Below, in pieces: positions 1-64,000 of a stretch of DNA of 64,000 nt. How positions within the stretch are numbered: position 1 is the stretch's first letter; the number at the start of each line of letters is the position of its first letter. This DNA is from Pseudomonadales bacterium (GTDB lineage: Bacteria; Pseudomonadota; Gammaproteobacteria; Pseudomonadales; Azotimanducaceae), in assembly GCA_028285415.1 (NCBI GenBank), contig JANQPF010000022.1, forward strand, positions 186,001-250,000. Reading direction: 5' to 3'. A model generated the notes under the pieces. That model was not told the DNA's origin. It was given only the letters and a program-made list of their open reading frames with translations, and did no database searches. The position numbers were made by a program, and so were the translations under genes.

Positions 1-816
1 GCTCGATGCTGAAACGTAGACCGACGCCCGTTCGTACCAGTCCTGCATGTTGCCAACTCGCGCCAGTAGACTGAATCGGTCTGCAATGTCGAGACGTGCC
101 GCCAGCTGCTCGATTTCTTCAGCTTTGCTGCCGCCGCCGATCATGACGAGATGCCAGGACTCGTCACCGACGGCGGCGAAGGCTTCGAGCACCAGCTCGG
201 GTTGTTTCTGCGGAACCAGACGCCCAACCCCGAGTGCGACGTTGCGATCCGCCGGGACAATCTGACCAGGATCGACCACGGGATCATGCTGGGTCATGGG
301 CAGGTTGATCGAATTTGGTATCACAGCCGTGTTGGACAGGCCGTAGCGGCGTTCAAACCAGTCTGCACTTTCCCGGCTGAGAACCACAATCCTGGCAGCG
401 CCGGGGTAGTAGCGACGCTGCAGCCAGCGCCGCACCGGCGACAGATCGAGAAAGGGCGGGTGGACCCGCTCGGATACGACTACCGGAGTGCCGGTTTGTT
501 GCGCTGCCATCAGCGCAAGCACGTTTGCTGTTGGCATGAACGCGAGCACGGCGTCAGGCTGAGCCTCCGCGATCACGTGCCGGAGTCGGCGCAGCCTGCG
601 CAGGTTGTTGAAGAGCGCGTGGATGGGATGACGTGACAGTTCGCCCGCTTCGAGCGATGCGCGCTTTGCCGTCGTCGGATAGTGATCTGCTGCGACCGGT
701 GTCTGCGTCAACAGCGTCACGTCATGTCCTTCTGCCACGAAGAAGTCTGCCAGCTTCGCCATTACCCGCTCAGCGCCTCCGGCAGTGAGGCTGTTGATGA
801 AAAGGAGCAGTTTCAT
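1..816 (-). CDS. Glycosyltransferase family 4 (3' end beyond window)
   Basis: I translated this reading frame by hand from the ATG at 816; it stays open for 272 codons to the window edge, so the C-terminus is missing. The N-terminus MKLLLFINSLTAGGAERVM is the classic GT4 opening with its GGAERV motif. A second domain begins near residue 195 with LGVGRLVPQKQPELVLEAF, the usual start of the GT-B nucleotide-sugar domain (Glycos_transf_1). The enzyme probably transfers a sugar from a nucleotide-sugar donor to a surface glycan or lipid at the cytoplasmic face of the inner membrane. Acceptor and donor cannot be read from the sequence. It is divergent from the DedA gene, with about 220 bases between them. 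Confidence 0.9.
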   Translation of the reverse strand, partial: MKLLLFINSLTAGGAERVMAKLADFFVAEGHDVTLLTQTPVAADHYPTTAKRASLEAGELSRHPIHALFNNLRRLRRLRHVIAEAQPDAVLAFMPTANVLALMAAQQTGTPVVVSERVHPPFLDLSPVRRWLQRRYYPGAARIVVLSRESADWFERRYGLSNTAVIPNSINLPMTQHDPVVDPGQIVPADRNVALGVGRLVPQKQPELVLEAFAAVGDESWHLVMIGGGSKAEEIEQLAARLDIADRFSLLARVGNMQDWYERASVYVSASS

Positions 817-1040
817 TCGTCCGGGCAGTGGGTTCCGGGCATGGCGGAACGGCAATCATAGCACCTCAGCTGTAAGGGGCGGAGTGTCCACCCTGCCGTG
901 AACAAACAAAGCAACGTGCGCCAGACGCGGTCCACGGGAACTCCGGACGAAGGTTGATCGGGGCTTACGTGTTTGTACGACAGCCGCGCGGTTTTGGTAC
1001 GCTTGGGGTATCTGAGACAACTGAAAAAACGCTCGAGCGC

Positions 1041-2000
1041 ATGGAAAATCTGCTTGCCGCCGGTTTTACGCTGCTGGCAACTCACGGCTACGTCATCGTA
1101 TTCGTGTGGATGTTTGCCGATCAGGCGGGGCTGCCGTTGCCTTCGATTCCCCTGCTGGTTGCCTGTGGCGCCCTTGCGGCAGCCGGAGATTTGAATTTGT
1201 GGCTGCTCATCGCCTCGGCGAGCCTGGCGACGCTGCTGGCTGACTTTTTGTGGTACGGGCTGGGCCGCTTGCAGGGCGAAAAGGCCGTTTCCCTGGTATG
1301 CCGTCTGGCGTTGGAACCCGACAGCTGTGTCTCTGCTACCCGTACGGCATTTGGCAGGTTCGGGCCGCTGACGCTGGTCATTGCGAAATTCCTGCCGGGT
1401 GTGCAGACGCTGGCGCCGGCGTCCGCCGGTCTCGTGCAATCGCCGTTGCTGGGCTTTCTGCTCCTGGACGTTGCGGGCACGTTGCTGTTCATTCTGCCGT
1501 TCATTCTCGGAGGCTACTTTTTCCAGGCTGAGTTGGTTGCCTTGCTCGATGGGGCAGGCGAGGTTGCCGGCGGCGTTGGCTGGCTGATTGCCGCGGTGCT
1601 TTCCGTTTATGCGGTCGTCAAAGCGATGCAGTGGTTTACGTTTTATCAGCAGCACCGCCTGCGGCGGATAACGGCGGAAGAGCTGGCGTCACGAATGGGC
1701 GGTGAGGATCCCGTGACCGTCATTGATCTGCGCCAGCGCCTCGACTTTGAGATTGAGCCGCGCATCATTCCAGGGGCGCTGCGCATTCCGATCAACGAAG
1801 TAGGCAGAAGACGCAACGAGATTCCCGTGCGCTACGATGTGGTCCTCGTCTGTACGTGACCCAGCGAAGCTTCCAGCGCCCGTGTGGCGCTGTTTCTCAG
1901 CAAAATCGGGTTGGACAAGGTTTATCCGCTGGAAGGTGGCATGAATCGCTGGATTGATCTCAACCTGCCGACGGAGCTGCCGGAACCTTCCGACACCTGA
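1041..2000 (+). CDS. DedA-rhodanese fusion membrane protein, candidate selenoprotein (in-frame UGA at codon 273)
   Basis: Residues 1-200 are a DedA/SNARE-associated membrane domain with several hydrophobic segments and the DedA-type GLPLPSIPLL stretch. Residues about 215-319 are a rhodanese domain (VIDLRQRLDFE..IPGALRIPINE, then LEGGMNRWID at its end). The reading frame meets TGA at 1857-1859, immediately after Cys271-Thr272. It then continues with unmistakable rhodanese sequence (PSEASSARVALFLSKIG) to a normal TGA at 1998-2000. Related DedA-rhodanese fusions, as I recall them, read C-[ST]-C-P-[NS]-E here, so UGA replaces the second Cys of the active-site loop. A SECIS-like hairpin follows. 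I chose ATG 1041 over TTG 954 because the DedA domain starts there, although its Shine-Dalgarno is weak. Alternatives are a nonsense mutation or a sequencing error producing a 272-residue product. Selenocysteine insertion is inference. Confidence 0.75.
1857..1892 (+). promoter_or_regulatory. Bacterial SECIS-like hairpin following the in-frame UGA
   Basis: Downstream of the TGA at 1857-1859 the arms CAGCGCC (1874-1880) and GGCGCTG (1886-1892) form a perfect 7-bp stem closing a 5-nt loop CGTGT. The loop begins 21 nt after the UGA and has G as its second base. Published bacterial SECIS rules ask for a 3-14 nt apical loop with a G in its first two positions, a 4-16 bp upper stem, and 16-37 nt between UGA and loop; all are met. 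The element is inside coding sequence, as bacterial SECIS elements are. A GC-rich gene can form such hairpins by chance, so it supports recoding without proving it. Confidence 0.55.
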
Positions 2001-2058
2001 CTTGCAAGCGCGCATGCAGTAGCCAAAATCAGGCTTTCACCAATGAGGGAGAACAGGC

Positions 2059-2571
2059 ATGACCTTGATGGAACTCGGGGCGCTGGGTGAGTTTCTAGGA
2101 TCAATAGCGGTACTCGCCACCTTGATCTATCTTTCGGTACAGCTGCGTCAGAATACCCGTTCCATTCGCGCCAGCGAGAAGCTGGCGCTCGCGCAGGCCT
2201 ATCAAACCCGCGCGGATGCGCTGCAGAAGATGATGGTGAGCGCCGCAACCTCGGAGCACATCGGCGCAATTATCAACAAGCTGACGCAAGCAGGTTACTC
2301 GGAGAATTTGAGCTCGCTGGATGTGCTCACACCTGAAGAACGCAGTCGCTTCCGACAGTGGCAGATCGCCCAGCAGACGCACTGGGACAACATGTTCTTT
2401 CAGTACCAGCAGGGCTTCATAGACGAGGAGTACTATCGCGATTCGTTTCGTGCCCGCGTGCGGCGGTTGGCGCCGGTATGGCAGGCGTTGAATGTCGATG
2501 TCACCCGCAAAAGCTTTGCCGAGGAGATTGAGTTTCTGCTGGCTGAAGAGGCGGCGGCCGGCAAAGAATGA
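2059..2571 (+). CDS. Hypothetical protein with one N-terminal membrane segment
   Basis: This 170-residue protein has a hydrophobic segment at about residues 8-27 (LGEFLGSIAVLATLIYLSVQ), followed by a charged, mostly helical soluble part rich in Arg, Gln and Glu. It looks membrane-anchored at the N-terminus. The sequence resembles uncharacterised proteins common in marine proteobacteria, but I recognise no named domain and assign no function. A GAGGGAGAA Shine-Dalgarno stretch lies just upstream of the ATG. It is 58 bases after the DedA-rhodanese gene on the same strand and could be co-transcribed. Confidence 0.75.
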   Translation: MTLMELGALGEFLGSIAVLATLIYLSVQLRQNTRSIRASEKLALAQAYQTRADALQKMMVSAATSEHIGAIINKLTQAGYSENLSSLDVLTPEERSRFRQWQIAQQTHWDNMFFQYQQGFIDEEYYRDSFRARVRRLAPVWQALNVDVTRKSFAEEIEFLLAEEAAAGKE

Positions 2572-2600
2572 GACGCAGGATTTGCCTGGGAGTCGACCTG

Positions 2601-2627
2601 CGCCGGCGCAATGTCTTTACGCCGGCG
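2601..2627. terminator. Hairpin between convergent genes, probable bidirectional terminator
   Basis: Two copies of the self-complementary 8-mer CGCCGGCG (2601-2608 and 2620-2627) can pair around an 11-nt loop. The hairpin lies between the convergent ends of the genes at 2571 and 2658 and is followed on the plus strand by a weak T-containing stretch (TCTATTCT). A short 10-bp direct repeat (GCCGATCAGG twice, 2643-2662) runs into the 3' end of the next gene. Confidence 0.5.
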
Positions 2628-2657
2628 TCTATTCTAGTCGGAGCCGATCAGGGCCGA

Positions 2658-3407
2658 TCAGGGTTCGTCGCCGCGGCGTTCGAGCGATCCCGAGCCCATG
2701 ATGCTTTCGTCGACCTTGGGCGTGCCATAGTAGTCGATGTCGCCTGAACCCATGACAGTTGCATCCAGTTCGGCGACGGCCCATACCTCAACGTCTCCAG
2801 ATCCGCGCACCGTCACGTCCGCCTCCTGCGAACGCAGATCGCGCGCGTTGTGATCGCCGCTGCCGCTGATGCTGATCTTCTGTGAGACCACGCGGCCGCT
2901 TGCCTCGACGTTGCCGGATCCGGCAATGGCCGTATTCAGCGTGTCTGCCTCGAGCTCGTTGAGCTTGACGTCGCCGGAACCGGCAATGGCAATATCGAGG
3001 TCGTTGCAGCTCAGCTTTTCGATTTCGAGCAGAGCAGAGCCTGAGATCTTGATGTTGAAATCGTCGCTCTCGATCTCTTCGGCGTAGCCATCGCCGCTGC
3101 CAGCCATGCTGACGGCGTCCAGCTCTTCGAAGCCGATCGTCAGGACAATTTCTCCGTCCGACCAGTCGAACCACGAGTTTTCTTTGTAGACTTTGAGCGT
3201 GTTGCCATCCACTTCGGTGACCACCTCATCGATGGTGTCGCCGTCTCCTTCCAGCGTGACGAAATGCTCGTCAGCGACAACGAACTCGACTTCGAAGGGT
3301 AAGGTGTAAGCAATCTTCGTGAACTCGTCCACTTCGCGGGTATCGGTTGCCGCCCAGGCGCCGCCGGCAAGCAGCAAACCCAGCGCGGCTGTCGTGATTC
3401 TTTGCAT
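2658..3407 (-). CDS. Exported head-GIN domain (DUF2807) protein
   Basis: The 249-residue product starts with a signal peptide (MQRITTAALGLLLAGGAWA). It then has a DUF2807 putative auto-transporter adhesin head-GIN fold: repeated GSGD/GSG turns (SMAGSGD, AIAGSGD, SISGSGD, TVRGSGD, TVMGSGD) spaced about every 16-20 residues, typical of a right-handed parallel beta-helix. It is probably periplasmic or surface-associated; the molecular role of the family is unknown. The first ATG at 3413 abuts the GAGGAG Shine-Dalgarno. The second ATG at 3407 lies 7 nt from it, so I take 3407 as the start. Confidence 0.85.
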   Translation of the reverse strand: MQRITTAALGLLLAGGAWAATDTREVDEFTKIAYTLPFEVEFVVADEHFVTLEGDGDTIDEVVTEVDGNTLKVYKENSWFDWSDGEIVLTIGFEELDAVSMAGSGDGYAEEIESDDFNIKISGSALLEIEKLSCNDLDIAIAGSGDVKLNELEADTLNTAIAGSGNVEASGRVVSQKISISGSGDHNARDLRSQEADVTVRGSGDVEVWAVAELDATVMGSGDIDYYGTPKVDESIMGSGSLERRGDEP

Positions 3408-3461
3408 GGTCATTCTCCTCGTGAACCTGCGCTGTATGTCGCGTTAGTTGCAGAAATAGTT

Positions 3462-4187
3462 TTATTCGGACTTGATGAACTTGTAGACGAAGCGGCTGGT
3501 GCGGCCGCGCACCGCAGGATCAAAAACCGTCACGCTGAGGTCATCGTCGGGATTTTCGAGAATGTCCGTTGCTCCGACGAACTCGAAGCCACGCCCGGCA
3601 ATGTCGCCTTTTGCGAACTCGGCGTCGATCCGATGCAGGTTCTGTGCGTGTGCGTTGCCCGTGTTGGCTGCGGCGTGGTGATCGACGATGGCGAGCACGC
3701 CGCCGGGTTTCAAGATGCGGCGGATGGTGTTGAAAAGCGGATCCGCGGTGACGGTCCAGCCTTGCTGGGTGAAATACACGTCGTGGTATGTCATCACCAG
3801 GATGGCCATGTCGAGGCTGTTGGATCTCAGATCGAAGTCCTCGATCTCACGAACATACACCTCCACGTTAGGCAGGCGATTGTCGGCGACCCGTTCGCTC
3901 AACTTATCGGCGAAGCCCATGTACGCCTGGTTGTTGTGCAGGTAGACCTTTCCCTCGGGTCCGACGGCGTGGGACAGCACCTCCGAGTAGTAGCCGTTTC
4001 CCGCAAAAAAATCGATCACCTGCCAGCCGGGTTCGAGCCCCATGAACGCCAGTACTTCAAACGGCTTGCTGGTGACATCCCGCTCGGCATCTGCCTCGCT
4101 GCGTTCCGGTGCGGCGCCAGCGGTAATCTGGCTCAGGAACAAAACAGGGATTGCGAACAACCACGGTGGAATGCGGACTCTGGTCAT
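3462..4187 (-). CDS. Exported class I SAM-dependent methyltransferase (COG4798-like)
   Basis: This 241-residue protein has an N-terminal signal-like segment (residues about 8-25, PWLFAIPVLFLSQITAGAAP). A class I methyltransferase core follows: motif I is VIDFFAGNGYYSEVL near residue 58, an acidic motif follows, and LKPGGVLAIVDHHA marks the post-core strand. It resembles the predicted methyltransferases of COG4798, many of which carry export signals. The substrate is unknown. A SAM-dependent enzyme outside the cytoplasm is biochemically puzzling, because SAM is not known to be abundant in the periplasm. The gene is divergent from the GST gene at 4252. Confidence 0.85.
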   Translation of the reverse strand: MTRVRIPPWLFAIPVLFLSQITAGAAPERSEADAERDVTSKPFEVLAFMGLEPGWQVIDFFAGNGYYSEVLSHAVGPEGKVYLHNNQAYMGFADKLSERVADNRLPNVEVYVREIEDFDLRSNSLDMAILVMTYHDVYFTQQGWTVTADPLFNTIRRILKPGGVLAIVDHHAAANTGNAHAQNLHRIDAEFAKGDIAGRGFEFVGATDILENPDDDLSVTVFDPAVRGRTSRFVYKFIKSE

Positions 4188-4251
4188 TTCCCAATCTCCC
4201 CTACAGGCGACAAGTGTGATTCAATTCAAACCTTTTTACGGGGGAGACACA

Positions 4252-4869
4252 ATGGACAAGCCGGTCATCTACGGCATCAGCGCATCGCGTGCGTTTCGGT
4301 CAATCTGGGCGATTGAGGAGGTGGGCATCGACTACGAACACGTGCCGACGTCGTTCCGCGGAGATGCTCAGGCGCCGGAATATCTGGACATCAATCCCAA
4401 TGGACGCATCCCGGCGCTCGTGGACGGGGACTTGCAGCTTTGCGAATCCATGGCCATCAATCTATATCTGGCGAGAAAGTATGGCGGCCGCCTCATGCCG
4501 GCGGACGCTGAAGGTGAGGCGCAGGCCAACCAGTGGAGCGTCTGGGCCATCAGTGAGATCGAACCGCTGCAAATGCAGATTGTGGTGCAGAAATTTTTCA
4601 CACCGGAAGAGCAACGCGACGAAGGGGTGGTGGCACGTGCTGAGAAGGCGCTGGTGCGCCCGTTGGATGTGCTTGATGCCAGGCTTGCGCATCAGATCTA
4701 TCTGCTTGGGGAGAATTTCTCGATTGCGGACCTGAACGTTGCGGGCGTGATGGATCTCCTCTCCATGGTCGAATTCAATCTGGACAGTTGGAGTAACGTG
4801 CAACGCTGGCTCGCGGCGTGTCGTGAGCGGCCGAGCTACGGTAAAGCCAAAGTCGTGGGAGTGGAGTGA
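4252..4869 (+). CDS. Glutathione S-transferase family protein
   Basis: This 205-residue two-domain GST has an N-terminal thioredoxin-like half, with the cis-Pro segment PNGRIPALVDGD and the glutathione-contacting ESMAINLYLARKYG. The helical C-terminal half contains the typical FSIADLNVAGVMDLL motif. It is a cytosolic enzyme, probably conjugating or reducing electrophiles with glutathione. The ATG at 4252 has a good GGGGGAG ribosome site. The stop codon overlaps the start of the next gene, indicating translational coupling with the beta-lactamase-fold hydrolase. The substrate is unknown. Confidence 0.88.
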   Translation: MDKPVIYGISASRAFRSIWAIEEVGIDYEHVPTSFRGDAQAPEYLDINPNGRIPALVDGDLQLCESMAINLYLARKYGGRLMPADAEGEAQANQWSVWAISEIEPLQMQIVVQKFFTPEEQRDEGVVARAEKALVRPLDVLDARLAHQIYLLGENFSIADLNVAGVMDLLSMVEFNLDSWSNVQRWLAACRERPSYGKAKVVGVE

Positions 4870-6047
4870 TGGCGCGGCTGCAGCGTATGCAGCAGATTGC
4901 CGATGGCTATGTCGCAGCGCAGAAATACGCCGGGATCGAATGGCGCGTAGAGCGCGGCGGTGAGGAATTCATTGCCGGATCGAGCGGGGTTGCCGATGTT
5001 GCCACGGGACGCGCCATTCCCGACGGCGCCATCTATCGAATTTACTCAATGACCAAACCGATTGTGTCGGTGCTGGCGCTGCTCCTGGCCGAGCAGGGTA
5101 AGCTACGCCTCTACGACATGCTCGCACAGTATGACCGGCGCTTTGCTGCGCCGCGCGTGTTGACGTCGGCAGGGGACATCCAGCCGTTGCTGAGACCCAT
5201 TCTGGTCGAAGATCTGCTGACGCACCGGGGCGGCTTTACCTATGAGTTCATCCACGGCTGCCACGTGGCTCAGTACTACCGCGAGGCTGAGATCATCGGC
5301 AACAGCCAGCGTACGCTGGATGAGATGATGGGTGCGCTGGCGGAACAGCCGCTCGCGTTTCAGCCCGGTTCGCATTGGCGCTACAGCGTCTGCACGGACG
5401 TGCTTGCGCACGTCTGTCAGCGTGCGGCTGACAAGCCGCTTGGTGAGCTCCTCGAGGAGCTCATCTTCCGGCCGCTCGGTATGTCCGATACCGCGTTCGG
5501 TGTTGCTTCCGATCAGCTGGACCGGCTCATGCCCATGTACGGCGTGGGTGACCTGCGGGCGCTGCCACCCCTGGAGGTTACGCCGCAGACGCTCGAGCCC
5601 ATGGCGGCAGACGACATGTACCCCCATGATCAACAGGACGTGTTTCAACGGGGAGGTCACGGACTCTTCTCGACCTTGAAGGATTATTCGGCGTTCGCGC
5701 GCATGCTCATCGACGGGCGTGGTCCAGACGGGGAGCCGCTGATTTCCCGTGCCATGCATAAGATGATGCAGGCGAATCGCATTCCGGCCGATCAGCTCCC
5801 GCTGAAAATCGGTGCGAACGCGCTACCCGGCTACGGTTGGGGACTGACCGGTCGCGTCGCGCTCGATGCCGGTCAGCTGAATACGCTTTCGGGAGAAGGT
5901 GAATTCGGCTGGGCGGGTGCTGCGTCTACCCACTTCTGGGTGGATCCTGCCGAACGCCTGAGTGGGGTGATCATGACGCAATATCTCGGCGCCTCACTGC
6001 CGCTGGCAGACGACCTGCGCACGGCGGCCTACCAGGCACTGCCCTGA
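4869..6047 (+). CDS. Beta-lactamase family serine hydrolase (class C-like esterase)
   Basis: The 392-residue product has the SxxK nucleophile motif S60-M-T-K63, a Tyr-Ser motif at Y172 in HWRYSVCTDVL, and a C-terminal GWAGAASTHFWVDP block corresponding to the KTG-box region. This is the arrangement of beta-lactamase-fold esterases (EstB-like, COG1680) rather than true penicillinases. No signal peptide is visible, so a cytoplasmic esterase or hydrolase is more likely than antibiotic resistance. The start overlaps the GST stop; a GTG one codon earlier at 4866 is also possible. Confidence 0.88.
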   Translation: MARLQRMQQIADGYVAAQKYAGIEWRVERGGEEFIAGSSGVADVATGRAIPDGAIYRIYSMTKPIVSVLALLLAEQGKLRLYDMLAQYDRRFAAPRVLTSAGDIQPLLRPILVEDLLTHRGGFTYEFIHGCHVAQYYREAEIIGNSQRTLDEMMGALAEQPLAFQPGSHWRYSVCTDVLAHVCQRAADKPLGELLEELIFRPLGMSDTAFGVASDQLDRLMPMYGVGDLRALPPLEVTPQTLEPMAADDMYPHDQQDVFQRGGHGLFSTLKDYSAFARMLIDGRGPDGEPLISRAMHKMMQANRIPADQLPLKIGANALPGYGWGLTGRVALDAGQLNTLSGEGEFGWAGAASTHFWVDPAERLSGVIMTQYLGASLPLADDLRTAAYQALP

Positions 6048-6059
6048 ACAGGACGCTTC

Positions 6060-7676
6060 TCAGCTGGCGTGTTGATGATCCTGTTTGATGAAGTCTGCGC
6101 CTTGCTCCGCGATCATCACCGTCGGCGCGTTGGTGTTGCCCGATGTGATGTGCGGCATGATCGAGGCATCTATGACGCGCAGGCCCTCGACGCCGTTAAC
6201 CTGCAGTCGGGGAGAGACCACCGCGTGCTCGTCGGTACCCATTCTGCAGGTCCCAACCGGGTGAAATATGGTCGTGCCGAGGGCGCGTGCCGATTCGAGC
6301 AGTGCCTCGTCGGTTGCGGCGTCCGGCCCCGGCAGCAGCTCACGGGGATTGAACCGCTCGAGCGCCGGCGCCGCCATGATTCGCCGTGTGAACTTCAACG
6401 ATTCGACCGCAACGTTCTCATCCTCGGGCGTCGACAGATAGTTCAGGCGTATTTCCGGCGCGGCGAGCGGATCAGCTGACTTGATGTGGACGTGGCCGCG
6501 ACTCGTGGGTCGCAGGTTGCACACGCTCGGAGTGATGGCGTTATGACGGTGCAGCGGTTCGCCAAACTTGTCCAGTGACAGCGGCTGAACGTGCCATTCG
6601 ATGTTGGCGCTCGCCTGTGATTCGTCGCTGCGCGCAAACGCGCCCAGCTGGGAAGGTGGCATGGTCAGCGGCCCCGTGCGTTTCAGGAAGTACTCGATGC
6701 CCATGGCGGCCATGCCCCAGGGTGTGCGCGCCCGCTGGTTGAGCGTGACCGTGTTGTCCACGGCGTAAATTGTGCGAATCTGCAGGTGGTCGTGGAGATT
6801 GCCGCCCACCCCGGTCAGCGCGTGCCTGACGGGAATGTCGTATTGATTGAGCAGTTCCGGTGGGCCAATGCCGGCCAGCTGCAGGAGCTGGGGTGAGCCG
6901 ATGGACCCTGCAGCCAGAATCACTTCGCGGTTGGCGCGGAAGGCTTGTGCGCCGCCGGGGGTGTTGGCCTGCACCCCTGTCGCGCGTAGTACACCTTCGC
7001 TGGTTTCGATATCGAGCGAGGTTACCTGCGCTTCGGTCACGATCGTCAGATTGGGGCGCTGCTTCACCGGGTCGAGAAAAGCCCGTACGCCGCTCCAGCG
7101 TCGGCCGCCTTTCTGATTCATCTGGAAGTATGCGTTGCCGAAATTGTCACCACGATTGAATTCTTCGATTTTCGGTATGCCGGTCTCAGCCGCTGCGTCC
7201 CGCCAGGCGTCGAGAATCTCCCAGTTGACGCGGCGCTCTTCGACGCGGAGCTCGCCGCTGTCGCCGTGGTGCTCGTCAGCGCCGTGCTGATAGCTTTCCG
7301 ATCGCTTGAAAACAGGCAGAACGTCGTCCCAGCCCCAGCCGGGATTGCCCAGCTGCGCCCAGAGATCGTAATCGCTGCGCTGGCCGCGCATGTAGATCAT
7401 GGCGTTGATCGAGGAGCACCCGCCCAGCACTTTGCCGCGTGCGTAGCCGATGGAACGCCCGCCCAGCCCGGGGTCGGGCTCGGTGTTGAAGCACCAGTCG
7501 GTGCGTGGGTTGCCGATCGTATAGAGGTAGCCGACGGGAATGTCTATCCAGAAGTAGTTGTCCTTTTTACCTGCTTCGATCAGCAGCACCGAGCGGTTCG
7601 GATCGGCGGACAAACGGTTGGCGAGCACGCAACCCGCGGTGCCCGCGCCGATGATGATGTAGTCGAAGGTCTGCAA
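6060..7676 (-). CDS. GMC family FAD-dependent oxidoreductase (choline/alcohol dehydrogenase type)
   Basis: This full-length 538-residue GMC flavoenzyme has the N-terminal dinucleotide motif GAGTAG (residues 10-15) and LLIEAG. GMC signature 1 lies around GGCSSINAMIYMRG and signature 2 around GSIGSPQLLQLAGIGP. The C-terminal active-site region is FHPVGTCRMG, then HITSGNTNAPTVMIAE with the His/Asn pair. It probably oxidises an alcohol to an aldehyde or acid. The start is a TTG at 7676 preceded by a purine-rich GGGGGCGG, because the FAD motif begins eight residues later. Convergent with the serine hydrolase, with only 12 bases between stops. Confidence 0.92.
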   Translation of the reverse strand: MQTFDYIIIGAGTAGCVLANRLSADPNRSVLLIEAGKKDNYFWIDIPVGYLYTIGNPRTDWCFNTEPDPGLGGRSIGYARGKVLGGCSSINAMIYMRGQRSDYDLWAQLGNPGWGWDDVLPVFKRSESYQHGADEHHGDSGELRVEERRVNWEILDAWRDAAAETGIPKIEEFNRGDNFGNAYFQMNQKGGRRWSGVRAFLDPVKQRPNLTIVTEAQVTSLDIETSEGVLRATGVQANTPGGAQAFRANREVILAAGSIGSPQLLQLAGIGPPELLNQYDIPVRHALTGVGGNLHDHLQIRTIYAVDNTVTLNQRARTPWGMAAMGIEYFLKRTGPLTMPPSQLGAFARSDESQASANIEWHVQPLSLDKFGEPLHRHNAITPSVCNLRPTSRGHVHIKSADPLAAPEIRLNYLSTPEDENVAVESLKFTRRIMAAPALERFNPRELLPGPDAATDEALLESARALGTTIFHPVGTCRMGTDEHAVVSPRLQVNGVEGLRVIDASIMPHITSGNTNAPTVMIAEQGADFIKQDHQHAS

Positions 7677-7738
7677 CGCCGCCCCCGTGGTTGGAGTCGG
7701 CTACATAGTACAGGCTTGGCGTAAGAAAGGTCTCGGTC

Positions 7739-8437
7739 TCAGACAGCCGTTGCTGACGGAACCTGAAGATTCCAGTAGAGGTCCGGCTCCGGCAGGCGCA
7801 GCTGCCGTCGCACGTCTTCGATGGGAAGCGTCAACAGCGTTTCCCAGTCCTGCGCGGGCAGCCATGCGGCGCGTTTGCCGTCGCGGTAGGCGCACCAACC
7901 GGCGCTGAAAACGCCTGCGCCGTAGTGCTCGGCCAGCTTGCAGAGGCCAACAAAACAGATGAAGCCGATACCGCGGTTCTTCGTTTGTGCGTAGGTGAAG
8001 GCCAGGAGCAGCGCTTCGCCGAGCTCGTCGCGGCCGTACTGCGAGAGCGCGTGCCAGAGGTCATGCATATCGCGCTGCCGGCGCGCAAAGAGCGCCATGT
8101 TCGGTCCAAGCTCGTCGTAGTCATCTTCGTTGCTGGCGTCGACGAGGCCGGCCGCCGTCAGGCCTTCGGAGCGCAGATAGCCGAGGTAATGGCGTCCCAG
8201 AGAATCCGCGGGCAGTTGCTCGAGGTGGTCCTGGTCGCTGAGCGTATCCAGGAGCGAACGTTGCTCCCGCAACACCTGCTTGCCGGTTTCCGTCTCTGCG
8301 AAGCGCTGATAACCGTCTCGCAGTGCCGGGCCCGACAGCGCGCGGATGATGGTGAACACCTCCTGAGTCTGCTCCGGGTCGGCGATGAGTCGGCGGATAG
8401 CGCGTAGCGCGACAAGCGGCTGAAGACGTTGCTGCAT
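7739..8437 (-). CDS. coq4: Coq4 family ubiquinone biosynthesis protein
   Basis: The 232-residue protein carries the Coq4 metal-binding signature H125-D-L-W-H129 followed by E141 (HDLWHALSQYGRDELGE), matching the conserved HDxxH-x11-E of COQ4. Coq4 acts in coenzyme Q assembly; recent work assigns it oxidative decarboxylation of the C1 position of the ring precursor. It is the only ubiquinone gene here. A GAGG ribosome site precedes the ATG at 8437. It is divergent from a TetR regulator, and the shared 146-bp intergenic region holds two near-perfect palindromes, so the regulator probably controls this gene. Regulation of a ubiquinone gene by a dedicated TetR protein would be unusual. Confidence 0.87.
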   Translation of the reverse strand: MQQRLQPLVALRAIRRLIADPEQTQEVFTIIRALSGPALRDGYQRFAETETGKQVLREQRSLLDTLSDQDHLEQLPADSLGRHYLGYLRSEGLTAAGLVDASNEDDYDELGPNMALFARRQRDMHDLWHALSQYGRDELGEALLLAFTYAQTKNRGIGFICFVGLCKLAEHYGAGVFSAGWCAYRDGKRAAWLPAQDWETLLTLPIEDVRRQLRLPEPDLYWNLQVPSATAV

Positions 8438-8463
8438 TGTGAACCTCGTTTTGTGAAAACGGT

Positions 8464-8483
8464 TATCAACATTGATGTTGATA
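8464..8483. promoter_or_regulatory. Palindromic operator 1 between coq4 and tetR
   Basis: The site is TATCAACAT, a TG spacer, then ATGTTGATA: a perfect 9-bp inverted repeat lying 27 bp upstream of the coq4 start. It shares its architecture and central CAT-TG-ATG core with operator 2, and the two centres are 35 bp apart. The likely ligand is the adjacent TetR-family protein. Confidence 0.7.
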
Positions 8484-8496
8484 GTGATTTTGCACC

Positions 8497-8520
8497 GTTA
8501 TTGACATTGATGTCAATAAC
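8497..8520. promoter_or_regulatory. Palindromic operator 2 between coq4 and tetR, overlapping TTGACA hexamers
   Basis: The arms GTTATTGACAT (8497-8507) and ATGTCAATAAC (8510-8520) form a perfect 11-bp inverted repeat around TG. Each arm contains TTGACA read outward on its own strand, identical to the sigma-70 -35 consensus, although no convincing -10 was found at standard spacing. Together with operator 1 this makes a strong case for autoregulated divergent control by the TetR protein. Confidence 0.72.
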
Positions 8521-8583
8521 AAATCACTGGCTTTGTCCAATCGCTCCCACTTTAATAGGTGCTTTCAAGCCAGAGGGCATACC

Positions 8584-9156
8584 GTGAACGTAAGGCGCCG
8601 GCGCACCGCGGAAGAATCCAGATCGCTGATTCTGGAGGTTGCTGCCCGGCGTCTGCGCGAGCACGGCATGGATGGACTGAACATTACGGGCGTTGCCGAG
8701 GAAGCCGGAATATCCCACGCGACGCTCATTCACCACTTCGGGTCCAGCGGCGGTATGCGCGAGGCGCTGGCCAACAAGATGACGCTCGATCTGATGGCTG
8801 ATCTGGTGAGTGCGCTCGGCGAGAAAGTGCCGCCGCGCGAGCTCATCAGTAATGTGTTCGATGCGCTGGCTGCAGGGGGTCACGCCAAGCTGATCGCCTG
8901 GCGGGCGGTGGATGGAGAAGGCGACCCCAGTCAGTACGACCTTGCCGCCGTCACGGAGATGTTCGAGCGTCTCATTGCGACGTCAGCCGAGGTGCTCAAT
9001 CCCGAGAATCAGGAGGAGCTGCGACAGGTCATTTATCTGGTTGCCATTGCCGCGATCGGGCATGGGCTTGCGGGTGCGACGCTCGCCCGGGTGCTCGGCA
9101 TGTCGAATGAAGAGGTGCATGCCTTTCCAGAGTGGTTGAACGAACGCCTTTCCTGA
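8584..9156 (+). CDS. TetR/AcrR family transcriptional regulator
   Basis: The product is 190 residues with an N-terminal TetR DNA-binding domain: RRRRTAEESRSLILEVAARR is followed by the helix-turn-helix around ITGVAEEAGISHATLIHHFG, close to the TetR consensus. A helical ligand-binding domain follows. I chose the GTG at 8584 because AGAGG lies about 6 nt upstream and the upstream codons do not look like coding sequence. The ligand is unknown. Its position opposite coq4 with twin palindromes between them suggests it represses itself and coq4. Confidence 0.88.
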   Translation: MNVRRRRTAEESRSLILEVAARRLREHGMDGLNITGVAEEAGISHATLIHHFGSSGGMREALANKMTLDLMADLVSALGEKVPPRELISNVFDALAAGGHAKLIAWRAVDGEGDPSQYDLAAVTEMFERLIATSAEVLNPENQEELRQVIYLVAIAAIGHGLAGATLARVLGMSNEEVHAFPEWLNERLS

Positions 9157-9174
9157 GGACATGCCACAAAAAAA

Positions 9175-9195
9175 CCCCGGCGGTGCCGGGGTTTT
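9175..9195. terminator. Bidirectional intrinsic terminator
   Basis: CCCCGGC (9175-9181), loop GGT, and GCCGGGG (9185-9191) form a 7-bp GC stem flanked by an A tract on the left and TTTT on the right. It therefore works for both the tetR gene ending at 9156 and the small minus-strand gene ending at 9266. Confidence 0.85.
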
Positions 9196-9265
9196 CCCTG
9201 GGGTCCGTTGCCAGACCCTGATCCTCGCGATGGTTACCGCAAGGACTCCCTCTACGGTAACCGCG

Positions 9266-9403
9266 TTACGCGGCTTCGGCGCTGTACTGCTCCAGCTGTT
9301 CCAGAGCATTGCTGAGCGCTTTGTAAAAAAGTTCCGGATTGAACTCTTCTTCCAGCATCTCCTCGAGGGCTTCCAGCTCCAGTTCTTCGCGCAGATCGCT
9401 CAT
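9266..9403 (-). CDS. 45-residue acidic small protein, function unknown
   Basis: A small open frame starts at ATG 9403 with a purine-rich AAGGGAAG ribosome site. It encodes a strongly acidic, probably helical peptide (MSDLREELELEALEEMLEEE, then NPELFYKALSNALEQLEQYS). The Leu/Glu spacing fits an amphipathic helix or short coiled coil. It is a free-standing unit: a terminator lies just downstream, and about 200 bases separate it from the next gene upstream. I recognise no family. Reality is supported by the ribosome site and isolated context, not by homology. Confidence 0.55.
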   Translation of the reverse strand: MSDLREELELEALEEMLEEEFNPELFYKALSNALEQLEQYSAEAA

Positions 9404-9562
9404 ATCACACTTCCCTTTGTTATCGATAGATCCAGTGAAACGGATCATTAGATAAACCCGCTTCCGGTTGCGTGAACTGGTTCACCGTTGTGGATCTTTG
9501 TTGCCCGCTGTGTTCCAGATTCGGGCCAATAGTGCCCCCGCCATTGTGTCTTGTGTGGCGGA

Positions 9563-9584
9563 GATCACACTTCCTTGTGTGATC
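9563..9584. promoter_or_regulatory. 22-bp inverted repeat between LLM oxidoreductase and small acidic gene
   Basis: GATCACAC, spacer TTCCTT, then GTGTGATC is a perfect 8-bp inverted repeat with a 6-bp spacer. It sits just downstream of the LLM stop and 160 bases upstream of the small acidic gene. It has no T tract, so an operator is as likely as an RNA hairpin. The 11-mer ATCACACTTCC recurs over the ribosome site of the small gene at 9403-9413. Confidence 0.45.
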
Positions 9585-9600
9585 GAACGCGTGTGGTGGT

Positions 9601-10638
9601 CTACAGCATCTCGCCCGCAACGAGCTCCAGCGCCTCCGGCTGCTGGCAGCCGAGCAGCATTGCGCCTACCTGGCCTTTGCCGGCAGCTTCCCGCCAGCGT
9701 CCCAGACGCTCCTTGATGCGCTCGGCGGGACCAACCAGGTGGCAGGCGTCGATGAGTTCCGCAGGTACCGCCGCGGCTGCCTCGTCTCTTTTCCCCGCGA
9801 GGAACAGGTCCTGAATTTCCACCGCAGCGTCCTCGAAGCCGAGGGCTTTGGCGTAGTTGTTGTAGAAGTTTTTGTCGCGAGCGCCCATGCCGCCGATATA
9901 AAGCGCCATGTTGCCCCGGATCGGCATCATGCACTGTTCCACGTCGTCACCCATGATCACGGTGACGAAAGGAGAGACTTCAAACTGGGTCAGGTCTTTG
10001 TCGCCGGCTGCGGCAAATCCTTTCTGGATGGGATCTTCGAAAACGGAGTACTTTTCCGGGTCCATCCAGATGGGGAAGAATCCGTCGCAGACCTCCGCCG
10101 CGGCGGCAACGCCCGCCGGCGTGATGCTGGCCGCGAAGATCGGGATGTCCTCTTCACAGTGCAGAATGCTCTTCAGCGGTTTGCCGAGTCCGGTAGCGCC
10201 TTCGCCGGTGTAGGGCAGCTGGTACATCTGGCCGTCGAATGCCGCTTTGTCCTCCCGTGCAAAAATTGTCTTCATGATTTCCACGTACTCTTTCAGGCGG
10301 GTAATCGGCTTGCCGTAGGGTACGCCGTGCCAGCCTTCTACAACCTGAGGGCCGGAAGCGCCGAGGCCGCAGATGAATCGCCCACCGGAAAGCTCTGCCA
10401 GGCTCATGGCCGTCATCGCAGCCATCGCGGGGGTCCGCGCCGGCATCTGCATGATGGCGGTGCCGACTTTGATCTTTTCCGTCTGGGCAAGTATCCAGGT
10501 TGCCGGGGTGATGGCGTCGCCGCCGTAGGCTTCCGCCGTCCACACCGAGTCATAGCCGAGGGCTTCGGCGTGCTTGATGGCTTCCATGTTGATGTTGACG
10601 CGGGCGCCGATGCCGCCGCCGAGAATGCCTAACTTCAT
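9601..10638 (-). CDS. LLM class flavin/F420-dependent oxidoreductase
   Basis: This 345-residue luciferase-like monooxygenase-fold protein shows the family hallmarks: MKLGILGGGIG opening, AEALGYDSVWTAEAYGGD, LAELSGGRFICGLGASGPQVVEGWHG, and a C-terminal VGPAERIKERLGRWREAAG. It is a cytosolic TIM-barrel enzyme using reduced FMN or F420. It resembles the F420-type LLM proteins common in mycobacteria and in marine proteobacteria that degrade steroids or fatty acids. It follows the enoyl-CoA hydratase by 44 bases and is the last gene of an apparent MFS / hydratase / LLM operon. The substrate is unknown. Confidence 0.88.
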   Translation of the reverse strand: MKLGILGGGIGARVNINMEAIKHAEALGYDSVWTAEAYGGDAITPATWILAQTEKIKVGTAIMQMPARTPAMAAMTAMSLAELSGGRFICGLGASGPQVVEGWHGVPYGKPITRLKEYVEIMKTIFAREDKAAFDGQMYQLPYTGEGATGLGKPLKSILHCEEDIPIFAASITPAGVAAAAEVCDGFFPIWMDPEKYSVFEDPIQKGFAAAGDKDLTQFEVSPFVTVIMGDDVEQCMMPIRGNMALYIGGMGARDKNFYNNYAKALGFEDAAVEIQDLFLAGKRDEAAAAVPAELIDACHLVGPAERIKERLGRWREAAGKGQVGAMLLGCQQPEALELVAGEML

Positions 10639-10682
10639 GGTGATACTCCTTGATTGATTGTCTTGTGACTGATTGTCTGGGG

Positions 10683-11519
10683 TTAGTTACCGGTAAACAC
10701 GGGCTGGGTCTTGTCGACAAACGCCCGCGCTGCGTTTTTGTGGTCCTCACTCAAACCGGCGTGGACGTGGTGCGTCGCTTCGAGGTCGAGACACTCGATG
10801 ACGTCTCCGCCCTGGGCCACGCGGTTGAAGTTCTCTTTCATGTAGCGATAGGCAATGGGTGGACCTTCTGCGAGGCGGCGAGCCATCGCCATCGTGGCCG
10901 CTGTCAGCTCTTCCGCGGGGACAACCTGATTGGCAATGCCGAGACGCAGGCACTCATCACTGCTCACCCGATCGGAGAGATAGTAGATTTCTCTTGCCTT
11001 ACCCTGTCCCACCAGATGCGAAAGAAAGTAGGTGCCGCCGTAGTCGCCGCTGAAGCCCACCTTGGCGAACGCGCTCGTAATGAACGCGGTATCCGCCATG
11101 ATGCGCAAATCGGCTGCGAGGGCTAACGACAAGCCGGCTCCCGCAGCGGGACCAGGCAGACTCGCAATGACGGGCTTTGGCATGAGATGCATCCGTCCGG
11201 CGGTGTTGCGCTGGTTGAGTCGCTGATTGTGGATTCGCTCATCGAGCGTGGCGCTCCGTCCACCGCTGCCGGCGTCGCCGCCGGAAGCCATGCCTTTGAC
11301 GTCACCACCGGCACAGAACGCGCCTCCGGCGCCGGTGATGACAACACAGCGCACGTCCGCGGAACGCTCGGCGTAGTCCAGGCTGCGATCGAGTGCCGCA
11401 GTCATCGGACCCGACATGGCGTTACGCGCTTCCGGGCGATTCAAGGTGATGACGGCAACGCCGTCCTCGACATGTGCCAGGCAGTGTTCCGTGCCGGTAT
11501 CAATGTTTTCTTTTGCCAC
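10683..11519 (-). CDS. Enoyl-CoA hydratase/isomerase family protein
   Basis: This 278-residue crotonase-fold protein contains the two oxyanion-hole regions: FCAGGDVKGM, with a preceding VVITGAGGA, and LPGPAAGAGLSLALAADLRI. The motif AFAKVGFSGDYGGTYFL has Asp where PaaG-type isomerases and some hydratases place their catalytic acid. It probably hydrates or isomerises an unsaturated acyl-CoA in a catabolic pathway. The GTG start at 11519 follows a strong GGAGGAGGAGA Shine-Dalgarno; the open frame upstream of it overlaps the MFS gene and is not coding. Only 16 bases separate it from the upstream MFS gene. Confidence 0.9.
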   Translation of the reverse strand: MAKENIDTGTEHCLAHVEDGVAVITLNRPEARNAMSGPMTAALDRSLDYAERSADVRCVVITGAGGAFCAGGDVKGMASGGDAGSGGRSATLDERIHNQRLNQRNTAGRMHLMPKPVIASLPGPAAGAGLSLALAADLRIMADTAFITSAFAKVGFSGDYGGTYFLSHLVGQGKAREIYYLSDRVSSDECLRLGIANQVVPAEELTAATMAMARRLAEGPPIAYRYMKENFNRVAQGGDVIECLDLEATHHVHAGLSEDHKNAARAFVDKTQPVFTGN

Positions 11520-11535
11520 TGTCTCCTCCTCCCGT

Positions 11536-12852
11536 TCAGGCTGGCGCCGCACCGATCTGCTGCGCCTCGTTGGTTTCGAGATCTGCTCGCAGCGAGCGGG
11601 CGCCGACGAAGTAATGTCCCGCCGCCCACACGTTGGCAATGACCGCAATACAGAGCGCGTAGCGCAGCGACAGGGCATCACTCGCGTAGATGGGTTCGAG
11701 TAGATCGCTGACGACGCCAACAAGAAACGGTCCTAACCCCATGCCTATGATATTCAAAACGAACAGCAATATCGCGGAAGCAACCGCGCGCATGCGCAGG
11801 CTGACGAGCCCCTGGGTCATCGCAAAAGACGGACCCAGGTACATGCCGCCGAGGATAGATGCGATACCAAGCGCGGCGATGACCATATAGAAATTGCCAT
11901 GCAGGTACGCCGTGTACTGGACCGGCACCATCATGATCGTCGATATCCCGGGCACCCATAGATACCAGCGGCGATCCCCCGACTGGTCCGACCAGCGATC
12001 CGCGAGATACCCGCCCAGGAAGGTGCCTATTGCGCCGATGCCGTAGACGACGGCGAGCCAGAATCCGACCTGGGTTTCCGCCATGTCGTGATTGCGCAGC
12101 AGAAACGGCGCGTTCCAGGTGCCAACGCCGTATCCGACAAACGCGTGCAGCCCCGCGGCAAAGGCAATGTGTCGGAACGAAACGCGTGCCCAGAGCGTGG
12201 ACATGACGTCTTTCACGCCGGGTGCGGGGAGGTTTGCCTGCTCGCTGGTGTGACCGTCAGCCATGCCGCGAGGCGGTTCTCTGAGCGTCAACCAGATGAC
12301 TGCGGCAACTGCGATGCCGGGTAGACCAACGAGCACAAAGGTCTGCCGCCAGCCGAGCACCTCCGAACCCCAGCCGCCAACGGCGTTGCCGATCATCGAG
12401 CCGACCGGAATACCGAGCGCGTAGATGGAAAGCGCCGTCGCACGCGTGCTCACCGGGAAATAGTCGGAGATGAGCGAATGGCTGGGCGGACTGGCGCCGG
12501 CTTCGCCGACGCCAACGCCGATGCGGGCAAGCAGGAGCATCCAGAAATTCTGCGCGAAACCGCAGAGCGCGGTCATTGCGCTCCACACGATCATGGCAAT
12601 CGAAAGAATCCGCACCCTGCTGGTGCGATCGGCGAGAGCCGCGATGGGTATACCCAGCGTGGTATAGAAAATGGCGAACGCAAGCCCCCCGAGGAGGCCA
12701 AGCTGGGTGTCGTTCAGCAGCAGATCCTGTTTGATCGGCTCCAGCAGTATCGACAGAATCGAGCGGTCGACGAAATTGACGACGTAGCCCAGAAACAAGA
12801 TCCCCAACGCGTAGTTTCGATAACGCGGCGTGAACTCGGAGCCGTTGTTCAA
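11536..12852 (-). CDS. MFS transporter (spinster-like, 12 TM)
   Basis: This 438-residue major facilitator has about 12 hydrophobic segments and the loop 2-3 motif region ALADRTSRVRILSIAMIVWS. RIGVGVGEAGASPPSHSLI is typical of the spinster-like MFS subfamily (COG0477) often found beside acyl-CoA catabolic genes. It is an inner-membrane carrier, probably importing an organic acid or related substrate for the hydratase and LLM enzyme encoded next. The direction of transport and the substrate are inference. It lies 24 bases downstream of the alpha/beta hydrolase, so all four genes may share a transcript. Confidence 0.9.
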   Translation of the reverse strand: MNNGSEFTPRYRNYALGILFLGYVVNFVDRSILSILLEPIKQDLLLNDTQLGLLGGLAFAIFYTTLGIPIAALADRTSRVRILSIAMIVWSAMTALCGFAQNFWMLLLARIGVGVGEAGASPPSHSLISDYFPVSTRATALSIYALGIPVGSMIGNAVGGWGSEVLGWRQTFVLVGLPGIAVAAVIWLTLREPPRGMADGHTSEQANLPAPGVKDVMSTLWARVSFRHIAFAAGLHAFVGYGVGTWNAPFLLRNHDMAETQVGFWLAVVYGIGAIGTFLGGYLADRWSDQSGDRRWYLWVPGISTIMMVPVQYTAYLHGNFYMVIAALGIASILGGMYLGPSFAMTQGLVSLRMRAVASAILLFVLNIIGMGLGPFLVGVVSDLLEPIYASDALSLRYALCIAVIANVWAAGHYFVGARSLRADLETNEAQQIGAAPA

Positions 12853-12876
12853 AACGTCAGATCCGTAATGGTGGGT

Positions 12877-13794
12877 TCAGGAGCGGCTCAGCAGCCACCA
12901 GCGCATGGTGGTCGTCACGAGCTCCGCCGCATCCTGCTGCACGAAGTGCCCCGCCTCGGGTGCCGTGACAATGGTCAGATCCGCGTCTATCCAGTCCCAG
13001 GTGTTGTTGAGACCGTCGGAGTGCAGCGCGGTGTCCTTGAGCCCGTGAAAGACGAGGACCGGCATGTTGAGACGCGGCGGCGGTGGCGGAGCGGGTGCGC
13101 CAGGCTCCGGCGGCGCCGGGTAGTTGGCCTTGTAGTAGTTGAGCATGCCTGCGAAATTGGAACGCTCGAAGGCCTCAACGTAGTGTGCTTTCGCCGCTGG
13201 ATCGGCAACCCAGCCGGCCAGGGTGTCGGCGCGCATGGGTCCGCCGAACATGATGTCGGGATCTTCCGGAGAGCCTTCGCGGAAACGACGCGCGTAGTCG
13301 CTGTTGCGCTGCTGCTCCGGGTTGGTGGCAAGCTCCCTGCCCATGCCGGTGGGGTGAGGCAGATTCAGCACGATCAGGCGTTCGGTCATTGCCGGCAGGG
13401 CGAACGCAAACTGCCAGGCGACCGCGCCGCCCCAGTCGTGACCGACGACGGTGGCTTTGTCGTGACCAAGATGCCGGATGACAGCGGCGACGTCGCCGAT
13501 GAGGTGCGGCATGGCATAGTTATCGACGCCCTCGGGCTGGCCGCTCTTGTTGTAGCCGCGCTGGTCGATGGCAACCACCTGGAACTCGTTCTTCAGCCCC
13601 TGCATCTGGTGCCGCCAGCTGTACCAGAAATCGGGAAAGCCGTGGATCATCACCACCAGCGGGCCTTCACCGACGCTGGCGTAGTGGATTTTTACCCCGT
13701 TGTTGTCGGCGAAGCCGTGACTGACCTCGTCGTGCAGATCCCCGTGGGCACCTGACGCCACTGCGGCAAGCAGCAGTAGAATTCCCAATCGCAT
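12877..13794 (-). CDS. Exported alpha/beta hydrolase, epoxide hydrolase/dehalogenase-like
   Basis: The 305-residue protein starts with a signal peptide ([18 protein letters not shown]). It shows [10 protein letters not shown] as the oxyanion motif, the nucleophile elbow GHDWGG with Asp120, and a C-terminal EAGHFVQQ histidine. An Asp nucleophile is characteristic of epoxide hydrolases and haloalkane dehalogenases rather than serine esterases. A proline-rich insertion ([13 protein letters not shown], near residue 230) lies in the cap region. A GGGGAGA ribosome site precedes the ATG. It is probably periplasmic and leads the minus-strand catabolic operon. Confidence 0.88.
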
Positions 13795-14063
13795 AGTGTT
13801 CTCCCCTTCAGGAGACGCATAGTAACAGCCTCAGCGGGGAGGGGTAGGGCACGCCAGCGCGCCGTGCCCGGCAGGCACAGGTGCAGGAGGGTGCACGCAC
13901 GCCGGCCCGTTTTGTCCGGCTCGCCAGGCAAAAAACGACAAAAAGGCTGCACATGTGTGGTTTCCCGGGCAATCGAAAGTGTGGCCAATTGCGTGGATCG
14001 GGTAAACCGTATCCGCCTAGACTGCACTAACTACTGTCACCCGTTTACGGATGGTGGATTGTC

Positions 14064-15770
14064 ATGGGAAGCGTGTTTGAGCGCCGTTGGCTGATGCGCT
14101 CGTTGTCCGGAATTCTGCTCCTCACCCTCGTTGCCTGCGGTGGCGGTGGCGGCGGCAGTGGAAGGGGTGGTGGCGGTGGCCAACCGCCCAATCCCGCACC
14201 GCAGCCCCCGACGTCGCAGGAGATTGCGGCCGCGTCTCTGAGCGCCTCGCAAGCGACGTTCGGTCTCCCATACGATGACATCGTCACCCTGGCTGAAGTG
14301 GGGCTCGACGACTGGCTGGATCAGCAGTTTGCCGTCGCACCCACGCTGCACGCACCGGTGGTGACGGAGCTCCTCGGCATGCTCGATCGCGGGGAGCTGC
14401 CGGACGTGGACGACGACGTCGAGCACCTGATCACGTTCAGGCGTTATGCCTGGTGGAACCGTGCGATGACGGCGCCGGATCTTCTGCGTCAGCGGGTGGC
14501 GTTTGCGCTGTCACAGATCTTTGTCGTTTCCGACAACGTCGACACGCTCATCGTCTATCCCTATGCACTCAGTACCTACTACGACGTGCTGCTCCGTAAC
14601 AGCTTCGGTAACTACCGGGATTTACTCGAGGAGATCACGCTGCATCCGGCCATGGGGATTTACCTCAGCCACGTGAACAACGCGAAAGCCGATCCGGCGA
14701 ACAACATTTTCCCGGACGAGAATTTTGCGCGGGAGATCATGCAGCTCTTCTCGATCGGACTCTTTGAGCTGAACCCGGACGGCACCGAGGTGCTCGACGG
14801 CAACGGCCAGCCTATACCAACCTACGACAATGACGATATCCGCGAGATGGCAAAAATTTTCACCGGGCTTTCTTTCGGTGGACCGGACGCTGCGTTCGGC
14901 AGACAGCAACCGCGCTTCGTTGATGCCATGGTGATGTTCGAAGACTTTCATGAAACCGGCGACAAGGCGCTGCTCAATGGTCTGGTCGTGCCCGGCGGCC
15001 AGACGGGCATGGAAGACATCGATGCGGCGCTCGACAATCTGTTCAATCATCCGAACGTGGGGCCGTTCATCGGCAAGCAGCTCATTCAGCGTCTGGTGAC
15101 TTCCAACCCGTCTCCGGCCTACGTATCGCGGGTGACGGCGGCGTTCAACGACACGAATGGCGTTCGGGGTGACATGCGCGCGGTCGTACGCGCCGTGCTG
15201 ACCGACCCTGAGGCGTCGAATCCACCGCGGCCCGACGAAGATGGACGGCTGCGCGAACCGCTGGTGCGCTTCATCAGCATGGCACGCCAGCTGAACGCCA
15301 CCGCGGAAGATGGGCTCTTCTACAACAACGGTTTTCTACAGCAGTTTTTCCTGCGCCAGCATCCGCTCTCCGCCCCCAGCGTGTTCAACTTTTATCTACC
15401 TAATCACTCACCGGCTGGTGCCCTGGCCGACGCCGGTCTGGTTGCTCCGGAGTTTCAGATCACCGACAGCACCACCATCGTTGCCATGACGAACCTCGTC
15501 GATTTTGCGGTGCTCGGCGACTTTGTCATGGACATCCAGGAGCCGTTTGGTGCGGTCAGTCTCGATCTGACGGAGTTCGAAGATCTGCTGGATACCAGCG
15601 ACGCCGCGCTGCTTGATCGTCTGGACGTGCTCTTTACGCGTGGGGAGCTGTCACTCGACACGAGAAACGCGATCCTGGGAGTCATGGCGGACGTCGCGGA
15701 TCCCGAGTTCAGAGCCAGGGCGGCGATTTACCTGGTGCTGGTATCGCCGGATTACGCGGTCAGCGTGTAG
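14064..15770 (+). CDS. DUF1800 family lipoprotein
   Basis: This 568-residue protein has a lipoprotein signal ending in LTLVAC (Cys25), followed by a Gly-rich linker and a DUF1800 domain (COG5267). Recognisable stretches are ASQATFGLPYDDI, WWNRAMTAPDLLRQRVAFALSQIFVVSD, NFAREIMQLFSIGLFELN and IREMAKIFTGLSFGG. The biochemical role is unknown. These genes almost always sit beside a DUF1501 gene, as here, and the pair is thought to act outside the cytoplasmic membrane. An alternative ATG lies at 14094. The next gene starts 12 bases after the stop. Confidence 0.9.
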   Translation: MGSVFERRWLMRSLSGILLLTLVACGGGGGGSGRGGGGGQPPNPAPQPPTSQEIAAASLSASQATFGLPYDDIVTLAEVGLDDWLDQQFAVAPTLHAPVVTELLGMLDRGELPDVDDDVEHLITFRRYAWWNRAMTAPDLLRQRVAFALSQIFVVSDNVDTLIVYPYALSTYYDVLLRNSFGNYRDLLEEITLHPAMGIYLSHVNNAKADPANNIFPDENFAREIMQLFSIGLFELNPDGTEVLDGNGQPIPTYDNDDIREMAKIFTGLSFGGPDAAFGRQQPRFVDAMVMFEDFHETGDKALLNGLVVPGGQTGMEDIDAALDNLFNHPNVGPFIGKQLIQRLVTSNPSPAYVSRVTAAFNDTNGVRGDMRAVVRAVLTDPEASNPPRPDEDGRLREPLVRFISMARQLNATAEDGLFYNNGFLQQFFLRQHPLSAPSVFNFYLPNHSPAGALADAGLVAPEFQITDSTTIVAMTNLVDFAVLGDFVMDIQEPFGAVSLDLTEFEDLLDTSDAALLDRLDVLFTRGELSLDTRNAILGVMADVADPEFRARAAIYLVLVSPDYAVSV

Positions 15771-15782
15771 GAGGAGTTGCAG

Positions 15783-17153
15783 ATGAGCAGTCGAAGGAAG
15801 TTTCTCAAAACCTCAACGCTCGGTTTTGCGGGCTCGAGCGCCGGCCTCACGGCGCTGCAGCTTGGCTTCGTGCGTCAGGCGAGCGCCATGAGCTTTGACG
15901 ACTACAAGGCGCTGGTGTGTATCCTGCTCGCGGGCGGCAACGATTCGTACAACATGGTGGTGCCAAACGATGCCGACCAGTTTGCCGAGTACCAGGCGAT
16001 CCGCGCGGACCTGGCTCTCGAGCAGTCTGAGGTTCTGCCACTCAACGGAACCGCCGGCGGTCGCAGCTACGCGGTGCATCCGGGGATGCCGGAAGTACGA
16101 GATCTCTACAATAGCGGTGAGCTTGCGGTGGTTGCGAACGTCGGTCCGCTCGTTGACTACGTGACCGCCGCGGATGTGGAAGCCGGAGCGCCGATTCCGC
16201 TTGGTGTGTTTTCTCACGCTGATCAGATACAGACCTGGCAGACGGCAGTGCCGTATGCGCGCATTGCGCAGGGCTGGGGTGGCAGGCTTGCTGACGTCAT
16301 GCAGGACGTAAATCCTGCGAACGGGATATCCATGAATATCTCTTTGTCGGGCAGTAACGTCTTCCAGAGTGGCGCGCAGGTATCACCCTACAGCATCGAT
16401 ACGTCCGACGAGGGTGTGCCCGGGATCGGCTCGTACGATGACGGTACGGACTACGGCGCCCTCAAGAAAAGGATGATCGACGACCTGTTCGCGACCACCC
16501 ACTCGAACCTCCTGCGCAGCGAGTATCGTCAGCGCATGGTGGGCGCCATTGAAGCACGGGAGGTATTCGTCGACGCGCTGGCTGCGGGCACGCCCTTCAC
16601 GACGAGCTTCGGCGAAGGACCGTTTTCGACGAGCCTGCGCCAGATTGCCCGGGTCATCGCCGCGCGCAGCCAGCTTGGCGTCAGTCGTCAGGTGTTTTTC
16701 GTCACGGTGGGCGGATGGGACCATCATGATGACGTGCTCGACAATCAGGCGGCCATGCTGCCGGGCATCAGTCAGGGGCTCCGGGAGTTCCGTGACGCGC
16801 TGGTGGAGCTCAACGTATTCAATGACGTCACGACGTTTACGACGTCAGACTTCGGGCGGACGCTGACGTCGAACGGCAAAGGTTCGGACCATGGTTGGGG
16901 TGGACATCATCTGGTGATGGGCGGCGCCGTTGACGGCGGCCAGTTTTTTGGCAGCTATCCGGAGCTTTCAGCGGCGAGCCCGCTCGACGTAGGGCGGGGT
17001 ATATACGTGCCGACGACGTCGGTGGATGAGTACTTCACAGATCTCGCGTTGTGGTACGGCCTTGCCGCTGCGGATCTGGAGACGGTGCTGCCGAACGTGC
17101 GGACGTTCTACAGCCCGGAGTCCGGCGTGCCGGCGTTGGGAATTCTCGGCTAG
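15783..17153 (+). CDS. DUF1501 family Tat-exported protein
   Basis: The 456-residue product has a twin-arginine signal (SSRRKFLKTSTLGFAGSSAG) and the DUF1501 fold (COG4102) of the alkaline phosphatase/sulfatase-like superfamily: VCILLAGGNDSYNMVVP, FFVTVGGWDHHDD, TTSDFGRTLTSNG, SDHGWGGHH. The Asp/His residues in these motifs could bind metal. Tat export implies folding in the cytoplasm, often with a cofactor. The ATG at 15783 is preferred because GAGGAG lies 6 nt upstream; a TTG two codons earlier is too close. It is co-transcribed with the DUF1800 gene. The substrate is unknown. Confidence 0.9.
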   Translation: MSSRRKFLKTSTLGFAGSSAGLTALQLGFVRQASAMSFDDYKALVCILLAGGNDSYNMVVPNDADQFAEYQAIRADLALEQSEVLPLNGTAGGRSYAVHPGMPEVRDLYNSGELAVVANVGPLVDYVTAADVEAGAPIPLGVFSHADQIQTWQTAVPYARIAQGWGGRLADVMQDVNPANGISMNISLSGSNVFQSGAQVSPYSIDTSDEGVPGIGSYDDGTDYGALKKRMIDDLFATTHSNLLRSEYRQRMVGAIEAREVFVDALAAGTPFTTSFGEGPFSTSLRQIARVIAARSQLGVSRQVFFVTVGGWDHHDDVLDNQAAMLPGISQGLREFRDALVELNVFNDVTTFTTSDFGRTLTSNGKGSDHGWGGHHLVMGGAVDGGQFFGSYPELSAASPLDVGRGIYVPTTSVDEYFTDLALWYGLAAADLETVLPNVRTFYSPESGVPALGILG

Positions 17154-17452
17154 CGGCGGACGCGACGCTTCAACCGGTCCAGGCGCTCCTTCCAATACTG
17201 GAACACTTCGGGATCACCGCCACGGTCGGGGTGGTGTTCCTGACACTTCTTGCGCGCTTCCATGATTTCGTGGATCGGCAGCACCAGCTGCAGACCCAGC
17301 GCTTCGATCTCCGCTTCTGATAGCGTGCGCACGGGGCTCGGATCCTCCGGTGGCCGATAAAAACCCCGCCAGTTGCTCATGCTGCGATTGGTGTACGAAA
17401 CCGGTCCGGAGAGACCAAGTTTCCAGGGGTGATTTTTTGCTGGCTTCGGCAT
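17150..17452 (-). CDS. Small protein with J-domain-like HPD motif
   Basis: This 100-residue protein has a C-terminal half, EIMEARKKCQEHHPDRGGD followed by PEVFQYWKERLDRLKRR, matching helix II, the HPD loop (H74-P75-D76) and helix III of a J domain. The first J-domain helix is not obvious. If functional it would stimulate a DnaK-type Hsp70 ATPase; the short form may be a specialised co-chaperone. Its stop overlaps the DUF1501 stop on the opposite strand. The N-terminal 30 residues are basic and unremarkable. Confidence 0.6.
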   Translation of the reverse strand: MPKPAKNHPWKLGLSGPVSYTNRSMSNWRGFYRPPEDPSPVRTLSEAEIEALGLQLVLPIHEIMEARKKCQEHHPDRGGDPEVFQYWKERLDRLKRRVRR

Positions 17453-17592
17453 ACTTATGCTTTAGTACTGATTCCGATTATCGGCGTGCGCCAAAACGAG
17501 CACGTTAACACAAACGGACGGGCATTAGACCAGCCCTTTTCGCCGTTGTGGGACAGAACATACCAATGCAACAAATGCGGGAGGATCATCTG

Positions 17593-18189
17593 GTGAAGCA
17601 TAGGTACACGTGGGGGCGTTGGACCAGCTATTTCAGCTCGGCGGTAGTTTTTTGCCTACTACCGGCGGTTTTGCAGGCCTCCGAAGGGGGTGTCGGGTAC
17701 TTCACTGAACCGAAAAAGCTGGATGCGGAAGGCTTCCAGGAAATCTTTGTGGAGATTGCGCCGGGCGTGTACATGTCCGGGCAGCCGGACGAGGCGGGCC
17801 TGGAACGAGCCAGGGCGCTCGGTGTCACGCGCATAATCAATTTACGCACGAGCTACGAAATGGATGACCGGGACGTTGTGCCGTACGACGAGGCGGCAGC
17901 GGTTGAGGCCATGGGGCTCGAATATGTGCACATCCCGTCCGGCGGTCCTGATACCCCCTACAGCCCCGCGCAGGTAGAGCAGTTTGCCGCTGCGCTAGAA
18001 GGTGCCGACGGAGTCCTGCTGCACTGCACGGTAGCCTGGCGCGCGACCCACATGTGGACGGCCTACCTCATCAGCCAGCAGGGCCTGCCTTTTGCCGAAG
18101 CGGTCGAGATTGCCAGGCAGCTGAATCTCGGTCGCATGCCGCTCGAAGGATTCCTCGACACGCCGCTGACCATCGAGCCGCAGTCGTGA
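17593..18189 (+). CDS. Exported phosphatase-like protein (beta-lactamase hydrolase/DSP-like domain)
   Basis: The 198-residue product has a signal peptide (residues 1-30, ending LLPAVLQAS) and a DUF442/dual-specificity phosphatase-like fold: APGVYMSGQPDEAGLERARALG, TRIINLRT, and a P-loop HCTVAWRAT with Cys145 and Arg150. The CX4R spacing matches the beta-lactamase-hydrolase-like phosphatase family, but the loop has Val-Ala-Trp where relatives have Ser/Thr-Gly, so activity is uncertain. The GTG at 17593 has GGGAGGA 7 nt upstream and yields a proper signal peptide; in-frame ATGs further upstream lack a ribosome site. The stop overlaps the start of the AhpD-like gene. Confidence 0.8.
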   Translation: MKHRYTWGRWTSYFSSAVVFCLLPAVLQASEGGVGYFTEPKKLDAEGFQEIFVEIAPGVYMSGQPDEAGLERARALGVTRIINLRTSYEMDDRDVVPYDEAAAVEAMGLEYVHIPSGGPDTPYSPAQVEQFAAALEGADGVLLHCTVAWRATHMWTAYLISQQGLPFAEAVEIARQLNLGRMPLEGFLDTPLTIEPQS

Positions 18190-18755
18190 GCGCGCCGGAC
18201 ATCAGCCGCTTTGACGTGCCTGCCCTGGCTGACATGCCGGAAGACATCCGCGCACGCATAGAAGCGGTGCAGGAGAAATCCGGTTTTGTGCCCAACGTTT
18301 TTCTCGCGCTTGCGCGACGACCGGACGAGTTCCGCGCGTTTTTTGCGCACCACGATGCGCTGATGGAGAAAGACGGCGGCTTGAGCAAGGCGGAGCGGGA
18401 GATGATTGTCGTGGCGACCTCTGCTGCCAACAGCTGCCAGTACTGCGTGGTTGCCCACGGCGCGATCCTGCGTATTCGCGCGAAAAACCCGCTGCTCGCG
18501 GATCAGGTTGCCATCAACTACCGCAAAGCAGACATCACGCCGCGCCAGCGCGCCATGCTCGACTTTGCCATGCGGGTGGCGCTGGAAAGCGCAACGGTGG
18601 ACGATGCGGCCATTGCGGCGCTCACGGAGCATGGTTTCGATGCTGAAGATGTCTGGGACATTGGAGCGATTGCCGCTTTTTTCGCCATGAGTAACCGCAT
18701 GGCGAACCTGACCGCCATGCGGCCGAACGACGAGTTTTACGGCATGGGGCGCTGA
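18186..18755 (+). CDS. AhpD-like peroxidase-related (carboxymuconolactone decarboxylase family) protein
   Basis: This 189-residue protein carries the AhpD redox signature C84-x-x-C87-x3-H91 (NSCQYCVVAHG) within a helical CMD fold (LSKAEREMIVVATSAAN). The family includes alkylhydroperoxidases and peroxidase-related enzymes. It is probably a cytosolic thiol-based antioxidant. The GTG start overlaps the upstream stop by four bases (GTGA), so translation is coupled to the exported phosphatase-like protein. A hairpin follows its stop. Confidence 0.87.
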   Translation: MSAPDISRFDVPALADMPEDIRARIEAVQEKSGFVPNVFLALARRPDEFRAFFAHHDALMEKDGGLSKAEREMIVVATSAANSCQYCVVAHGAILRIRAKNPLLADQVAINYRKADITPRQRAMLDFAMRVALESATVDDAAIAALTEHGFDAEDVWDIGAIAAFFAMSNRMANLTAMRPNDEFYGMGR

Positions 18756-18772
18756 GGCGTTCGCCAGATCGT

Positions 18773-18814
18773 TGGGGCCAGAGTAAGCTACTCTGGCACC
18801 TGACTCTGACCCCA
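18773..18814. repeat. REP-like nested palindrome at a gene junction
   Basis: GCCAGAGTA (18777-18785) and TACTCTGGC (18789-18797) form a perfect 9-bp hairpin with a 3-nt loop. An outer pair TGGGGCCAGAGT (18773-18784) and ACTCTGACCCCA (18803-18814) matches 11 of 12. The GGGGTCAGAGT motif resembles repetitive extragenic elements scattered in proteobacterial genomes. It provides a hairpin between convergent genes and also supplies the last codons of the DUF4336 gene. It may act as a terminator but has no T tract. Confidence 0.5.
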
Positions 18815-19504
18815 TAGATAGCCGAATTCTCGTCTCAGCACCGCCTCCGGGTCGCCGGTGAACAGCTCGCCATGACTGAAAACCAGATTCTGCGGTGACC
18901 ATGCGAGCAGCTGCTCCACGCAGGCGCGCGCTCTGGCTTTGTCCGATGTGAGCCAGCGGTACAGACGCGGCACGCCGCCGTGCGGGTAGATCACGCCTTC
19001 GAACGCAAGAAACCAGCGAGCGAGAAGCGGTGCGCGATCGGCACTCAGGTTGATCATGAGGTCGGTGAAAATGAGCGTCCGGCTCGGCTTGTGAAAAAAC
19101 ACGGCCTCTTGAAAGAGGCGGTTGCCGGAGAAGATGAGCTGCTCGACGTCTGCGCGATAGAGCGCCGGCGCTTCGTCGGAGATGTCCTCGGCGTCTTCGA
19201 GTGCCGCCACTTTGCGCTTGAGATCTGCTTCGGCAAAAACCCTTGCCTCGGGAAAACGCTCGCGCCAGTCGGCAACCCACAGGTGGTGGAACTTGTTGGG
19301 CGCGACGATGGCACAGACGTCGCCACCCAGGCTCTCGATAAACTCGGTGACAACGTCGGTCAGCGCAATGGGTGAGTGGATCCAGAGCGCGCCGTTCTCG
19401 AGCCGCACGACCGTCATGCGGGTATTCATGGGCGCGCCCGCAAAGACGAGCTCCGGGCCGCCCACCATCCAGATTCGATCGCCCAGGGCCACGACGTCAG
19501 ACAT
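18788..19504 (-). CDS. DUF4336 family protein (metallo-beta-lactamase-like)
   Basis: The 238-residue protein matches DUF4336: GALWIHSPIALT, IVAPNKFHHLWVADWRERFP, FFHKPSRTLIFTDLMIN. The family is a degenerate metallo-beta-lactamase fold; the HHLW pair survives but the full HxHxDH zinc motif is not visible, so catalysis is uncertain. The final residues GQSQVPE are encoded by a REP-like palindrome and may be an extension. It follows the YfcG-like GST gene by 12 bases and is probably co-transcribed with it. Confidence 0.8.
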   Translation of the reverse strand: MSDVVALGDRIWMVGGPELVFAGAPMNTRMTVVRLENGALWIHSPIALTDVVTEFIESLGGDVCAIVAPNKFHHLWVADWRERFPEARVFAEADLKRKVAALEDAEDISDEAPALYRADVEQLIFSGNRLFQEAVFFHKPSRTLIFTDLMINLSADRAPLLARWFLAFEGVIYPHGGVPRLYRWLTSDKARARACVEQLLAWSPQNLVFSHGELFTGDPEAVLRREFGYLWGQSQVPE

Positions 19505-19516
19505 GGCTGGGTGCCT

Positions 19517-20281
19517 TCAGGCGTTCGCCCGCGCCGCAGCCTCCCGCGCGGCGCGGACTTTTTCGTTGGTCTGGTTGAAGAGGAGTTCACGACGCGCCTT
19601 CTCTTCGGCCTCCGTGAGCTCCCGTTTGCCGAGCTCCCGACCGACCCTGCGCCCGGTGACGACGGCGGGACGTTCGCCGACTTCGTCCACCCAGCGTTTG
19701 AGGCTGGGAAACTCGTCCCACATGCTCTCATCCAGCATGCGGCCAATCAGAAAGGCCCAGGGCCAGGTGATGATGTCGGCGATGCTGTATTCGGCGCCTG
19801 CCAGGTACGGATGCACGGCAAGCTGGGCGTCCATGACGCCGCTCAGCCTGCTGACTTCGCCGACGAACCGCTTGGTGCCGTAGTCGAGCTGGCGCGGATC
19901 GTCGATGATGTTTTTGGCGTAGTTTTTGAAGTGATTGGCGTTACCCATCATGGGCCCCAGGTTGGCCATCTGCCAGTGCACCCACTGCAGCACGCTGTAC
20001 TTTGCAGCAGGTTCGGTGGGCAGAAATTGACCAGTCTTCTCAGCCAGGTACTCGAGAATTGCCCCCGATTCGAACAGCGCCAGAGGCTCGCCTCCGCCAA
20101 GCGGCTCGTGATCGACGATGGCAGGCATGCGATTGTTCGGGCTCAAGCGCAGAAACTCAGGTGTAAACTGATCGCCGCCGCCAATATCCACCGGCACGAT
20201 GTTGTAGGGCAGCCCGCACTCCTCGAGCATGATGGTGACCTTCCATCCGTTGGGTGTCGGCCAGTAGTGGACGTCGATCAT
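19517..20281 (-). CDS. yfcG: YfcG-like glutathione S-transferase / disulfide oxidoreductase
   Basis: The product is 254 residues. Its N-terminus MIDVHYWPTPNGWKVTIML, and the segments FLRLSPNNRMPAIVDH and LALFESGAILEYLAEKTG, align closely with E. coli YfcG, a nu-class GST with glutathione-dependent disulfide reductase activity. IADIITWPWAF is the conserved C-domain motif. It has a C-terminal extension of about 35 charged residues (KRELTEAEEKARRELLFNQT onward) beyond YfcG, predicted helical. The start at 20281 is supported by AGGAG about 9 nt upstream. Confidence 0.9.
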   Translation of the reverse strand: MIDVHYWPTPNGWKVTIMLEECGLPYNIVPVDIGGGDQFTPEFLRLSPNNRMPAIVDHEPLGGGEPLALFESGAILEYLAEKTGQFLPTEPAAKYSVLQWVHWQMANLGPMMGNANHFKNYAKNIIDDPRQLDYGTKRFVGEVSRLSGVMDAQLAVHPYLAGAEYSIADIITWPWAFLIGRMLDESMWDEFPSLKRWVDEVGERPAVVTGRRVGRELGKRELTEAEEKARRELLFNQTNEKVRAAREAAARANA

Positions 20282-20392
20282 CGTCGGTGACTCCTGTGAT
20301 CCTGCATGCATGTCGCCCCTGTATAAGGTAACTTGGCGGTGCTTGGCAAACGCTTCGCGGTGTCGAGAGAATTGCACACGACGGAGGTTCGG

Positions 20393-21202
20393 ATGAAGTA
20401 CAAAGCGCTGGCGCTCGATCTGGACGGCACCACCCTGGTCGGCGAGGACCTGCCGGAGGCAAACAGGCTGGTGCTGCAGCGGGCGGCGGATGCGGGCCTC
20501 GAGATCATCATGGCCACCGCGCGCTGGGTGCATATGGTGGAACGCGTGTCCGATGAGATCGGCGTGAAATCCGTGGCCATCGCCTGCTCGGGCGCACAGG
20601 TGCACGACATGCACAACGGCGAGGACATCATGGATCTGCGTCTGCCGGCTGATTTTGTTCATGACCTGTACGACATCTGCAATCACAACCGCTGTATCGC
20701 TACCGTCACTGTGACCGATGACGTCTGGCTGAAGCTGGACGGCAAACCCGACCAGAGTCAGATGGGAGACGAGATGACCTGGGTGCCGGAGCTCAAGCTC
20801 GACGAGGAAAACCTGCCGCGGATTGCCGCGATTCAAGGCACTGCCGTCTGTGAGGCGATCAAGAACGAGCTACATCCGAAGTATGTGGAATCCGTACATC
20901 TTTTCGACTCCATTGGCCCCACGGGACGGCTGGTCATCACGCTGACCGCGGAGGGTGCCACCAAGGGCACCGCGCTTACCGCGGCGTGCCAACATCTGGG
21001 GATCAACACCCGCGAGGTGGTGGCGTTCGGCGATGCCGAAAACGATCTCGAGATGTTCAAGCTGGCCGGTGCCAGCGTCGCGATGGGGCAGGCGGACGAC
21101 GAAGTGAAAGCTGCCGCCGACTATGTCTCGAAGGCAAACTACGAAGATGGTGTCGCTTACGCGCTCGAGCAGCTGCTCGAATCGGGTGAGCTGCCGAGCT
21201 GA
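20393..21202 (+). CDS. Cof-type HAD-IIB family phosphatase
   Basis: This 269-residue HAD hydrolase has motif I DLDGT (Asp9 and Asp11), motif II around MATARW, a type IIB cap, a Lys in KGTALTAACQHLG, and motif IV VAFGDAENDLEMFKLAG with the metal-binding Asp. The family dephosphorylates small phosphorylated sugars or cofactors such as PLP and FMN; specificity is not readable. An ACGGAGG ribosome site precedes ATG 20393. It is divergent from the GST and ends two bases before the convergent cupin gene. Confidence 0.9.
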   Translation: MKYKALALDLDGTTLVGEDLPEANRLVLQRAADAGLEIIMATARWVHMVERVSDEIGVKSVAIACSGAQVHDMHNGEDIMDLRLPADFVHDLYDICNHNRCIATVTVTDDVWLKLDGKPDQSQMGDEMTWVPELKLDEENLPRIAAIQGTAVCEAIKNELHPKYVESVHLFDSIGPTGRLVITLTAEGATKGTALTAACQHLGINTREVVAFGDAENDLEMFKLAGASVAMGQADDEVKAAADYVSKANYEDGVAYALEQLLESGELPS

Positions 21203-21203
21203 C

Positions 21204-21599
21204 CTACTTCTCGAACCATTCGACAATCGCCGGCATCTGATTCTCAAAACCGCCGGGCGCGTTGAAGCTGATGAATCCCACCCGATCCGAGGACCGGTTT
21301 TCGAACGTATGTTCCGTCCCGCCCGGGATGAACACGTAGCTACCGCGCACTGCCGTATGCCACGTGCCGTCGAGCTGGATGCTGAGCTCACCTTCGATGA
21401 CGTAGAAGGTATGATCTTCAGGGTGCGCGTGCGCGGGCGGTGTCTGCGGCGCAACGGTGTCCGGCTCGAGCCACCACTCCGAGATCGATACCCGCGACGC
21501 GGTCTCGTCGGTGTCGGCAATGAACCTCGCCGACATGGGCCCCATGGCATACTGGCGGCCCGTTTCGGGGTGGACGACTAAAGGTTTTGTTTGTGTCAT
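21204..21599 (-). CDS. Cupin domain protein
   Basis: This 131-residue single-domain cupin has motif 1 PPAHAHPEDHTFYVIEGEL, with two His and one Glu placed to bind metal, and motif 2 GSYVFIPGGTEHTFEN with the third His. It is a cytosolic beta-barrel that could be an isomerase, dioxygenase or small-molecule sensor. It lies 13 bases downstream of the periplasmic protein gene (21613-22098) on the same strand. No substrate can be inferred. Confidence 0.85.
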   Translation of the reverse strand: MTQTKPLVVHPETGRQYAMGPMSARFIADTDETASRVSISEWWLEPDTVAPQTPPAHAHPEDHTFYVIEGELSIQLDGTWHTAVRGSYVFIPGGTEHTFENRSSDRVGFISFNAPGGFENQMPAIVEWFEK

Positions 21600-21612
21600 C
21601 GTTCTGCTTCGT

Positions 21613-22098
21613 TCAGCGGACGCCGCTTGTGATTTTCCGCACCGTCGGGTGGCGCATCATCTGCTGAATCTTTGGATGGTTCATCAGCATTTCGAAATCC
21701 CCCCGGGCAATTGCCGCCTGGATCTCCGGATCTGCAACCACGGCTTGAATCGCCGGATCGTTGCCCAGCCCCATGATCAGCGACAGGGTTTCGGGATCGC
21801 CGGCCATCTGTTGCTGCAGATTGGTGACGGCCGCGGAATTTGCATCGGCAGCCGGGGCGCTGCTCGCGGTTGCACTCGCTGTCTTGTAGCTCACGAGGGC
21901 AACGTCCTCCTGGGGAATCTTCAGCGTGCCGAGGCTCCGGGTCTTGATTTCGTAGCTGCCGCCCTTCAGGGAAACGAGCTCGCCTCGGAGCTTTGAGCCG
22001 TCGGTGAGCTCGATGGTGGCAGTCTCCGCGGCAAGCGGCGCGGCGTAAAGGGTGAGGCTCAGCAGGGCGGCGCTAATCGTTGGTACAGCGTGTTTCAT
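21613..22098 (-). CDS. Secreted protein with STI1-like C-terminal repeats
   Basis: The 161-residue product has a signal peptide (MKHAVPTISAALLSLTLYAA, cleaved near PLAAE). A small beta-rich part follows (IELTDGSKLRGELVSLKGGS), then an Ala/Ser linker. The helical C-terminus contains repeated DP motifs (NDPAIQAVVADPEIQAAIARG, NHPKIQQMMRHPTV) resembling STI1/heat-shock chaperonin-binding repeats. It may be a periplasmic interaction module. The start at 22098 gives a clean signal peptide; the open frame upstream is not coding. Confidence 0.72.
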   Translation of the reverse strand: MKHAVPTISAALLSLTLYAAPLAAETATIELTDGSKLRGELVSLKGGSYEIKTRSLGTLKIPQEDVALVSYKTASATASSAPAADANSAAVTNLQQQMAGDPETLSLIMGLGNDPAIQAVVADPEIQAAIARGDFEMLMNHPKIQQMMRHPTVRKITSGVR

Positions 22099-22238
22099 GA
22101 GGCGCTCTCGAGTTGATGATGTAACCGTAGCGACATGGCGTTCGAAATCCCGTGACGCAGCGCACGGGGTCTGGGCCCGTTGGCAGACTTTACCATGCTG
22201 GCGGTAGGGAAACTCCGCCGCGTGCGCCGACAAAGCCG

Positions 22239-22883
22239 CTAATTTTCGGAAGCATGAAATCGTTCGTTCGTCTCGCGAAAGAGCCTTTGTACAGCCTCGA
22301 AGTCCTGCGGACGCTCCGTGAGCGTTTCCGGATCCCATTCGCTGCGCTCAGCTGCAAAGAAGTCGCCGCCGTAAATGTGGATGGCCGCCGTCAAACTCGG
22401 TATGGGATTCGTCACGGAGTGAATCGCGTCATGCGGCAGAGAGAACACCTCTCCTTTGCTGAGTGAGGCAGCGCCGGCTGCTTCCACGATCCCTTCGCTC
22501 TTTCGCTTCCAGATGATGTTGTCCTCGCGTCCCGTATAGATGCCAATGGTGGCCCACATCAGGTGGTTGTGTGCAGGAAGCATCATCCACGGAGGCCAGA
22601 CGATGTTGAGGATCGTGAGATCCTTCGACCTGTAAATTGGGCTCAAACCGACCGAGGTGGGCTCCCCGAGCCCGGACAAAACGTTCCCCGGCTGAGCAAG
22701 CGCCTGGCTGAGCAATTCTTCTACCGCACGTTGTGAATCTGCCTCGTCGTTCGCCGCCCGCACGTCAGCGACAAATCGATCGAGGTCAAAGCGGGGGGTG
22801 CGCGTGGATGCAGGTACCGCGGTTGCGATGGTCGCCGTTGCAATGCCCGCAAGAAGACCGCGTCTGGTCTGAAGGTTGATCAT
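22239..22883 (-). CDS. Tat-exported double-stranded beta-helix metalloprotein
   Basis: The protein is 214 residues. A Tat-like signal (QTRRGLLAGIATATIATA) is followed by a cysteine-dioxygenase-like cupin (COG5553 type). PAHNHLMWATIGIYTGREDN supplies two His and a downstream acidic residue; SLPHDAIHSVTNP and AIHIYGGDFF complete the barrel. It is probably an Fe-dependent oxygenase acting outside the cytoplasm. Downstream of its stop is a 140-base gap to the previous gene. Confidence 0.78.
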   Translation of the reverse strand: MINLQTRRGLLAGIATATIATAVPASTRTPRFDLDRFVADVRAANDEADSQRAVEELLSQALAQPGNVLSGLGEPTSVGLSPIYRSKDLTILNIVWPPWMMLPAHNHLMWATIGIYTGREDNIIWKRKSEGIVEAAGAASLSKGEVFSLPHDAIHSVTNPIPSLTAAIHIYGGDFFAAERSEWDPETLTERPQDFEAVQRLFRETNERFHASEN

Positions 22884-23138
22884 GAGCTTTCTCCACGATC
22901 GCTCTCGCCTTATGGTCTTCGCGAACCGCTAGCGGCGCAACCGCTAATTCCGCTATCCGTGTTCGAGCATGAACCAGGGCCCTGATTACCCGGAAAACTG
23001 AGCACGATGGTGTGCCAACGCTCGTGACGATCAGAATAGTCAGGATTTTCAATACTTTACGGTCACGCTGAGAAAGCGACTAGGCGAACGTTCGCACTTG
23101 GACAACAATCACGCCGAACGCCACGTCTGGAGATCCAA

Positions 23139-24452
23139 GTGTCCTGCCACTGTCCATACTTGCTGCTCTTTGCCGTCTTGGGATGGTTCGCGCCTGGTGC
23201 CGCCGCTGAGCCGGTAGCCGCCGAAGCGCGCGACAATGCGTATGAATCTGGCTGGTATCGCGATGTCCGCATGGCCATGTGGTTGTGGGAGGGCGCTAAA
23301 CGTGAGCGCGTCGAAGCGGCACTCGGTCGGATTGAGCGTGGTACCGGACAGCGCCGCTGGACACATCTTGCGGATACCCAGATTGACCATGGTCCGGGCC
23401 ACTGGACGTACGAGTTCGTGCGGGAAGGTGACAGGGCGATGGCAGCTCGCAAGGCCAATAAACAGACCTACCGAGAAGCGGCGGTCTACTACATGATCGC
23501 CAGTTACCCCCATTTGCGCGAGCCGCATGCCAGAGCGGCGCTCGACAAAGCGTTTGATGCCTATGCCAACGCCGGCGAGTTGAGCGAGTTTGAGTTCGAG
23601 GTCTGGACGTTTGACGTCGAGGGCGTGTCATTCAGAGCCTTCGCGCACATCCCGAATACCTCAGGTCCGCATCCGGTAGTGTTGAAAACCGGCGGGATGG
23701 ATGTGCTGGGCATCGAGTTTCCCGCCCTGGCCGACACGCTCGTCGCCGAGGACATTGCGATGATTGCCTTTGACATGCCGGGTAACGGCAACGACGGTAT
23801 TGTGGATGCGAATGCGCACAGGCATCACGCGGCCGTACTCGAACGAGTACACGAGGATCCTCGATTCGATGCGGAGCATATTGCCGTGTGGTCGGAAAGT
23901 CTGGGCGGGCTGCCGGCGGTGAAGCTCGCCGTGACCCACCAGGACTACCTGGCCGCCGCGGTCAACAGCTGCGGCTTGTTGCACGCCGTACATGCCCTGG
24001 AGTTGGCACCACAACCGCCTGACTTCGACTTGGAGAGTCTTGTCAGCGCTTATCGGGCGGGGCAGCTCGGCGACGAAGAGATTGTCGCTATCCAGGAGGC
24101 CCTTTCCGCCTCGCCGGAGTATCAGGCGCAAACTGAACGCTTTCAGTTCGAAGTTTATGTCCAACGCGTGGGCTCGCCGACGCCCCATGTGCTCGATCTG
24201 GCATCCAGAAGTCTGCCGATTTCGCTGGAACAACAGGGGCTGCTTGGTTCTGGCATAAAAACCGGTGTGCCGCTCCTGACGATCAACACTCAGTCAGACC
24301 CGCTTGTCCCCGTCCGCGACAGCGTTCTGGCCACTCAGGCGAGCCGGCGCGGAACCCTTATGCTCTTTGGCGATCATCCTGGACATTGCGTCTCCAGGGA
24401 GCTGGAAGTCCCTGCCGTGCTGGCCTGGCTTAAGCCTTACTTAGGGCGTTAG
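23139..24452 (+). CDS. Exported alpha/beta hydrolase, FrsA-like
   Basis: The 437-residue protein has an N-terminal signal peptide (LLLFAVLGWFAPGAAAE) and a helical N-domain. The C-terminal alpha/beta hydrolase core resembles the FrsA/DUF1100 esterases: HPVVLKTGGMD, IAFDMPGNGND, nucleophile elbow WSESLGG, and the histidine in GDHPGHCVS. It is probably a periplasmic esterase. It starts with GTG at 23139 after GGAG. Its stop overlaps the convergent TetR gene by four bases. The 255-base region upstream contains only a short hairpin (TAGCGG/CCGCTA at 22930-22946). Confidence 0.82.
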   Translation: MSCHCPYLLLFAVLGWFAPGAAAEPVAAEARDNAYESGWYRDVRMAMWLWEGAKRERVEAALGRIERGTGQRRWTHLADTQIDHGPGHWTYEFVREGDRAMAARKANKQTYREAAVYYMIASYPHLREPHARAALDKAFDAYANAGELSEFEFEVWTFDVEGVSFRAFAHIPNTSGPHPVVLKTGGMDVLGIEFPALADTLVAEDIAMIAFDMPGNGNDGIVDANAHRHHAAVLERVHEDPRFDAEHIAVWSESLGGLPAVKLAVTHQDYLAAAVNSCGLLHAVHALELAPQPPDFDLESLVSAYRAGQLGDEEIVAIQEALSASPEYQAQTERFQFEVYVQRVGSPTPHVLDLASRSLPISLEQQGLLGSGIKTGVPLLTINTQSDPLVPVRDSVLATQASRRGTLMLFGDHPGHCVSRELEVPAVLAWLKPYLGR

Positions 24453-25084
24453 TGGGCTGCACGTTTTTCTAGGTAACCTAACGCGGCAATCATGATCTCG
24501 TCGATCAGCGCAGGTTCGTCGAGCGTCACCTGGTTGTACACCAACGCCATGTGCGTCAGCGATTCGACCAGGGTAAACACCACAACGGCAGCGTTTTCTG
24601 CAGTGTCGCGAGCATACGAATACTCGCGTATCAAAGACTCGGTCACCGCGTCCGAGTAAAGCAGCGTAGGATCACTCTTGGGTTCAACGGCATCCAGATC
24701 GAAGCCAACGTCGCGGTAGCGTTCGGTGAGTAGATAGTGGAGCTCAGGATCGGCCGCGTGGCTTCTGACGTTTGCAGCAACGACCGCCCGTAGCTGCTCG
24801 ACAAAGGATTGGCCGCGCGCTTCGCGAAGCGCCGTCTGGAGGGCGTGATTGACCTCATGGAAGTGGCGGCGTCTGAGCTCCGCAACAATGGCTTCCTTGC
24901 TCGCAAAATACTGATAGAGCGAACCAATACTGATACCGGCACGCTCCGCAATTGCATTACAGGACAACGCATCGAAACCTGACTCTTTGAGAATCATCGC
25001 GGTGCTTTCGAGGAGCGCGTCGACGGTCATCCTGGCTCGGGATTGCACCGGCGTCTTTCGAGGTTTGAGGTCGTTCGATGTCAC
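24449..25084 (-). CDS. TetR/AcrR family transcriptional regulator
   Basis: This 211-residue regulator has the canonical helix-turn-helix: ALSCNAIAERAGISIGSLYQ followed by YFASKEAIVAELRRRH at residues about 40-75. The C-terminal helical domain resembles AcrR-type ligand pockets. No palindrome was spotted near its start, so the target is unclear. The neighbours are the FrsA-like hydrolase (convergent) and a small membrane gene cluster downstream of a different promoter. Confidence 0.88.
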   Translation of the reverse strand: MTSNDLKPRKTPVQSRARMTVDALLESTAMILKESGFDALSCNAIAERAGISIGSLYQYFASKEAIVAELRRRHFHEVNHALQTALREARGQSFVEQLRAVVAANVRSHAADPELHYLLTERYRDVGFDLDAVEPKSDPTLLYSDAVTESLIREYSYARDTAENAAVVVFTLVESLTHMALVYNQVTLDEPALIDEIMIAALGYLEKRAAH

Positions 25085-25180
25085 TGGTCTCTGCTACCGA
25101 CAAGTCCCGATCTTCGACGCAATGTCTCTCAAATCGTCATTGTTGCCAAGTCTGCGCCATAGCGGAGAGGAGGGTGGCGT

Positions 25181-25573
25181 TCACGGCTTGAGTGTCACGA
25201 CGAGAACGATCAACGTCACGAGCACAAATCCGAGCGGCATGAGAAACTGCCCACTTGCCTCAGGATCGATTGCTCCCGATGCGGCGCGTCGCAGCTTTCC
25301 CGCCAACACGCCGTGCAATCCGGAAAGGACGACCACCAGGGGGATCTTTATCGCCAGCCAGGAATGGGCAAACCAACCTCCCTGCATCGCAAGCAAGATG
25401 CCGAAAACCCAGGTTGCCACCATGGCGGGCGATGTCACGAACCGGTCGTAAGTTTTCAGCGGTTGCAAAAACGACCGGACCGGATCGCGCAACGACAAGG
25501 CCAGAGCCACCATGCCACCAATCCACACGAACAGTGATACAAGGTGCGCGGCTTTGGTCAGCGCATAAATCAT
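25181..25573 (-). CDS. CopD/HemJ-like small membrane protein
   Basis: The 130-residue protein has four predicted membrane segments and a pattern like CopD or HemJ-type proteins: AAHLVSLFVWIGGMVALAL, FVTSPAMVATWVFGILLAM, WLAIKIPLVVVLSGLHGVLA. The conserved His in helix 1 and the HG in helix 3 could bind haem, as proposed for HemJ. Length and sequence do not allow a firm choice between haem-pathway and copper-related roles. Its start overlaps the stop of the DUF3817 gene (ATGA). Confidence 0.75.
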   Translation of the reverse strand: MIYALTKAAHLVSLFVWIGGMVALALSLRDPVRSFLQPLKTYDRFVTSPAMVATWVFGILLAMQGGWFAHSWLAIKIPLVVVLSGLHGVLAGKLRRAASGAIDPEASGQFLMPLGFVLVTLIVLVVTLKP

Positions 25574-25866
25574 GACGGCCCGGGTGCCTCAAAACTTCGA
25601 CCGCGCAGCCATCGTTCGTTGACGAATCCGCCCATTGGAATCACAGCGCCAATGAAGAGTCGCAGGGCGCCTGGTCCGTTGATCAGTCCCTCGGCCCAGG
25701 ACCGCACCACGAACCAGAGGAATACGATGTACATCAGCCCATGCACCGGACCGACCACGGAGACCACCGCCGGATATCCGGCGATGTACTTGATTGGCAT
25801 CGCAACGCAGACAAGCGCCAGGAGCGTCACAGCCTCTGCGATCGCAGCGCGCCGAAGACCCTTCAT
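25570..25866 (-). CDS. DUF3817 integral membrane protein
   Basis: This 98-residue DUF3817 protein has three hydrophobic segments and the family signatures IAEAVTLLALVCVAMPIKY and GPVHGLMYIVFLWFV near the conserved HG, then GAVIPMGGFVNERWL. Such proteins are of unknown function and frequently accompany small membrane proteins. The gene overlaps CopD-like by four bases and lies 28 bases after the 40-aa membrane ORF, so all three are likely co-translated. Confidence 0.83.
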   Translation of the reverse strand: MKGLRRAAIAEAVTLLALVCVAMPIKYIAGYPAVVSVVGPVHGLMYIVFLWFVVRSWAEGLINGPGALRLFIGAVIPMGGFVNERWLRGRSFEAPGPS

Positions 25867-25894
25867 AGCGTGGCGCTGACTGAAGGTCCCGTAG

Positions 25895-26017
25895 TCATTC
25901 GAAGAACCTCATAAATTCGAATTCCTCGGGATACAGCCAATACCAGCTGGCGACATAGAGCGCTGAAAAAGCGATGATCGAAATCCCGACGACAAGGCGG
26001 CGTTCGACGGCGTTCAT
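25895..26017 (-). CDS. 40-residue single-pass membrane protein
   Basis: A short open frame from ATG 26017 encodes MNAVERRLVVGISIIAFSAL then YVASWYWLYPEEFEFMRFFE. It has a positively charged start, one strong membrane helix (residues 9-29) and an acidic aromatic tail, a plausible N-in small membrane protein. It lies between the DJ-1 gene and DUF3817 on the same strand, closing an otherwise empty 200-base gap. Its frame is continuous with the DJ-1 frame after that gene's TAG stop. The ribosome site is weak; evidence is composition and position. Confidence 0.5.
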   Translation of the reverse strand: MNAVERRLVVGISIIAFSALYVASWYWLYPEEFEFMRFFE

Positions 26018-26065
26018 CCCGGGTGCCTGGTCTGCTTCGAATTCGTTGCCATACCCTTGCTCGAG

Positions 26066-26917
26066 CTAATTTACGAGCGGCATGTATTTGCCCATGTCCT
26101 TCGCCGCTGCGGCACACATGGGAGTTAACACATCGCTCATCGAGCCGAGCGTTTTCTGCATCTTACCCATGATCTCAGGTCCAGCTTTTGCCGGCGTGCC
26201 TGCGTCAAACGGAGGCGCGGGATCGTACTCCAGCATCAGCTGGGTCATCTTTGCGACGTCCTCTCCAAGCAGCTCCGCAAGCAACACAAGACCAAAATCG
26301 ATGCCGGCCGTCACGCCGCCTCCTGATATACGGTTGCGGTCGCGCACGACTCTGGACTCCACCGGGATGGCGCCAAAAAGGGGAAGCTTGTCCCGTGCGG
26401 ACCAATGCGACGTTGCTTCGTATCCTTGCAGAAGTCCGGCAGCGCCCAGCACAATCGAGCCGCCGCAGACGCTGGTCACGTACCTCGCGCGCGTTCCTCG
26501 ATCCGCCAGAAAACGTAGTACCTCGTCGTCCCGCATGATGCTGAATTCACCCCCGGGGACGAACAGCACGTCCAGGTCTTTCGGGCACGCATCCAGTGTC
26601 GAAGTTGCTTTCATCACGATGCCGCTGTCCGTTTCCAGTAGATCGGTGTTCTTCCAGACCACGTGAACGTTGCAGTTCGAGGCCAGCACGGATTGCGGAC
26701 CGATCAGATCCAGTAGCGTAACGCCTGGGTAGAGAAGCATCGCCACTTCGGGCTTCTTCTCTCCATGCATCGGTGGCAACTTTGTCTTTGAGGCTTGTAA
26801 CGTATTGGTTGCGTTGGCTTGCCCCGACCTTCCTGCGAGAATCACGCCTGACGTCATGGCGGCGGCGGATACGAATCGTCTGCGATTCACGTTGGTGCCA
26901 GTTTCGTCTGTTTCCAT
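26066..26917 (-). CDS. Tat-exported DJ-1/PfpI family protein (isonitrile hydratase-like)
   Basis: The 283-residue protein has a Tat signal (NRRRFVSAAAMTSGVILAG). Its DJ-1/PfpI domain carries MLLYPGVTLLDLIGPQSVLA, LFVPGGE, and a nucleophile elbow SVCGGSIVLGAAGLLQG with the catalytic Cys, followed by ATSHW. This resembles isonitrile hydratase and the enzyme half of GlxA-type proteins. A C-terminal helical extension (about 60 residues) is specific to this protein. GAGGA precedes the ATG. It is divergent from a GlxA regulator whose sensor domain is homologous to it. Confidence 0.88.
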   Translation of the reverse strand: METDETGTNVNRRRFVSAAAMTSGVILAGRSGQANATNTLQASKTKLPPMHGEKKPEVAMLLYPGVTLLDLIGPQSVLASNCNVHVVWKNTDLLETDSGIVMKATSTLDACPKDLDVLFVPGGEFSIMRDDEVLRFLADRGTRARYVTSVCGGSIVLGAAGLLQGYEATSHWSARDKLPLFGAIPVESRVVRDRNRISGGGVTAGIDFGLVLLAELLGEDVAKMTQLMLEYDPAPPFDAGTPAKAGPEIMGKMQKTLGSMSDVLTPMCAAAAKDMGKYMPLVN

Positions 26918-27047
26918 TGCATTCCTCGCTTGTTCCCCGGGGCGAAGCGGCTATCGCCTATCGGTTTCGCAAGATGGTGCTGGACATCGTCGATGGCGTA
27001 AATGACAATGTTCCGACGATATCGGCCAATCCCGGGTAGGCGGAATC

Positions 27048-28046
27048 ATGACGCAGCCAGGACCTGACGCCAGGCGAGGTAACCATCGCCGGGTCATCTT
27101 TGTCGCCTTTCCTCAGGTTGTGCTCCTGGATCTGATTGGACCTTGGGAAGTGTTTTCCCTGGCGAACCAACTCGCCGGCAGCGATTCGGCCCCCTACGAA
27201 TTGGAACTGGTGAGCGGCAATGATTCAGCGACGATTCCCTCGAGTGGGGGGATCTCGATGGACAGCCACCGATCGGCGAAGCACTGTCGCGGTCTCATCG
27301 ATACGCTGATCGTTCCAGCAACGGAAATGGCGTGGGATTCGAAATCACCGCAATTCGTTCCCGTGCTTCGACGGCTGTCGCAGAAGTCTCGCCGGATCGT
27401 TTCAATCTGCGGTGGTGCTTTTCTTCTGGCAGAAGCGGGGCTGCTTGATGGCAGGCGAGCAACGACGCACTGGCGCGGCACCGAACATCTGGCCAGGCGC
27501 TTTCCGAAGGTTGATGTTCAAGCCGACTCAATTTATGTGAAAGACGGAAATATCTATACGTCTGCCGGCGTGACTGCAGGGATAGATCTGGCGTTGGCCC
27601 TTGTCGAAGAGGACCTTGGCCAGGCGATTGCACTGGAGTGCGCCCGCAACCTGGTCATGTTCATGCGTCGCCCGGGTGGACAGTCCCAGTTCAGCACCAC
27701 GTTGGAATCTCAAAACGCCGAACGGGACGTCATCAACGAGCTGGTCGCGTGGGCCGCTGATAACCTTCGCGGTGACCTTTCCGTGCAGGCGCTCGCTGAA
27801 CGCGCTCACATGAGCCTGAGAAACTTCTCTCGGGTGTTTCGAAGTGAGGTTGGCCAGACGCCTGCCGCGTTCGTCGAGAAGCTGCGAATCGACGCGGTAA
27901 GGCAACGCCTCGAAGAAACGGACGAATCACTCGATGCAATCTCAGCGTACTGCGGCTTTCGCAGCGCAGATTCGATGAGGCGTTCGTTTCGACGAGTCGT
28001 CAAAGTGGCACCCGGTGACTATCGTCGACGGTTCCGCAGGCTTTGA
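27048..28046 (+). CDS. GlxA family transcriptional regulator (DJ-1/PfpI domain plus AraC HTH)
   Basis: The 332-residue product begins with a DJ-1/PfpI domain (FVAFPQVVLLDLIGPWEVFS, ICGGAFLLAEAGLLDGRRAT) and ends with an AraC-type DNA-binding domain (LSVQALAERAHMSLRNFSR, then DAISAYCGFRSADSMRRSF). This is the classic GlxA layout. It is expected to sense a small molecule through the DJ-1 half and regulate the divergent Tat-exported DJ-1 gene. The Cys in SICGG is retained. Confidence 0.9.
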   Translation: MTQPGPDARRGNHRRVIFVAFPQVVLLDLIGPWEVFSLANQLAGSDSAPYELELVSGNDSATIPSSGGISMDSHRSAKHCRGLIDTLIVPATEMAWDSKSPQFVPVLRRLSQKSRRIVSICGGAFLLAEAGLLDGRRATTHWRGTEHLARRFPKVDVQADSIYVKDGNIYTSAGVTAGIDLALALVEEDLGQAIALECARNLVMFMRRPGGQSQFSTTLESQNAERDVINELVAWAADNLRGDLSVQALAERAHMSLRNFSRVFRSEVGQTPAAFVEKLRIDAVRQRLEETDESLDAISAYCGFRSADSMRRSFRRVVKVAPGDYRRRFRRL

Positions 28047-28141
28047 TTGCGCAGCGTTTTTTTCCCAAGCCCGCCCCGACCTCCGTGGTGCCAAAGCCTC
28101 GCATGCTCTGCAAAGCGCGTCATTTGCTGTAAAAGGAGCGC

Positions 28142-28675
28142 ATGGGATCTTTCTTCAACGAATCAGTGGCCGCGAGCCTGCAATACGTCACGCTGCCCTT
28201 CGAGCTGGTGGGTCTGACGCTTGCGCTGATTGAGGTTCGTTTTCCGAACACGGCAGCGAATCTGACCCGGCAGATTGAACGACTTTCCGCTCCCGTGCGT
28301 GAATTGCGATCGGGCGAGCCAGGCAGCGCAGCCTTGATGGAGAAATCCCTGGGCGCGTTGCTCGCGCGCGTGCTGAAGGCGGGATACTACGTCCTGACCG
28401 TGGTTTACGCTGTCATGGCCGGCTACCAGCTCATTCGCCATGGTTACGACGCGAGTGACCTCATCGGCCTTTTCATCAGCTACGTGGTCACGGGTGTCAT
28501 CATGACCGTTGCCTTGCTCGTCATCGGGCTGACGGTGTTTTTTCTGGTGGTTGGCGGCTCGGACTTCGCACGTCGGTTTGTCGCCGGGCGTGCCATCGGC
28601 ACGCTCGGCATTCTCATTGCCGGCGTTGGCCTCCTGGGCGAGGTCTACCAGCTCGTCACGCAGATTGTGCGGTGA
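28142..28675 (+). CDS. Hypothetical membrane protein
   Basis: This 177-residue protein has an N-terminal amphipathic region (residues 1-35), a charged stretch around residue 50, and three or four hydrophobic segments between residues 77 and 175 (YYVLTVVYAVMAGYQLI; LFISYVVTGVIMTVALLVIG; LGILIAGVGLLGEVYQLV). AAAAGGAG precedes the ATG. No family is recognised. It ends nine bases before the convergent GYD-PlsC gene, whose stop closes the storage-lipid directon. Confidence 0.75.
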   Translation: MGSFFNESVAASLQYVTLPFELVGLTLALIEVRFPNTAANLTRQIERLSAPVRELRSGEPGSAALMEKSLGALLARVLKAGYYVLTVVYAVMAGYQLIRHGYDASDLIGLFISYVVTGVIMTVALLVIGLTVFFLVVGGSDFARRFVAGRAIGTLGILIAGVGLLGEVYQLVTQIVR

Positions 28676-28684
28676 GCCGCCGCG

Positions 28685-29683
28685 CTAACGAACCATGGCG
28701 GCATCGTCGCCGCCTTCGAGCACGCGCTGGTGCACCTCGTTCATGGCATTGAAGATGCGCTGCGTCGCCTCGGGGACTTCGGTGTAGTAGTCGAAGAAAA
28801 TGGGATCGAGGATGTGCGATGCCACCGGCCCCGGCCTGATCTCTCTGGTGCCTGGCGGACGCATCGCCTTCAAACCGGTCATGTAGATTGGCACCACCGG
28901 CACCTTCTTTTCCAGCGCCAGGATGGAAACGCCGTGCTTGAACTTGGCCAGCTGCTTGCTGCGTGAGCGGGTGCCTTCGGGAAACAGCATCAGATTCGCG
29001 CCCTGATCGAGCAGCCACTTGGGGTAGTCGAGGGCTTTCGATCCGCCGCCGCGATGTATCGGGTAGGTGCCGTTGGCGAGGGACTGATACCACGGCTGCA
29101 GCGTGATCTCTTTGCGCCCTTTGAGGAACCAGCGGTCTGCCGCGGCACCAAAGTAGATGTTGGAACGAATGTGCTCCGGCAGCGCACCGAGGAGCGCATA
29201 TTGATCGAGGTGGCTTGCGTGGTTGGCGATGACTATGCACGGGCCGCTGATGTTGGCCACCTTATCCTGCCCCGTTACCGTAAACGGGGTGAAGTACTTT
29301 TCTTCCCAGCGCGTGAACTGGTACCAGCGCAGCAGTCTGCGAATGCGCCTGGCCCACCATTGGATCTGCCACCGGTGTGGCCCGGCGGTGGTTGCGCTCT
29401 GCTCCATGAGCCGTTGGAAGAGGGGTAGATCGATGGCCGGCAGGAGCTCAGTGGCCGCGGTGGTGGACAGCTCCTGTCCCAGCGTCGCGCGGTAAGCTTT
29501 GAAGTTGTCCGGCGCATCGATGATGGTGCACTGGTCGTACTCACCCAGTAGATGAAAGCTGTCGAGGACGCGCGCTTCCCAGCGTTCGATGGATTTGTGA
29601 ATGCCAAGCAGAAAGTTGGGGTCTTTCTTGGCCTCGATCAGACCATGGGAGTGGTACTTCAGCAGGAGAACGTAAGTTGCCAA
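28685..29683 (-). CDS. GYD domain fused to PlsC-type 1-acylglycerol-phosphate acyltransferase
   Basis: The 332-residue protein is a fusion. Residues 1-95 are a GYD domain (MATYVLLLKYHSHG, LLGEYDQCTIIDAPDN), closely resembling the standalone GYD protein encoded immediately upstream. Residues 120-320 are an LPLAT/PlsC acyltransferase with the catalytic NHASHLD (H155, D160), FPEGTR at 234-239, and PVVPIYMTGLKAM. It would transfer acyl groups from CoA or ACP to a lysophospholipid or other acceptor at the membrane. A GYD-PlsC fusion is unusual. It is the last gene of the storage-lipid directon, 15 bases after the GYD gene. Confidence 0.87.
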   Translation of the reverse strand: MATYVLLLKYHSHGLIEAKKDPNFLLGIHKSIERWEARVLDSFHLLGEYDQCTIIDAPDNFKAYRATLGQELSTTAATELLPAIDLPLFQRLMEQSATTAGPHRWQIQWWARRIRRLLRWYQFTRWEEKYFTPFTVTGQDKVANISGPCIVIANHASHLDQYALLGALPEHIRSNIYFGAAADRWFLKGRKEITLQPWYQSLANGTYPIHRGGGSKALDYPKWLLDQGANLMLFPEGTRSRSKQLAKFKHGVSILALEKKVPVVPIYMTGLKAMRPPGTREIRPGPVASHILDPIFFDYYTEVPEATQRIFNAMNEVHQRVLEGGDDAAMVR

Positions 29684-29698
29684 CGTCTTGACCCCGGC

Positions 29699-30022
29699 TC
29701 AGTCGTCGTTGTCCTCTTTGTCCGCGCGTGGCGGATTGGCTTTCATGTTGTTGAGGAACTCTTCAATGGGCATGCCCGGAAACGTGGTCACCTTGATGGT
29801 GCCGCGGGAGCCGAGCTCCATCGAGATGCGTGCCATGACCTCGTTGCTCGGCGCGTCGATGACGTTGACGAAGTCGTAGCTGCCAAGCACGGCATATTGC
29901 GCCCGCACTCGTGCGCCCATGTCTTCGACTTCTTTGTTCACGGACTGCAGGCGGTCCGGACGTTCCTTGAGTGTCTTGCGGCCCTCGTCTGTCAGCGTGC
30001 TCAGCATGATGTAGGTTGCCAT
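29699..30022 (-). CDS. GYD domain protein
   Basis: The product is 107 residues. MATYIMLSTLTDEGRKTLKE and AVLGSYDFVNVIDAPSNEV match the GYD family (COG4274), small ferredoxin-like-fold proteins of unknown role. The opening MATY and the G-x-YD-x5-IDAP block are shared with the N-terminus of the downstream GYD-PlsC protein, implying a local duplication and fusion. It ends in an acidic tail (ADKEDNDD). A strong GGGGGAGA ribosome site precedes the start. Confidence 0.87.
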   Translation of the reverse strand: MATYIMLSTLTDEGRKTLKERPDRLQSVNKEVEDMGARVRAQYAVLGSYDFVNVIDAPSNEVMARISMELGSRGTIKVTTFPGMPIEEFLNNMKANPPRADKEDNDD

Positions 30023-30156
30023 GTCTCCCCCTTCGATGGCCTGCCGATTGTGCCGTCTACTTTAGCGGCAACGGCAGGTAGTTGCAGGGGAGACATTACC
30101 CTGAGGTATGCGTACTATGACTTGTTGACGTAGCGGCCTTTGCTGCCGCCTCACGC

Positions 30157-31854
30157 TCAGCTTTCCAGCACGTAACGGCCCGGTGCGGGATCTATCTCGG
30201 GATGGTCGGCACTGCCGAACTCGGTCGGCGCGGGTTGCCATTCTTCCGGGCTTTTCGCCTTCAACCACTCGATCCAATGAGCGATCCAGCTGCCGTCGTG
30301 CTCCTCAACCGCCTCGATCCACGCTTCGGGATCCGCGGGGAATTCGTTACCGGTCCAGTATTTGAGGTGACGGTTGTCGTCACGGCTCGAAATGGTCTGC
30401 GTGTGGTTCTGATTGGTCAGCACGAACTCGAGATCGGTATCGAAGAGCTGCGTGCTGCGGTAGCAGGCCTTCCACGGTGTGATGTGATCCGTCGAGCCGG
30501 CCATGACATAAACGGGGTAGTCGATTTTCGTCAGATCCACGCGCTTGCCCAGCACCTTCATTTCGCGCTTGGCGAGCTTGTTTTCCAGCGACAGATCGAG
30601 GAAGTCGGCGTGTAGCCCGGCCGGCAGGCGGGTGTAGTCGATGGACCAGAAGAGCAGCGGGTGTTTCAGTGGCGCCTGGCCGAGCAGGTAATTCGAGCGC
30701 AGAAAACCCATGATGTTGTCTTCGAAGCGGAGCATCGCAAACATCTCGAAAACGTTGCGTTCGTCGAACGTGCCGGAGACCCGCGTCATCTGCTTCTGGG
30801 CGTCGACCGAGCGCTCGCTGACGAATAGTCCGAAGTCGCTGTCTTCGACCCGGCTATCGAGCACGTTGACGAAGAGCGAAAGGCTGCCGATCCAGTCATC
30901 GCCGCGGGCGTTCAGCGCTCCGGCTGCCGCCGTTGCCGCGAGGCCGCCGGCGCAGAGTCCCATCAGATTGACTTTGTCCGCACCGCTCACTTCACGGATG
31001 ACCTGAATCGACTGAATGATGCCGTCAGCGTAGGCATCGAGGTTCCAGTTGCGGTGCTCCGGTTTGGGATTGCGCCAGCTGATGGCGAAGACCGGAATAC
31101 CTGCTTCCAGAAGCTTCTTGAAGAGGCTGCGGTCGGGCGTGAGGTCACCGAGGTAGAAGCGGTTCACCTGACTGAAGACGTATAGCAGCGGCGCGTCGAC
31201 CACCCGATCGGTTGCAGGCTGGTACTGAATCAGCTCGAGGAGCTCCGTGCGGTAAATCACCGCACCTTCGGTCGCCGCCACGTCCTGACCAATTTTGAAT
31301 GCGTTGCGATCGGCGCACGCGGGGTAGCCGTGATTGTGTTGTAGATCGTCGATGAAATTCTGGATGCCGGTCAGGATGCTGCGGCCGCGGGTGTCGCGCA
31401 CCTGCCGCAACGCCTCGGGATTGCCCGGCAGGGTATTCACCGGTGCAAGGACGTCTTTGGCAGCCTCGAGCACGTACCGGGCGCGCTCGCGTTGCATACC
31501 TTCGAGGCCGGAAGCCGTCAGCCACTCATCGAGGCTGTTCGTCCAGGCAACGTAGGCCTGGCCGAGGCGGCGGTATACGGCGTTCTCCTGCCAGGCTGGA
31601 TCGTCGAAGCGTTTGTCGTTCGCAGCGGGAGACAGATGGCTGCGACCGAGCACAATGTCGGCAGCGTCGCCCAGGAAACTCTGTGCCGCCTGCCAGACCG
31701 CGTTCGGCTGCTGCATCGAGGTCTCGAAGATCTCACCCCAGGTGTCGAGGAAGGCTTTGCCGTCAATGCCCAGAGCAGCGTTCAGCGGGATCCCACCTTC
31801 GCGCTGCTGGCCGCTCGCGTTAGTGTCGATGTCGGGTCTCGGCTTCTCACTCAT
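30157..31854 (-). CDS. phaC: PHA synthase-like protein (PhaC family, alpha/beta hydrolase)
   Basis: This 565-residue class I/II-type poly(3-hydroxyalkanoate) synthase homologue has a PhaC N-terminal domain (residues about 75-245) and the lipase-like box GLCAGG with Cys301 in place of Ser. It has Asp456 in MAGSTDHITPW and His484 in NQNHTQT, completing the Cys-Asp-His triad. It would polymerise 3-hydroxyacyl-CoA at the granule surface. Motif spacing is normal; the His loop differs from the usual SGHIQS, so substrate range may be atypical. It sits 21 bases after the SDR gene and in the same directon as a phasin, with phaR nearby. Confidence 0.9.
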   Translation of the reverse strand: MSEKPRPDIDTNASGQQREGGIPLNAALGIDGKAFLDTWGEIFETSMQQPNAVWQAAQSFLGDAADIVLGRSHLSPAANDKRFDDPAWQENAVYRRLGQAYVAWTNSLDEWLTASGLEGMQRERARYVLEAAKDVLAPVNTLPGNPEALRQVRDTRGRSILTGIQNFIDDLQHNHGYPACADRNAFKIGQDVAATEGAVIYRTELLELIQYQPATDRVVDAPLLYVFSQVNRFYLGDLTPDRSLFKKLLEAGIPVFAISWRNPKPEHRNWNLDAYADGIIQSIQVIREVSGADKVNLMGLCAGGLAATAAAGALNARGDDWIGSLSLFVNVLDSRVEDSDFGLFVSERSVDAQKQMTRVSGTFDERNVFEMFAMLRFEDNIMGFLRSNYLLGQAPLKHPLLFWSIDYTRLPAGLHADFLDLSLENKLAKREMKVLGKRVDLTKIDYPVYVMAGSTDHITPWKACYRSTQLFDTDLEFVLTNQNHTQTISSRDDNRHLKYWTGNEFPADPEAWIEAVEEHDGSWIAHWIEWLKAKSPEEWQPAPTEFGSADHPEIDPAPGRYVLES

Positions 31855-31875
31855 GGGCTTCCCCTCGATGCTGTG

Positions 31876-32661
31876 TCAGTTGGCGGTGAACACGGTGCGC
31901 CCGGCGATGCCCGCCGCGACGCGTTTCAGCCAGCGGGGCTGAAACTCCGCCCAGTTTACGGCAAGCTGATTCAGACAGCCCGGAATACGGATGACTTCGC
32001 CGCTGTGCACGGCGTCGTAGCCTGCCTCGGCGACGCTTCTCGCGTCGGACATCATGATGTCGCTACCGGGAATGCGGTCCGCGCCCAGGTCTTCGACCAT
32101 CTCGGTGCGGGTGAGACCGGGGCAGAGCGCCGAGATCTGCACGCCCGTGCCGCGCAGCTCCTCCGCAAGGCTCTCGGTGAATGACAGCACGAACGCCTTG
32201 GTTGCGCTGTAGAGCGCCATGCCCGGCACCGCTTGAAAACCGACGACAGAGCCGACGTTCAGGATCTTGCCCTGTCCGCGTTCGATCATGCCCGGCAGCA
32301 CCCGGTGCGTCGTTTCCATCAGCGCGCGCATGTTGAGCGCCACCATATCCTGGGCCTGAGTCAGAGACATGTCCGTGAATTCGCCCTGAAAAGCTGCACC
32401 AGCGTTGTTCACGAGCACGTCGATCGTAAGCCCCATGTCACCTACCGTGGCCAGGAGCTTTGCCGGGCCCTTGGTTTTGCTGAGATCTGCCGTCACGATG
32501 TGCACGCTGGCCGTGCCGCGCAGCTCCTCCGCCAGCGCCTGCAGCCGTTCCTCACGGCGCGCACAGATGATCAAGTCGTAGCCACGCGTGGCAAACACGC
32601 GAGCCAGTTCCTGGCCGATGCCTGCAGAGGCTCCGGTGATGAGGGCGGTGGGTCTGGTCAT
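31876..32661 (-). CDS. Short-chain dehydrogenase/reductase
   Basis: This 261-residue classical SDR has the cofactor motif TGASAGIG at residues 10-17, NNAG, catalytic Ser in NVGSVVGFQ, and YSATK with the Tyr-Lys pair. The ARREER after strand 2 (residues 34-39) suggests an NADP preference. Position between WS/DGAT and PhaC suggests reduction of a ketoacyl or fatty acyl intermediate in storage-lipid synthesis. It resembles DltE-type and fatty acyl reductase-like SDRs. It starts four bases after the WS/DGAT stop. Confidence 0.9.
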   Translation of the reverse strand: MTRPTALITGASAGIGQELARVFATRGYDLIICARREERLQALAEELRGTASVHIVTADLSKTKGPAKLLATVGDMGLTIDVLVNNAGAAFQGEFTDMSLTQAQDMVALNMRALMETTHRVLPGMIERGQGKILNVGSVVGFQAVPGMALYSATKAFVLSFTESLAEELRGTGVQISALCPGLTRTEMVEDLGADRIPGSDIMMSDARSVAEAGYDAVHSGEVIRIPGCLNQLAVNWAEFQPRWLKRVAAGIAGRTVFTAN

Positions 32662-32665
32662 GGCG

Positions 32666-34123
32666 TCACTCCGTTTTCGTTGCAGCGTCAGCGGCTTCCA
32701 GCAGCTCGGCGAATGATTCCTGGATGCAGGTCTCGAAAAATTCGGGATCCGGCAGGATTTCCCGGCAGCTCGTAAAAGAGATGGTGATCCGTCCGCAGTA
32801 GCTGAGGACCGGGAAGATCAGACCCATACCCTGGGTCACGGGTCCCATACCCAGCGCGGTGATCATGGGCGCGCCGCTGAAATAGAGGGGTTCCTGCGGC
32901 CCGGGCACGTTCGTGATGGACACGTTGAACGGCGGCACCGGTGAGTTGGCCGCGGTTTCTGTCATGAGGCGTGAGGCGAGCGCCGCGGTGAAGGCCGGCA
33001 CGAATCGCGCGTAGTCGGTCATGCTCGCGGCACCAACCGCGTTGTGCATGAGTTTCGAGGCGCTCGTCTGATCGTGGATGAACTCGAGACGCGCTACCGG
33101 ATCCGCGATATCGGTGCCAATGGGCACAAACAGGGCCGATACCCGGTTGCCGCCACCGGCCGTGGATTCGTCGCCGCTGCGGATGTTGACCGGCGCCATG
33201 GCCACGAGCGAGTCATTGTCGAGCTCGTTCTTCGCTTCGAGATACGTGCGCAGCGCACCGCCGCAGATGCTCAACACGGCGTCGTTGACCGTCGCACCCT
33301 CCATCAGGCGGCGAATGCGTCGCACCTCGTCGAGAGCAAAGCTCGAGGATCCCAGCACTCGATGCGCGGTGACCGCACCGTTGAAGCGCGTTTTGGGTAC
33401 CCGGCGCGGCGCAGCGTTGCCACCCGCGGGGGCGCTGACCCGGCGTGCGAGCCCCGCGGCCGATTGGCGTAAACCGCCGCTTTGGGAGAACTGGCGCGAC
33501 ATCGCCTCGAACAATCTGTAGGGCTGGCTCATGTGATTGAAACCGGAACGCATGAGCAGCTCACCGTCCGTCGGGTAAGGATCCGGTCGCCACGGATCGG
33601 TGGCAGGCGGAATCTTCGAGGGTGCCGGGGTCAAATCGTGCAGGAGCTCGAGGAAATGCAGGCCCGATGCGCCGTCAACCGCGGCGTGATGGGTTTTGGT
33701 GAGGACCGCAAAGCTGCCGGTCGGGATACCGTCGATGTGATCGAGCCCCTCGATGACATAAAGCTCCCAGAGCGGCTTGGTCAGGTCGAGGGGTCCGGAG
33801 AAGATGCGGGAGGCAAGCTTTTGCAGCGCCTGTCGATCTCCCGGTTTCGGCAGCGCGACGCGACGCACGTGATATTCGAGGTCGAAATCGGCGTCTTCCA
33901 CCCAGTAGGGGTAGTCTGCTTCGAAGGGCACTCGCGCCAGGCGCCGGCGGGTGGTCACGTTCAGGTGCAGACGTTGGTCGACGACCCGGGTGATGGCTTC
34001 CTCGGTGAGCCGTTCGACATCCACCCCGGTGGCATCGTAGATGCACAGAGAGCCCACGTGCATGGGGGTGGCGGGGGATTCCAGATATACGAATGAAGCG
34101 TCCTGCGCGGAGAGCTGTTGCAC
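32666..34123 (-). CDS. Wax ester synthase/diacylglycerol acyltransferase (WS/DGAT)
   Basis: The 485-residue protein has the WS/DGAT catalytic motif HHAAVDG (H145, H146, D150), then PLWELYVIEGL upstream and NVSITNVPGPQEPLYFSGA near the C-terminus. It makes wax esters or triacylglycerol from acyl-CoA and a fatty alcohol or diacylglycerol. I chose GTG 34123 (giving VQQLSAQDASFVYLE, the usual family N-terminus) over an upstream GTG at 34159 because AGGGGCAGGA lies directly before it. The SDR and PhaC genes follow in the same direction. Confidence 0.9.
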   Translation of the reverse strand: MQQLSAQDASFVYLESPATPMHVGSLCIYDATGVDVERLTEEAITRVVDQRLHLNVTTRRRLARVPFEADYPYWVEDADFDLEYHVRRVALPKPGDRQALQKLASRIFSGPLDLTKPLWELYVIEGLDHIDGIPTGSFAVLTKTHHAAVDGASGLHFLELLHDLTPAPSKIPPATDPWRPDPYPTDGELLMRSGFNHMSQPYRLFEAMSRQFSQSGGLRQSAAGLARRVSAPAGGNAAPRRVPKTRFNGAVTAHRVLGSSSFALDEVRRIRRLMEGATVNDAVLSICGGALRTYLEAKNELDNDSLVAMAPVNIRSGDESTAGGGNRVSALFVPIGTDIADPVARLEFIHDQTSASKLMHNAVGAASMTDYARFVPAFTAALASRLMTETAANSPVPPFNVSITNVPGPQEPLYFSGAPMITALGMGPVTQGMGLIFPVLSYCGRITISFTSCREILPDPEFFETCIQESFAELLEAADAATKTE

Positions 34124-34189
34124 TTTTCCTGCCCCTGAAAAACACTCGGGTGAAAGCACGTTACCGTGCGATCACCCAAGGAGAGCTAA

Positions 34190-34235
34190 GGGCAGGCCAG
34201 GAATGGGGAGAGGGGAGAGAATTCGAGGCCTGCCC
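34190..34235 (-). terminator. Long-loop hairpin between phasin and WS/DGAT
   Basis: GGGCAGGCC (34190-34198) and GGCCTGCCC (34227-34235) form a perfect 9-bp stem with a 28-base purine-rich loop, extended by AGCT/AGCT outside. On the minus strand it follows the phasin stop by about 50 bases. It may partly terminate phasin transcripts, allowing more phasin than WS/DGAT. There is no clear T tract. Confidence 0.4.
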
Positions 34236-34285
34236 CAGCTTTTAGAGAGGCGCCGCCAGTACTTGCGCAGCGCCTGCAATCGGTC

Positions 34286-34627
34286 TTATGCCGCTTTCGC
34301 TTCTTCTTCGACAACCTCTTCGGCTGCTTCCGGGGAGAAAGCGACGCGCATGGCTTCACCGCCACGCTCTACAGCTTCTTTGAGCACTTCACCGCGGGTT
34401 TGCAGACGCTCGGTCACACCGTTGTACAGCGTCTGGCCGTACTCGCGCTGCAGCTCGACAAAGGTGGAAATATCTCGCACCTCAGTCAGACGCTTGGCGA
34501 AATCCTGGTTGGTTTCGAAGTACTGCTTGACGCCTTCACCGGTGATTTCGGTCATACGACGAAGGACGTGGGTGTTGATCTCGAAAAGTTCGCGACCCAG
34601 CTTCACTTGATTCTCAATAACGCTCAT
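34286..34627 (-). CDS. Phasin family protein
   Basis: The 113-residue protein matches the Phasin_2 family: ITGEGVKQYFETNQDFAKRL and EVRDISTFVELQREYGQTLY, an amphipathic helical coat protein of PHA granules. It ends in an acidic and alanine-rich tail (EEVVEEEAKAA). AGAGGA precedes the ATG. Just upstream is a TGCA-N-TGCAACA motif that recurs between the paralogous hydrolase genes near phaR, making it a candidate PhaR operator. It ties the PhaC gene in this directon to granule formation. Confidence 0.9.
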   Translation of the reverse strand: MSVIENQVKLGRELFEINTHVLRRMTEITGEGVKQYFETNQDFAKRLTEVRDISTFVELQREYGQTLYNGVTERLQTRGEVLKEAVERGGEAMRVAFSPEAAEEVVEEEAKAA

Positions 34628-34701
34628 CTATTCAATCCTCTTGGTTGTCCGTTACAGCGTGCTGCGCTGCACAACGGGGCGTATTGTGCACCACACAATT
34701 G

Positions 34702-34714
34702 TGCAATGCAACAA
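34702..34714. promoter_or_regulatory. Candidate PhaR operator upstream of phasin
   Basis: TGCAATGCAACAA lies 75 bases upstream of the phasin start. It shares 11 of 12 bases with TGCATTGCAACA at 37277-37288, and the neighbouring CACAATTGTG adds a palindrome. PhaR repressors are known to bind TGC/GCA-rich sites at phasin and phaR promoters, so assignment is by analogy. Confidence 0.45.
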
Positions 34715-34736
34715 CTTTCGCGACAAAAGCGAAAAA

Positions 34737-36230
34737 TCATGCAACGCGAGGCTCTATTGTTGGCGGAATTTCTTTAACCTCTTGATTTGTATCCATATTT
34801 TGAATAGCGGGCGAGCTTGCAAATTCAACCACGTCCGCTGAAAGTGCGTTGTTCAACGCATCATAAGCGGCCTGAATGTCGTCCCGCAGAAGGTCCGCAT
34901 CGGGCATGACACGCGCGGCGGCGGTAATCCCGACATACAGGGTGTCGACGTAGCTCTGCACGGTGATATTCACACCGAGCCCGTGGGTGGGAATCGACAT
35001 CGGGTAGTGGGTCAACAGGCGCGCGCCGTTGGAGGTCAACGGCTCGCGCGGCCCCGGCACGTTGGAGATGAGCACGTTGAAGGGGGGTGGCGCGCGATCC
35101 GCCATACGCGTCAGCCCAGTCATCATTTGTGCGCCGCGCAAGAATATCCCCATTCCGGGCAACGTGAGGTTCGCAGGCAGGCACGCCGCACCGGCGGCGG
35201 TCAGCGCTTTGGCCCGGGCGGTTGCCGCTTTGATGGTCAGTAATCGCGCCACCGGGTCGGCGATGTCGCTGCCGAGCGCCACGCGCATCATGCCCACCTG
35301 ATTGTTGGCGGTTTGATCCCGGGGATTGCGCAGCGAAACCGGGCAACCGGCGTGCAACGTGTCCTCCGGCAGCGCATTGTGACGCTCGAGGTAGCTGCGC
35401 AGCGCGCCGCCGCAGATGGCCAGGAACACGTCGTTGACGGTGCACTTCAGCTGACGGCTGATCTGTTTCAGAGCCGGGATGGGCAGTTCTGTCGTTGCGT
35501 AAACACGGCGGCTGTCGATACGGCGGTTGAGCGGGGTGTGTGGACTCAGGCCGTGCGCGTGGGCCAATCCTGCTTCGGGTGATGCGAGCGTCTGCCACAG
35601 CTGGCCGAAGCCGACGGCGCGCCGGGGCGCATTGGCGATGTTGTCCACCGTCTGGCTGGCGAGGTCCTGCCACAGGCTGATGCCGTGATGCAGCCAGTTG
35701 CGGGATCTACCGCCTGCGCCCGGCAATGGCAACTTGTTGCGTAGCGTCTGGCCTGCGGCGTCCATCAGGAGGTGCGTGGATGCCTGGGCTGCCATGCCGT
35801 CGAGACAGGCGTGGTGCACCCGGTTGTAGTACGCGATCCGGCCGTGTTCGAGCCCGGTGAGGACAGCCATGTCCCACAGCGGCCGGCTGCGGTCGAGGGG
35901 CGTTTCGTGCAGACGCGCAACCGTCTGCTCCATCGCCCGGCGATCACCGGGCGCGGGCACTTCGACGGGATAGATGTGCTGATTGATGTCGAAGCCGGGG
36001 TCGGCCACCCAGTTCGGATGATCGAACAAACCGCTGGTCCACTCGATCCGGTTGGTCAGATAGGGCACCAGATGGCGGCGTGCGAAGATGTAGTGCCGCA
36101 GGGACTCGATAAACTCGTCCACCCCCATGTTCGGCGGCAGCTCGAGCATCTGCAGGGAGGCAATGCTCATCGGGCAATCGCCGGTTTCCGCGTAAATGAA
36201 TCCTGCATCCGTTGCGGATAATTTGGTCAC
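34737..36230 (-). CDS. Second wax ester synthase/diacylglycerol acyltransferase (WS/DGAT)
   Basis: The 497-residue protein has the catalytic HHACLDG (H139, H140, D144), PLWDMAVLTGLEHG upstream, and NVLISNVPGPREPLTSNGA near the C-terminus. It is only distantly related to the other WS/DGAT here, so the pair may differ in acceptor: alcohol for wax ester, diacylglycerol for triacylglycerol. It has about 30 extra C-terminal residues. It is upstream of the phasin in the same orientation, with the candidate PhaR site between them. Confidence 0.9.
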   Translation of the reverse strand: MTKLSATDAGFIYAETGDCPMSIASLQMLELPPNMGVDEFIESLRHYIFARRHLVPYLTNRIEWTSGLFDHPNWVADPGFDINQHIYPVEVPAPGDRRAMEQTVARLHETPLDRSRPLWDMAVLTGLEHGRIAYYNRVHHACLDGMAAQASTHLLMDAAGQTLRNKLPLPGAGGRSRNWLHHGISLWQDLASQTVDNIANAPRRAVGFGQLWQTLASPEAGLAHAHGLSPHTPLNRRIDSRRVYATTELPIPALKQISRQLKCTVNDVFLAICGGALRSYLERHNALPEDTLHAGCPVSLRNPRDQTANNQVGMMRVALGSDIADPVARLLTIKAATARAKALTAAGAACLPANLTLPGMGIFLRGAQMMTGLTRMADRAPPPFNVLISNVPGPREPLTSNGARLLTHYPMSIPTHGLGVNITVQSYVDTLYVGITAAARVMPDADLLRDDIQAAYDALNNALSADVVEFASSPAIQNMDTNQEVKEIPPTIEPRVA

Positions 36231-36413
36231 TGTGCCAGCCTCACTGGGAAAAAGTTGGTGGTTGCGGGATAACAGTTCATTTTTCGTGCCAACCCGATAA
36301 GTCGTTGATTTTCATAGGAAACGGTTTTTTCGCGTCGGTCCGTGATTGGTCTGACGCCTCGATAACGTGCACTGAACGCCCTCTATCCGGGCGCGGGCGC
36401 GACTATAGAGAGA

Positions 36414-37229
36414 CTATGTTGTGGTCGGATGACGGTCGGGTTTAGGGGCGTCGGGTCTGGGATAGGTCAGCGCACGCCAGCCGTGCCGGTGAAACGGCTC
36501 GAACGTGTCCTCGGGTTGTGCCAGCCGGTCGGCAATGGCGTAGAACACCGCCGGATTGAAGCCGAGGCCAATGTGGCTCGAATGCACTTCGATGTTGTCA
36601 CGCCGTGCGGCGGGTTCGATGTGGGAGCGTTGCCACGGCACGACACCGTCCGTGCGGCTGTAGATGCTCGTCACCGGCAGCTTCGGGTTGATGCGTTCGA
36701 AGATGTCCCGCCAGCCGAGCGATGCCGGGCTGGGGGTATTGATGGGTACACCGTTGAGTGCGGCCGCGGCCGTCCTCAAGGCGGCAAAGAGTGACGTGGT
36801 CGGCCCCTCCTGCACGATTGGACTGCCGAGCGTAATCACCTGACGAACGGCATATGCGGCGCGCTCGGCGACCGCCAGACTGTGGACGCCACCGAGACTC
36901 CAGCCGATGAGGGAGACTTTCTTGTCCGCCTCGCGATGCACGCGCAGCACGTGGCTGACCAGCGATTCGTAGCCGCCCATCCGAGCGGCACCCATGTTGC
37001 GGCCGTGACCCCAGGGATTCTCGGCGTAGCCGAGGTGATCCAGATACGCCCGCAGGATACGGGTGGAATCGTCATCGGCGAGGAAGCCGGGAATCACAAT
37101 CACCGGATGGCTGTCACCGCGTGGTGACAGGGTCATCCAGGGAGCTGCGGCCATCAGAGACGCCATCTCGAAGCCGGCTCGCGGTATTTCAGCAAGGCGG
37201 AGGAATTCGCTCGTTCGTTTCGTTGCCAT
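36414..37229 (-). CDS. Lipase/esterase-like alpha/beta hydrolase A (paralogue of 37414-38244)
   Basis: The product is 271 residues. VIVIPGFLADDDSTRILRAY is the oxyanion region, SLIGWSLGGVHS the nucleophile elbow, SIYSRTDGVVPWQ the acid and SSHIGLGFNPAV the histidine. It has no signal peptide, so it acts in the cytoplasm, where the granules are. It shares the block IYSRTDGVV and overall layout with the divergent hydrolase across the PhaR-like site. Candidate roles are intracellular PHA depolymerase or wax/TAG lipase. The start is ATG 37229, with a weak ribosome site. Confidence 0.85.
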   Translation of the reverse strand: MATKRTSEFLRLAEIPRAGFEMASLMAAAPWMTLSPRGDSHPVIVIPGFLADDDSTRILRAYLDHLGYAENPWGHGRNMGAARMGGYESLVSHVLRVHREADKKVSLIGWSLGGVHSLAVAERAAYAVRQVITLGSPIVQEGPTTSLFAALRTAAAALNGVPINTPSPASLGWRDIFERINPKLPVTSIYSRTDGVVPWQRSHIEPAARRDNIEVHSSHIGLGFNPAVFYAIADRLAQPEDTFEPFHRHGWRALTYPRPDAPKPDRHPTTT

Positions 37230-37276
37230 CAGCAAATTGCGATCGTCACGGTTTATTCATTTTGGGGCCCTTTTTT

Positions 37277-37288
37277 TGCATTGCAACA
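37277..37288. promoter_or_regulatory. Candidate PhaR operator between divergent hydrolase genes
   Basis: TGCATTGCAACA, with flanking T making TTGCA-T-TGCAA symmetric, lies 48 bases upstream of hydrolase A and about 125 bases before hydrolase B. It is the second copy of the motif found at the phasin promoter. Confidence 0.45.
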
Positions 37289-37413
37289 TTAATTGTTGAC
37301 CGGTGCCGGGGATGCGGCCAAACTCGGTGGTTATGTTGGCGCCTCAAAAGGTGCTCAGGAAGCGGTTTTCAAGCGTTTCTGGTGCTTGTGTTGGTGATCG
37401 AAAGGTCGGTTCT

Positions 37414-38244
37414 ATGTACGAAGACGTCGATGTTGTTGCGCACAAGAGAAAGCGGCCTGAGCTCCGCCATGCGGCCACGGAGCTCGGTCGGGCATTTGGT
37501 GAGGCGCTGCATCTGAGCTCGCTGTGGCCGCTGCACCGCGCGCCGGTCAAGGGCGACGGTCACGCGGTGTTTGTGATGCCTGGATTTCTCGGCAGCGATG
37601 CCTCGACCACGGTGCTGCGGCAGTATCTGCGTCGCCATGGCTTTGATGCGAAGCCCTGGTTGCAGGGGCGCAATACCGGTCGCGCACGGGTGCAGACGGG
37701 ATTGGTGCGTGAGTTTCTGCGCCTTTCCGATAAGCTCCAGGCACCGGTATCCCTGGTTGGGCACAGTCTCGGCGGTGTCTACGCCAGAGAGCTTGCGCGC
37801 CAGCACCCGGAGCGGGTGCGCGGGGTGGTGAGCCTTGGCAGCCCGTTTGCAAGCGCCACCGGCGGCTCGGTGGCGCGGCTCGTCCGCGAGGCTTTCGATC
37901 AGGTTGCGACACGATCGTTGGAGGAGTTTCGGGCGACGGTCTCGGCGATCGATCCCCGCTTGCCGCCGGGTGTGCCGAGCACCTCCATCTACAGCCGCAC
38001 GGACGGCGTTGTCCACTGGCACAGCTGTCTCGAGCAGGATGGCGCGTTGACCGAGAACATCGAAGTGTATGGTTCGCACTGCGGCATGGTGGTGAATGCG
38101 AGCGTGTTGCAGGCCGTTGCAGACCGGCTGGCGCAACCTCATCGAAACTGGCAGAAGTTTACGCCCGCAGCGGGCGTCTCCTTCCGCTACCCGCGTCATC
38201 ACGCCGGGCGTGACAGCGTCAACGGAGGTAACGACAGTGCATAA
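37414..38244 (+). CDS. Lipase/esterase-like alpha/beta hydrolase B (paralogue of 36414-37229)
   Basis: The 276-residue protein has VFVMPGFLGSDASTTVLRQY as the oxyanion segment, SLVGHSLGGVYA with the catalytic Ser, IYSRTDGVVHWHS with the Asp, and YGSHCGMVVNASV with the His. It is cytoplasmic by absence of a signal. It overlaps the phaR start by eight bases, so translation is coupled to the PHA repressor. ATG 37414 is preferred because AAAGG lies 8 nt upstream; two upstream in-frame ATGs lack a site. Confidence 0.85.
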   Translation: MYEDVDVVAHKRKRPELRHAATELGRAFGEALHLSSLWPLHRAPVKGDGHAVFVMPGFLGSDASTTVLRQYLRRHGFDAKPWLQGRNTGRARVQTGLVREFLRLSDKLQAPVSLVGHSLGGVYARELARQHPERVRGVVSLGSPFASATGGSVARLVREAFDQVATRSLEEFRATVSAIDPRLPPGVPSTSIYSRTDGVVHWHSCLEQDGALTENIEVYGSHCGMVVNASVLQAVADRLAQPHRNWQKFTPAAGVSFRYPRHHAGRDSVNGGNDSA

Positions 38245-38677
38245 GTTGAAGAAGTATCCGAACCGTCGGCTCTACGATATGACCGACAGCCAGTACGTGA
38301 CGGTTGACGATGTGCGTAACCTCATCGTCAAAGGCGAAAGTATCGAGGTGGTCGACAGCAAAGACGGGTCGGACCTCACGCGCTCGGTGCTCCTGCAGAT
38401 CCTGGCCGAGCAGGAACAGGAAGGTCACGGCACGGTGTTGACCAATCGCACCATTGAGCAGCTCATCCGCTTCTATGGAGATCGCTTCGGCCGTGTCGTC
38501 AGCCGCTATATCGAGGAGGCCATCTCCGCCTTTCTCGAGCATCAGGACATGTACCGCAATCGCATGCGTCAGTTCAATGCGATGAATCCGTTGAACGTGA
38601 TGCGCCAGGCGTTCGAAGCGGGTCTGAAAGGCGACGACAAGCCCGACAGCAAATCAGACAAGGAGCCGGGCGCTTAA
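38237..38677 (+). CDS. phaR: Polyhydroxyalkanoate synthesis repressor PhaR
   Basis: The 146-residue protein begins VHKLKKYPNRRLYDMTDSQY, the diagnostic PHB/PHA accumulation regulator DNA-binding domain. The PHB_acc region follows (SVLLQILAEQEQEGHGTVLT), then a polymer-binding helical part (FLEHQDMYRNRMRQFNAM). PhaR sits on DNA at phasin promoters and is titrated away by nascent granules. The GTG at 38237 has GGAGGTA 6 nt upstream. Location beside the PHA directon and the two TGCA-type sites supports local regulation. Confidence 0.95.
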   Translation: MHKLKKYPNRRLYDMTDSQYVTVDDVRNLIVKGESIEVVDSKDGSDLTRSVLLQILAEQEQEGHGTVLTNRTIEQLIRFYGDRFGRVVSRYIEEAISAFLEHQDMYRNRMRQFNAMNPLNVMRQAFEAGLKGDDKPDSKSDKEPGA

Positions 38678-38710
38678 AGATCTGATGGTCGTGCGGGTTC
38701 TTGCCTGCGC

Positions 38711-39700
38711 TCAGAAACTGCCGACAGGATAGGGCCCATCCGTAAACGCTTCGGCGTGATACGCCTTTGTGCCGACGGTAAGTGCCAGGTTGCTGCGATA
38801 GTCGCGGCTGGCGCGCAGATCGTCGACCGCACCAGCAAAGCTCACTTTTGGCTGCCAGTTCAACACGCGCCGGGCGCGGGCATTGTCGTAGACGCGATCT
38901 ATCTCGCCGAACATCCGCCAGTTCCGGTCCGCGTAGAGATCCGCGTATTCCGGAACGTAACGTGCAACTACCGCCGGTGCGTCGCGTCTCAACTCGGCAA
39001 CGTCGTCCGATTGAAACGGTGTCGTGGCCGTGACGATGAGGCGATCGAAGCCAATCCGACCCGCGTGCTCGAGCGCCAGCAGGTGCGCATCCGCGATGTC
39101 TTCGAGATCAGCGCGTCTGAAGAGCAGCTCGTTGAGCTTGATATTGTCGTCCGCAAACGCGTCTCGCCGAGCTTTGTTGTCGTCCGCTTCCGCGAAGAAT
39201 CGCGAAGTCCTGAGAACAACGCAGGGCAACCCGGCGTTACGATGAAAGAGCTCGCAGAGATCCTCTGCCGTCGTTTTTGTCACGCCGTAGATGTTCCTCG
39301 GCGCCGGGCGAAGCGCTTCGGTGACCCAGACCGCCGGCTGACCTTCATCCGGGCGCATGGCGTCACCAAACGTGCTTGTCGTGCTGGTAAAGACGAACGC
39401 ACTGCAGCCGGCTTCCACGGCAGCTTCCAGCAGGTTCAAGGTGCCCGTGACGTTCGTGTCGACGAACGCCTGGCGCGAATGTGTGGCGACGTGAGGTTTA
39501 TGCAGCGTGGCCGCGTGCAGGATGACATCTGTCCCTTTGACGTGCTGGCGCACGAAGTCCGGATCGGTTATGGAGCCGACGTGGTCGGTGAAATGGGATT
39601 CGATGAGATCCAGGCTAACGGCTTCGTGACCGGCTGCGCGCAACTTGCGCACCAGCGCCTCACCGAGGTGTCCGGCACTTCCCGTAACAAGAACGCGCAT
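38711..39700 (-). CDS. NAD-dependent epimerase/dehydratase family protein
   Basis: This 329-residue extended SDR has the N-terminal VTGSAGHLGEALVRKLRAAGH dinucleotide motif, ILHAATLHKPH, catalytic Ser/Thr in VFTSTTSTFG, and the YGVTK Tyr-Lys pair. It acts on a nucleotide sugar or on a smaller keto/hydroxy substrate. The start is ATG 39700, seven bases after the ligase stop, so the two are co-transcribed (ligase first). The surrounding lipid genes suggest a non-sugar substrate, but this is inference. Confidence 0.87.
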   Translation of the reverse strand: MRVLVTGSAGHLGEALVRKLRAAGHEAVSLDLIESHFTDHVGSITDPDFVRQHVKGTDVILHAATLHKPHVATHSRQAFVDTNVTGTLNLLEAAVEAGCSAFVFTSTTSTFGDAMRPDEGQPAVWVTEALRPAPRNIYGVTKTTAEDLCELFHRNAGLPCVVLRTSRFFAEADDNKARRDAFADDNIKLNELLFRRADLEDIADAHLLALEHAGRIGFDRLIVTATTPFQSDDVAELRRDAPAVVARYVPEYADLYADRNWRMFGEIDRVYDNARARRVLNWQPKVSFAGAVDDLRASRDYRSNLALTVGTKAYHAEAFTDGPYPVGSF

Positions 39701-39707
39701 ACGCTGC

Positions 39708-41246
39708 TCAGCTGCCGGCAACACGCCGGTCAATGCCCTCCCAGAATGGCTCGCGAAGGTCCTTGCGTTTGATTTTTCCGACCGGGCTTTTGGGCAGCGG
39801 CTCGGTCGTGATGCGCACGCCGCCGGGTTTCTTGTAAGAGCCCTGGTCTTCGGCAACCAGCGCGACAACCTCTTCTTCAGTCACGGTTGCGCCATCTGCG
39901 ACCACGCAGACCGCGTAGGGCGTTTCTCCCCAGCGTTCGTGGGGGATGCCGAATACGGCTACTTCGAGTATCTCCGGGTGCCCGGCAATGACGTTTTCCA
40001 GCTCCGCCGGCCAGATGTTGTAGCCGCCGGAGATGATCATGTCGTCCGCCCGGTCGACGATGTACAGGTAGCCGTTGCGATCGATTTTGCCGAGGTCGCC
40101 GGTTTTGATCCAGCCGTTGACGATCCGCTCTGCCGTCGCTTCGGGGTTGTTCCAGAACTCGGTCATCATGCCGTCGGATCTGGCGACGATCTCACCGACT
40201 TCGTCAGAAGGCAGGGGGTGGTTCTCTTCGTCCCAGATTTCCACCTCGGCAAAAGGCAAAGCCAGACCGCACGCGCGCAGTGGATTCGAGCCTTTGAGAT
40301 CTGCGAACCACTGGGCGGAGTTCATCATCGAGACTGGAAGCACTTCCGTCTGGCCGTAGCCCTGATACAAAACGTCGCCAAAGACCTCCCGTGCGGCCAG
40401 CGCGGTGGCATCCTGAATCGGTGCGGCTGCAATCAGCAGGCATTTCATGGCGCCGAAATCTCTACCACGCGCGGTATTGTCGTGCACAACCGCGTTGACC
40501 ATCGTCGGCACCATGAAGGCGTAGTTGATGCCTTCGCGTTCCAGCAGGTCCAGCGTCGCTTCGGTGTCGAAGTGGTCGACCATGACGTTGCATCCCCCGG
40601 CCAGCCATATGGGCAGGTACTGGTACCCGGAGCCATGTGATATCGGGCCCAGATGCAGACATTTGTCGCCCGGCTCGACCGGTGGAAAGGTATAAAACCA
40701 GTCGCGGCCGGCCGCAAGCCAGGCTTTGTGAGTGTAGGCAACACCCTTCGACTTTCCCGTCGTGCCGCCCGTATGACGAATGATGAAATAGTCGTCGGGT
40801 TCGATGGTTACGCCCGGGTCTGCATCGGACTGTTCACCGAGCCATCGCTCATAGCCGCTGTCGCGTACGATGATGTGCTCGAGATCGGGAAGCTCCGCGT
40901 CAATGCCTGCGATCTCGTCCAGGTAGTGCTCGCTGACCAGTAGCGCCCGACAGTTGGTGTGGCCGAGCATGTGCAGATGCGCGGCGCGTCCGTTGCGCGG
41001 GTAGAGGGGTACCCGCACCAGGTTGGCGATGGCGGCACCCTGGAAAAGATCAGCCGCTTCGATGGAGTTGTCTTCCAGCACGCCCACCCGGTCGCCGGGT
41101 TCGAGGCCCAGGTCCAGGAGTCCGTTGGCAAGCTGCACGCCGCGGCGCCAGGCAGCTTCGAAGGTGAGTCGTCGTTCACCGTGGACCACGGCTTCGCGGC
41201 TGCTGTAGTGCTGTGCGGCACGACGCATCAAGGTCCGGACGTCCAT
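39708..41246 (-). CDS. AMP-binding acyl-CoA synthetase
   Basis: The 512-residue ANL enzyme has A3 motif HTGGTTGKSKG, A5 YGQTE, A7/A8 motifs KTGDLG and YIVDRADDMIISGGYNIWP, and the catalytic Lys of PVGKIKRKDLR. It adenylates a carboxylic acid and forms the CoA thioester, most likely of a fatty or aromatic acid. It starts at ATG 41246, where GGGGAGAGAGGG gives a strong ribosome site; the upstream frame is not used. The neighbouring P450, SDR and WS/DGAT genes suggest fatty acid activation. Confidence 0.9.
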   Translation of the reverse strand: MDVRTLMRRAAQHYSSREAVVHGERRLTFEAAWRRGVQLANGLLDLGLEPGDRVGVLEDNSIEAADLFQGAAIANLVRVPLYPRNGRAAHLHMLGHTNCRALLVSEHYLDEIAGIDAELPDLEHIIVRDSGYERWLGEQSDADPGVTIEPDDYFIIRHTGGTTGKSKGVAYTHKAWLAAGRDWFYTFPPVEPGDKCLHLGPISHGSGYQYLPIWLAGGCNVMVDHFDTEATLDLLEREGINYAFMVPTMVNAVVHDNTARGRDFGAMKCLLIAAAPIQDATALAAREVFGDVLYQGYGQTEVLPVSMMNSAQWFADLKGSNPLRACGLALPFAEVEIWDEENHPLPSDEVGEIVARSDGMMTEFWNNPEATAERIVNGWIKTGDLGKIDRNGYLYIVDRADDMIISGGYNIWPAELENVIAGHPEILEVAVFGIPHERWGETPYAVCVVADGATVTEEEVVALVAEDQGSYKKPGGVRITTEPLPKSPVGKIKRKDLREPFWEGIDRRVAGS

Positions 41247-41307
41247 GGATCCCTCTCTCCCCAAGATCGATCGGCTCATGCTAACCTGCCGGATCGATGT
41301 GGGGGAA

Positions 41308-41358
41308 GCGCCTGCGGCGGAAAAGCGCCTGCGGCGGAAAGGCGCCTGCGGCGTAAAC
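41308..41358 (+). repeat. Three-copy 17-bp tandem repeat
   Basis: The unit GCGCCTGCGGCGGAAAA is repeated as GCGCCTGCGGCGGAAAG and GCGCCTGCGGCGTAAAC with no gap. It lies in the 170-bp divergent region between the acyl-CoA synthetase and the SDR gene, where promoters should be. A simple duplication or a regulatory array are both possible. Confidence 0.8.
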
Positions 41359-41416
41359 TAAAGGCACGTCGGGACATTTCAAACCTTGTCAACAATCGCA
41401 TTGGGGGAGGACACAG

Positions 41417-42295
41417 ATGCGTCTGGAAAATCGAGTTGCCGTGGTGACCGGCGGAGCAAGCGGCATGGGTCGCTCGACGGTGCTCCGCTTTCTACAGGAA
41501 GGCGCCAACGTGGTTGTTGCGGACTTCAACGCAGAGACCGGCGAAGCGGTGGTTGCGGAAGCAACCGACAGTGGCTGGGGAGAACGAATCCGCTTCATCC
41601 GCACCGACGTTGCCCGTGAGGAGGACATTGAAGCCATGACGCAGTGCGCGGTTGACGCGTTCGGGCGCCTGGATATTGTCTTCAACAACGCCGGGGTGGG
41701 GGGCGCCATCGGGCCGCTGACGGAAACGACGGTTGAAGCCTGGGACTACACCATGGACGTGCTCGCCAAAGGCGTCTTTCTCGGTATCAAACACGCCGCG
41801 CGGGTGATGCGCGCGCAGGGTGAGGGGGGTGCCATCATCAATACGGCTTCCATCGCGGGTTTGAGCGGTGACGGTGGTCCCATGATTTACTCTGCCGCCA
41901 AAGCCGCGGTGATCAGCCTCAGCAAATCTGCCGCAGTCGAGCTTGCCCCAGACCGGATCCGCGTGAACGCCATCTGTCCCGGCTTCATCGCCACGCCGCT
42001 GGCTGCGGGTGGGCAGGGTGGGGAACTCGAGGCAACGGTGAAGCGATTCACTGATGCGCAACCCTGGCCTGAGCACGGCAGCGGTGAGCACATTGCCGGG
42101 GCGGCACTCTTTCTTGCCAGCGACGATGCCCGGTTCGTCACCGGGGAGGCGCTCCTCGTGGATGGGGGGCTGACCGCAGCCGGGCCTGAGCTATCAAAGA
42201 AGTTTCCGCGCACGTCAGCGCGCGACGCGCGGATCAGCGGCGTCACCAAGGGGAGCACCGGCGCCGCCGCAGAGGTCCGACGCCTGGATGATTGA
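41417..42295 (+). CDS. Short-chain dehydrogenase/reductase
   Basis: This 292-residue classical SDR has TGGASGMG at residues 11-18, acidic Asp36 after strand 2 (VVVADFN) indicating NAD preference, NNAG, NTASIAGLSG with the catalytic Ser, YSAAKAA with Tyr-Lys, and the tail VDGGLTAAGP. A C-terminal extension of about 30 residues (SARDARISGVTKGSTGAAAE) is not usual. GGGGGAGGA precedes the ATG. It is likely an alcohol or hydroxysteroid/hydroxyacyl dehydrogenase working with the P450 next door. Confidence 0.9.
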   Translation: MRLENRVAVVTGGASGMGRSTVLRFLQEGANVVVADFNAETGEAVVAEATDSGWGERIRFIRTDVAREEDIEAMTQCAVDAFGRLDIVFNNAGVGGAIGPLTETTVEAWDYTMDVLAKGVFLGIKHAARVMRAQGEGGAIINTASIAGLSGDGGPMIYSAAKAAVISLSKSAAVELAPDRIRVNAICPGFIATPLAAGGQGGELEATVKRFTDAQPWPEHGSGEHIAGAALFLASDDARFVTGEALLVDGGLTAAGPELSKKFPRTSARDARISGVTKGSTGAAAEVRRLDD

Positions 42296-42310
42296 CCCGG
42301 CGCCGCTCGA

Positions 42311-43645
42311 TCAGGCGCGGATGGTCACCGGGAGATCGCGGATGCCGTTGATGAAGCTCGACTTGAGATATTGCGGCTCGCCGGTGACCTCAATGTTGTC
42401 GAAGCGCTTCATGATCTCCTGCCACAGAATTCTGAGCTGCATTTCACCGAGGCGGTTACCGACGCAGCGGTGAATGCCGAAACCGAATGACAGATGGTGA
42501 CGTGGATTGTTGCGGTCAATCACAAACTGATTGGCGTCGTCGATGGCGGTCTCGTCGCGGTTACCGGAGAGATACCACATGGCCACGCGATCCCCGGCTT
42601 TGATCTGTTTGCCACCAATTTCCGTGTCGGCAACCGCAGTGCGAGCCATGTGCGCAACCGGCGACTGCCAGCGGATGATCTCGGGGACCATGGTGTCGAT
42701 GAGGGTCGGATCAGCGCGCAGCTTATCGTACTCGTCGCCGAACTGATTGAGGGCGAGCACCCCGCCGCTGATGGAATTGCGCGTGGTGTCGTTACCGCCA
42801 ACAATCAACAGCAGGATATTTCCGAGGTATTCGTTGGGCGGCATGTCACGCGTGGATTCGCCGTGCACGAGCATCGAGATGAGGTCGTCACCGGGCTCGT
42901 TTTGCGCCTTGCGCTCTGCCCATACCGCGGCGAAGTATTCGTAACATTTCCAGAGTTCAGCAAATCCTTCTTCGATGCTGTTGAAAAACTCGGGATTGCC
43001 GAGATTCTGCACAGCGTCCGACCAGTAGATGAGCTTGTCGCGATCTTCCTGCGGGACGTTGAAGAGCGTTGCCAGCATCTGCCCGGTGAGCTCCACGGAC
43101 ACCGCCCGCACCCAGTTGAATTCTTCGTTCACCGGCAGGTCGTCGAGAATTGCGCACGCCCGGGTACGGATCAGATCTTCCAGACCCGCAAGCTTGCGCG
43201 GTGTGAACATGGGTGAGACGACTTTGCGCTGCTCGTCGTGCTTGGGTGGATCCTCCTGTATGAACATGGGTAGATCGTACTCGTCTGCACCGTCGGGCTG
43301 CGAAGCGCCGCCGAGCGAGATTCCGCCTTTACGGAAGTCGGACGAAAAGAGGTCGTGATTGCGATCGACATGCATGCAGTCTTCGAAACGGGTCACCGAC
43401 CAGTAGGGACCAAACTGGCTGACCTCGGTGTAGTGCACCGGGTCCTCCGCCCGCAGGCGCTCGAAGTAGCGCATCTGCGTGCCGGCTTCGAAGAGATCGG
43501 GGTGCCCCGGATCCAGCGCCTCCAGCGGCAGGTCGTAAGGGTCGACGCTCGTATCAATGGCCCATTCTGCAAGCAGCTCTTCGTTGGAGCGCGAGAAGAG
43601 CTCAGCGCGGTTCACTTCTGTGCGTGGCGTGGGTGCATCACTCAT
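42311..43645 (-). CDS. Cytochrome P450, CYP153-like
   Basis: The 444-residue P450 has the I-helix VGGNDTTRNS, the ExxR pair E322-I-I-R325, and the haem loop FGFGIHRCVGN with Cys394. LEALDPGHPDLFEAGTQMRY and RNNPRHHLSFGFGIHRCVGN resemble CYP153, whose members hydroxylate the terminal carbon of alkanes and fatty acids; other bacterial P450s share parts of this, so the family call is tentative. It would need a ferredoxin and reductase, neither encoded nearby. It is convergent with the SDR. Confidence 0.88.
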   Translation of the reverse strand: MSDAPTPRTEVNRAELFSRSNEELLAEWAIDTSVDPYDLPLEALDPGHPDLFEAGTQMRYFERLRAEDPVHYTEVSQFGPYWSVTRFEDCMHVDRNHDLFSSDFRKGGISLGGASQPDGADEYDLPMFIQEDPPKHDEQRKVVSPMFTPRKLAGLEDLIRTRACAILDDLPVNEEFNWVRAVSVELTGQMLATLFNVPQEDRDKLIYWSDAVQNLGNPEFFNSIEEGFAELWKCYEYFAAVWAERKAQNEPGDDLISMLVHGESTRDMPPNEYLGNILLLIVGGNDTTRNSISGGVLALNQFGDEYDKLRADPTLIDTMVPEIIRWQSPVAHMARTAVADTEIGGKQIKAGDRVAMWYLSGNRDETAIDDANQFVIDRNNPRHHLSFGFGIHRCVGNRLGEMQLRILWQEIMKRFDNIEVTGEPQYLKSSFINGIRDLPVTIRA

Positions 43646-43729
43646 GGGAGAGCCTCAGGTGTCTCGACACTGGGAGTATATTCATCAACACGGATGTTGG
43701 TAAACCGTGGCGATAAGGGGTGCGAGCGA

Positions 43730-44080
43730 CTAGTGCACCAGCTTGCGTCGATCGCTGCGGTTGCGCCGTTCCGAGTGAACCGGCGTTCCCGGCAGACCGT
43801 GATCGGCGTCGCGTCGTATTTCGGAGCGACGGTCGGACAGGTGTTTGTAGCGACACTCGCAGCGCTCCGGATGGTCACAACCGCCCAGCGGCAGCTGAGG
43901 CGCGTGCGCCGCCAGAAATTTCTGGCCGCTGATGCGGCGCGCGGCATCGCAGCACTCTTTTTTACTGTAGATTTTGACGCCGCGGTATGGATGTTGGACT
44001 TTTGGCCTGGATCCTTTCTGTTGTCGTCGGTTCGATGCCGACGTCGACCTGCCAAATAGTTTACTCACCCAACTGTTCAT
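43730..44080 (-). CDS. Conserved Cys-rich basic protein, function unknown
   Basis: The 116-residue product is highly basic. Its core QHPYRGVKIYSKKECCDAAR followed by GQKFLAAHAPQLPLGGCDHPERCECRYKHLSDRRSEIRR has a CDHPERCECRY block suggesting zinc binding. I recall similar uncharacterised proteins in gammaproteobacteria but cannot name the family. ATG 44080 is chosen; a GTG at 44095 lies directly against AGGGA and is less likely. It sits immediately upstream of the P450 on the same strand. Confidence 0.6.
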   Translation of the reverse strand: MNSWVSKLFGRSTSASNRRQQKGSRPKVQHPYRGVKIYSKKECCDAARRISGQKFLAAHAPQLPLGGCDHPERCECRYKHLSDRRSEIRRDADHGLPGTPVHSERRNRSDRRKLVH

Positions 44081-44095
44081 CGTATTGCCCGTCAC

Positions 44096-44423
44096 TCCCT
44101 GGTTTGCGGTTTCCGGAGACCTTTGCCGGCCTCAACGCAGGCAGCATAGCCGTCCCAACAGGGATACAGGCTAATAGTCCTGCGGGGAGGGTGCCATAGT
44201 CCATATGTACTATCCGAACGGAGATGGCCCTGAACGGCGTCGTTCGGAAAAATGCGCCTGATCTGCGATTCGCAACTGATGTGCCGGTAGCAACCTCGGC
44301 GCTTCCCTCCCACCGCGCGATTTCTTGCACGGCGTTGGGGTAGTTTATGACGATACCAGGTGGTGTCTGTCAAGCACCCGACACAAATTAAGCATAAGTC
44401 GAGATTGTTGCAGCGCGATTAAG
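44096..44423. other. Gene-poor stretch between Cys-rich gene and sulfatase
   Basis: No convincing gene is seen here. Open frames on the minus strand (44061-44330, 44092-44373) encode Arg/Tyr-rich sequence without coding character. The only signal is a possible minus-strand promoter at 44344-44373. Base composition is lower in GC than the neighbours. Confidence 0.5.
44344..44373 (-). promoter_or_regulatory. Possible sigma-70 promoter
   Basis: On the minus strand TTGACA (44373-44368) matches the -35 consensus exactly. CATAAA or TCATAA follows at 17-18 bp spacing as a mediocre -10. It would drive the Cys-rich gene with a 250-base leader. Confidence 0.35.
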
Positions 44424-46052
44424 CTAAGGGACGTGGGAGCGTATCTCGCTGCTTTGCCATCCATAGCGGACAGAGCGGGCTTCGAGCGCGGCATTGTTCA
44501 CCGGGCCCGTGTAGAGGCGCCAGTGCGTTTCTCCAGGGTAACGGTACCCGATGGAGGCGCCGATCGGGCTTTCGATGCGTAGCGTGCCGTTTTCCTCTGA
44601 AAACTGCACCGGCGGTGTCACGGGCAGCGCACCGTCCTGCAGGAACCGGTTGCGCATCTCAGCCTCCTCGACGGCGCTTGTATCACCCACGTCGTCCAGG
44701 AACGCATCGAGTGCGGCCGCCATGGTGGCGCGCACCTTGCCGTGACTGTCGGCGTCGGCGAGATTGTTAGTCTCGAATGGATCCAGGACAACGTCATAGA
44801 GCTGCTCCCGGCCGGCCGGCTCGAACCAGCGTCGTTGGACAGCCTCGAGCGTGCCATCCTCGTAGGCAGCGCGCCAGGCGCGCACCATGTCCAGATTGTC
44901 CCGGTAGGCAAGCGCGTGGCCGCCCGGCAGTTCCGGGTGCCAGCTGCGGATGTACTTGAACCGCGCGCTGCGCACCGCGCGCTGTCGATCGGGTATCTCG
45001 TCGATACGGTCGCGGGCGGCATAGACGTAGGCTCGGGCTGGACCGCTGAAGATGGATCGGCCGTGCAGGTAGGATGGCGGCTCGATGCCCGCAAGCTCGA
45101 GAATGCTCGGTGCAAGGTCGACAAAGCTGACCAGCTGCTGATTGATGTCCGGCAACGTCTGAGCGGGTTGCAGCACAATCATGGGCACGTGGATGCCGCT
45201 GTCGTAGAGCTCACGCTTGGCGCGGGGCAGGCCGTCGCCGTGGTCGCTGGTCCATATGATGATTGTTTCGCGTTCGAGGCCGTCTTCAGCCAGCGCGGCG
45301 AGAATACGTCCAGCCCGTGCGTCCATGGCGCGGATGTTGTCGTAGTGCCTTGCCAGATCACGGCGCACCGCGGGCAGGTCGGGGTAGTAGGGTGGCAGCC
45401 GCACGTCTGTGGGATCGGTCGTTTCGGGGGCTACCATGCCAAGCGCGTTGCGAAACTGTTGGGTTTGCCGGTGCCCTTCGCTGTGCGGCTCGCCGTCCGG
45501 GCGCATGACCCCGCTCTCGTGGGTTTCCATGAAATTGATCAGGCCGAAGAAGGGCTGCCCTTTCGCGCGTTCGCGCCAGGCGAAATCTGTCGCGTCTTCC
45601 CGGTCCCACAGGGTAAACGGTCCTGAACCGGCTCTGATGCCGCTGAATTGATAATCGAGCTTGGTGTCCGTGAACGTAAAGTAGCCCGCCTCGCGCAGAA
45701 GCTCCGGAAACGCGCGCAGCTCGGCGGGGGGCTGTGCCAGATAGGGCCCCAGTGGACCCGTCGAGCTACGCATGTGCTGGCCGCCGAAGCTGATCTGATG
45801 CTGACCGCTGATCAGCGCGGCGCGACTTGGCGCGCACACTCCGGCGGTCGTGAACACGTTGGTGAACAACGTACCTCTCGCTGCGAGACTGTCGATGTTG
45901 GGAGTGACCGCCACCTCGTCGCCGTAGGCACCGAGCCGCGGGCTCAAATCCTCGGCGACCAGGAGCAGAACGTTGGGCTGTGCCGCGGAGGCCTGGGTGG
46001 CGCAAATGAGCGCTGCAACTGCCACGAGCAGTGCGGCGGTGCGCCCGCTCAC
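44424..46052 (-). CDS. Exported sulfatase
   Basis: The 542-residue product has a signal peptide (residues 1-23, ALLVAVAALICATQASA) and the sulfatase signature C73-A-P-S-R77 followed by AALISGQHQ, in which Cys is converted to formylglycine. LLLVAEDLSPRLGAYGDE and WTSDHGDGLPRAKRELYDSG supply metal and substrate ligands. The family is type I, probably polysaccharide- or aryl-sulfate hydrolysing. The GTG start at 46052 overlaps the SLC13 stop, so translation is coupled to a permease that could import the released sulfate. Whether this host has a formylglycine-generating enzyme is not visible. Confidence 0.9.
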   Translation of the reverse strand: MSGRTAALLVAVAALICATQASAAQPNVLLLVAEDLSPRLGAYGDEVAVTPNIDSLAARGTLFTNVFTTAGVCAPSRAALISGQHQISFGGQHMRSSTGPLGPYLAQPPAELRAFPELLREAGYFTFTDTKLDYQFSGIRAGSGPFTLWDREDATDFAWRERAKGQPFFGLINFMETHESGVMRPDGEPHSEGHRQTQQFRNALGMVAPETTDPTDVRLPPYYPDLPAVRRDLARHYDNIRAMDARAGRILAALAEDGLERETIIIWTSDHGDGLPRAKRELYDSGIHVPMIVLQPAQTLPDINQQLVSFVDLAPSILELAGIEPPSYLHGRSIFSGPARAYVYAARDRIDEIPDRQRAVRSARFKYIRSWHPELPGGHALAYRDNLDMVRAWRAAYEDGTLEAVQRRWFEPAGREQLYDVVLDPFETNNLADADSHGKVRATMAAALDAFLDDVGDTSAVEEAEMRNRFLQDGALPVTPPVQFSEENGTLRIESPIGASIGYRYPGETHWRLYTGPVNNAALEARSVRYGWQSSEIRSHVP

Positions 46053-47863
46053 AGGTACAACCAGGAGAGCACCCACGTGAGGGTGATCCACATCAGAATC
46101 GTCAGCGGCAGCCCCACTTTGACGAACTCGCTGAACGTGTAATTACCGGCGCTCATCACAAGGAGGTTCGTCTTGTATGCCATCGGCGTTGCGTAACTCA
46201 TATTGGCACCGAAGAGAACCGCCAGCACGAATGGCTCTGCGGGCAGCTGCAGCGCCTGCGCAATGCCTACGGCGATTGGCGTGCCGATAACCGCGGCGGC
46301 GTTGTTGGATACGACGTTGGTCAGAATCGCCAGGAGCAGCATGAGTGCTGAGAGCACGACAACGGGGCCGGAGTTGCTCGTCAAAAAGAGGAATACCTGC
46401 GTCAGATACTCGGTGGCGCCGGTGGTTTGCAGTCCCAGTCCAAGTGCCAGACTCGCGGCGACGACAAAGTAGACCGACGGGCTGATGGCGCGAATGGCGC
46501 CGCCGACGGAAAGGCATCGGGTAATGAGCATCACCGCGCAACCGGCCAGGGCTGAGATCGCAATTGGCATGACGCCGGTGGCGGCCAGCAGTACCACGAC
46601 GGTGAGGATGCTCAGCGCCAGCAAAGATTTCTCGGAGCTCGGCAGCGCAACGCTCGAGTCCAGCACCATGAATTCCGTGGAGCGCTTGAGCGTGCCAATC
46701 TGCTCTTTCGGGCCCTGGACAAGCAGGACGTCTCCGGGCTGCAGAATCACCTCGTGAATCTCTTCCTTCGAATGCCAGATATCCTTGCCAGCCCGGTGTA
46801 AAGCCAGCACGGCCAGCTGGTAGCGGTTCAGGAAGCGTGCGTGGGACAGATTTGCGCGATCGAGACGTGATCCCTGAGCCACGGCAATCTCCGCCAGAGT
46901 CTGGTTTTCCGCAGATAGCGGATGCTCTTCGTCAACCCGCGTGTCACCCGAAAACAGCACCGCCTTCAGAGCTTCCTCGTAGGCTTTCAAGTTCTGCGGC
47001 GTGTCACGCACGCGCAGTCGGTCGCCCGCCCGCAACACGACGTCGGGGAGTGGCATGACCGCCGTTTCGCCGCGGCGTACTCTGACTACCTGCATGTCGC
47101 CGCCAGTCAGCGCAATGGCCTCTGCGAGCGTTTTGTCCACGGCGGGGGAATCCTCGCCGATCAGGAGGCGCGCTTCGAAGAGCCGCGGCGATGGATCGGC
47201 AAGCTTCGAGTCCCGTTCAGGCAGAAGGCGCGGTGCTATCAGCCAGAGATAAAGTATGCCAACGCAGGCTGCAATCGATGCGGGGAACGCAAAGTCGAAA
47301 AGACCAAACTTTTCCAGTCCCATCTCGTGGGCGACATTGACCACCAGCAGATTCGTAGAGGTGCCGATGGTTGTCGCCATGCCACCCACCAGCGTGGCAA
47401 ATCCCATCGGCATGAGTACCCGCGCGGGTGACGAATTGTTACGCAGGCAGACGCTGATCAGGATCGGCAAAAGCAGGACAACAATGGGTGTGTTGTTGAC
47501 AAACGCCGACAGGAAAGCCCCGACCACGAGCGTAATGAAAAGACTCAGAAAGGGCGCTTTGCCCCAGATTTTCCCGAGCAATCGCCCGACCGGTTCCAGC
47601 GCGCCGGTGCGTACCAGACCCTGGCCCAGCACCATGAGCGCACACACCGCAATGAGCGCCTCGTTGGCAAAGCCGAAGAAGAGATCGATGGGATCAAAGT
47701 CTTCGTACGGAAAAATGGCGAAGCCGACGACGAGTACCACCAGGAGCGACAGGGACGTGATCTCCAGCAACCAGCGGTCCTTGCTGAAAAGATACAGGGC
47801 CGCCACGGTAAGCAGCATCATCGCCAGTGCGTGGGCGTTGGGTAGATCGGGGAAGCTATCCAT
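46049..47863 (-). CDS. SLC13/DASS family permease with two TrkA-C domains
   Basis: This 604-residue transporter has membrane blocks split by two RCK/TrkA-C-like cytoplasmic domains (SPAVDKTLAEAIALTGGDMQ; QTLAEIAVAQGSRLDRANLS), as in YbhI/SLC13-type sulfate or dicarboxylate carriers. The hairpin motifs SAFVNNTPIVVLLLPILISV and VVSNNAAAVIGTPIAVGIAQ match the duplicated SNT-like substrate loops. Its ATG at 47863 overlaps the MscS stop by eight bases and its stop overlaps the sulfatase start. Confidence 0.88.
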   Translation of the reverse strand: MDSFPDLPNAHALAMMLLTVAALYLFSKDRWLLEITSLSLLVVLVVGFAIFPYEDFDPIDLFFGFANEALIAVCALMVLGQGLVRTGALEPVGRLLGKIWGKAPFLSLFITLVVGAFLSAFVNNTPIVVLLLPILISVCLRNNSSPARVLMPMGFATLVGGMATTIGTSTNLLVVNVAHEMGLEKFGLFDFAFPASIAACVGILYLWLIAPRLLPERDSKLADPSPRLFEARLLIGEDSPAVDKTLAEAIALTGGDMQVVRVRRGETAVMPLPDVVLRAGDRLRVRDTPQNLKAYEEALKAVLFSGDTRVDEEHPLSAENQTLAEIAVAQGSRLDRANLSHARFLNRYQLAVLALHRAGKDIWHSKEEIHEVILQPGDVLLVQGPKEQIGTLKRSTEFMVLDSSVALPSSEKSLLALSILTVVVLLAATGVMPIAISALAGCAVMLITRCLSVGGAIRAISPSVYFVVAASLALGLGLQTTGATEYLTQVFLFLTSNSGPVVVLSALMLLLAILTNVVSNNAAAVIGTPIAVGIAQALQLPAEPFVLAVLFGANMSYATPMAYKTNLLVMSAGNYTFSEFVKVGLPLTILMWITLTWVLSWLYL

Positions 47864-48884
47864 CGGCTTCGTCGTAGCGTTGGATGATTTCGTCGAGAGC
47901 GACAATCTGATGCTTGCGCCACGCTATTTCCAGCGCGTTGGCATCTTCGTCGTCCGATTCGAGTTCCTCAACTTCCGACCTCAGCGTTGCGGCCTGCTCG
48001 CGGAAGCGCTCGATCCGTGCCGCGAGTTCAGCCTTATCGAACATGAGCTTTTCGGCTTTGCCGGTGTCTTTGTCGGTTTCCGGCGTGTAGTCGAGAGGCG
48101 GGATCACTTTGCCTTCGAAACGTCGCTGGTCCATGACGGTGGGCGTCATCACCTCAACGCCGTTGCGATGGAATGTGTCGAGAACCGCGGCCCGAAGGTC
48201 GCTGCGGCTACTGACAATCTTGCCAACGTTGTCCAGAAAGCCGGTGACCTTGTAGGTGACCGCAAAGTCACCGATATCCAGAATCTGCACAAACGCGTCG
48301 GAGAGCCCCGCGCCTTCTGCTGCTTCCAGAAGCAGTTCGCGGACCCTGCGGCGGTGCACGTCGAAGCCGATGGATATCTCCGTGGAGATCAGCGTGCCCG
48401 TTTGGTCGACCACCTGCACAGGCTGGGTGATCATGAGCAGGTTGGGCAACGCAATGACGTCTCTGTCTTCGCTCTGGATCTCGGTATGCAGAAGCGCTTT
48501 TGCGGTCACTCTGCCAAACTGCCCATCCACCCTCACAAAGTCTCCGGTGTGGAACGTGCCCATGGCTTTCAGCATGAGTCCGGCCATGGCGTTACTGACG
48601 AACGAAGTGGAAGAGAACGCAATGACCGCGGTCATCGCATAGCCGAACACGGTGAAAAGACTTTGCCGGGTCGAATCTTCCAGCGGCCAGGAGACAAGCA
48701 AAACAGGCTGCGCCACCAACACGATCGCAACGTAGGTGAGTTGTCGATAGAGCCGGTTTTGCGGCTGGCTGGCAAACGACTTGGTGGTCAGCCAGAGAAG
48801 CGCCGCAGTAACAAGGCCAACCACAAGCAGCGGTCCGCCCCAGGCGAGCAGAGGCGGCAGGATCTGGTCCAATGAGAAATCCAT
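47856..48884 (-). CDS. MscS family mechanosensitive channel
   Basis: The 342-residue protein has about three or four membrane segments. The pore-like helix and beta domain are seen in SSTSFVSNAMAGLMLKAMGT followed by FHTGDFVRVDGQFGRVTAKA and HTEIQSEDRDVIALPNLLMI, typical of MscS/YnaI-like channels. The C-terminal part is helical and charged (KAELAARIERFREQAATLRS), likely a coiled coil. It protects against osmotic downshock. It is the first gene of the overlapping MscS / SLC13 / sulfatase transcript. Confidence 0.88.
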   Translation of the reverse strand: MDFSLDQILPPLLAWGGPLLVVGLVTAALLWLTTKSFASQPQNRLYRQLTYVAIVLVAQPVLLVSWPLEDSTRQSLFTVFGYAMTAVIAFSSTSFVSNAMAGLMLKAMGTFHTGDFVRVDGQFGRVTAKALLHTEIQSEDRDVIALPNLLMITQPVQVVDQTGTLISTEISIGFDVHRRRVRELLLEAAEGAGLSDAFVQILDIGDFAVTYKVTGFLDNVGKIVSSRSDLRAAVLDTFHRNGVEVMTPTVMDQRRFEGKVIPPLDYTPETDKDTGKAEKLMFDKAELAARIERFREQAATLRSEVEELESDDEDANALEIAWRKHQIVALDEIIQRYDEADG

Positions 48885-48979
48885 CGGCGAATTGTACGCG
48901 GAATGCCGAGCCTGGGGATGGAATAGGCGTAAAAACTTGTGCTGGAGTTATTTTGGTCCCGGCTTCCAGGGCAAACTTG

Positions 48980-48988
48980 TGCTATACC
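48980..48988 (+). promoter_or_regulatory. Extended -10 promoter element for the thrS leader
   Basis: TGCTATACC is an extended -10 element. It would start transcription about 20 bases before the leader peptide. No good -35 is visible, which extended -10 promoters tolerate. Confidence 0.4.
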
Positions 48989-49014
48989 TTCATGGTTGAT
49001 ACATTGGCGCCGCT

Positions 49015-49092
49015 ATGAAATTACTGCACCGTCAGACCAGCACGTTGACTACCGATACCCGGACTACGGGTGTCGAGTTGCCGGCTGTGTGA
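49015..49092 (+). CDS. Threonine-rich leader peptide of the thrS attenuator
   Basis: The 25-codon open frame reads MKLLHRQTSTLTTDTRTTGV then ELPAV and stop. Seven of 25 residues are threonine (positions 8, 10, 12, 13, 15, 17, 18), including two Thr-Thr pairs, just where a stalled ribosome would control RNA folding. It is followed by alternative hairpins, a terminator and then thrS. This is the hallmark of ribosome-mediated attenuation as in the thr operon leader. The ribosome site is weak. A nine-codon frame (MVDTLAPL, 48992-49018) overlaps its start by ATGA and could couple translation. Confidence 0.75.
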   Translation: MKLLHRQTSTLTTDTRTTGVELPAV

Positions 49093-49177
49093 ATTTTTCG
49101 AATTAAGTATGGGCGGCACCTCGATAAGAGGCGCCGCTTCCAACAAGACCCCGGGAGGCAGCGCCACCGGGGTTTTT
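49054..49177 (+). promoter_or_regulatory. Transcription attenuator of thrS
   Basis: Hairpin 1:2 pairs GATACCCG (49054-49061) with CGGGTGTC (49067-49074), with one G-U pair, inside the Thr codons. An alternative 2:3 pairing joins GGTGTCG (49069-49075) to CGGCACC (49114-49120 region). Hairpin 3:4 pairs GCGGCACCTC (49113-49122) with GAGGCGCCGC (49128-49137), one mismatch. Arm 4 can alternatively pair GGCGCCGC with GCAGCGCC inside the terminator loop. The terminator is ACCCCGG (49148-49154) with CCGGGGT (49167-49173) and TTTTT. Stalling at Thr codons should favour 2:3, free arm 4 and disturb the terminator. This logic is inference from pairing by eye. Confidence 0.7.
49148..49177 (+). terminator. 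Intrinsic terminator upstream of thrS (attenuator terminator)
   Basis: ACCCCGG and CCGGGGT form a 7-bp stem, with an inner GGC/GCC pairing, followed by five T residues and GTTT. It lies 55 bases before the thrS start, so it must be bypassed for thrS expression. Confidence 0.85.
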
Positions 49178-49231
49178 GTTTGGGTGTCGAAAAGCTGGTT
49201 GAGATCAGGGTCGTCAACACGGAGTAGAAAG

Positions 49232-51082
49232 ATGTCTAACTTTGAACACAGCGGCGACGAGGCGCAGGATGACCTGTACAAGGTGCGTCACAGTCTCGCT
49301 CACGTCATGGCGCAGGCCGTATTGGAAATGCGCCCCGGTAGTACGCTGGGCTTCGGCCCACCTATCCAGGATGGCTTTTACTACGATTTCATTCTGAGTG
49401 AACCGCTGACCGAGGAAGACTTCCCCGAGCTCGAGCGTCGGATGAAGAAGATCTGCAAAAGAGGTCAGCGCTTCGATCGCGAGGACTTGGACGCGGAAGC
49501 GGCGCTGGCGCGCATCGACGCGATGGGAGAGCCCTACAAAAGAGAGTATGGAGCTGAGCTCATAGAGAAGCACAAGCGTAAAGGCTTGTCGTTCTACCGC
49601 AACGGACCGTTTGTCGACATGTGTGAAGGCCCGCACGTGCACACGACAAAAGAAATCCCGCGTGATGCCTTCAAGCTGCGTAGCGTCGCCGGTGCTTACT
49701 GGCGTGGTAACTCCGACAACGTGATGATGACGCGTATCTACGCCTGGGCGTTTCTGGACAAGGAGACGCTCGATGCTCACGTGCAGGCTTTCGAGGAAGC
49801 CCAGGCGCGTGATCACAAGAAACTTGGCCGCGAGCTTGGGTTGTTTACATTCGACAACGAGATCGGGAGAGGTCTGCCGCTGTGGCTGCCGAACGGCACG
49901 GTGGTGCGCGACGAGCTCGAGAAGCTCGCCAGGGAACTCGAGTTCAAAGCCGGCTTCCACCGCGTCACCACGCCGCATCTCGCCAAGGAAGATTTGTACC
50001 GTACGACGGGGCATCTGCCTTACTACGCCGAAGACATGTTTCCCTCGATGGACGTCATGGAGTTGGGTGAAAGTGGCGATGAGGAGCGGATCAAAGAGAC
50101 CTACCGTCTGCGTCCGATGAATTGTCCCCATCATCACAAGGTGTTTGCCGCAGAGCCGCGCAGTTACCGGGACCTGCCGCTGCGGTTGGCCGAGTATGGT
50201 CAGGTGTACCGCTTCGAGGATTCCGGTGCGGTTGGCGGTCTCGTCCGCGTGCGTGGGATGGCGATGAACGACGCACATATTTACTGCACGAAAGCGCAGA
50301 TCAAAGACGAGTTCAAAGCTGTCATTGAAATGTCGAAAGAAGCGTACGCGGTGCTTGGTCTGGATGATTTCAAGATCCGTTTATCACGTTGGGATCCGCA
50401 AGATCCCAAAGGCAAAGACAAGTACGTCGATAATCCGGCCGCGTGGGAAGAGTCGGAGGCCATTCTCGCGGACGTCCTGGATGAAATGGGCATCGAGTTC
50501 AAGGAAGGCGTCGGTGAAGCGGCATTCTACGGTCCGAAACTCGACTTTCAGTTTGTCACGGTAACAGGGCGTGAAGAAACGGTATCGACGGTGCAGCTCG
50601 ACTTTGCGCAGCCCGAACGGATGGGGCTGAAGTACGTGGGTTCGGACGGGCAGGAGCATACGCCGTTCTGTGTCCATCGCGCGCCGTTCTCGACCCACGA
50701 GCGTTTTGTTGCGTTCCTGATTGAGCACTTCGCCGGAGCGTTCCCGACCTGGATGGCACCGCTGCAAGTGCAGGTCCTGACGGTTGGCGAACAGTTCGAC
50801 GATTATGCCGGCGCTATCGTGGCTCGCCTGCGAGCTAATATGGTACGCGCAGAGCTTGCCCCATCAGACGACACGCTGCCGAAAAAGATCCGTCAGGGTA
50901 CGGTGCGGAAAATTCCGAATCTCCTGATCATCGGTGAACGCGAAGCGGAAAACGGCACGGTGACGTTGCGCCGTTACGGGCATGAGTATCAACACACGCT
51001 TTCCGTGGAAGCATTTGTCAATGCAATAGGAACGACAATCGCGGAGCGTCGTCTGGAATTTGCGCTGCCCGAGACGGGCTGA
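49232..51082 (+). CDS. thrS: Threonyl-tRNA synthetase, divergent TGS-less type
   Basis: The 616-residue class II synthetase begins directly at the N2 editing domain (RHSLAHVMAQAV, with the HxxxH zinc-like motif, and DMCEGPHVHTT). The catalytic core follows with LRPMNCPHHHKVF, RVRGMAMNDAHIYC and FCVHRAPFSTHERFVAFLIE. The anticodon-binding domain is at the end. Compared with E. coli ThrRS (642 aa) the N-terminal TGS domain is missing, and core motifs such as CPHHHKVF differ from CPGHVQIF. They resemble a ThrRS lineage I associate with non-proteobacterial phyla. The usual infC-rpmI-rplT-pheST neighbours are absent. ATG 49232 has GGAG 7 nt upstream. It may be a second, inducible copy. Confidence 0.93.
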   Translation: MSNFEHSGDEAQDDLYKVRHSLAHVMAQAVLEMRPGSTLGFGPPIQDGFYYDFILSEPLTEEDFPELERRMKKICKRGQRFDREDLDAEAALARIDAMGEPYKREYGAELIEKHKRKGLSFYRNGPFVDMCEGPHVHTTKEIPRDAFKLRSVAGAYWRGNSDNVMMTRIYAWAFLDKETLDAHVQAFEEAQARDHKKLGRELGLFTFDNEIGRGLPLWLPNGTVVRDELEKLARELEFKAGFHRVTTPHLAKEDLYRTTGHLPYYAEDMFPSMDVMELGESGDEERIKETYRLRPMNCPHHHKVFAAEPRSYRDLPLRLAEYGQVYRFEDSGAVGGLVRVRGMAMNDAHIYCTKAQIKDEFKAVIEMSKEAYAVLGLDDFKIRLSRWDPQDPKGKDKYVDNPAAWEESEAILADVLDEMGIEFKEGVGEAAFYGPKLDFQFVTVTGREETVSTVQLDFAQPERMGLKYVGSDGQEHTPFCVHRAPFSTHERFVAFLIEHFAGAFPTWMAPLQVQVLTVGEQFDDYAGAIVARLRANMVRAELAPSDDTLPKKIRQGTVRKIPNLLIIGEREAENGTVTLRRYGHEYQHTLSVEAFVNAIGTTIAERRLEFALPETG

Positions 51083-51087
51083 TGGAT

Positions 51088-51112
51088 GTGAGCGGCGCCC
51101 TGCGCCGCTCAC
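51088..51112. terminator. Perfect hairpin between convergent thrS and prc
   Basis: GTGAGCGGCGC (51088-51098), loop CCT and GCGCCGCTCAC (51102-51112) make an 11-bp perfect stem in the 32-base gap between the two stop codons. There is no T tract on either side, so it may work as a weak terminator or an RNA-stabilising 3' end. Confidence 0.55.
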
Positions 51113-51114
51113 GT

Positions 51115-53433
51115 TCAGCCGTCGCTTGCGGTGTCCGCCTGCGCCTGGGTGCGCAGCGGCACGTTGGCGCTCATGGCGGGTACCGGAACGGATTCGAGCT
51201 GTGCAATCTGCATGGACAGGCCGATCATATCCAGCAGGATCTTGCCGGCCTCCTCGAGCATGGCGTCGTCTTTGACGTCCTCGATCTCGTCTTCTTCCGG
51301 CTTGGCTTCCGTCTGAGTTGCCGCGACTTCCGTCCCGGCGGCTGCTTCGTCAGCGGGTGCAGCAGCAGCTTCCTCTTCTGCCTCCCGCGCTTCCTCTTCA
51401 GCTTCTTCCAGATCTTCGAGGTGATCGAGGTTGTCTGCCAGCGGTTTACCCTTGGCCGCGCGCAGCGTGTTCTCGAGATCGAGGCGCCACTGATCGTCGT
51501 CAGCCTTCTCGGTGCGGCGATGCGCTTCGTTCAGAGAAACGTGCGTACGTAGCGACGCCTCTTTGCTTTTTTCCGCCAGCGCCCGGACATAGTTGAAGTC
51601 CACGTTGTCCGCGACACGATCATCGTGGCGGCTCTGTAGCTCTGCCAATAGCGGCTGCAGCTGATTTGACTGATCGTAGACGGCCGGTTGGATCATGTCC
51701 CAGGGCATGGCGTCTTCCAAGGACGACTCACCAATCTGGTCGACGTCGTAGAGCTCCGGAAACGCAATGTCCGGCAGGATACCCTGATGCTGTGTGCTCT
51801 GACCGCTGACACGGTAGAACTTGGCGGCGGTAATCTTGAGCTGGCCGCGGTTCAGCGGAATCAGGGTCTGCACCGTGCCTTTGCCGAACGTCTGGCTGCC
51901 GATGATGAGGCCTCTGCCGTAGTCCTGGATGGCGCCGGCAAAAATCTCCGAAGCGGATGCGGACAGGCGGTTCACCATGACTGCCATGGGACCTTCCCAT
52001 TCGATGGTGCCGTCGGTATCAGCGTAGACGTTAGCCCGACGACGTGCGGATTTGACCTGCACGGTGGGCCCGGATTCGATGAACAGGCCCGTGAGCATGT
52101 CCGCTTCCTGCAGCGAGCCGCCGCCGTTGTTTCTGAGATCGATGATCAGCGCGTCCATACCTTCCGCTTTCAGCTCTCTGATCAGACGTTTCACATCCTT
52201 GGTTGTGCTGCGGGCGTTTTCGTCGCCCTGCTGCATGGCCTTGAAGTCGACGTAAAACGTCGGCACTTCGACGATGCCGACTTTGGCTTTACGACCGTCC
52301 TGCTCGAGCGTCAGCAGCTTCGCCTGGGCCGCCTGCTCTTCCAGCTGTACGGTATTGCGTTCGATGGAAACGATTTTGCTGACTTCGTTCTCGCTGTCGG
52401 CGGCAACCACCTCGAGGCGCACCGTGGAGCCTTTCGGTCCGCGGATCAGCTCCACCACGTCATCCAGGCGCCAGCCAACGACGTCGATCAGCGGACCGTC
52501 CTCGCCTTGCCCGACGCTGATGATCTTGTCTTCCACGTCGATGTCGCCGGACTTGTCTGCCGGGCCGGCCGGGACGAGTCTGACCACGGAGGTGTGATCG
52601 TCTTCGCTCTTCAACACGGCGCCGATCCCTTCGAGAGACAGCGACATGTTGATGTTGAAATTCTGCGAGGTGCGCGGCGAGAAGTACTGGGTGTGCGGAT
52701 CGTATGTGCTCGCAAAGGCGTTGATGTACACCTGAAACGCATCTTCGCTCTTCGTCTGCAACGCCTGCTTCAGGCGATTGCGGTAGCGCTTGGCCAGCGT
52801 CTCCTGGATCTCGTCCAGGTCTTTGTCGTTCAAGCGCATGGCCAGGACCGCAGCCTTAAGGCGTTTGCGCCACAGCTCGTCCTGCTCAGCCTGATCAACC
52901 GGCCAGGGTGAGTTCTCGCGATCGATCTCAATCTCTTCGTCCACGGTGAAGTCGATGTCGGTGATGCCTTTGTCGACTTCGCGAATGAGGTACTGCAGAC
53001 GGTCGACAACATGAGCCTGATAACGATTGAAGATTTCGAACGCGGGCTCCAGCTCCGCGCGCTTCAGCGCATCGTCCAGCACGTAGCGGTACTTTTCGAA
53101 CTCCTCGACGTCGGCAGCCAGAAAGTACGATCTACCCGCATCCAGGGTATCCAGATACTTGTCGAAAACGTCGCTGGAGATGCCATCGTCCAGGGGCTTT
53201 TTGACGAAGTGATTGTGGCGCAGCTGCTCAACCACGGTGAGGCTGGTCCGTGGGTGAACCTCGAGCGGCAGCAGCATCGGCGGCTCGGCAGTTTCGATCG
53301 GTGCGGCAGCGGCTTCGGCCGGTGCGGCGGCGGGCGGGACGGATTCGTCAGATTGTGCGACGACGGTAAAGGAAACGAGCCCTGCGGCGATGAGCCAGAC
53401 GCTCCGGAGGTGACGATGAAACTGCAGATTCAT
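51115..53433 (-). CDS. prc: Carboxy-terminal (tail-specific) protease Prc
   Basis: The 772-residue periplasmic protease has an N-terminal signal anchor (VWLIAAGLVSFTVVAQ), a DUF3340-like N-domain, a PDZ domain (residues about 265-345), and the S41 catalytic core. Ser493 lies in SASASEIFAGA and Lys518 in TFGKGTVQ, spaced exactly as the E. coli Prc pair, with LRNNGGG before them. It degrades envelope proteins through their C-termini and trims cell-wall hydrolases. The acidic, Ala/Glu-rich C-terminal region (DHLEDLEEAEEEAREAEEEA) is longer and more charged than in E. coli. Confidence 0.95.
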   Translation of the reverse strand: MNLQFHRHLRSVWLIAAGLVSFTVVAQSDESVPPAAAPAEAAAAPIETAEPPMLLPLEVHPRTSLTVVEQLRHNHFVKKPLDDGISSDVFDKYLDTLDAGRSYFLAADVEEFEKYRYVLDDALKRAELEPAFEIFNRYQAHVVDRLQYLIREVDKGITDIDFTVDEEIEIDRENSPWPVDQAEQDELWRKRLKAAVLAMRLNDKDLDEIQETLAKRYRNRLKQALQTKSEDAFQVYINAFASTYDPHTQYFSPRTSQNFNINMSLSLEGIGAVLKSEDDHTSVVRLVPAGPADKSGDIDVEDKIISVGQGEDGPLIDVVGWRLDDVVELIRGPKGSTVRLEVVAADSENEVSKIVSIERNTVQLEEQAAQAKLLTLEQDGRKAKVGIVEVPTFYVDFKAMQQGDENARSTTKDVKRLIRELKAEGMDALIIDLRNNGGGSLQEADMLTGLFIESGPTVQVKSARRRANVYADTDGTIEWEGPMAVMVNRLSASASEIFAGAIQDYGRGLIIGSQTFGKGTVQTLIPLNRGQLKITAAKFYRVSGQSTQHQGILPDIAFPELYDVDQIGESSLEDAMPWDMIQPAVYDQSNQLQPLLAELQSRHDDRVADNVDFNYVRALAEKSKEASLRTHVSLNEAHRRTEKADDDQWRLDLENTLRAAKGKPLADNLDHLEDLEEAEEEAREAEEEAAAAPADEAAAGTEVAATQTEAKPEEDEIEDVKDDAMLEEAGKILLDMIGLSMQIAQLESVPVPAMSANVPLRTQAQADTASDG

Positions 53434-53738
53434 AAGTGTGATTGCCTCTCGAGCAGACTTCTATTTCCCCGCCAAACTCACATCTGTCTGCTAAGATGCG
53501 CCTGACCGGCTGCGTGATAGCTGATGCCCACCGCACCGTCAAAATGTCAAAAGTGTACGTCTCCGTACATGTGACTGACGGGTTGGCCGTGGGTTCCCTG
53601 TCGGGATTCCCTTGTTTTGCCTGGGGCCCCCTTCTCAACACGCCCAGGCAGACTACCAAAATCAAGGTATGGTCCTGTGTGGAGAATGTAACCCGGTAGT
53701 ATCAGGCGCCGCAACTTAAACTGAGTAAAGGACAGACA
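53434..53738. other. Divergent promoter region between prc and the FKBP gene
   Basis: This 305-base gap has no gene. It holds a 16-bp palindrome TGTACG-TCTC-CGTACA (53554-53569) and must contain the promoters of both genes. No clear -35/-10 pair was identified. Confidence 0.6.
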
Positions 53739-54464
53739 TTGAAAAAAATCGAGTGGACTGCGGCAGCGCTGTGTTTGGGGCTGATGCTGGGTGTCGGCGG
53801 TTGCGGGGAGTCCGCGACGGCGGACAATCACGCGAACAACAATGACAATAAAACTGACTTAAACACGGATATCGACAAAGCCAGCTACCTGCTCGGCTTT
53901 CGCCAGGCGGAAGGCCTGGCGGCTCAGACGCAGGGGGTGTTGAGCGCTGAAGCTTACCTCGCCGGGGTGGCGGATTTTGTCGCAAGCCGGGACAATCGCG
54001 TTGCGGGAGAAAACCAACAGCAGCTGATGACGGCCATGCAGACCGCGGTAACGGCCAAGCAGCAGGAGGCGAATGCGGGCGTGATTGAAGCCGGTGACAG
54101 CTATCGCGAAACGTACAAGAACAAAGAAGGTGTGGTTGCCCTGCCTTCCGGTCTCCTCTACGAGGTGATCACCGAGGGAACCGGGGCGAAACCGGGTCCG
54201 ACGGATACGGTAACCACCCACTATCACGGCACGCTGATCGACGGCACCGTGTTCGACAGCTCCGTGGATCGCGGTCAGCCCGCGAGCTTCCCGGTTAACG
54301 GCGTCATCCGCGGCTGGACGGAAGCCCTGCAGCTCATGGGCGTTGGCTCGAAATGGCGTCTGGTGATCCCGCCGGAGCTCGCTTACGGCGACCGCGGTGC
54401 CGGTCCGAAAATTGGCCCGGGCACCACCCTCATTTTCGAGGTGGAGCTGCTCTCGATCGACTAG
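53739..54464 (+). CDS. FKBP-type peptidyl-prolyl isomerase lipoprotein (Mip-like)
   Basis: The 241-residue product has a lipoprotein signal (LGLMLGVGGC, lipobox GVGGC), an Asn/Asp-rich linker, and the FKBP_N dimerisation region (IDKASYLLGFRQAEGLAAQT). The C-terminal FKBP domain carries VTTHYHGTLIDGTVFDSSVD and PPELAYGDRGAG. It catalyses proline isomerisation in the periplasm, helping protein folding, like FkpA or Mip. The start is TTG 53739 with AAAGGA 6 nt upstream. It overlaps the convergent pentapeptide gene stop by four bases. Confidence 0.93.
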   Translation: MKKIEWTAAALCLGLMLGVGGCGESATADNHANNNDNKTDLNTDIDKASYLLGFRQAEGLAAQTQGVLSAEAYLAGVADFVASRDNRVAGENQQQLMTAMQTAVTAKQQEANAGVIEAGDSYRETYKNKEGVVALPSGLLYEVITEGTGAKPGPTDTVTTHYHGTLIDGTVFDSSVDRGQPASFPVNGVIRGWTEALQLMGVGSKWRLVIPPELAYGDRGAGPKIGPGTTLIFEVELLSID

Positions 54465-55159
54465 TCATCAATGATGAGCCCAAGCGGGTCGAGCACCGCT
54501 GACAGCTGCTCGACGCGCAACTTCACGCCGGTGAGGTCAATGTCTCGAGGGTTCAGATTGTTGAACGCGGCGCCGCGCAGATCGGCGCCGCGAATGATGA
54601 GTCCCTTGCCGCTGACGTTGTTGAGATCGCTGCCTTTGAGGTCAGCGTTCGACAGGTCCACGTAGTCGAGACAGGCCTCGATGAGCCGGCAGTCGGTCAA
54701 ACGGCATCCCGCCAGATGATTGTTAGCGAGGTTCACGTAGGCGGCGTTGCAATGCTCTAATGTGAGCGCCGCCAGCTCGCTATCCGCAATCGGCATGCTG
54801 AAGTCAGACTTCGAGAAGTCCGCGCCCTGCAGCTGACAGTGGCTGAAACAGAGGTCGTAACCCTTGATGCGCACGAAGTCGACTACGGCCAGGTTGCAGC
54901 GCTCGAATCGAGCTTCCCTGAGCTCTGCCTGGCTGAAATCCGCCGGATGTGCCGCGGCGCTGTCGTTGAAGTGGCACCGCTCGAAGCAGGCGTAGCGCAG
55001 GTCCGCCGCGCGGAAGCTGCAGCCGTGGAACGTGCAGTCGACATAGGTCTGCTCACTCAGGTCGGCGTGACTGAAATCTTCACCGCTGAAATCCGTACCG
55101 CTGTGGGTCGTTTCGTTCAATGTCCCGTGCTCTCCCGAGATCTCGTCCGCCTCAGACAC
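54461..55159 (-). CDS. Qnr-like pentapeptide repeat protein
   Basis: The 232-residue protein consists of A(D/N)LXX-type pentapeptides predicted to form a right-handed quadrilateral beta-helix (FSHADLSEQTYVDCTF, SHCQLQGADFSKSDFS). Its C-terminus NPRDIDLTGVKLRVEQLSAV followed by LDPLGLIIDD closely matches the Qnr signature (DPRRVDLSGVK...GLIVLD). Length is similar to Qnr (about 218 aa), with an extra acidic N-terminal stretch. Qnr proteins protect DNA gyrase from quinolones; chromosomal homologues in aquatic gammaproteobacteria are the reservoir. Loop details differ from QnrA/B/S, so activity is untested. Confidence 0.85.
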   Translation of the reverse strand: MSEADEISGEHGTLNETTHSGTDFSGEDFSHADLSEQTYVDCTFHGCSFRAADLRYACFERCHFNDSAAAHPADFSQAELREARFERCNLAVVDFVRIKGYDLCFSHCQLQGADFSKSDFSMPIADSELAALTLEHCNAAYVNLANNHLAGCRLTDCRLIEACLDYVDLSNADLKGSDLNNVSGKGLIIRGADLRGAAFNNLNPRDIDLTGVKLRVEQLSAVLDPLGLIIDD

Positions 55160-55209
55160 TAGTACAAAGGCGCCTGGATTTCCTTCATGATGTTTGTCTG
55201 GGGGGGAAG

Positions 55210-56445
55210 TTGACGAGCGAAGCAGAAAAAACGATCTGGCAGAATCCCCAGTTTCGCGCCTATCTCGGCGGCACTGCGCTCTCCGGGATGGGGCTTGCGA
55301 TGCAGCAGCTGCTCCTCAGCTGGATCCTCATCGGTATTCTGCTGTTGCCGGCCGACCAGGTGGGTCTCATTCAGGCGCTCATTGGCATTCCGGGCGTCTT
55401 TCTCATGCTCATGGGCGGCGCAATTGCCGATCGCGCGGATCCACGCAACTTTCTGATTGGCATCTATCTCGTGGCGCCGGTATTCCCGCTTTTCCTCGTG
55501 GCGATGGATATCGCGGGGTGGTTTGCGGTGTGGAGCGTCATCGTCTGGGGTTTCGGTATCAGCGTGGTGCAGTCCTATTCCATGCCACCCCAGCAGGCCA
55601 TTCTCAACCGGATCAGCGGTGCGGCCGTGCAGCAGGGGGTGACGGCGGCCACGGCTGCCGGGTTTGTGGTACAGGTGGTCGGCCTCGGGCTTGCGGGTCA
55701 GATTGACCAACTCGGTGTGGTGCCCGTCCTCGTGGGTCAGGGGGTGGTCATTGCGCTGGCAGCCTGGGCGATGACCCGGGTCGCACCGGTGACGGCACCG
55801 CCGCCCGTGCATCGCGAATCGGCGCTCAAAGGGATCTGGGAGGGATTAAAAGCCACCTACCGGAGCAAGGTGATCTTCAACGTGCTCGTCATCAACTTTG
55901 CTTCGAGCATTTTCAACGCCGGCTCCTTCATGACCGTGTTCCCGTTTGTGGTGAAACGCATCTACGACGGTGATGCGTTTACGCTGTCCTGGTTGATGAT
56001 GATCTTTTTCGGCGGCGCGGCGCTGTCGAACGCCATCCAGCTTCGCTTCATGCCTTTTGTACGTCCAGGCCGGCTGTTTCTGGCCATGCAGTTGACCCGC
56101 ATCATTGTGCTCTTCCTCATCTACGTGCGGGGTGATCTGTGGCTCCTGGTGCTTGCCACCTTCGGCTGGGGACTCAACATGGGCGTCACGACCAACCTTG
56201 CCCGCACGATCGTGCAGGAATCGGCGGAGCCTGCGTTTCGCGGCCGGATTCTCTCGGTCTTCAGCGTCGGTATGGTCGGCAGCGCACCCATCGGCGCCAT
56301 TGTGCTCGGCTGGATGATCGAAACGTTCGGCACGCTGAACGCGCTGTGGCCGGCGATGATTCTGTCGGCGCTGTTGTTCCTCTACGGCGTCTTCTTTACG
56401 GGCGTGTGGCGCTATCAGAGCCAGGCAGCGGCGGCAGGTCCATGA
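55210..56445 (+). CDS. MFS transporter
   Basis: The 411-residue protein has about 12 membrane helices, opening WQNPQFRAYLGGTALSGMGL and containing the MFS_3/enterobactin-exporter-like GGAIADRADPRNFLIGIYL. It is probably an efflux permease. The start is TTG 55210 preceded by GGGGGGGAAG. The gene is divergent from the Qnr-like gene, 50 bases apart, making shared regulation possible. Its last 50 bases overlap the convergent GH172-like gene. Confidence 0.88.
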   Translation: MTSEAEKTIWQNPQFRAYLGGTALSGMGLAMQQLLLSWILIGILLLPADQVGLIQALIGIPGVFLMLMGGAIADRADPRNFLIGIYLVAPVFPLFLVAMDIAGWFAVWSVIVWGFGISVVQSYSMPPQQAILNRISGAAVQQGVTAATAAGFVVQVVGLGLAGQIDQLGVVPVLVGQGVVIALAAWAMTRVAPVTAPPPVHRESALKGIWEGLKATYRSKVIFNVLVINFASSIFNAGSFMTVFPFVVKRIYDGDAFTLSWLMMIFFGGAALSNAIQLRFMPFVRPGRLFLAMQLTRIIVLFLIYVRGDLWLLVLATFGWGLNMGVTTNLARTIVQESAEPAFRGRILSVFSVGMVGSAPIGAIVLGWMIETFGTLNALWPAMILSALLFLYGVFFTGVWRYQSQAAAAGP

Positions 56446-57484
56446 GGCGCTCGTCACACCCGAGGCAGGCGGGCAGCGGGGCCAGCTCCCCGGCGTACCA
56501 GAAGCTTGCCGCCGACCAGTCGTCCGCCCGTTCGAAGAGATTTCCCTTGTAGGCATCGAGGTCCACCGGCTGGCCGGCGTGACCAATCTGTTGAATCGTT
56601 GCCCGCATGCGTTCGTGCCAGACGATCGGATCCGCGAGGTGCCAACGGTACATTGATACCGCGCCCGGAACGCCGTTGTGGTCCGGATCCACGCGGCTTG
56701 CGCCCAGCTGAGCAAAGACGGTCTGCTGAATGCCGTAGGAAAGCCCCACGTAGTCCTCGGAGCCAGTGCCGACGATAGTGGCAAACTCGTCATCACCGTC
56801 CATGTAGAACTTCACTTCACCTTCGCCCCACCAGTCGGGTGCAAGTGGTCGTATACCGAAAACGACGCCCAGAAATCGGCCCGCCCCCTGGCGCTCGGGC
56901 AGGAATTCGAAATCGACGCCGGGCGTGGTCGGGTTCTGGCGTTGAAAGCAGCCGTGCAGGTTGCCGCTGTGGGCCGGCAGCTCGTCTTCTTCGGTGTAGT
57001 CGATCTGATAGAACACGGTCATCGGTCCGGGCGTTTCGTTCGCAAGCTCGATGCGGGCGTGACGGCTGAACGGCATCGGCAGGTAGCAGTTCATGCCATA
57101 GCGCTCGCCGACGGCGTGCAGGGCCGACTGAAACGACGTTGTCGCGCCATGGGCAAAGCCGAAAAAATCACCCAGCGGGAGTTCCAGCGAAGGAAACGCG
57201 GCACCCTCCCAGTACATTCTGATCACTGCGCCTCGAAGCACCCGCCGGCTTGCGGGCGTGGTGAGCCAGATGTGGCGGATCACGCCGGTACCTTCGATGT
57301 CGGCAAGCGTCACTGTGGTACCCGCTTCCACCACTCTGGCCGGGTCGCCTTTCCGCCCGATGCCGAGCGGGCTTGCGGCGCGTCCGCCCTGACCCGGCGC
57401 GCCGGTCGGGTTCTCGAAACAGATGGAGCGCGAGCGGGTGTTGGGCTGCAGCTGGAAGAGCGGCGGATTGTCCATCAAGGTCAT
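56396..57484 (-). CDS. DUF2961 / glycoside hydrolase family 172-like protein
   Basis: The 362-residue product matches DUF2961, now GH172: GTGVIRHIWLTTPASRRVL, PLGDFFGFAHG, YWEGAAFPSLELPLGDFFG, and GTGSEDYVGLSYG with the glutamate/aspartate pair near the catalytic region. Characterised GH172 enzymes cleave fructofuranosides or arabinofuranosides. It has no signal peptide, so a cytoplasmic or self-assembled soluble enzyme is expected. ATG 57484 is chosen with AGGA upstream; ATG 57475 is an alternative. Its 3' end overlaps the MFS gene in the opposite strand. Confidence 0.85.
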   Translation of the reverse strand: MTLMDNPPLFQLQPNTRSRSICFENPTGAPGQGGRAASPLGIGRKGDPARVVEAGTTVTLADIEGTGVIRHIWLTTPASRRVLRGAVIRMYWEGAAFPSLELPLGDFFGFAHGATTSFQSALHAVGERYGMNCYLPMPFSRHARIELANETPGPMTVFYQIDYTEEDELPAHSGNLHGCFQRQNPTTPGVDFEFLPERQGAGRFLGVVFGIRPLAPDWWGEGEVKFYMDGDDEFATIVGTGSEDYVGLSYGIQQTVFAQLGASRVDPDHNGVPGAVSMYRWHLADPIVWHERMRATIQQIGHAGQPVDLDAYKGNLFERADDWSAASFWYAGELAPLPACLGCDERLMDLPPLPGSDSATRP

Positions 57485-57548
57485 GGTGCTTGTCCTGGTG
57501 CTGGGCTTGGCTTTTGCTAATCTAGCGTTTTCGAACGAGCATAAGCCA

Positions 57549-58190
57549 GTGGCGCGTAATCCCGAGGACATCCGCCGAGAATACGGCTCGGCGAGCTTGA
57601 GCCGCAGCGATCTCGAGGCGGACCCGCTCGCCCAGTTTGGAATCTGGTTCGACGCCGCCAACGCGGCAGGTCTCGTGGATGCCACCGCCATGACCCTCGC
57701 CACGGTGACCGAAGCAGGACTGCCGCAGGCACGCATCGTCCTGCTCAAGGGCTACGATGATCGGGGTTACGTCTGGTATACCGACTATGCCAGCGACAAA
57801 GGCCGGGAGCTTGCCGCCAATCCGCGCGCGTCGCTGCTTTTCTACTGGCGCGAGCTCGAGCGGCAGGTCCGCATCAGCGGCAGCGTCGCGAAAATCTCCG
57901 CTGAGGAATCAGCTGCCTACTTTCACAGCCGGCCGCTCGACAGCCGCCTGTCTGCGGCGGTGAGCGAGCAGTCGCGGGTCGTCGGTGATCGGCGGGAACT
58001 CGAGGATCGGGTGGCAGAGCTGAACGCCCGCTATCCGAATGGTGACATACCGGCGCCCGCGAACTGGGGCGGTTACCGGCTGAGCGCGGAGCGCTACGAA
58101 TTCTGGCAGGGTCGTACGGGACGATTGCATGATCGGTTTTGCTACCTCCCCGGCGGCGACGACTGGGTGATCGAGCGTCTGCAGCCTTAA
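57549..58190 (+). CDS. pdxH: Pyridoxamine 5'-phosphate oxidase
   Basis: The 213-residue FMN enzyme contains TLATVTEAGLPQARIVLLKG, YTDYASDKGRELAANPRASL, FYWRELERQVRISGSV and the C-terminal FWQGRTGRLHDRFCY, all PdxH hallmarks including the Arg and His at the PLP site. It oxidises pyridoxamine or pyridoxine phosphate to pyridoxal phosphate. The start is GTG 57549 by length comparison; the upstream open frame is non-coding. Its stop overlaps the convergent lipoprotein gene by four bases. Confidence 0.95.
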   Translation: MARNPEDIRREYGSASLSRSDLEADPLAQFGIWFDAANAAGLVDATAMTLATVTEAGLPQARIVLLKGYDDRGYVWYTDYASDKGRELAANPRASLLFYWRELERQVRISGSVAKISAEESAAYFHSRPLDSRLSAAVSEQSRVVGDRRELEDRVAELNARYPNGDIPAPANWGGYRLSAERYEFWQGRTGRLHDRFCYLPGGDDWVIERLQP

Positions 58191-58888
58191 CGGGTCGTTG
58201 GACACAAGGTGGCGATCTTGCTGCCGACCAGGGCAAAGCAGAACGTATCCGGGCATTCGGCCGCCAGCACTTCCACCGCAGCCGGATCGATGTCGTCGAT
58301 GTCCGTGGGCCTGCCGCGCAGCGTGCTGCTGGACGCTCTCACTCCGTAGCAGGGCGGGTAGCTGTAAAGCGCCGGGTGTCTGGCCACCAGCGCATCGTAA
58401 GCCTGCTGCTCCGGATCCTTGGCGTTGATCTCCTCGGGGTCGGGTTCGCCCGCCCGCAGCTCCGCGAGCAGCGTATCCGACCGGTACCAGTACAGGCGGT
58501 AGCGGCCTTCGTCCCGCTTCAGCAAGGCGTTCTCGCGAACCTCATTGCCGGCCGCGTCGCGGCTGTCGAACTCCACCTGCAGAAATTCACCGCAGACCTC
58601 TCCGAAGCAGTCCATCTGCGTGATCCCGGCGATGGTGCGCTGGGCAGGGTCAACCCGCGCTGCATGATCGAGCATGGCCTCGCAGCTGACGTCGGGGTGC
58701 TTGAGCAAGCCGAACGCGTGACAGAGTGACTCGTCCCGTTCACCGGCTGCCGCGGCCGCAAACCAGCCGCTCAGGTACTCGAGACCCTGGTCGCGTTTCT
58801 GGGTTACGTCGTCCGTGCATGCCCCCAGAAACAACAAGGCCACCATAACGGTGGCCTTGCGGATGGGTTCGAGGTGCGTTTTATACAC
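58187..58888 (-). CDS. Putative lipoprotein, function unknown
   Basis: The 233-residue protein has a lipoprotein signal (KATVMVALLFLGAC; lipobox LGAC, Cys24). The mature part contains eight Cys and few recognisable motifs (GITQMDCFGEVCGEFLQVEF, YRLYWYRSDTLLAELRAGEP). Disulfides in the periplasm are likely. The GTG at 58888 overlaps the thiolase stop by eight bases, so translation is coupled to it. An internal ATG at 58846 would lose the positive n-region. Confidence 0.75.
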   Translation of the reverse strand: MYKTHLEPIRKATVMVALLFLGACTDDVTQKRDQGLEYLSGWFAAAAAGERDESLCHAFGLLKHPDVSCEAMLDHAARVDPAQRTIAGITQMDCFGEVCGEFLQVEFDSRDAAGNEVRENALLKRDEGRYRLYWYRSDTLLAELRAGEPDPEEINAKDPEQQAYDALVARHPALYSYPPCYGVRASSSTLRGRPTDIDDIDPAAVEVLAAECPDTFCFALVGSKIATLCPTTR

Positions 58889-60119
58889 GTTCGATGATGA
58901 TGGCCGGCGCCATGCCGCCGCCGGTGCACATCGTGATGAGCGCGGTGTTCAGATCTCGTCGCTCGAGCTCGTCGAGGGCCGTGCCGATCAGGATTGATCC
59001 GGTTGCGGCGATGGGGTGTCCCAGCGCCATGGCGCCGCCGTTGACGTTGACGACGGCAGGGTCCAGCTCCAGATCGCGGATGAACTTGGCCGCAACTACG
59101 GAAAACGCCTCGTTCACCTCGAAAAGATCGATGTCGCTGGTGGTCATGCCGGCGCGGTCGAGGACTTTGCGCGCGGCGGGGACCGGCTCGTTCAGCATCA
59201 GCGTCGGATCGCCGCCGACCGTGGCGATGGCCTTGATGCGCGCGCGCGGCTTCCAGCCGACTTTGTCGGCGTATTCCTTGTTGGAGAGGATGAGCGCGGC
59301 TGCGCCGTCCACGACGCCGGAGCTGTTACCCGCGTGGTGGACGTGATTGATCGCCAGATCCGGATACTTGCGCTTGACCAGGTGATCGAACGTCTCGCCG
59401 GTGTCGTCGATCGGCAGGTCCATGAACTGATCGAATACGGTCTTCAGTTCTGCCAGCGTCTCCATGGTGGTGCCGGGGCGGGGGAACTCTTCGCGATCGA
59501 GGGCCACCGTGCCGTCGTCGTTGTGAACCGGAATGACGCTTTTGTCGAAGTGGCCGTTCTCGATGGCGTGCTGCGCGCGGTTCTGACTTTCCACCGCCAG
59601 CCGGTCGACGTCCTCGCGGCTGAAGCCTTCGAGGGTGGCAATCATGTCTGCACAGATGCCCTGATGCGGCTGCGGATGTAGTTCCCTGAGGTGCAGATTG
59701 TTGCCGTCTACCGTGCGATTGTTGGTCGGATTTCCAAGCGTTGCGGTATACGACATCATCTCCACGCCGCCGGCGACGCACAGATCGTCCATACCGCTCA
59801 TGATGTTCGCGGCTGCCAGGTTGACCGAGGTGATGCCGGATCCGCAGAAGCGATCCAGCGTCACGGCGCTTGCGCGGGTGCTCCAGCCGGCGTCCAGGGC
59901 AGCCATGCGGCCGACGCAGGAACCTTGATTGGCCACCTGGGTCGAGCAGCCGACGACCACGTCGTCGATGTCGTCGGTGTTGAGGCTGTTACGTTCGCCA
60001 ATGGCTTCGAAGACTTTGGCCAAGAGGCGTCCCGAGTGAAAATGTGACAGGGCACCTTTGCCTGCCTTGCCAATGCCGCGCGGCGTGCGCGCCGCATCGA
60101 TGATGTATGCGTCGGTCAT
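58881..60119 (-). CDS. Acetyl-CoA C-acyltransferase (thiolase)
   Basis: The 412-residue thiolase has the acyl-accepting Cys92 in LDRFCGSG, His in NVNGGAMALGHPIAATG, and the proton-donating Cys in TMCTGGGMAPA. It condenses or cleaves acyl-CoA in beta-oxidation or at the start of 3-hydroxyacyl-CoA synthesis. Because the window holds a PHA synthase, a biosynthetic role is possible but not provable here. It is downstream of a terminator that ends the TonB receptor transcript, so it has its own promoter. Confidence 0.93.
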   Translation of the reverse strand: MTDAYIIDAARTPRGIGKAGKGALSHFHSGRLLAKVFEAIGERNSLNTDDIDDVVVGCSTQVANQGSCVGRMAALDAGWSTRASAVTLDRFCGSGITSVNLAAANIMSGMDDLCVAGGVEMMSYTATLGNPTNNRTVDGNNLHLRELHPQPHQGICADMIATLEGFSREDVDRLAVESQNRAQHAIENGHFDKSVIPVHNDDGTVALDREEFPRPGTTMETLAELKTVFDQFMDLPIDDTGETFDHLVKRKYPDLAINHVHHAGNSSGVVDGAAALILSNKEYADKVGWKPRARIKAIATVGGDPTLMLNEPVPAARKVLDRAGMTTSDIDLFEVNEAFSVVAAKFIRDLELDPAVVNVNGGAMALGHPIAATGSILIGTALDELERRDLNTALITMCTGGGMAPAIIIERV

Positions 60120-60212
60120 GTTCCTTCCCGGTTCTTAAAAAAAGCGCACCGATTCTAACGAAACTGCGTGCGACTTGCAGGCGGGGTCAGATCGCAAAAC
60201 CCAGACAAAAAA

Positions 60213-60231
60213 GGGGCGCGTGGTGCGCCCC
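60213..60231 (-). terminator. Intrinsic terminator of the TonB receptor gene
   Basis: GGGGCGC (60213-60219), loop GTGGT, and GCGCCCC (60225-60231) form a 7-bp stem. On the minus strand it is followed by a T6 tract, 27 bases after the receptor stop. Confidence 0.85.
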
Positions 60232-60257
60232 TTTGGTTCGGCAGTTCCGGAGGCTGA

Positions 60258-63200
60258 TCAGTCCAGCGTATACCGGAAGCCCAGTTTTAACATGCGTCCA
60301 AACGGATTGTGGGTGAACGCATCGTAGTTGAACTCCCGTGACATGTACGGCGGATCCTCATCTTCCATGTTGATCACCGACCCCGTCAGCGTCAGCTGGC
60401 CGTCCATGAGAGAGTAGGTGACATGCAGGTCATGGGTGACGTGGCTCGAAACCACACAGTTATCGCCGCAGGTCTGCGGTGCCGCACCCTGGTACTTGTA
60501 CTCGTCGACATAGCTGGTAACCCAGCGGACGTTGAGGTCTTCCCATTGGTAGTTCACGGTGCCGCGCGCTTTCCACTCGGCAACCGTGCGCGCGAGAGAG
60601 GTGCGGTAGTTCAGCCGACCGAGCGCATCGTATTTTGGTCCGAACTCCCAGGCGTCAATCTCGAACGTCTCGATCTTGGTGCCCGTGATGTCCGTTGTCA
60701 GGTAGCCGGGGCCAACCGGGAAACCATACTGGAACGTGAAATCGAAGCCGTCCGTCTTGTAATCGGGACCGTTGACGATGTTCACGTTGATGATCTCGAT
60801 GTCGGTGGCATTGGTGCCGCCACCGAAGACCAGACGATCGAAGTACGGGCTCGCCGGGTCGCAGGCGCCGCCGCCGGGACAGCTGATGTTGACGATGTTC
60901 GAGAACGGTTCCGTCACCAGCGGATCAGTGAAGTCGTAGGACCAGTAATCCACGGTGATGAAAGCGTTGTCGCCGTCCATGAAGAGACCGTCTTTGTTGA
61001 AGAGCAGCCCGACGTTGATTGTGTCGGCTTCTTCCGGCTGGAGGTCCGGATTACCCCGTGTGTCGATCCGCTTGAACGCACCGGTGGCGGCCACGAACTG
61101 CAGCGAGTTGGAAGAGTTGCCGGACGTCGTCTGATTCAGCGTCGGGCCGCGGAAGGTCGAACCGTAGGAGGCGCGTATGCCGAAGCTTTCGGTCGCCTGC
61201 CAGCGGAAGGCGATCTTCGGGTCGGTCGTCGAGCCGATATCCCCGCCGTAGTCTTCGTGGCGTACGGAGATCTGACCTTCGAGCGTTTCGGTGAGCGGGA
61301 ACTGCAGCTCGCCGAATACGGCCCAGATGTCACGGTCCTCATCAATCGGGAAGCCCGGCGGCAGGAACCCGAATAGACCCGTTCGGCCGGTGGTACAGTC
61401 GGTAATCTCGGGACCTGCGGAACAGGGGAAGACGTCACCGTTGTAGAAGCCGGTGGGACCGGACTCGTAGGTTTCGTCCCGATATTGGAAGCCGACCGCG
61501 TAGTCGATGACGCCCGCCGGCATCTCGAAGAAGCCAACCTCACCCGTCAGAATACCTTCCACAACGAGCAGGGAGGTCTCACCCTTGTTCACACCGGTCG
61601 TGATCATGTAGTCACGCAGCTCCTGATTGTCCAATGCAGAGTTGAAGTCCGGATTGACGGCTTCGCCCCCCGGTACCAGCGAGTTGGCGCCAGCCATGGA
61701 GTTCGAGAATGGAATCCAGTAGCGGCAGGGACCCTGGCCGGCGTTGGCCTGGATGGTCGCCAGGTCGAAGGACAGGTTGCCGTTCGCGTCATACTGGTTG
61801 GGTACGAGCTCTTCACACTCGAAACCACCGAGACCCTGACGAGCCCGTTGGTCCCGGTACACCATCGTGTCGCCGCCTTCGCTGCCGCGCTCGGATTCCG
61901 AGTAGCTGACTGACAACTGATAACCGAGCTCACCCCACTGTCCGTCAAGAGACGCAGCAAACCGCATCAGCTCCGATTCCCGGAAGTGTTCGCGCGGCGG
62001 TCCGTCCTGGCCGTAGTAGCGGCCATAGAACCAGCCCACGTCCTGCCATTCAGGGGCAATGCCTGCGGCATCCTGAGCGCCACCGTCACCAGCCCACATG
62101 CAGTAAGCTTCCGGGCACGAGGCGTAGGCGCCATAGGTGGTCGGATACAGCCGCGCCATGTCGACCAGGCCCGGGTTGTTGGCCCGAATGGTCCGGTTTT
62201 CGTCCACCAGCCGGTTCGGCGGGTAGGAAGGTGACGTGCCCCATCCGGGCACGTCGCTGTCCGTCATCAGGAATTCCAGGCTGAGAGTGGTCGTATCGTT
62301 CAAGTCGAAGCTCGCCTCCGAATACCACTGCCAGCGGTCGGCGTCTTCGATCAGGTTGTCGAAGGCGGTGTACTGGAACCGGCAGAAACCGCCTTCCAGG
62401 TTGCCCGCGACACCGACGGAGGTTCGCGCCCCGCCTAGATCTTCGCAGTTGGGGTCGACGATGCCGGATGCCAGGAGGCCAACGAAGCCGCCGGCGGAGG
62501 CGGTGATGGGTGCCGCGGCCTCCCAACGATCGAGCGGCACGAAGACCGACGGTCGACCGACCGACGACCAGCCGCCCCGCGTGTTCTCATCGTAGCTCAG
62601 CAGGGACCAGTCGCGGTCGGCGATGCGCAGACGGTCGCGACGGATGTAGCTTGCGGAGGTCATGAAGTGAGCCCGCCCGTCCATGAAGGAGGTGCCCCAG
62701 ATGGCGCCAAGCTCCTGGTCACCATTGGTGTCATCGATGTCCTTATGGCTGCCGGTGACTTCGAAGCCTTCGAAATCCCCGCGTGTAATGAAGTTCATCA
62801 CACCGGCAATGGCGTCGGAACCGTACGTTGCCGCCGCCCCGTCGCGCAGCACCTCGATGCGCTGCACGGCAATCGATGGAACCATGTTGACGTCGACCAG
62901 GAGCTGCGCCTGCGCGCCGATGGCAAGCGGCGACCAGGTCGTGCGGCGACCGTTCAAGAGCACGAGCGAGCGGCTCGGCCCCAGGCCGCGGATGTTGACG
63001 GTGGCGCGGTCGGCGCCGGCGCCCGCTTGAAACTGGTCGGTTTCGCCGTCAGCACCCTGTGAGAAAGATAGACTTTTGATCAGGTCGATCGCCGTCGGCG
63101 ATCCTTCGAACTCGAGGTCTTCACGCTGCAGCGTGGTGACCGGCAGTGCGGCATCCTCAGGGGTGCCTTTAATATAGGTGCCGGTGACGACCACCTCTTC

Positions 63201-63299
63201 TATTTCGCCCTGCTGGGCAAATACTGCGGAAGTAGTCATCAGGGTACCGAAGAACAGGGCGCAGGCAGGCAGCCCGCGCCAGAGCGTAGTGCGTCTCAT
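60258..63299 (-). CDS. TonB-dependent receptor
   Basis: The 1013-residue outer-membrane protein has a signal peptide (residues 1-28), a TonB-box-like EIEEVVVTGTYIKG, a plug domain (VNIRGLGPSRSLVLLNGRR, IEVLRDGAAATYGSDAIAGV), and a long beta-barrel ending in the C-terminal aromatic-rich strand KLGFRYTLD. It imports large substrates across the outer membrane, driven by TonB. Family members of this size often take up oligosaccharides, siderophores or lignin/steroid-related molecules; specificity is not readable. It lies downstream of a second receptor with a similar C-terminal strand. Confidence 0.93.
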   Translation of the reverse strand: MRRTTLWRGLPACALFFGTLMTTSAVFAQQGEIEEVVVTGTYIKGTPEDAALPVTTLQREDLEFEGSPTAIDLIKSLSFSQGADGETDQFQAGAGADRATVNIRGLGPSRSLVLLNGRRTTWSPLAIGAQAQLLVDVNMVPSIAVQRIEVLRDGAAATYGSDAIAGVMNFITRGDFEGFEVTGSHKDIDDTNGDQELGAIWGTSFMDGRAHFMTSASYIRRDRLRIADRDWSLLSYDENTRGGWSSVGRPSVFVPLDRWEAAAPITASAGGFVGLLASGIVDPNCEDLGGARTSVGVAGNLEGGFCRFQYTAFDNLIEDADRWQWYSEASFDLNDTTTLSLEFLMTDSDVPGWGTSPSYPPNRLVDENRTIRANNPGLVDMARLYPTTYGAYASCPEAYCMWAGDGGAQDAAGIAPEWQDVGWFYGRYYGQDGPPREHFRESELMRFAASLDGQWGELGYQLSVSYSESERGSEGGDTMVYRDQRARQGLGGFECEELVPNQYDANGNLSFDLATIQANAGQGPCRYWIPFSNSMAGANSLVPGGEAVNPDFNSALDNQELRDYMITTGVNKGETSLLVVEGILTGEVGFFEMPAGVIDYAVGFQYRDETYESGPTGFYNGDVFPCSAGPEITDCTTGRTGLFGFLPPGFPIDEDRDIWAVFGELQFPLTETLEGQISVRHEDYGGDIGSTTDPKIAFRWQATESFGIRASYGSTFRGPTLNQTTSGNSSNSLQFVAATGAFKRIDTRGNPDLQPEEADTINVGLLFNKDGLFMDGDNAFITVDYWSYDFTDPLVTEPFSNIVNISCPGGGACDPASPYFDRLVFGGGTNATDIEIINVNIVNGPDYKTDGFDFTFQYGFPVGPGYLTTDITGTKIETFEIDAWEFGPKYDALGRLNYRTSLARTVAEWKARGTVNYQWEDLNVRWVTSYVDEYKYQGAAPQTCGDNCVVSSHVTHDLHVTYSLMDGQLTLTGSVINMEDEDPPYMSREFNYDAFTHNPFGRMLKLGFRYTLD

Positions 63300-63536
63300 A
63301 GCTGTAATTCCCCATTTGATCTCTCAAATCCGCCCTTTCATGCCTTCCTGTCATGCAGGTCCGGCGCAATCGAGCGGCTCTCCCAGAAACAGCTGTTCCC
63401 AACACACGCGCTTCGCGTCTACCCCAGTCGGAGAACAGTCATCCGACCGTAACGTTGCCGCTGTGGACTGTCAAACAATCGAGCCGTCCGGTTTTGGGTG
63501 GTTATGGCCTTCAGGACCGATCAGCAGGCAAAAAAA

Positions 63537-63558
63537 AGCCCCTTCGAATGAAGGGGCT
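63537..63558 (-). terminator. Intrinsic terminator of the upstream TonB receptor gene
   Basis: AGCCCCTTC (63537-63545), loop GAAT, and GAAGGGGCT (63550-63558) form a 9-bp stem. On the minus strand it is followed by a T tract (63530-63536), 20 bases after the partial receptor stop. Confidence 0.87.
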
Positions 63559-63578
63559 CTTTGTTCGAACGCGATCCT

Positions 63579-64000
63579 TTAGATCGACATCAGGTAACGC
63601 ATGTACCAGATGCGACCGCGGGGATCGTGGGTGAACGGGTCATAGGCGCCGTCGTTGTTCAACAGCGGCGGCTCTTCGTTGGTCAGGTTCTTGACCCCAA
63701 GCGTCAGCGTGGAACCTTCGCTCTGGAAGCTGAAGGCGGGCAGCTGCACGCTGTACTGGGCATCAGCCGTCGTGTGCGAATCGATCGTCGGCGCAAAGCC
63801 GATGAACGAGCCACGCAGCGCGCTCTGCGCCAGATCGTCGTCGTACTCGTCGACGTGGTTGATCTGCAGATTCACAGAGTGACGATCCTTCGACCAGTTC
63901 AGCAGCAGGTTCGCCTTGTACTCCGGCAGCGGGTGGCCGACCGTGTTACCGGCGTTGCGGCTGCCGATGCCGTCGATCGTCTGACCACGCGGATCCACCA
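63579..64000 (-). CDS. TonB-dependent receptor, C-terminal part (5' end beyond window)
   Basis: Only the last 140 codons are present. They encode barrel strands (YKANLLLNWSKDRHSVNLQI, TADAQYSVQLPAFSFQSEGS) and the end block AYDPFTHDPRGRIWYMRYL, parallel to AFTHNPFGRMLKLGFRYTLD of the neighbouring receptor. The two are paralogues in tandem. The gene runs off the right edge, so its plug and start are not visible. Confidence 0.88.
   Translation of the reverse strand, partial: VDPRGQTIDGIGSRNAGNTVGHPLPEYKANLLLNWSKDRHSVNLQINHVDEYDDDLAQSALRGSFIGFAPTIDSHTTADAQYSVQLPAFSFQSEGSTLTLGVKNLTNEEPPLLNNDGAYDPFTHDPRGRIWYMRYLMSI

Follow-up and report, generated by a model that had tools for sequence, protein, structure and literature searches.

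The locus considered here raises the question of how the gene for a threonyl-tRNA synthetase (ThrRS) lacking a domain of its canonical counterpart is regulated. The window, i.e. the whole stretch of 64,000 nucleotides that was analysed, encodes on its plus strand a ThrRS of 616 residues (thrS, 49232..51082; TIGR00418 at 603.9 bits), whose Pfam domains are the SAD, class II core and anticodon-binding domains, with the TGS (N1) domain being absent. The TGS domain is present in the canonical ThrRS that another locus of this genome (G000, contig C2) encodes; the two proteins are 41% identical, and the motifs common to both in the alignment include what we take to be the catalytic, zinc and editing residues. 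An extended N-terminus of the window thrS, in the frame open from 49070, was considered and rejected as it adds no Pfam domain; among the starts listed, 15 relatives have in-frame upstream thrS starts within 48 nt. An earlier note, made from this DNA alone, had proposed a threonine-responsive attenuator upstream of thrS; the TGS-less character of the enzyme beside a canonical one, and the probably leaderless nature of the leader, had escaped it.

Predicted threonine-rich leader peptides upstream of thrS

Upstream of thrS, the plus strand contains an open reading frame for a leader peptide, MKLLHRQTSTLTTDTRTTGVELPAV* (49015..49092), with seven Thr codons among its 25. This is the 25-codon leader that the earlier note had described, and across the family loci, window included, such threonine content goes beyond what dinucleotide shuffles lead one to expect. 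Thr-rich leaders are also found upstream of window-type thrS at family loci in relatives. The family provides 114 window-type copies (113 genomes and the fragment L038, the window included), 112 of which have at least 200 upstream bases and form the set for codon counts. In open frames at most 350 nt upstream, at least five Thr codons in ten occur at 40 of the 112 loci versus 34 of 2240 dinucleotide shuffles, at least six at 32 loci versus 5 shuffles, and at least seven at 25 loci versus none of the 2240. Canonical thrS was examined at 21 family loci (L039-L059), none of which has at least five Thr codons in ten in the ~380 nt before its approximate start. When upstream short ORFs of the 114 loci are scored for a single residue making up at least five of 12 amino acids, threonine is the residue that most often reaches this level (41 loci, as against 27 for arginine and 23 for serine); at the looser level of four of 12, arginine (63), alanine (59) and serine (58) all stand above threonine (54). 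By itself, a stretch of six Thr in ten is not unique: a scan of the window finds three more, near 9875-9881, 59989 and 63859-63865, all of them on the minus strand.

Leaders to which a start could be assigned (n=38) have a median of 22 codons and seven Thr; examples are MCDMRVMTTTTTTATSVAGSSRA in L011, MNPIGQTTATTTTTTTRGGAP in L218 and MDMRRQTTTTTTTRIGSASRAVMIA in L190. Each of the 24 runs with at least four Thr codons mixes synonymous codons, a sign that selection acts on threonine and not on a repeat in the DNA. Distant leaders have threonine in common and differ widely in their remaining residues. This bears on the idea that the Thr-rich peptide, or the terminated leader as a small RNA, acts in trans and that attenuation is secondary. 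Sinorhizobium meliloti trpL offers a model, being a leaderless small ORF with a functional leader peptide according to PMC10117765, and that peptide, peTrpL, works post-transcriptionally on a multidrug resistance operon according to PMC7298713. However, a peptide of which only the threonine is common to distant members, with the other residues varying, fits such a role poorly, and though the role is conceivable it would leave the coevolution of the RNA arms described below unexplained; we regard it as very improbable.

A Thr attenuator on the side of threonine biosynthesis was also looked for and set aside: at the homoserine dehydrogenase locus of the same genome (3537 bases, gene strand) no 10-codon window holds at least five Thr codons.

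A putative promoter adjoining the leader start codon

The leader ATG of the window is preceded by a putative -10 hexamer, TACATT (49000..49005, plus strand), 9 nt before it, and by a putative -35 hexamer, TTGTGC (48977..48982, plus strand), which lies 17 nt before the -10 and is a weak match (3/6). This arrangement, TTGTGC-17-TACATT-9-ATG, is a weaker version of one that recurs in relatives. A -10-like hexamer stands 6-10 nt before an in-frame leader ATG at 38 of the 45 loci that have both a Thr-rich frame and the terminator described below, versus a mean of 2.6 and a maximum of 9 loci in 300 rounds of doublet-shuffled upstream DNA. The hexamer is TATCAT at 16 and TATGAT at 15 of these loci (31/38), and TTGCAA, TTGCAT or TTGCCT is found 16 nt above the -10 in 21 of the 38. 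The seven loci without the -10/ATG arrangement are L002, L027, L033, L162, L169, L173 and L217; the automatic choice of frame may be wrong in L002 and L217, and L033 has a TTG 7 nt after TATGAT.

Given the usual distance from a -10 element to the transcription start, the 5' end of the RNA is predicted to lie 0-4 nt before the AUG. Shine-Dalgarno-like motifs were sought before the leader ATG and found at none of the 38 loci. A -10 element so close to the AUG, together with the lack of such a motif, suggests that the leader peptide is read from a leaderless mRNA, and leaderless translation is thus predicted for the whole set of these leader peptides. Attenuator leaders have been linked to leaderless mRNA elsewhere, as for S. 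meliloti rnTrpL (PMC10117765) and for the Corynebacterium glutamicum ilvBNC leader, for which leaderless initiation is discussed (PMC11857589). Both differ from the thrS leader in amino acid, operon and bacterial class.

Predicted terminator and alternative pairings in the leader RNA

Folding of the RNA from 49015 to 49180 is predicted at -72 kcal/mol, whereas shuffled versions average -51.2 (z -4.8; none of 200 shuffles as good). Its 3' part contains a predicted intrinsic terminator (ACCCCGG...CCGGGGTTTTTG, 49148..49178, plus strand), recognised by sequence and fold as a GC-rich hairpin followed by five T. The competing hairpins and the GC-rich terminator with T5 that had been proposed to precede thrS are borne out. 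A consensus scan of 48800-49300 listed neither a terminator nor a promoter; its loop limit of 8 probably misses the terminator stem, the inner part of which measures 16 nt.

Four segments on the plus strand, upstream of and within the terminator, take part in alternative pairings. Arm A (49073..49085) overlaps the last leader codons and, when free, would pair with arm B5 (49112..49124) in a duplex of -17.0 kcal/mol. B5 has A or B3 as its alternative partners, the latter pairing corresponding to hairpin B (49112-49137), downstream of the leader ORF. B3 (49130..49141) would pair with B5 in the termination state (-18.3 kcal/mol) and with the loop of the terminator in the antitermination state (-19.7 kcal/mol); its antiterminator partner is Tin, the inner terminator segment (49153..49165).

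Counting the window, 53 of the 112 loci with sufficient upstream sequence have a terminator of the CCCC...GGGGTTT form. At 45 of these 53 (45/112 overall) it is accompanied by a frame with at least four Thr codons in ten, a frame being counted if its end lies 20-230 nt before the terminator, while 52 of the 112 have neither the terminator nor four Thr codons in ten. The conserved Thr-rich leaders that the earlier note had suggested seeking in relatives are thus present, together with a terminator, at 45 loci. One of the relatives, L007 (from G006), has leader and terminator without a clear B hairpin, its leader stop being 25 nt before the terminator, and was excluded from both main coevolution tests.

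Since thrS of Firmicutes is often under T-box control, a Thr-specific T-box or another known riboswitch that senses uncharged tRNA directly has to be weighed. No Rfam family reaches its gathering score anywhere in the window, and a search of 48950-49240 at E up to 10 returns only sub-threshold PsrR1, Magnesium-II and CcsR1; specifically, the T-box and Thr_leader covariance models give no match in the window, nor in 48950-49240 at E up to 10. A riboswitch would moreover leave the Thr-rich ORF unexplained, and we consider this alternative extremely unlikely.

Coevolution of the pairing arms

If the pairings matter, partners from the same locus should fit each other better than partners from different loci. 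The summed pairing energy of the real partners was accordingly compared with that of partners swapped between loci in 20000 swaps. These tests take no account of the tree, the guards being control pairings and thinning. In the first, each locus contributed the B5 and B3 of its best hairpin, and the B5:B3 comparison is for that reason partly circular. Its input was 42 loci (11 of the 53 terminator loci being dropped) in which at least three codons in ten are Thr and the leader stop precedes the terminator by 30-80 nt; thinning left 27 representatives that are less than 72% alike. None of the 20000 swaps was as good as the real partners for A:B5 (-474 versus -401 kcal/mol, sd 13), for B5:B3 (-488 versus -359, sd 15; the partly circular case) or for B3:Tin (-429 versus -353, sd 14). 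Among the controls, 11549 swaps were as good for A:Tin, 1985 for A:B3 and 8686 for B5:Tin. The control A:Tin is also better than mononucleotide shuffles (1 of 200 as good), which indicates that composition favours pairing in general.

Because of the partial circularity for B5:B3, a second test dispensed with folding and used fixed windows at 39 loci, each with at least four Thr codons and a stop that precedes the terminator by 35-65 nt, from which thinning left 23 representatives. Here again no swap matched the real partners for B5:B3 or B3:Tin, while 76 of 20000 did for A:B5, A being shortened in 29 of the 39 loci; the controls gave 9053 (A:B3), 15553 (A:Tin) and 16658 (B5:Tin). Ranked within its row, the real partner reached the top quarter in 13 of 23 cases for B5:B3, 19 for B3:Tin and 6 for A:B5. 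With 76 swaps as good and 6/23 in the top quarter, A:B5 is the weakest link of the relay. In a separate fixed-window test of B3:Tin, in which 18 representatives stood for 47 distinct loci, 7 of 20000 swaps did as well as the real partners, and the real B3 partner was among the top five of 18 in only 10 of the 18 rows. Thus, the covarying arms that the earlier note had likewise suggested seeking are found: A:B5, B5:B3 and B3:Tin coevolve and the control pairings do not. The predicted antiterminator and terminator pairings are mutually exclusive and appear to be evolutionarily conserved, and the diversity of leaders and arms is such that comparison alone strongly supports the predicted relay.

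The pairing of the Thr codons with A, corresponding to the classical hairpin 1, showed no coevolution across 22 representatives, 9288 of 20000 swaps being as good. In the leader fold of the window itself, Thr codons and A are paired. Relative to the leader stop, the A duplex of the 27 representatives has its 3' end at positions from -14 to +13 nt, presumably where a terminating ribosome sits, so a ribosome at the stop would hide A.

These results bear on two further alternatives. In E. coli, ThrRS, which has the N1/TGS domain, controls its own messenger through an operator, and such self-repression is established there. Self-regulation of E. coli ThrRS is also named in PMC2965389. If the window enzyme likewise bound its mRNA and repressed translation, with leader and terminator being incidental, the gene product and the autoregulatory logic would be the same as in E. 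coli, but the mechanism there is translational repression by a protein-RNA contact, whereas here competing arms coevolve, and the window enzyme is without the TGS domain that the canonical one of the same genome has. This makes an E. coli-like control of the window thrS quite improbable.

The other alternative has the leader control Rho or the translation of thrS rather than an intrinsic terminator, as is known for some leader peptides. However, 53 loci have a GC-rich hairpin with a T tract, the inner part of which coevolves with B3. The Shine-Dalgarno-like GGAG of thrS (49221..49224, plus strand) lies 42 nt past the terminator, outside the described pairings. Control through Rho or translation is hardly credible in the face of these features.

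A predicted kinetic switch

We therefore favour ribosome-mediated transcription attenuation, which would tie thrS expression to charged tRNA-Thr, and assign to it a probability of roughly 0.86, a value slightly lowered because A:B5 is weaker in the fixed windows. Under such a mechanism transcription would start at, or a few nt from, the leader AUG, and a ribosome would follow the RNA polymerase while translating the Thr-rich leader. With ample Thr-tRNA, the ribosome would reach the stop codon and mask arm A, upon which B5 and B3 would pair, the terminator would form and transcription would stop before thrS. With Thr-tRNA scarce, the ribosome would be held in the Thr codons, leaving A free to pair with B5; B3, thereby released, would pair with the terminator at its loop and 5' side, and transcription would read through to thrS. 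As judged from the sequence, thrS would hence probably be switched on when threonine-loaded tRNA is short. The proposal that a stall frees an arm to act against the terminator is in this sense supported by the coevolution; the relay goes one step beyond the simple 2:3/3:4 switch that had been envisaged.

Partial folds of the window RNA agree with these states. The segment from 49079 to 49162, corresponding to a ribosome on the last Thr codons and a terminator whose 3' arm is still unmade, folds with A:B5 and B3:Tin, and the segment from 49104, corresponding to a ribosome at the stop, folds with B5:B3. Once the 3' arm of the terminator is present, the terminator is in the minimum-energy fold in five of five window folds, stalled or not. 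Antitermination must consequently be kinetic, attenuators in general being accepted as kinetic switches. A window fold with the stall at Thr codon 8 has no A:B5, and hence the late Thr codons should matter most in the window.

Relationship to known attenuators

A close parallel in architecture is the his operon attenuator of enteric bacteria, a six-segment relay. Like it, the thrS device has runs of regulatory codons in a short leader and chained pairings, in which a stall helix frees the next arm, which in turn blocks the terminator. Unlike it, the thrS device concerns threonine and a synthetase gene, is probably leaderless and shows no coevolution of the first hairpin with the codon run of its leader. 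The Thr_leader of Rfam, from the thr operon, carries its Thr codons in a leader peptide that is followed by a terminator, precedes biosynthetic genes and includes Ile codons; the thrS leader shares the Thr codons and the terminator with it, but gives no Rfam match.

Among synthetase genes, leader-peptide attenuation is described for pheST in gammaproteobacteria and for trpS and leuS in Streptomyces in PMC1262725. These are the same classical attenuation of synthetase genes, with other amino acids, genes and lineages. The hisS*/hisZ genes of bacilli are placed under His-leader attenuators in PMC2965389. They likewise combine a leader-peptide attenuator with a duplicated synthetase-type gene, but in Firmicutes and for histidine. 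The earlier note had held that an attenuated thrS may be undescribed. Among the papers listed by full-text searches of open-access literature, in which comparative studies are incompletely covered, we recognised no report of leader-peptide attenuation of thrS, so that priority is provisional; the class of mechanism is known, and with this reservation it is its threonine version on thrS that appears to be new. If the attribution is right, ThrRS joins the few synthetase genes reported under leader-peptide attenuation.

Phyletic distribution and history of the putative attenuator

The window-type ThrRS occurs in 113 of 206 genomes of the family (E up to 1e-200) and, in a sample of 390 genomes of the order, in 14 (E up to 1e-180), each of them a member of this family. 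In a named genome collection, of which the best 80 of 568 loci were examined, clade members are metagenome-assembled genomes titled e.g. Pseudomonadales, Gammaproteobacteria, OM182, OMG group and K189A clade; outside the clade, identities among these best 80 of 568 range from 47 to 66% and titles include Oligoflexia, Bacteriovoracaceae, Myxococcales, Kiritimatiellota, Verrucomicrobia and Acidobacteriota.

In a quick tree built from 111 window-type proteins, 77 rows form a gammaproteobacterial clade and 34 lie outside it. Attenuator leaders are scattered across the clade, including its first branch, L037, which is long and lacks the usual form of the terminator; L008, L037 and L149 were entered by hand as leader-bearing. 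The combination of a Thr-rich frame and the terminator form was found in none of the 34 outside rows, one form of terminator being sought there, such that other forms could be missed. Thr-rich frames (at least five of ten) before thrS of the outside relatives L122, L123, L129, L138, L153 and L154 were set aside as chance, because the terminator form sought is absent. The leader state changes at least 11 times on the tree, and though counts of changes alone do not separate gain from loss, we read the pattern as one early origin in the clade followed by repeated loss.

A broader scenario can be offered tentatively, and we rate it as possible but less probable than not: the TGS-less ThrRS might have been acquired from outside, a his-type leaderless Thr attenuator might then have arisen and replaced the canonical autoregulation, making the enzyme starvation-induced, and the attenuator might have been lost many times. 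The family would allow a natural comparison of the ways in which a housekeeping enzyme that was horizontally acquired or displaced comes by regulation of its own, retains it and loses it. If the scenario is true, the listed genomes that encode both enzymes would represent an intermediate state with an inducible backup. Among the matches listed, at least seven of the 113 genomes with the window type also have a canonical-type match (G000, G006, G009, G030, G144, G149 and G163, the last being a 50% match of unclear type). Six of the seven have leader and terminator, versus 45 of 112 loci overall (hypergeometric 0.016, or 0.003 without G163), an enrichment that is weak because four of the genomes are one genus. 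It is this enrichment from which we offer the suggestion that the TGS-less ThrRS may serve as a starvation-induced second enzyme.

Putative leader promoter, probable leaderless start and variant loci

At 38 of the 45 loci where a Thr-rich frame (at least four Thr codons in 10) is followed by the CCCC...GGGGTTT terminator, a promoter-like element lies 6-10 nt 5' of a leader AUG; in the window the region concerned is 48977-49014, and in the relatives it is the corresponding place. No Shine-Dalgarno-like motif was seen before the leader AUG at these 38 loci. This spacing and the lack of such a motif make it probable that translation of the leader peptides begins on leaderless mRNA.

Certain loci have either the terminator or the Thr-rich frame without the other. 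Eight of those compared (L024, L032, L164, L167, L168, L170, L172 and L175) have the terminator form with no suitably placed frame in which four of 10 codons are Thr, and these are possibly decaying attenuators. Three others, namely L037 (genome G041), L180 and L201, have at least five Thr codons in 10 and lack the usual terminator form; L037, the most divergent member of the clade, reaches eight in 10. A further locus, L008, when compared with L009, carries an insert of ~160 nt (L008:317-481), whose inverted ends of 22 nt are 95% complementary. Found in one genome, it interrupts the hairpin B loop, with arms kept on either side, and resembles a small mobile element lodged within the attenuator.

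Genomes with two ThrRS genes

Among the matches listed, both ThrRS types occur in seven genomes (the window's own, G000, and G006, G009, G030, G144, G149 and G163), with the attenuator on the TGS-less ThrRS gene in six of them. Four other family genomes (G136, G181, G206 and G202) have two canonical-type matches each among those listed, the pair in G202 being partial and located at contig ends. Among the relatives outside the gammaproteobacterial clade, the ThrRS of L125, from a record titled as a Klebsiella pneumoniae MAG, clusters with a Polyangiaceae record on long branches; this bin is probably mislabelled.
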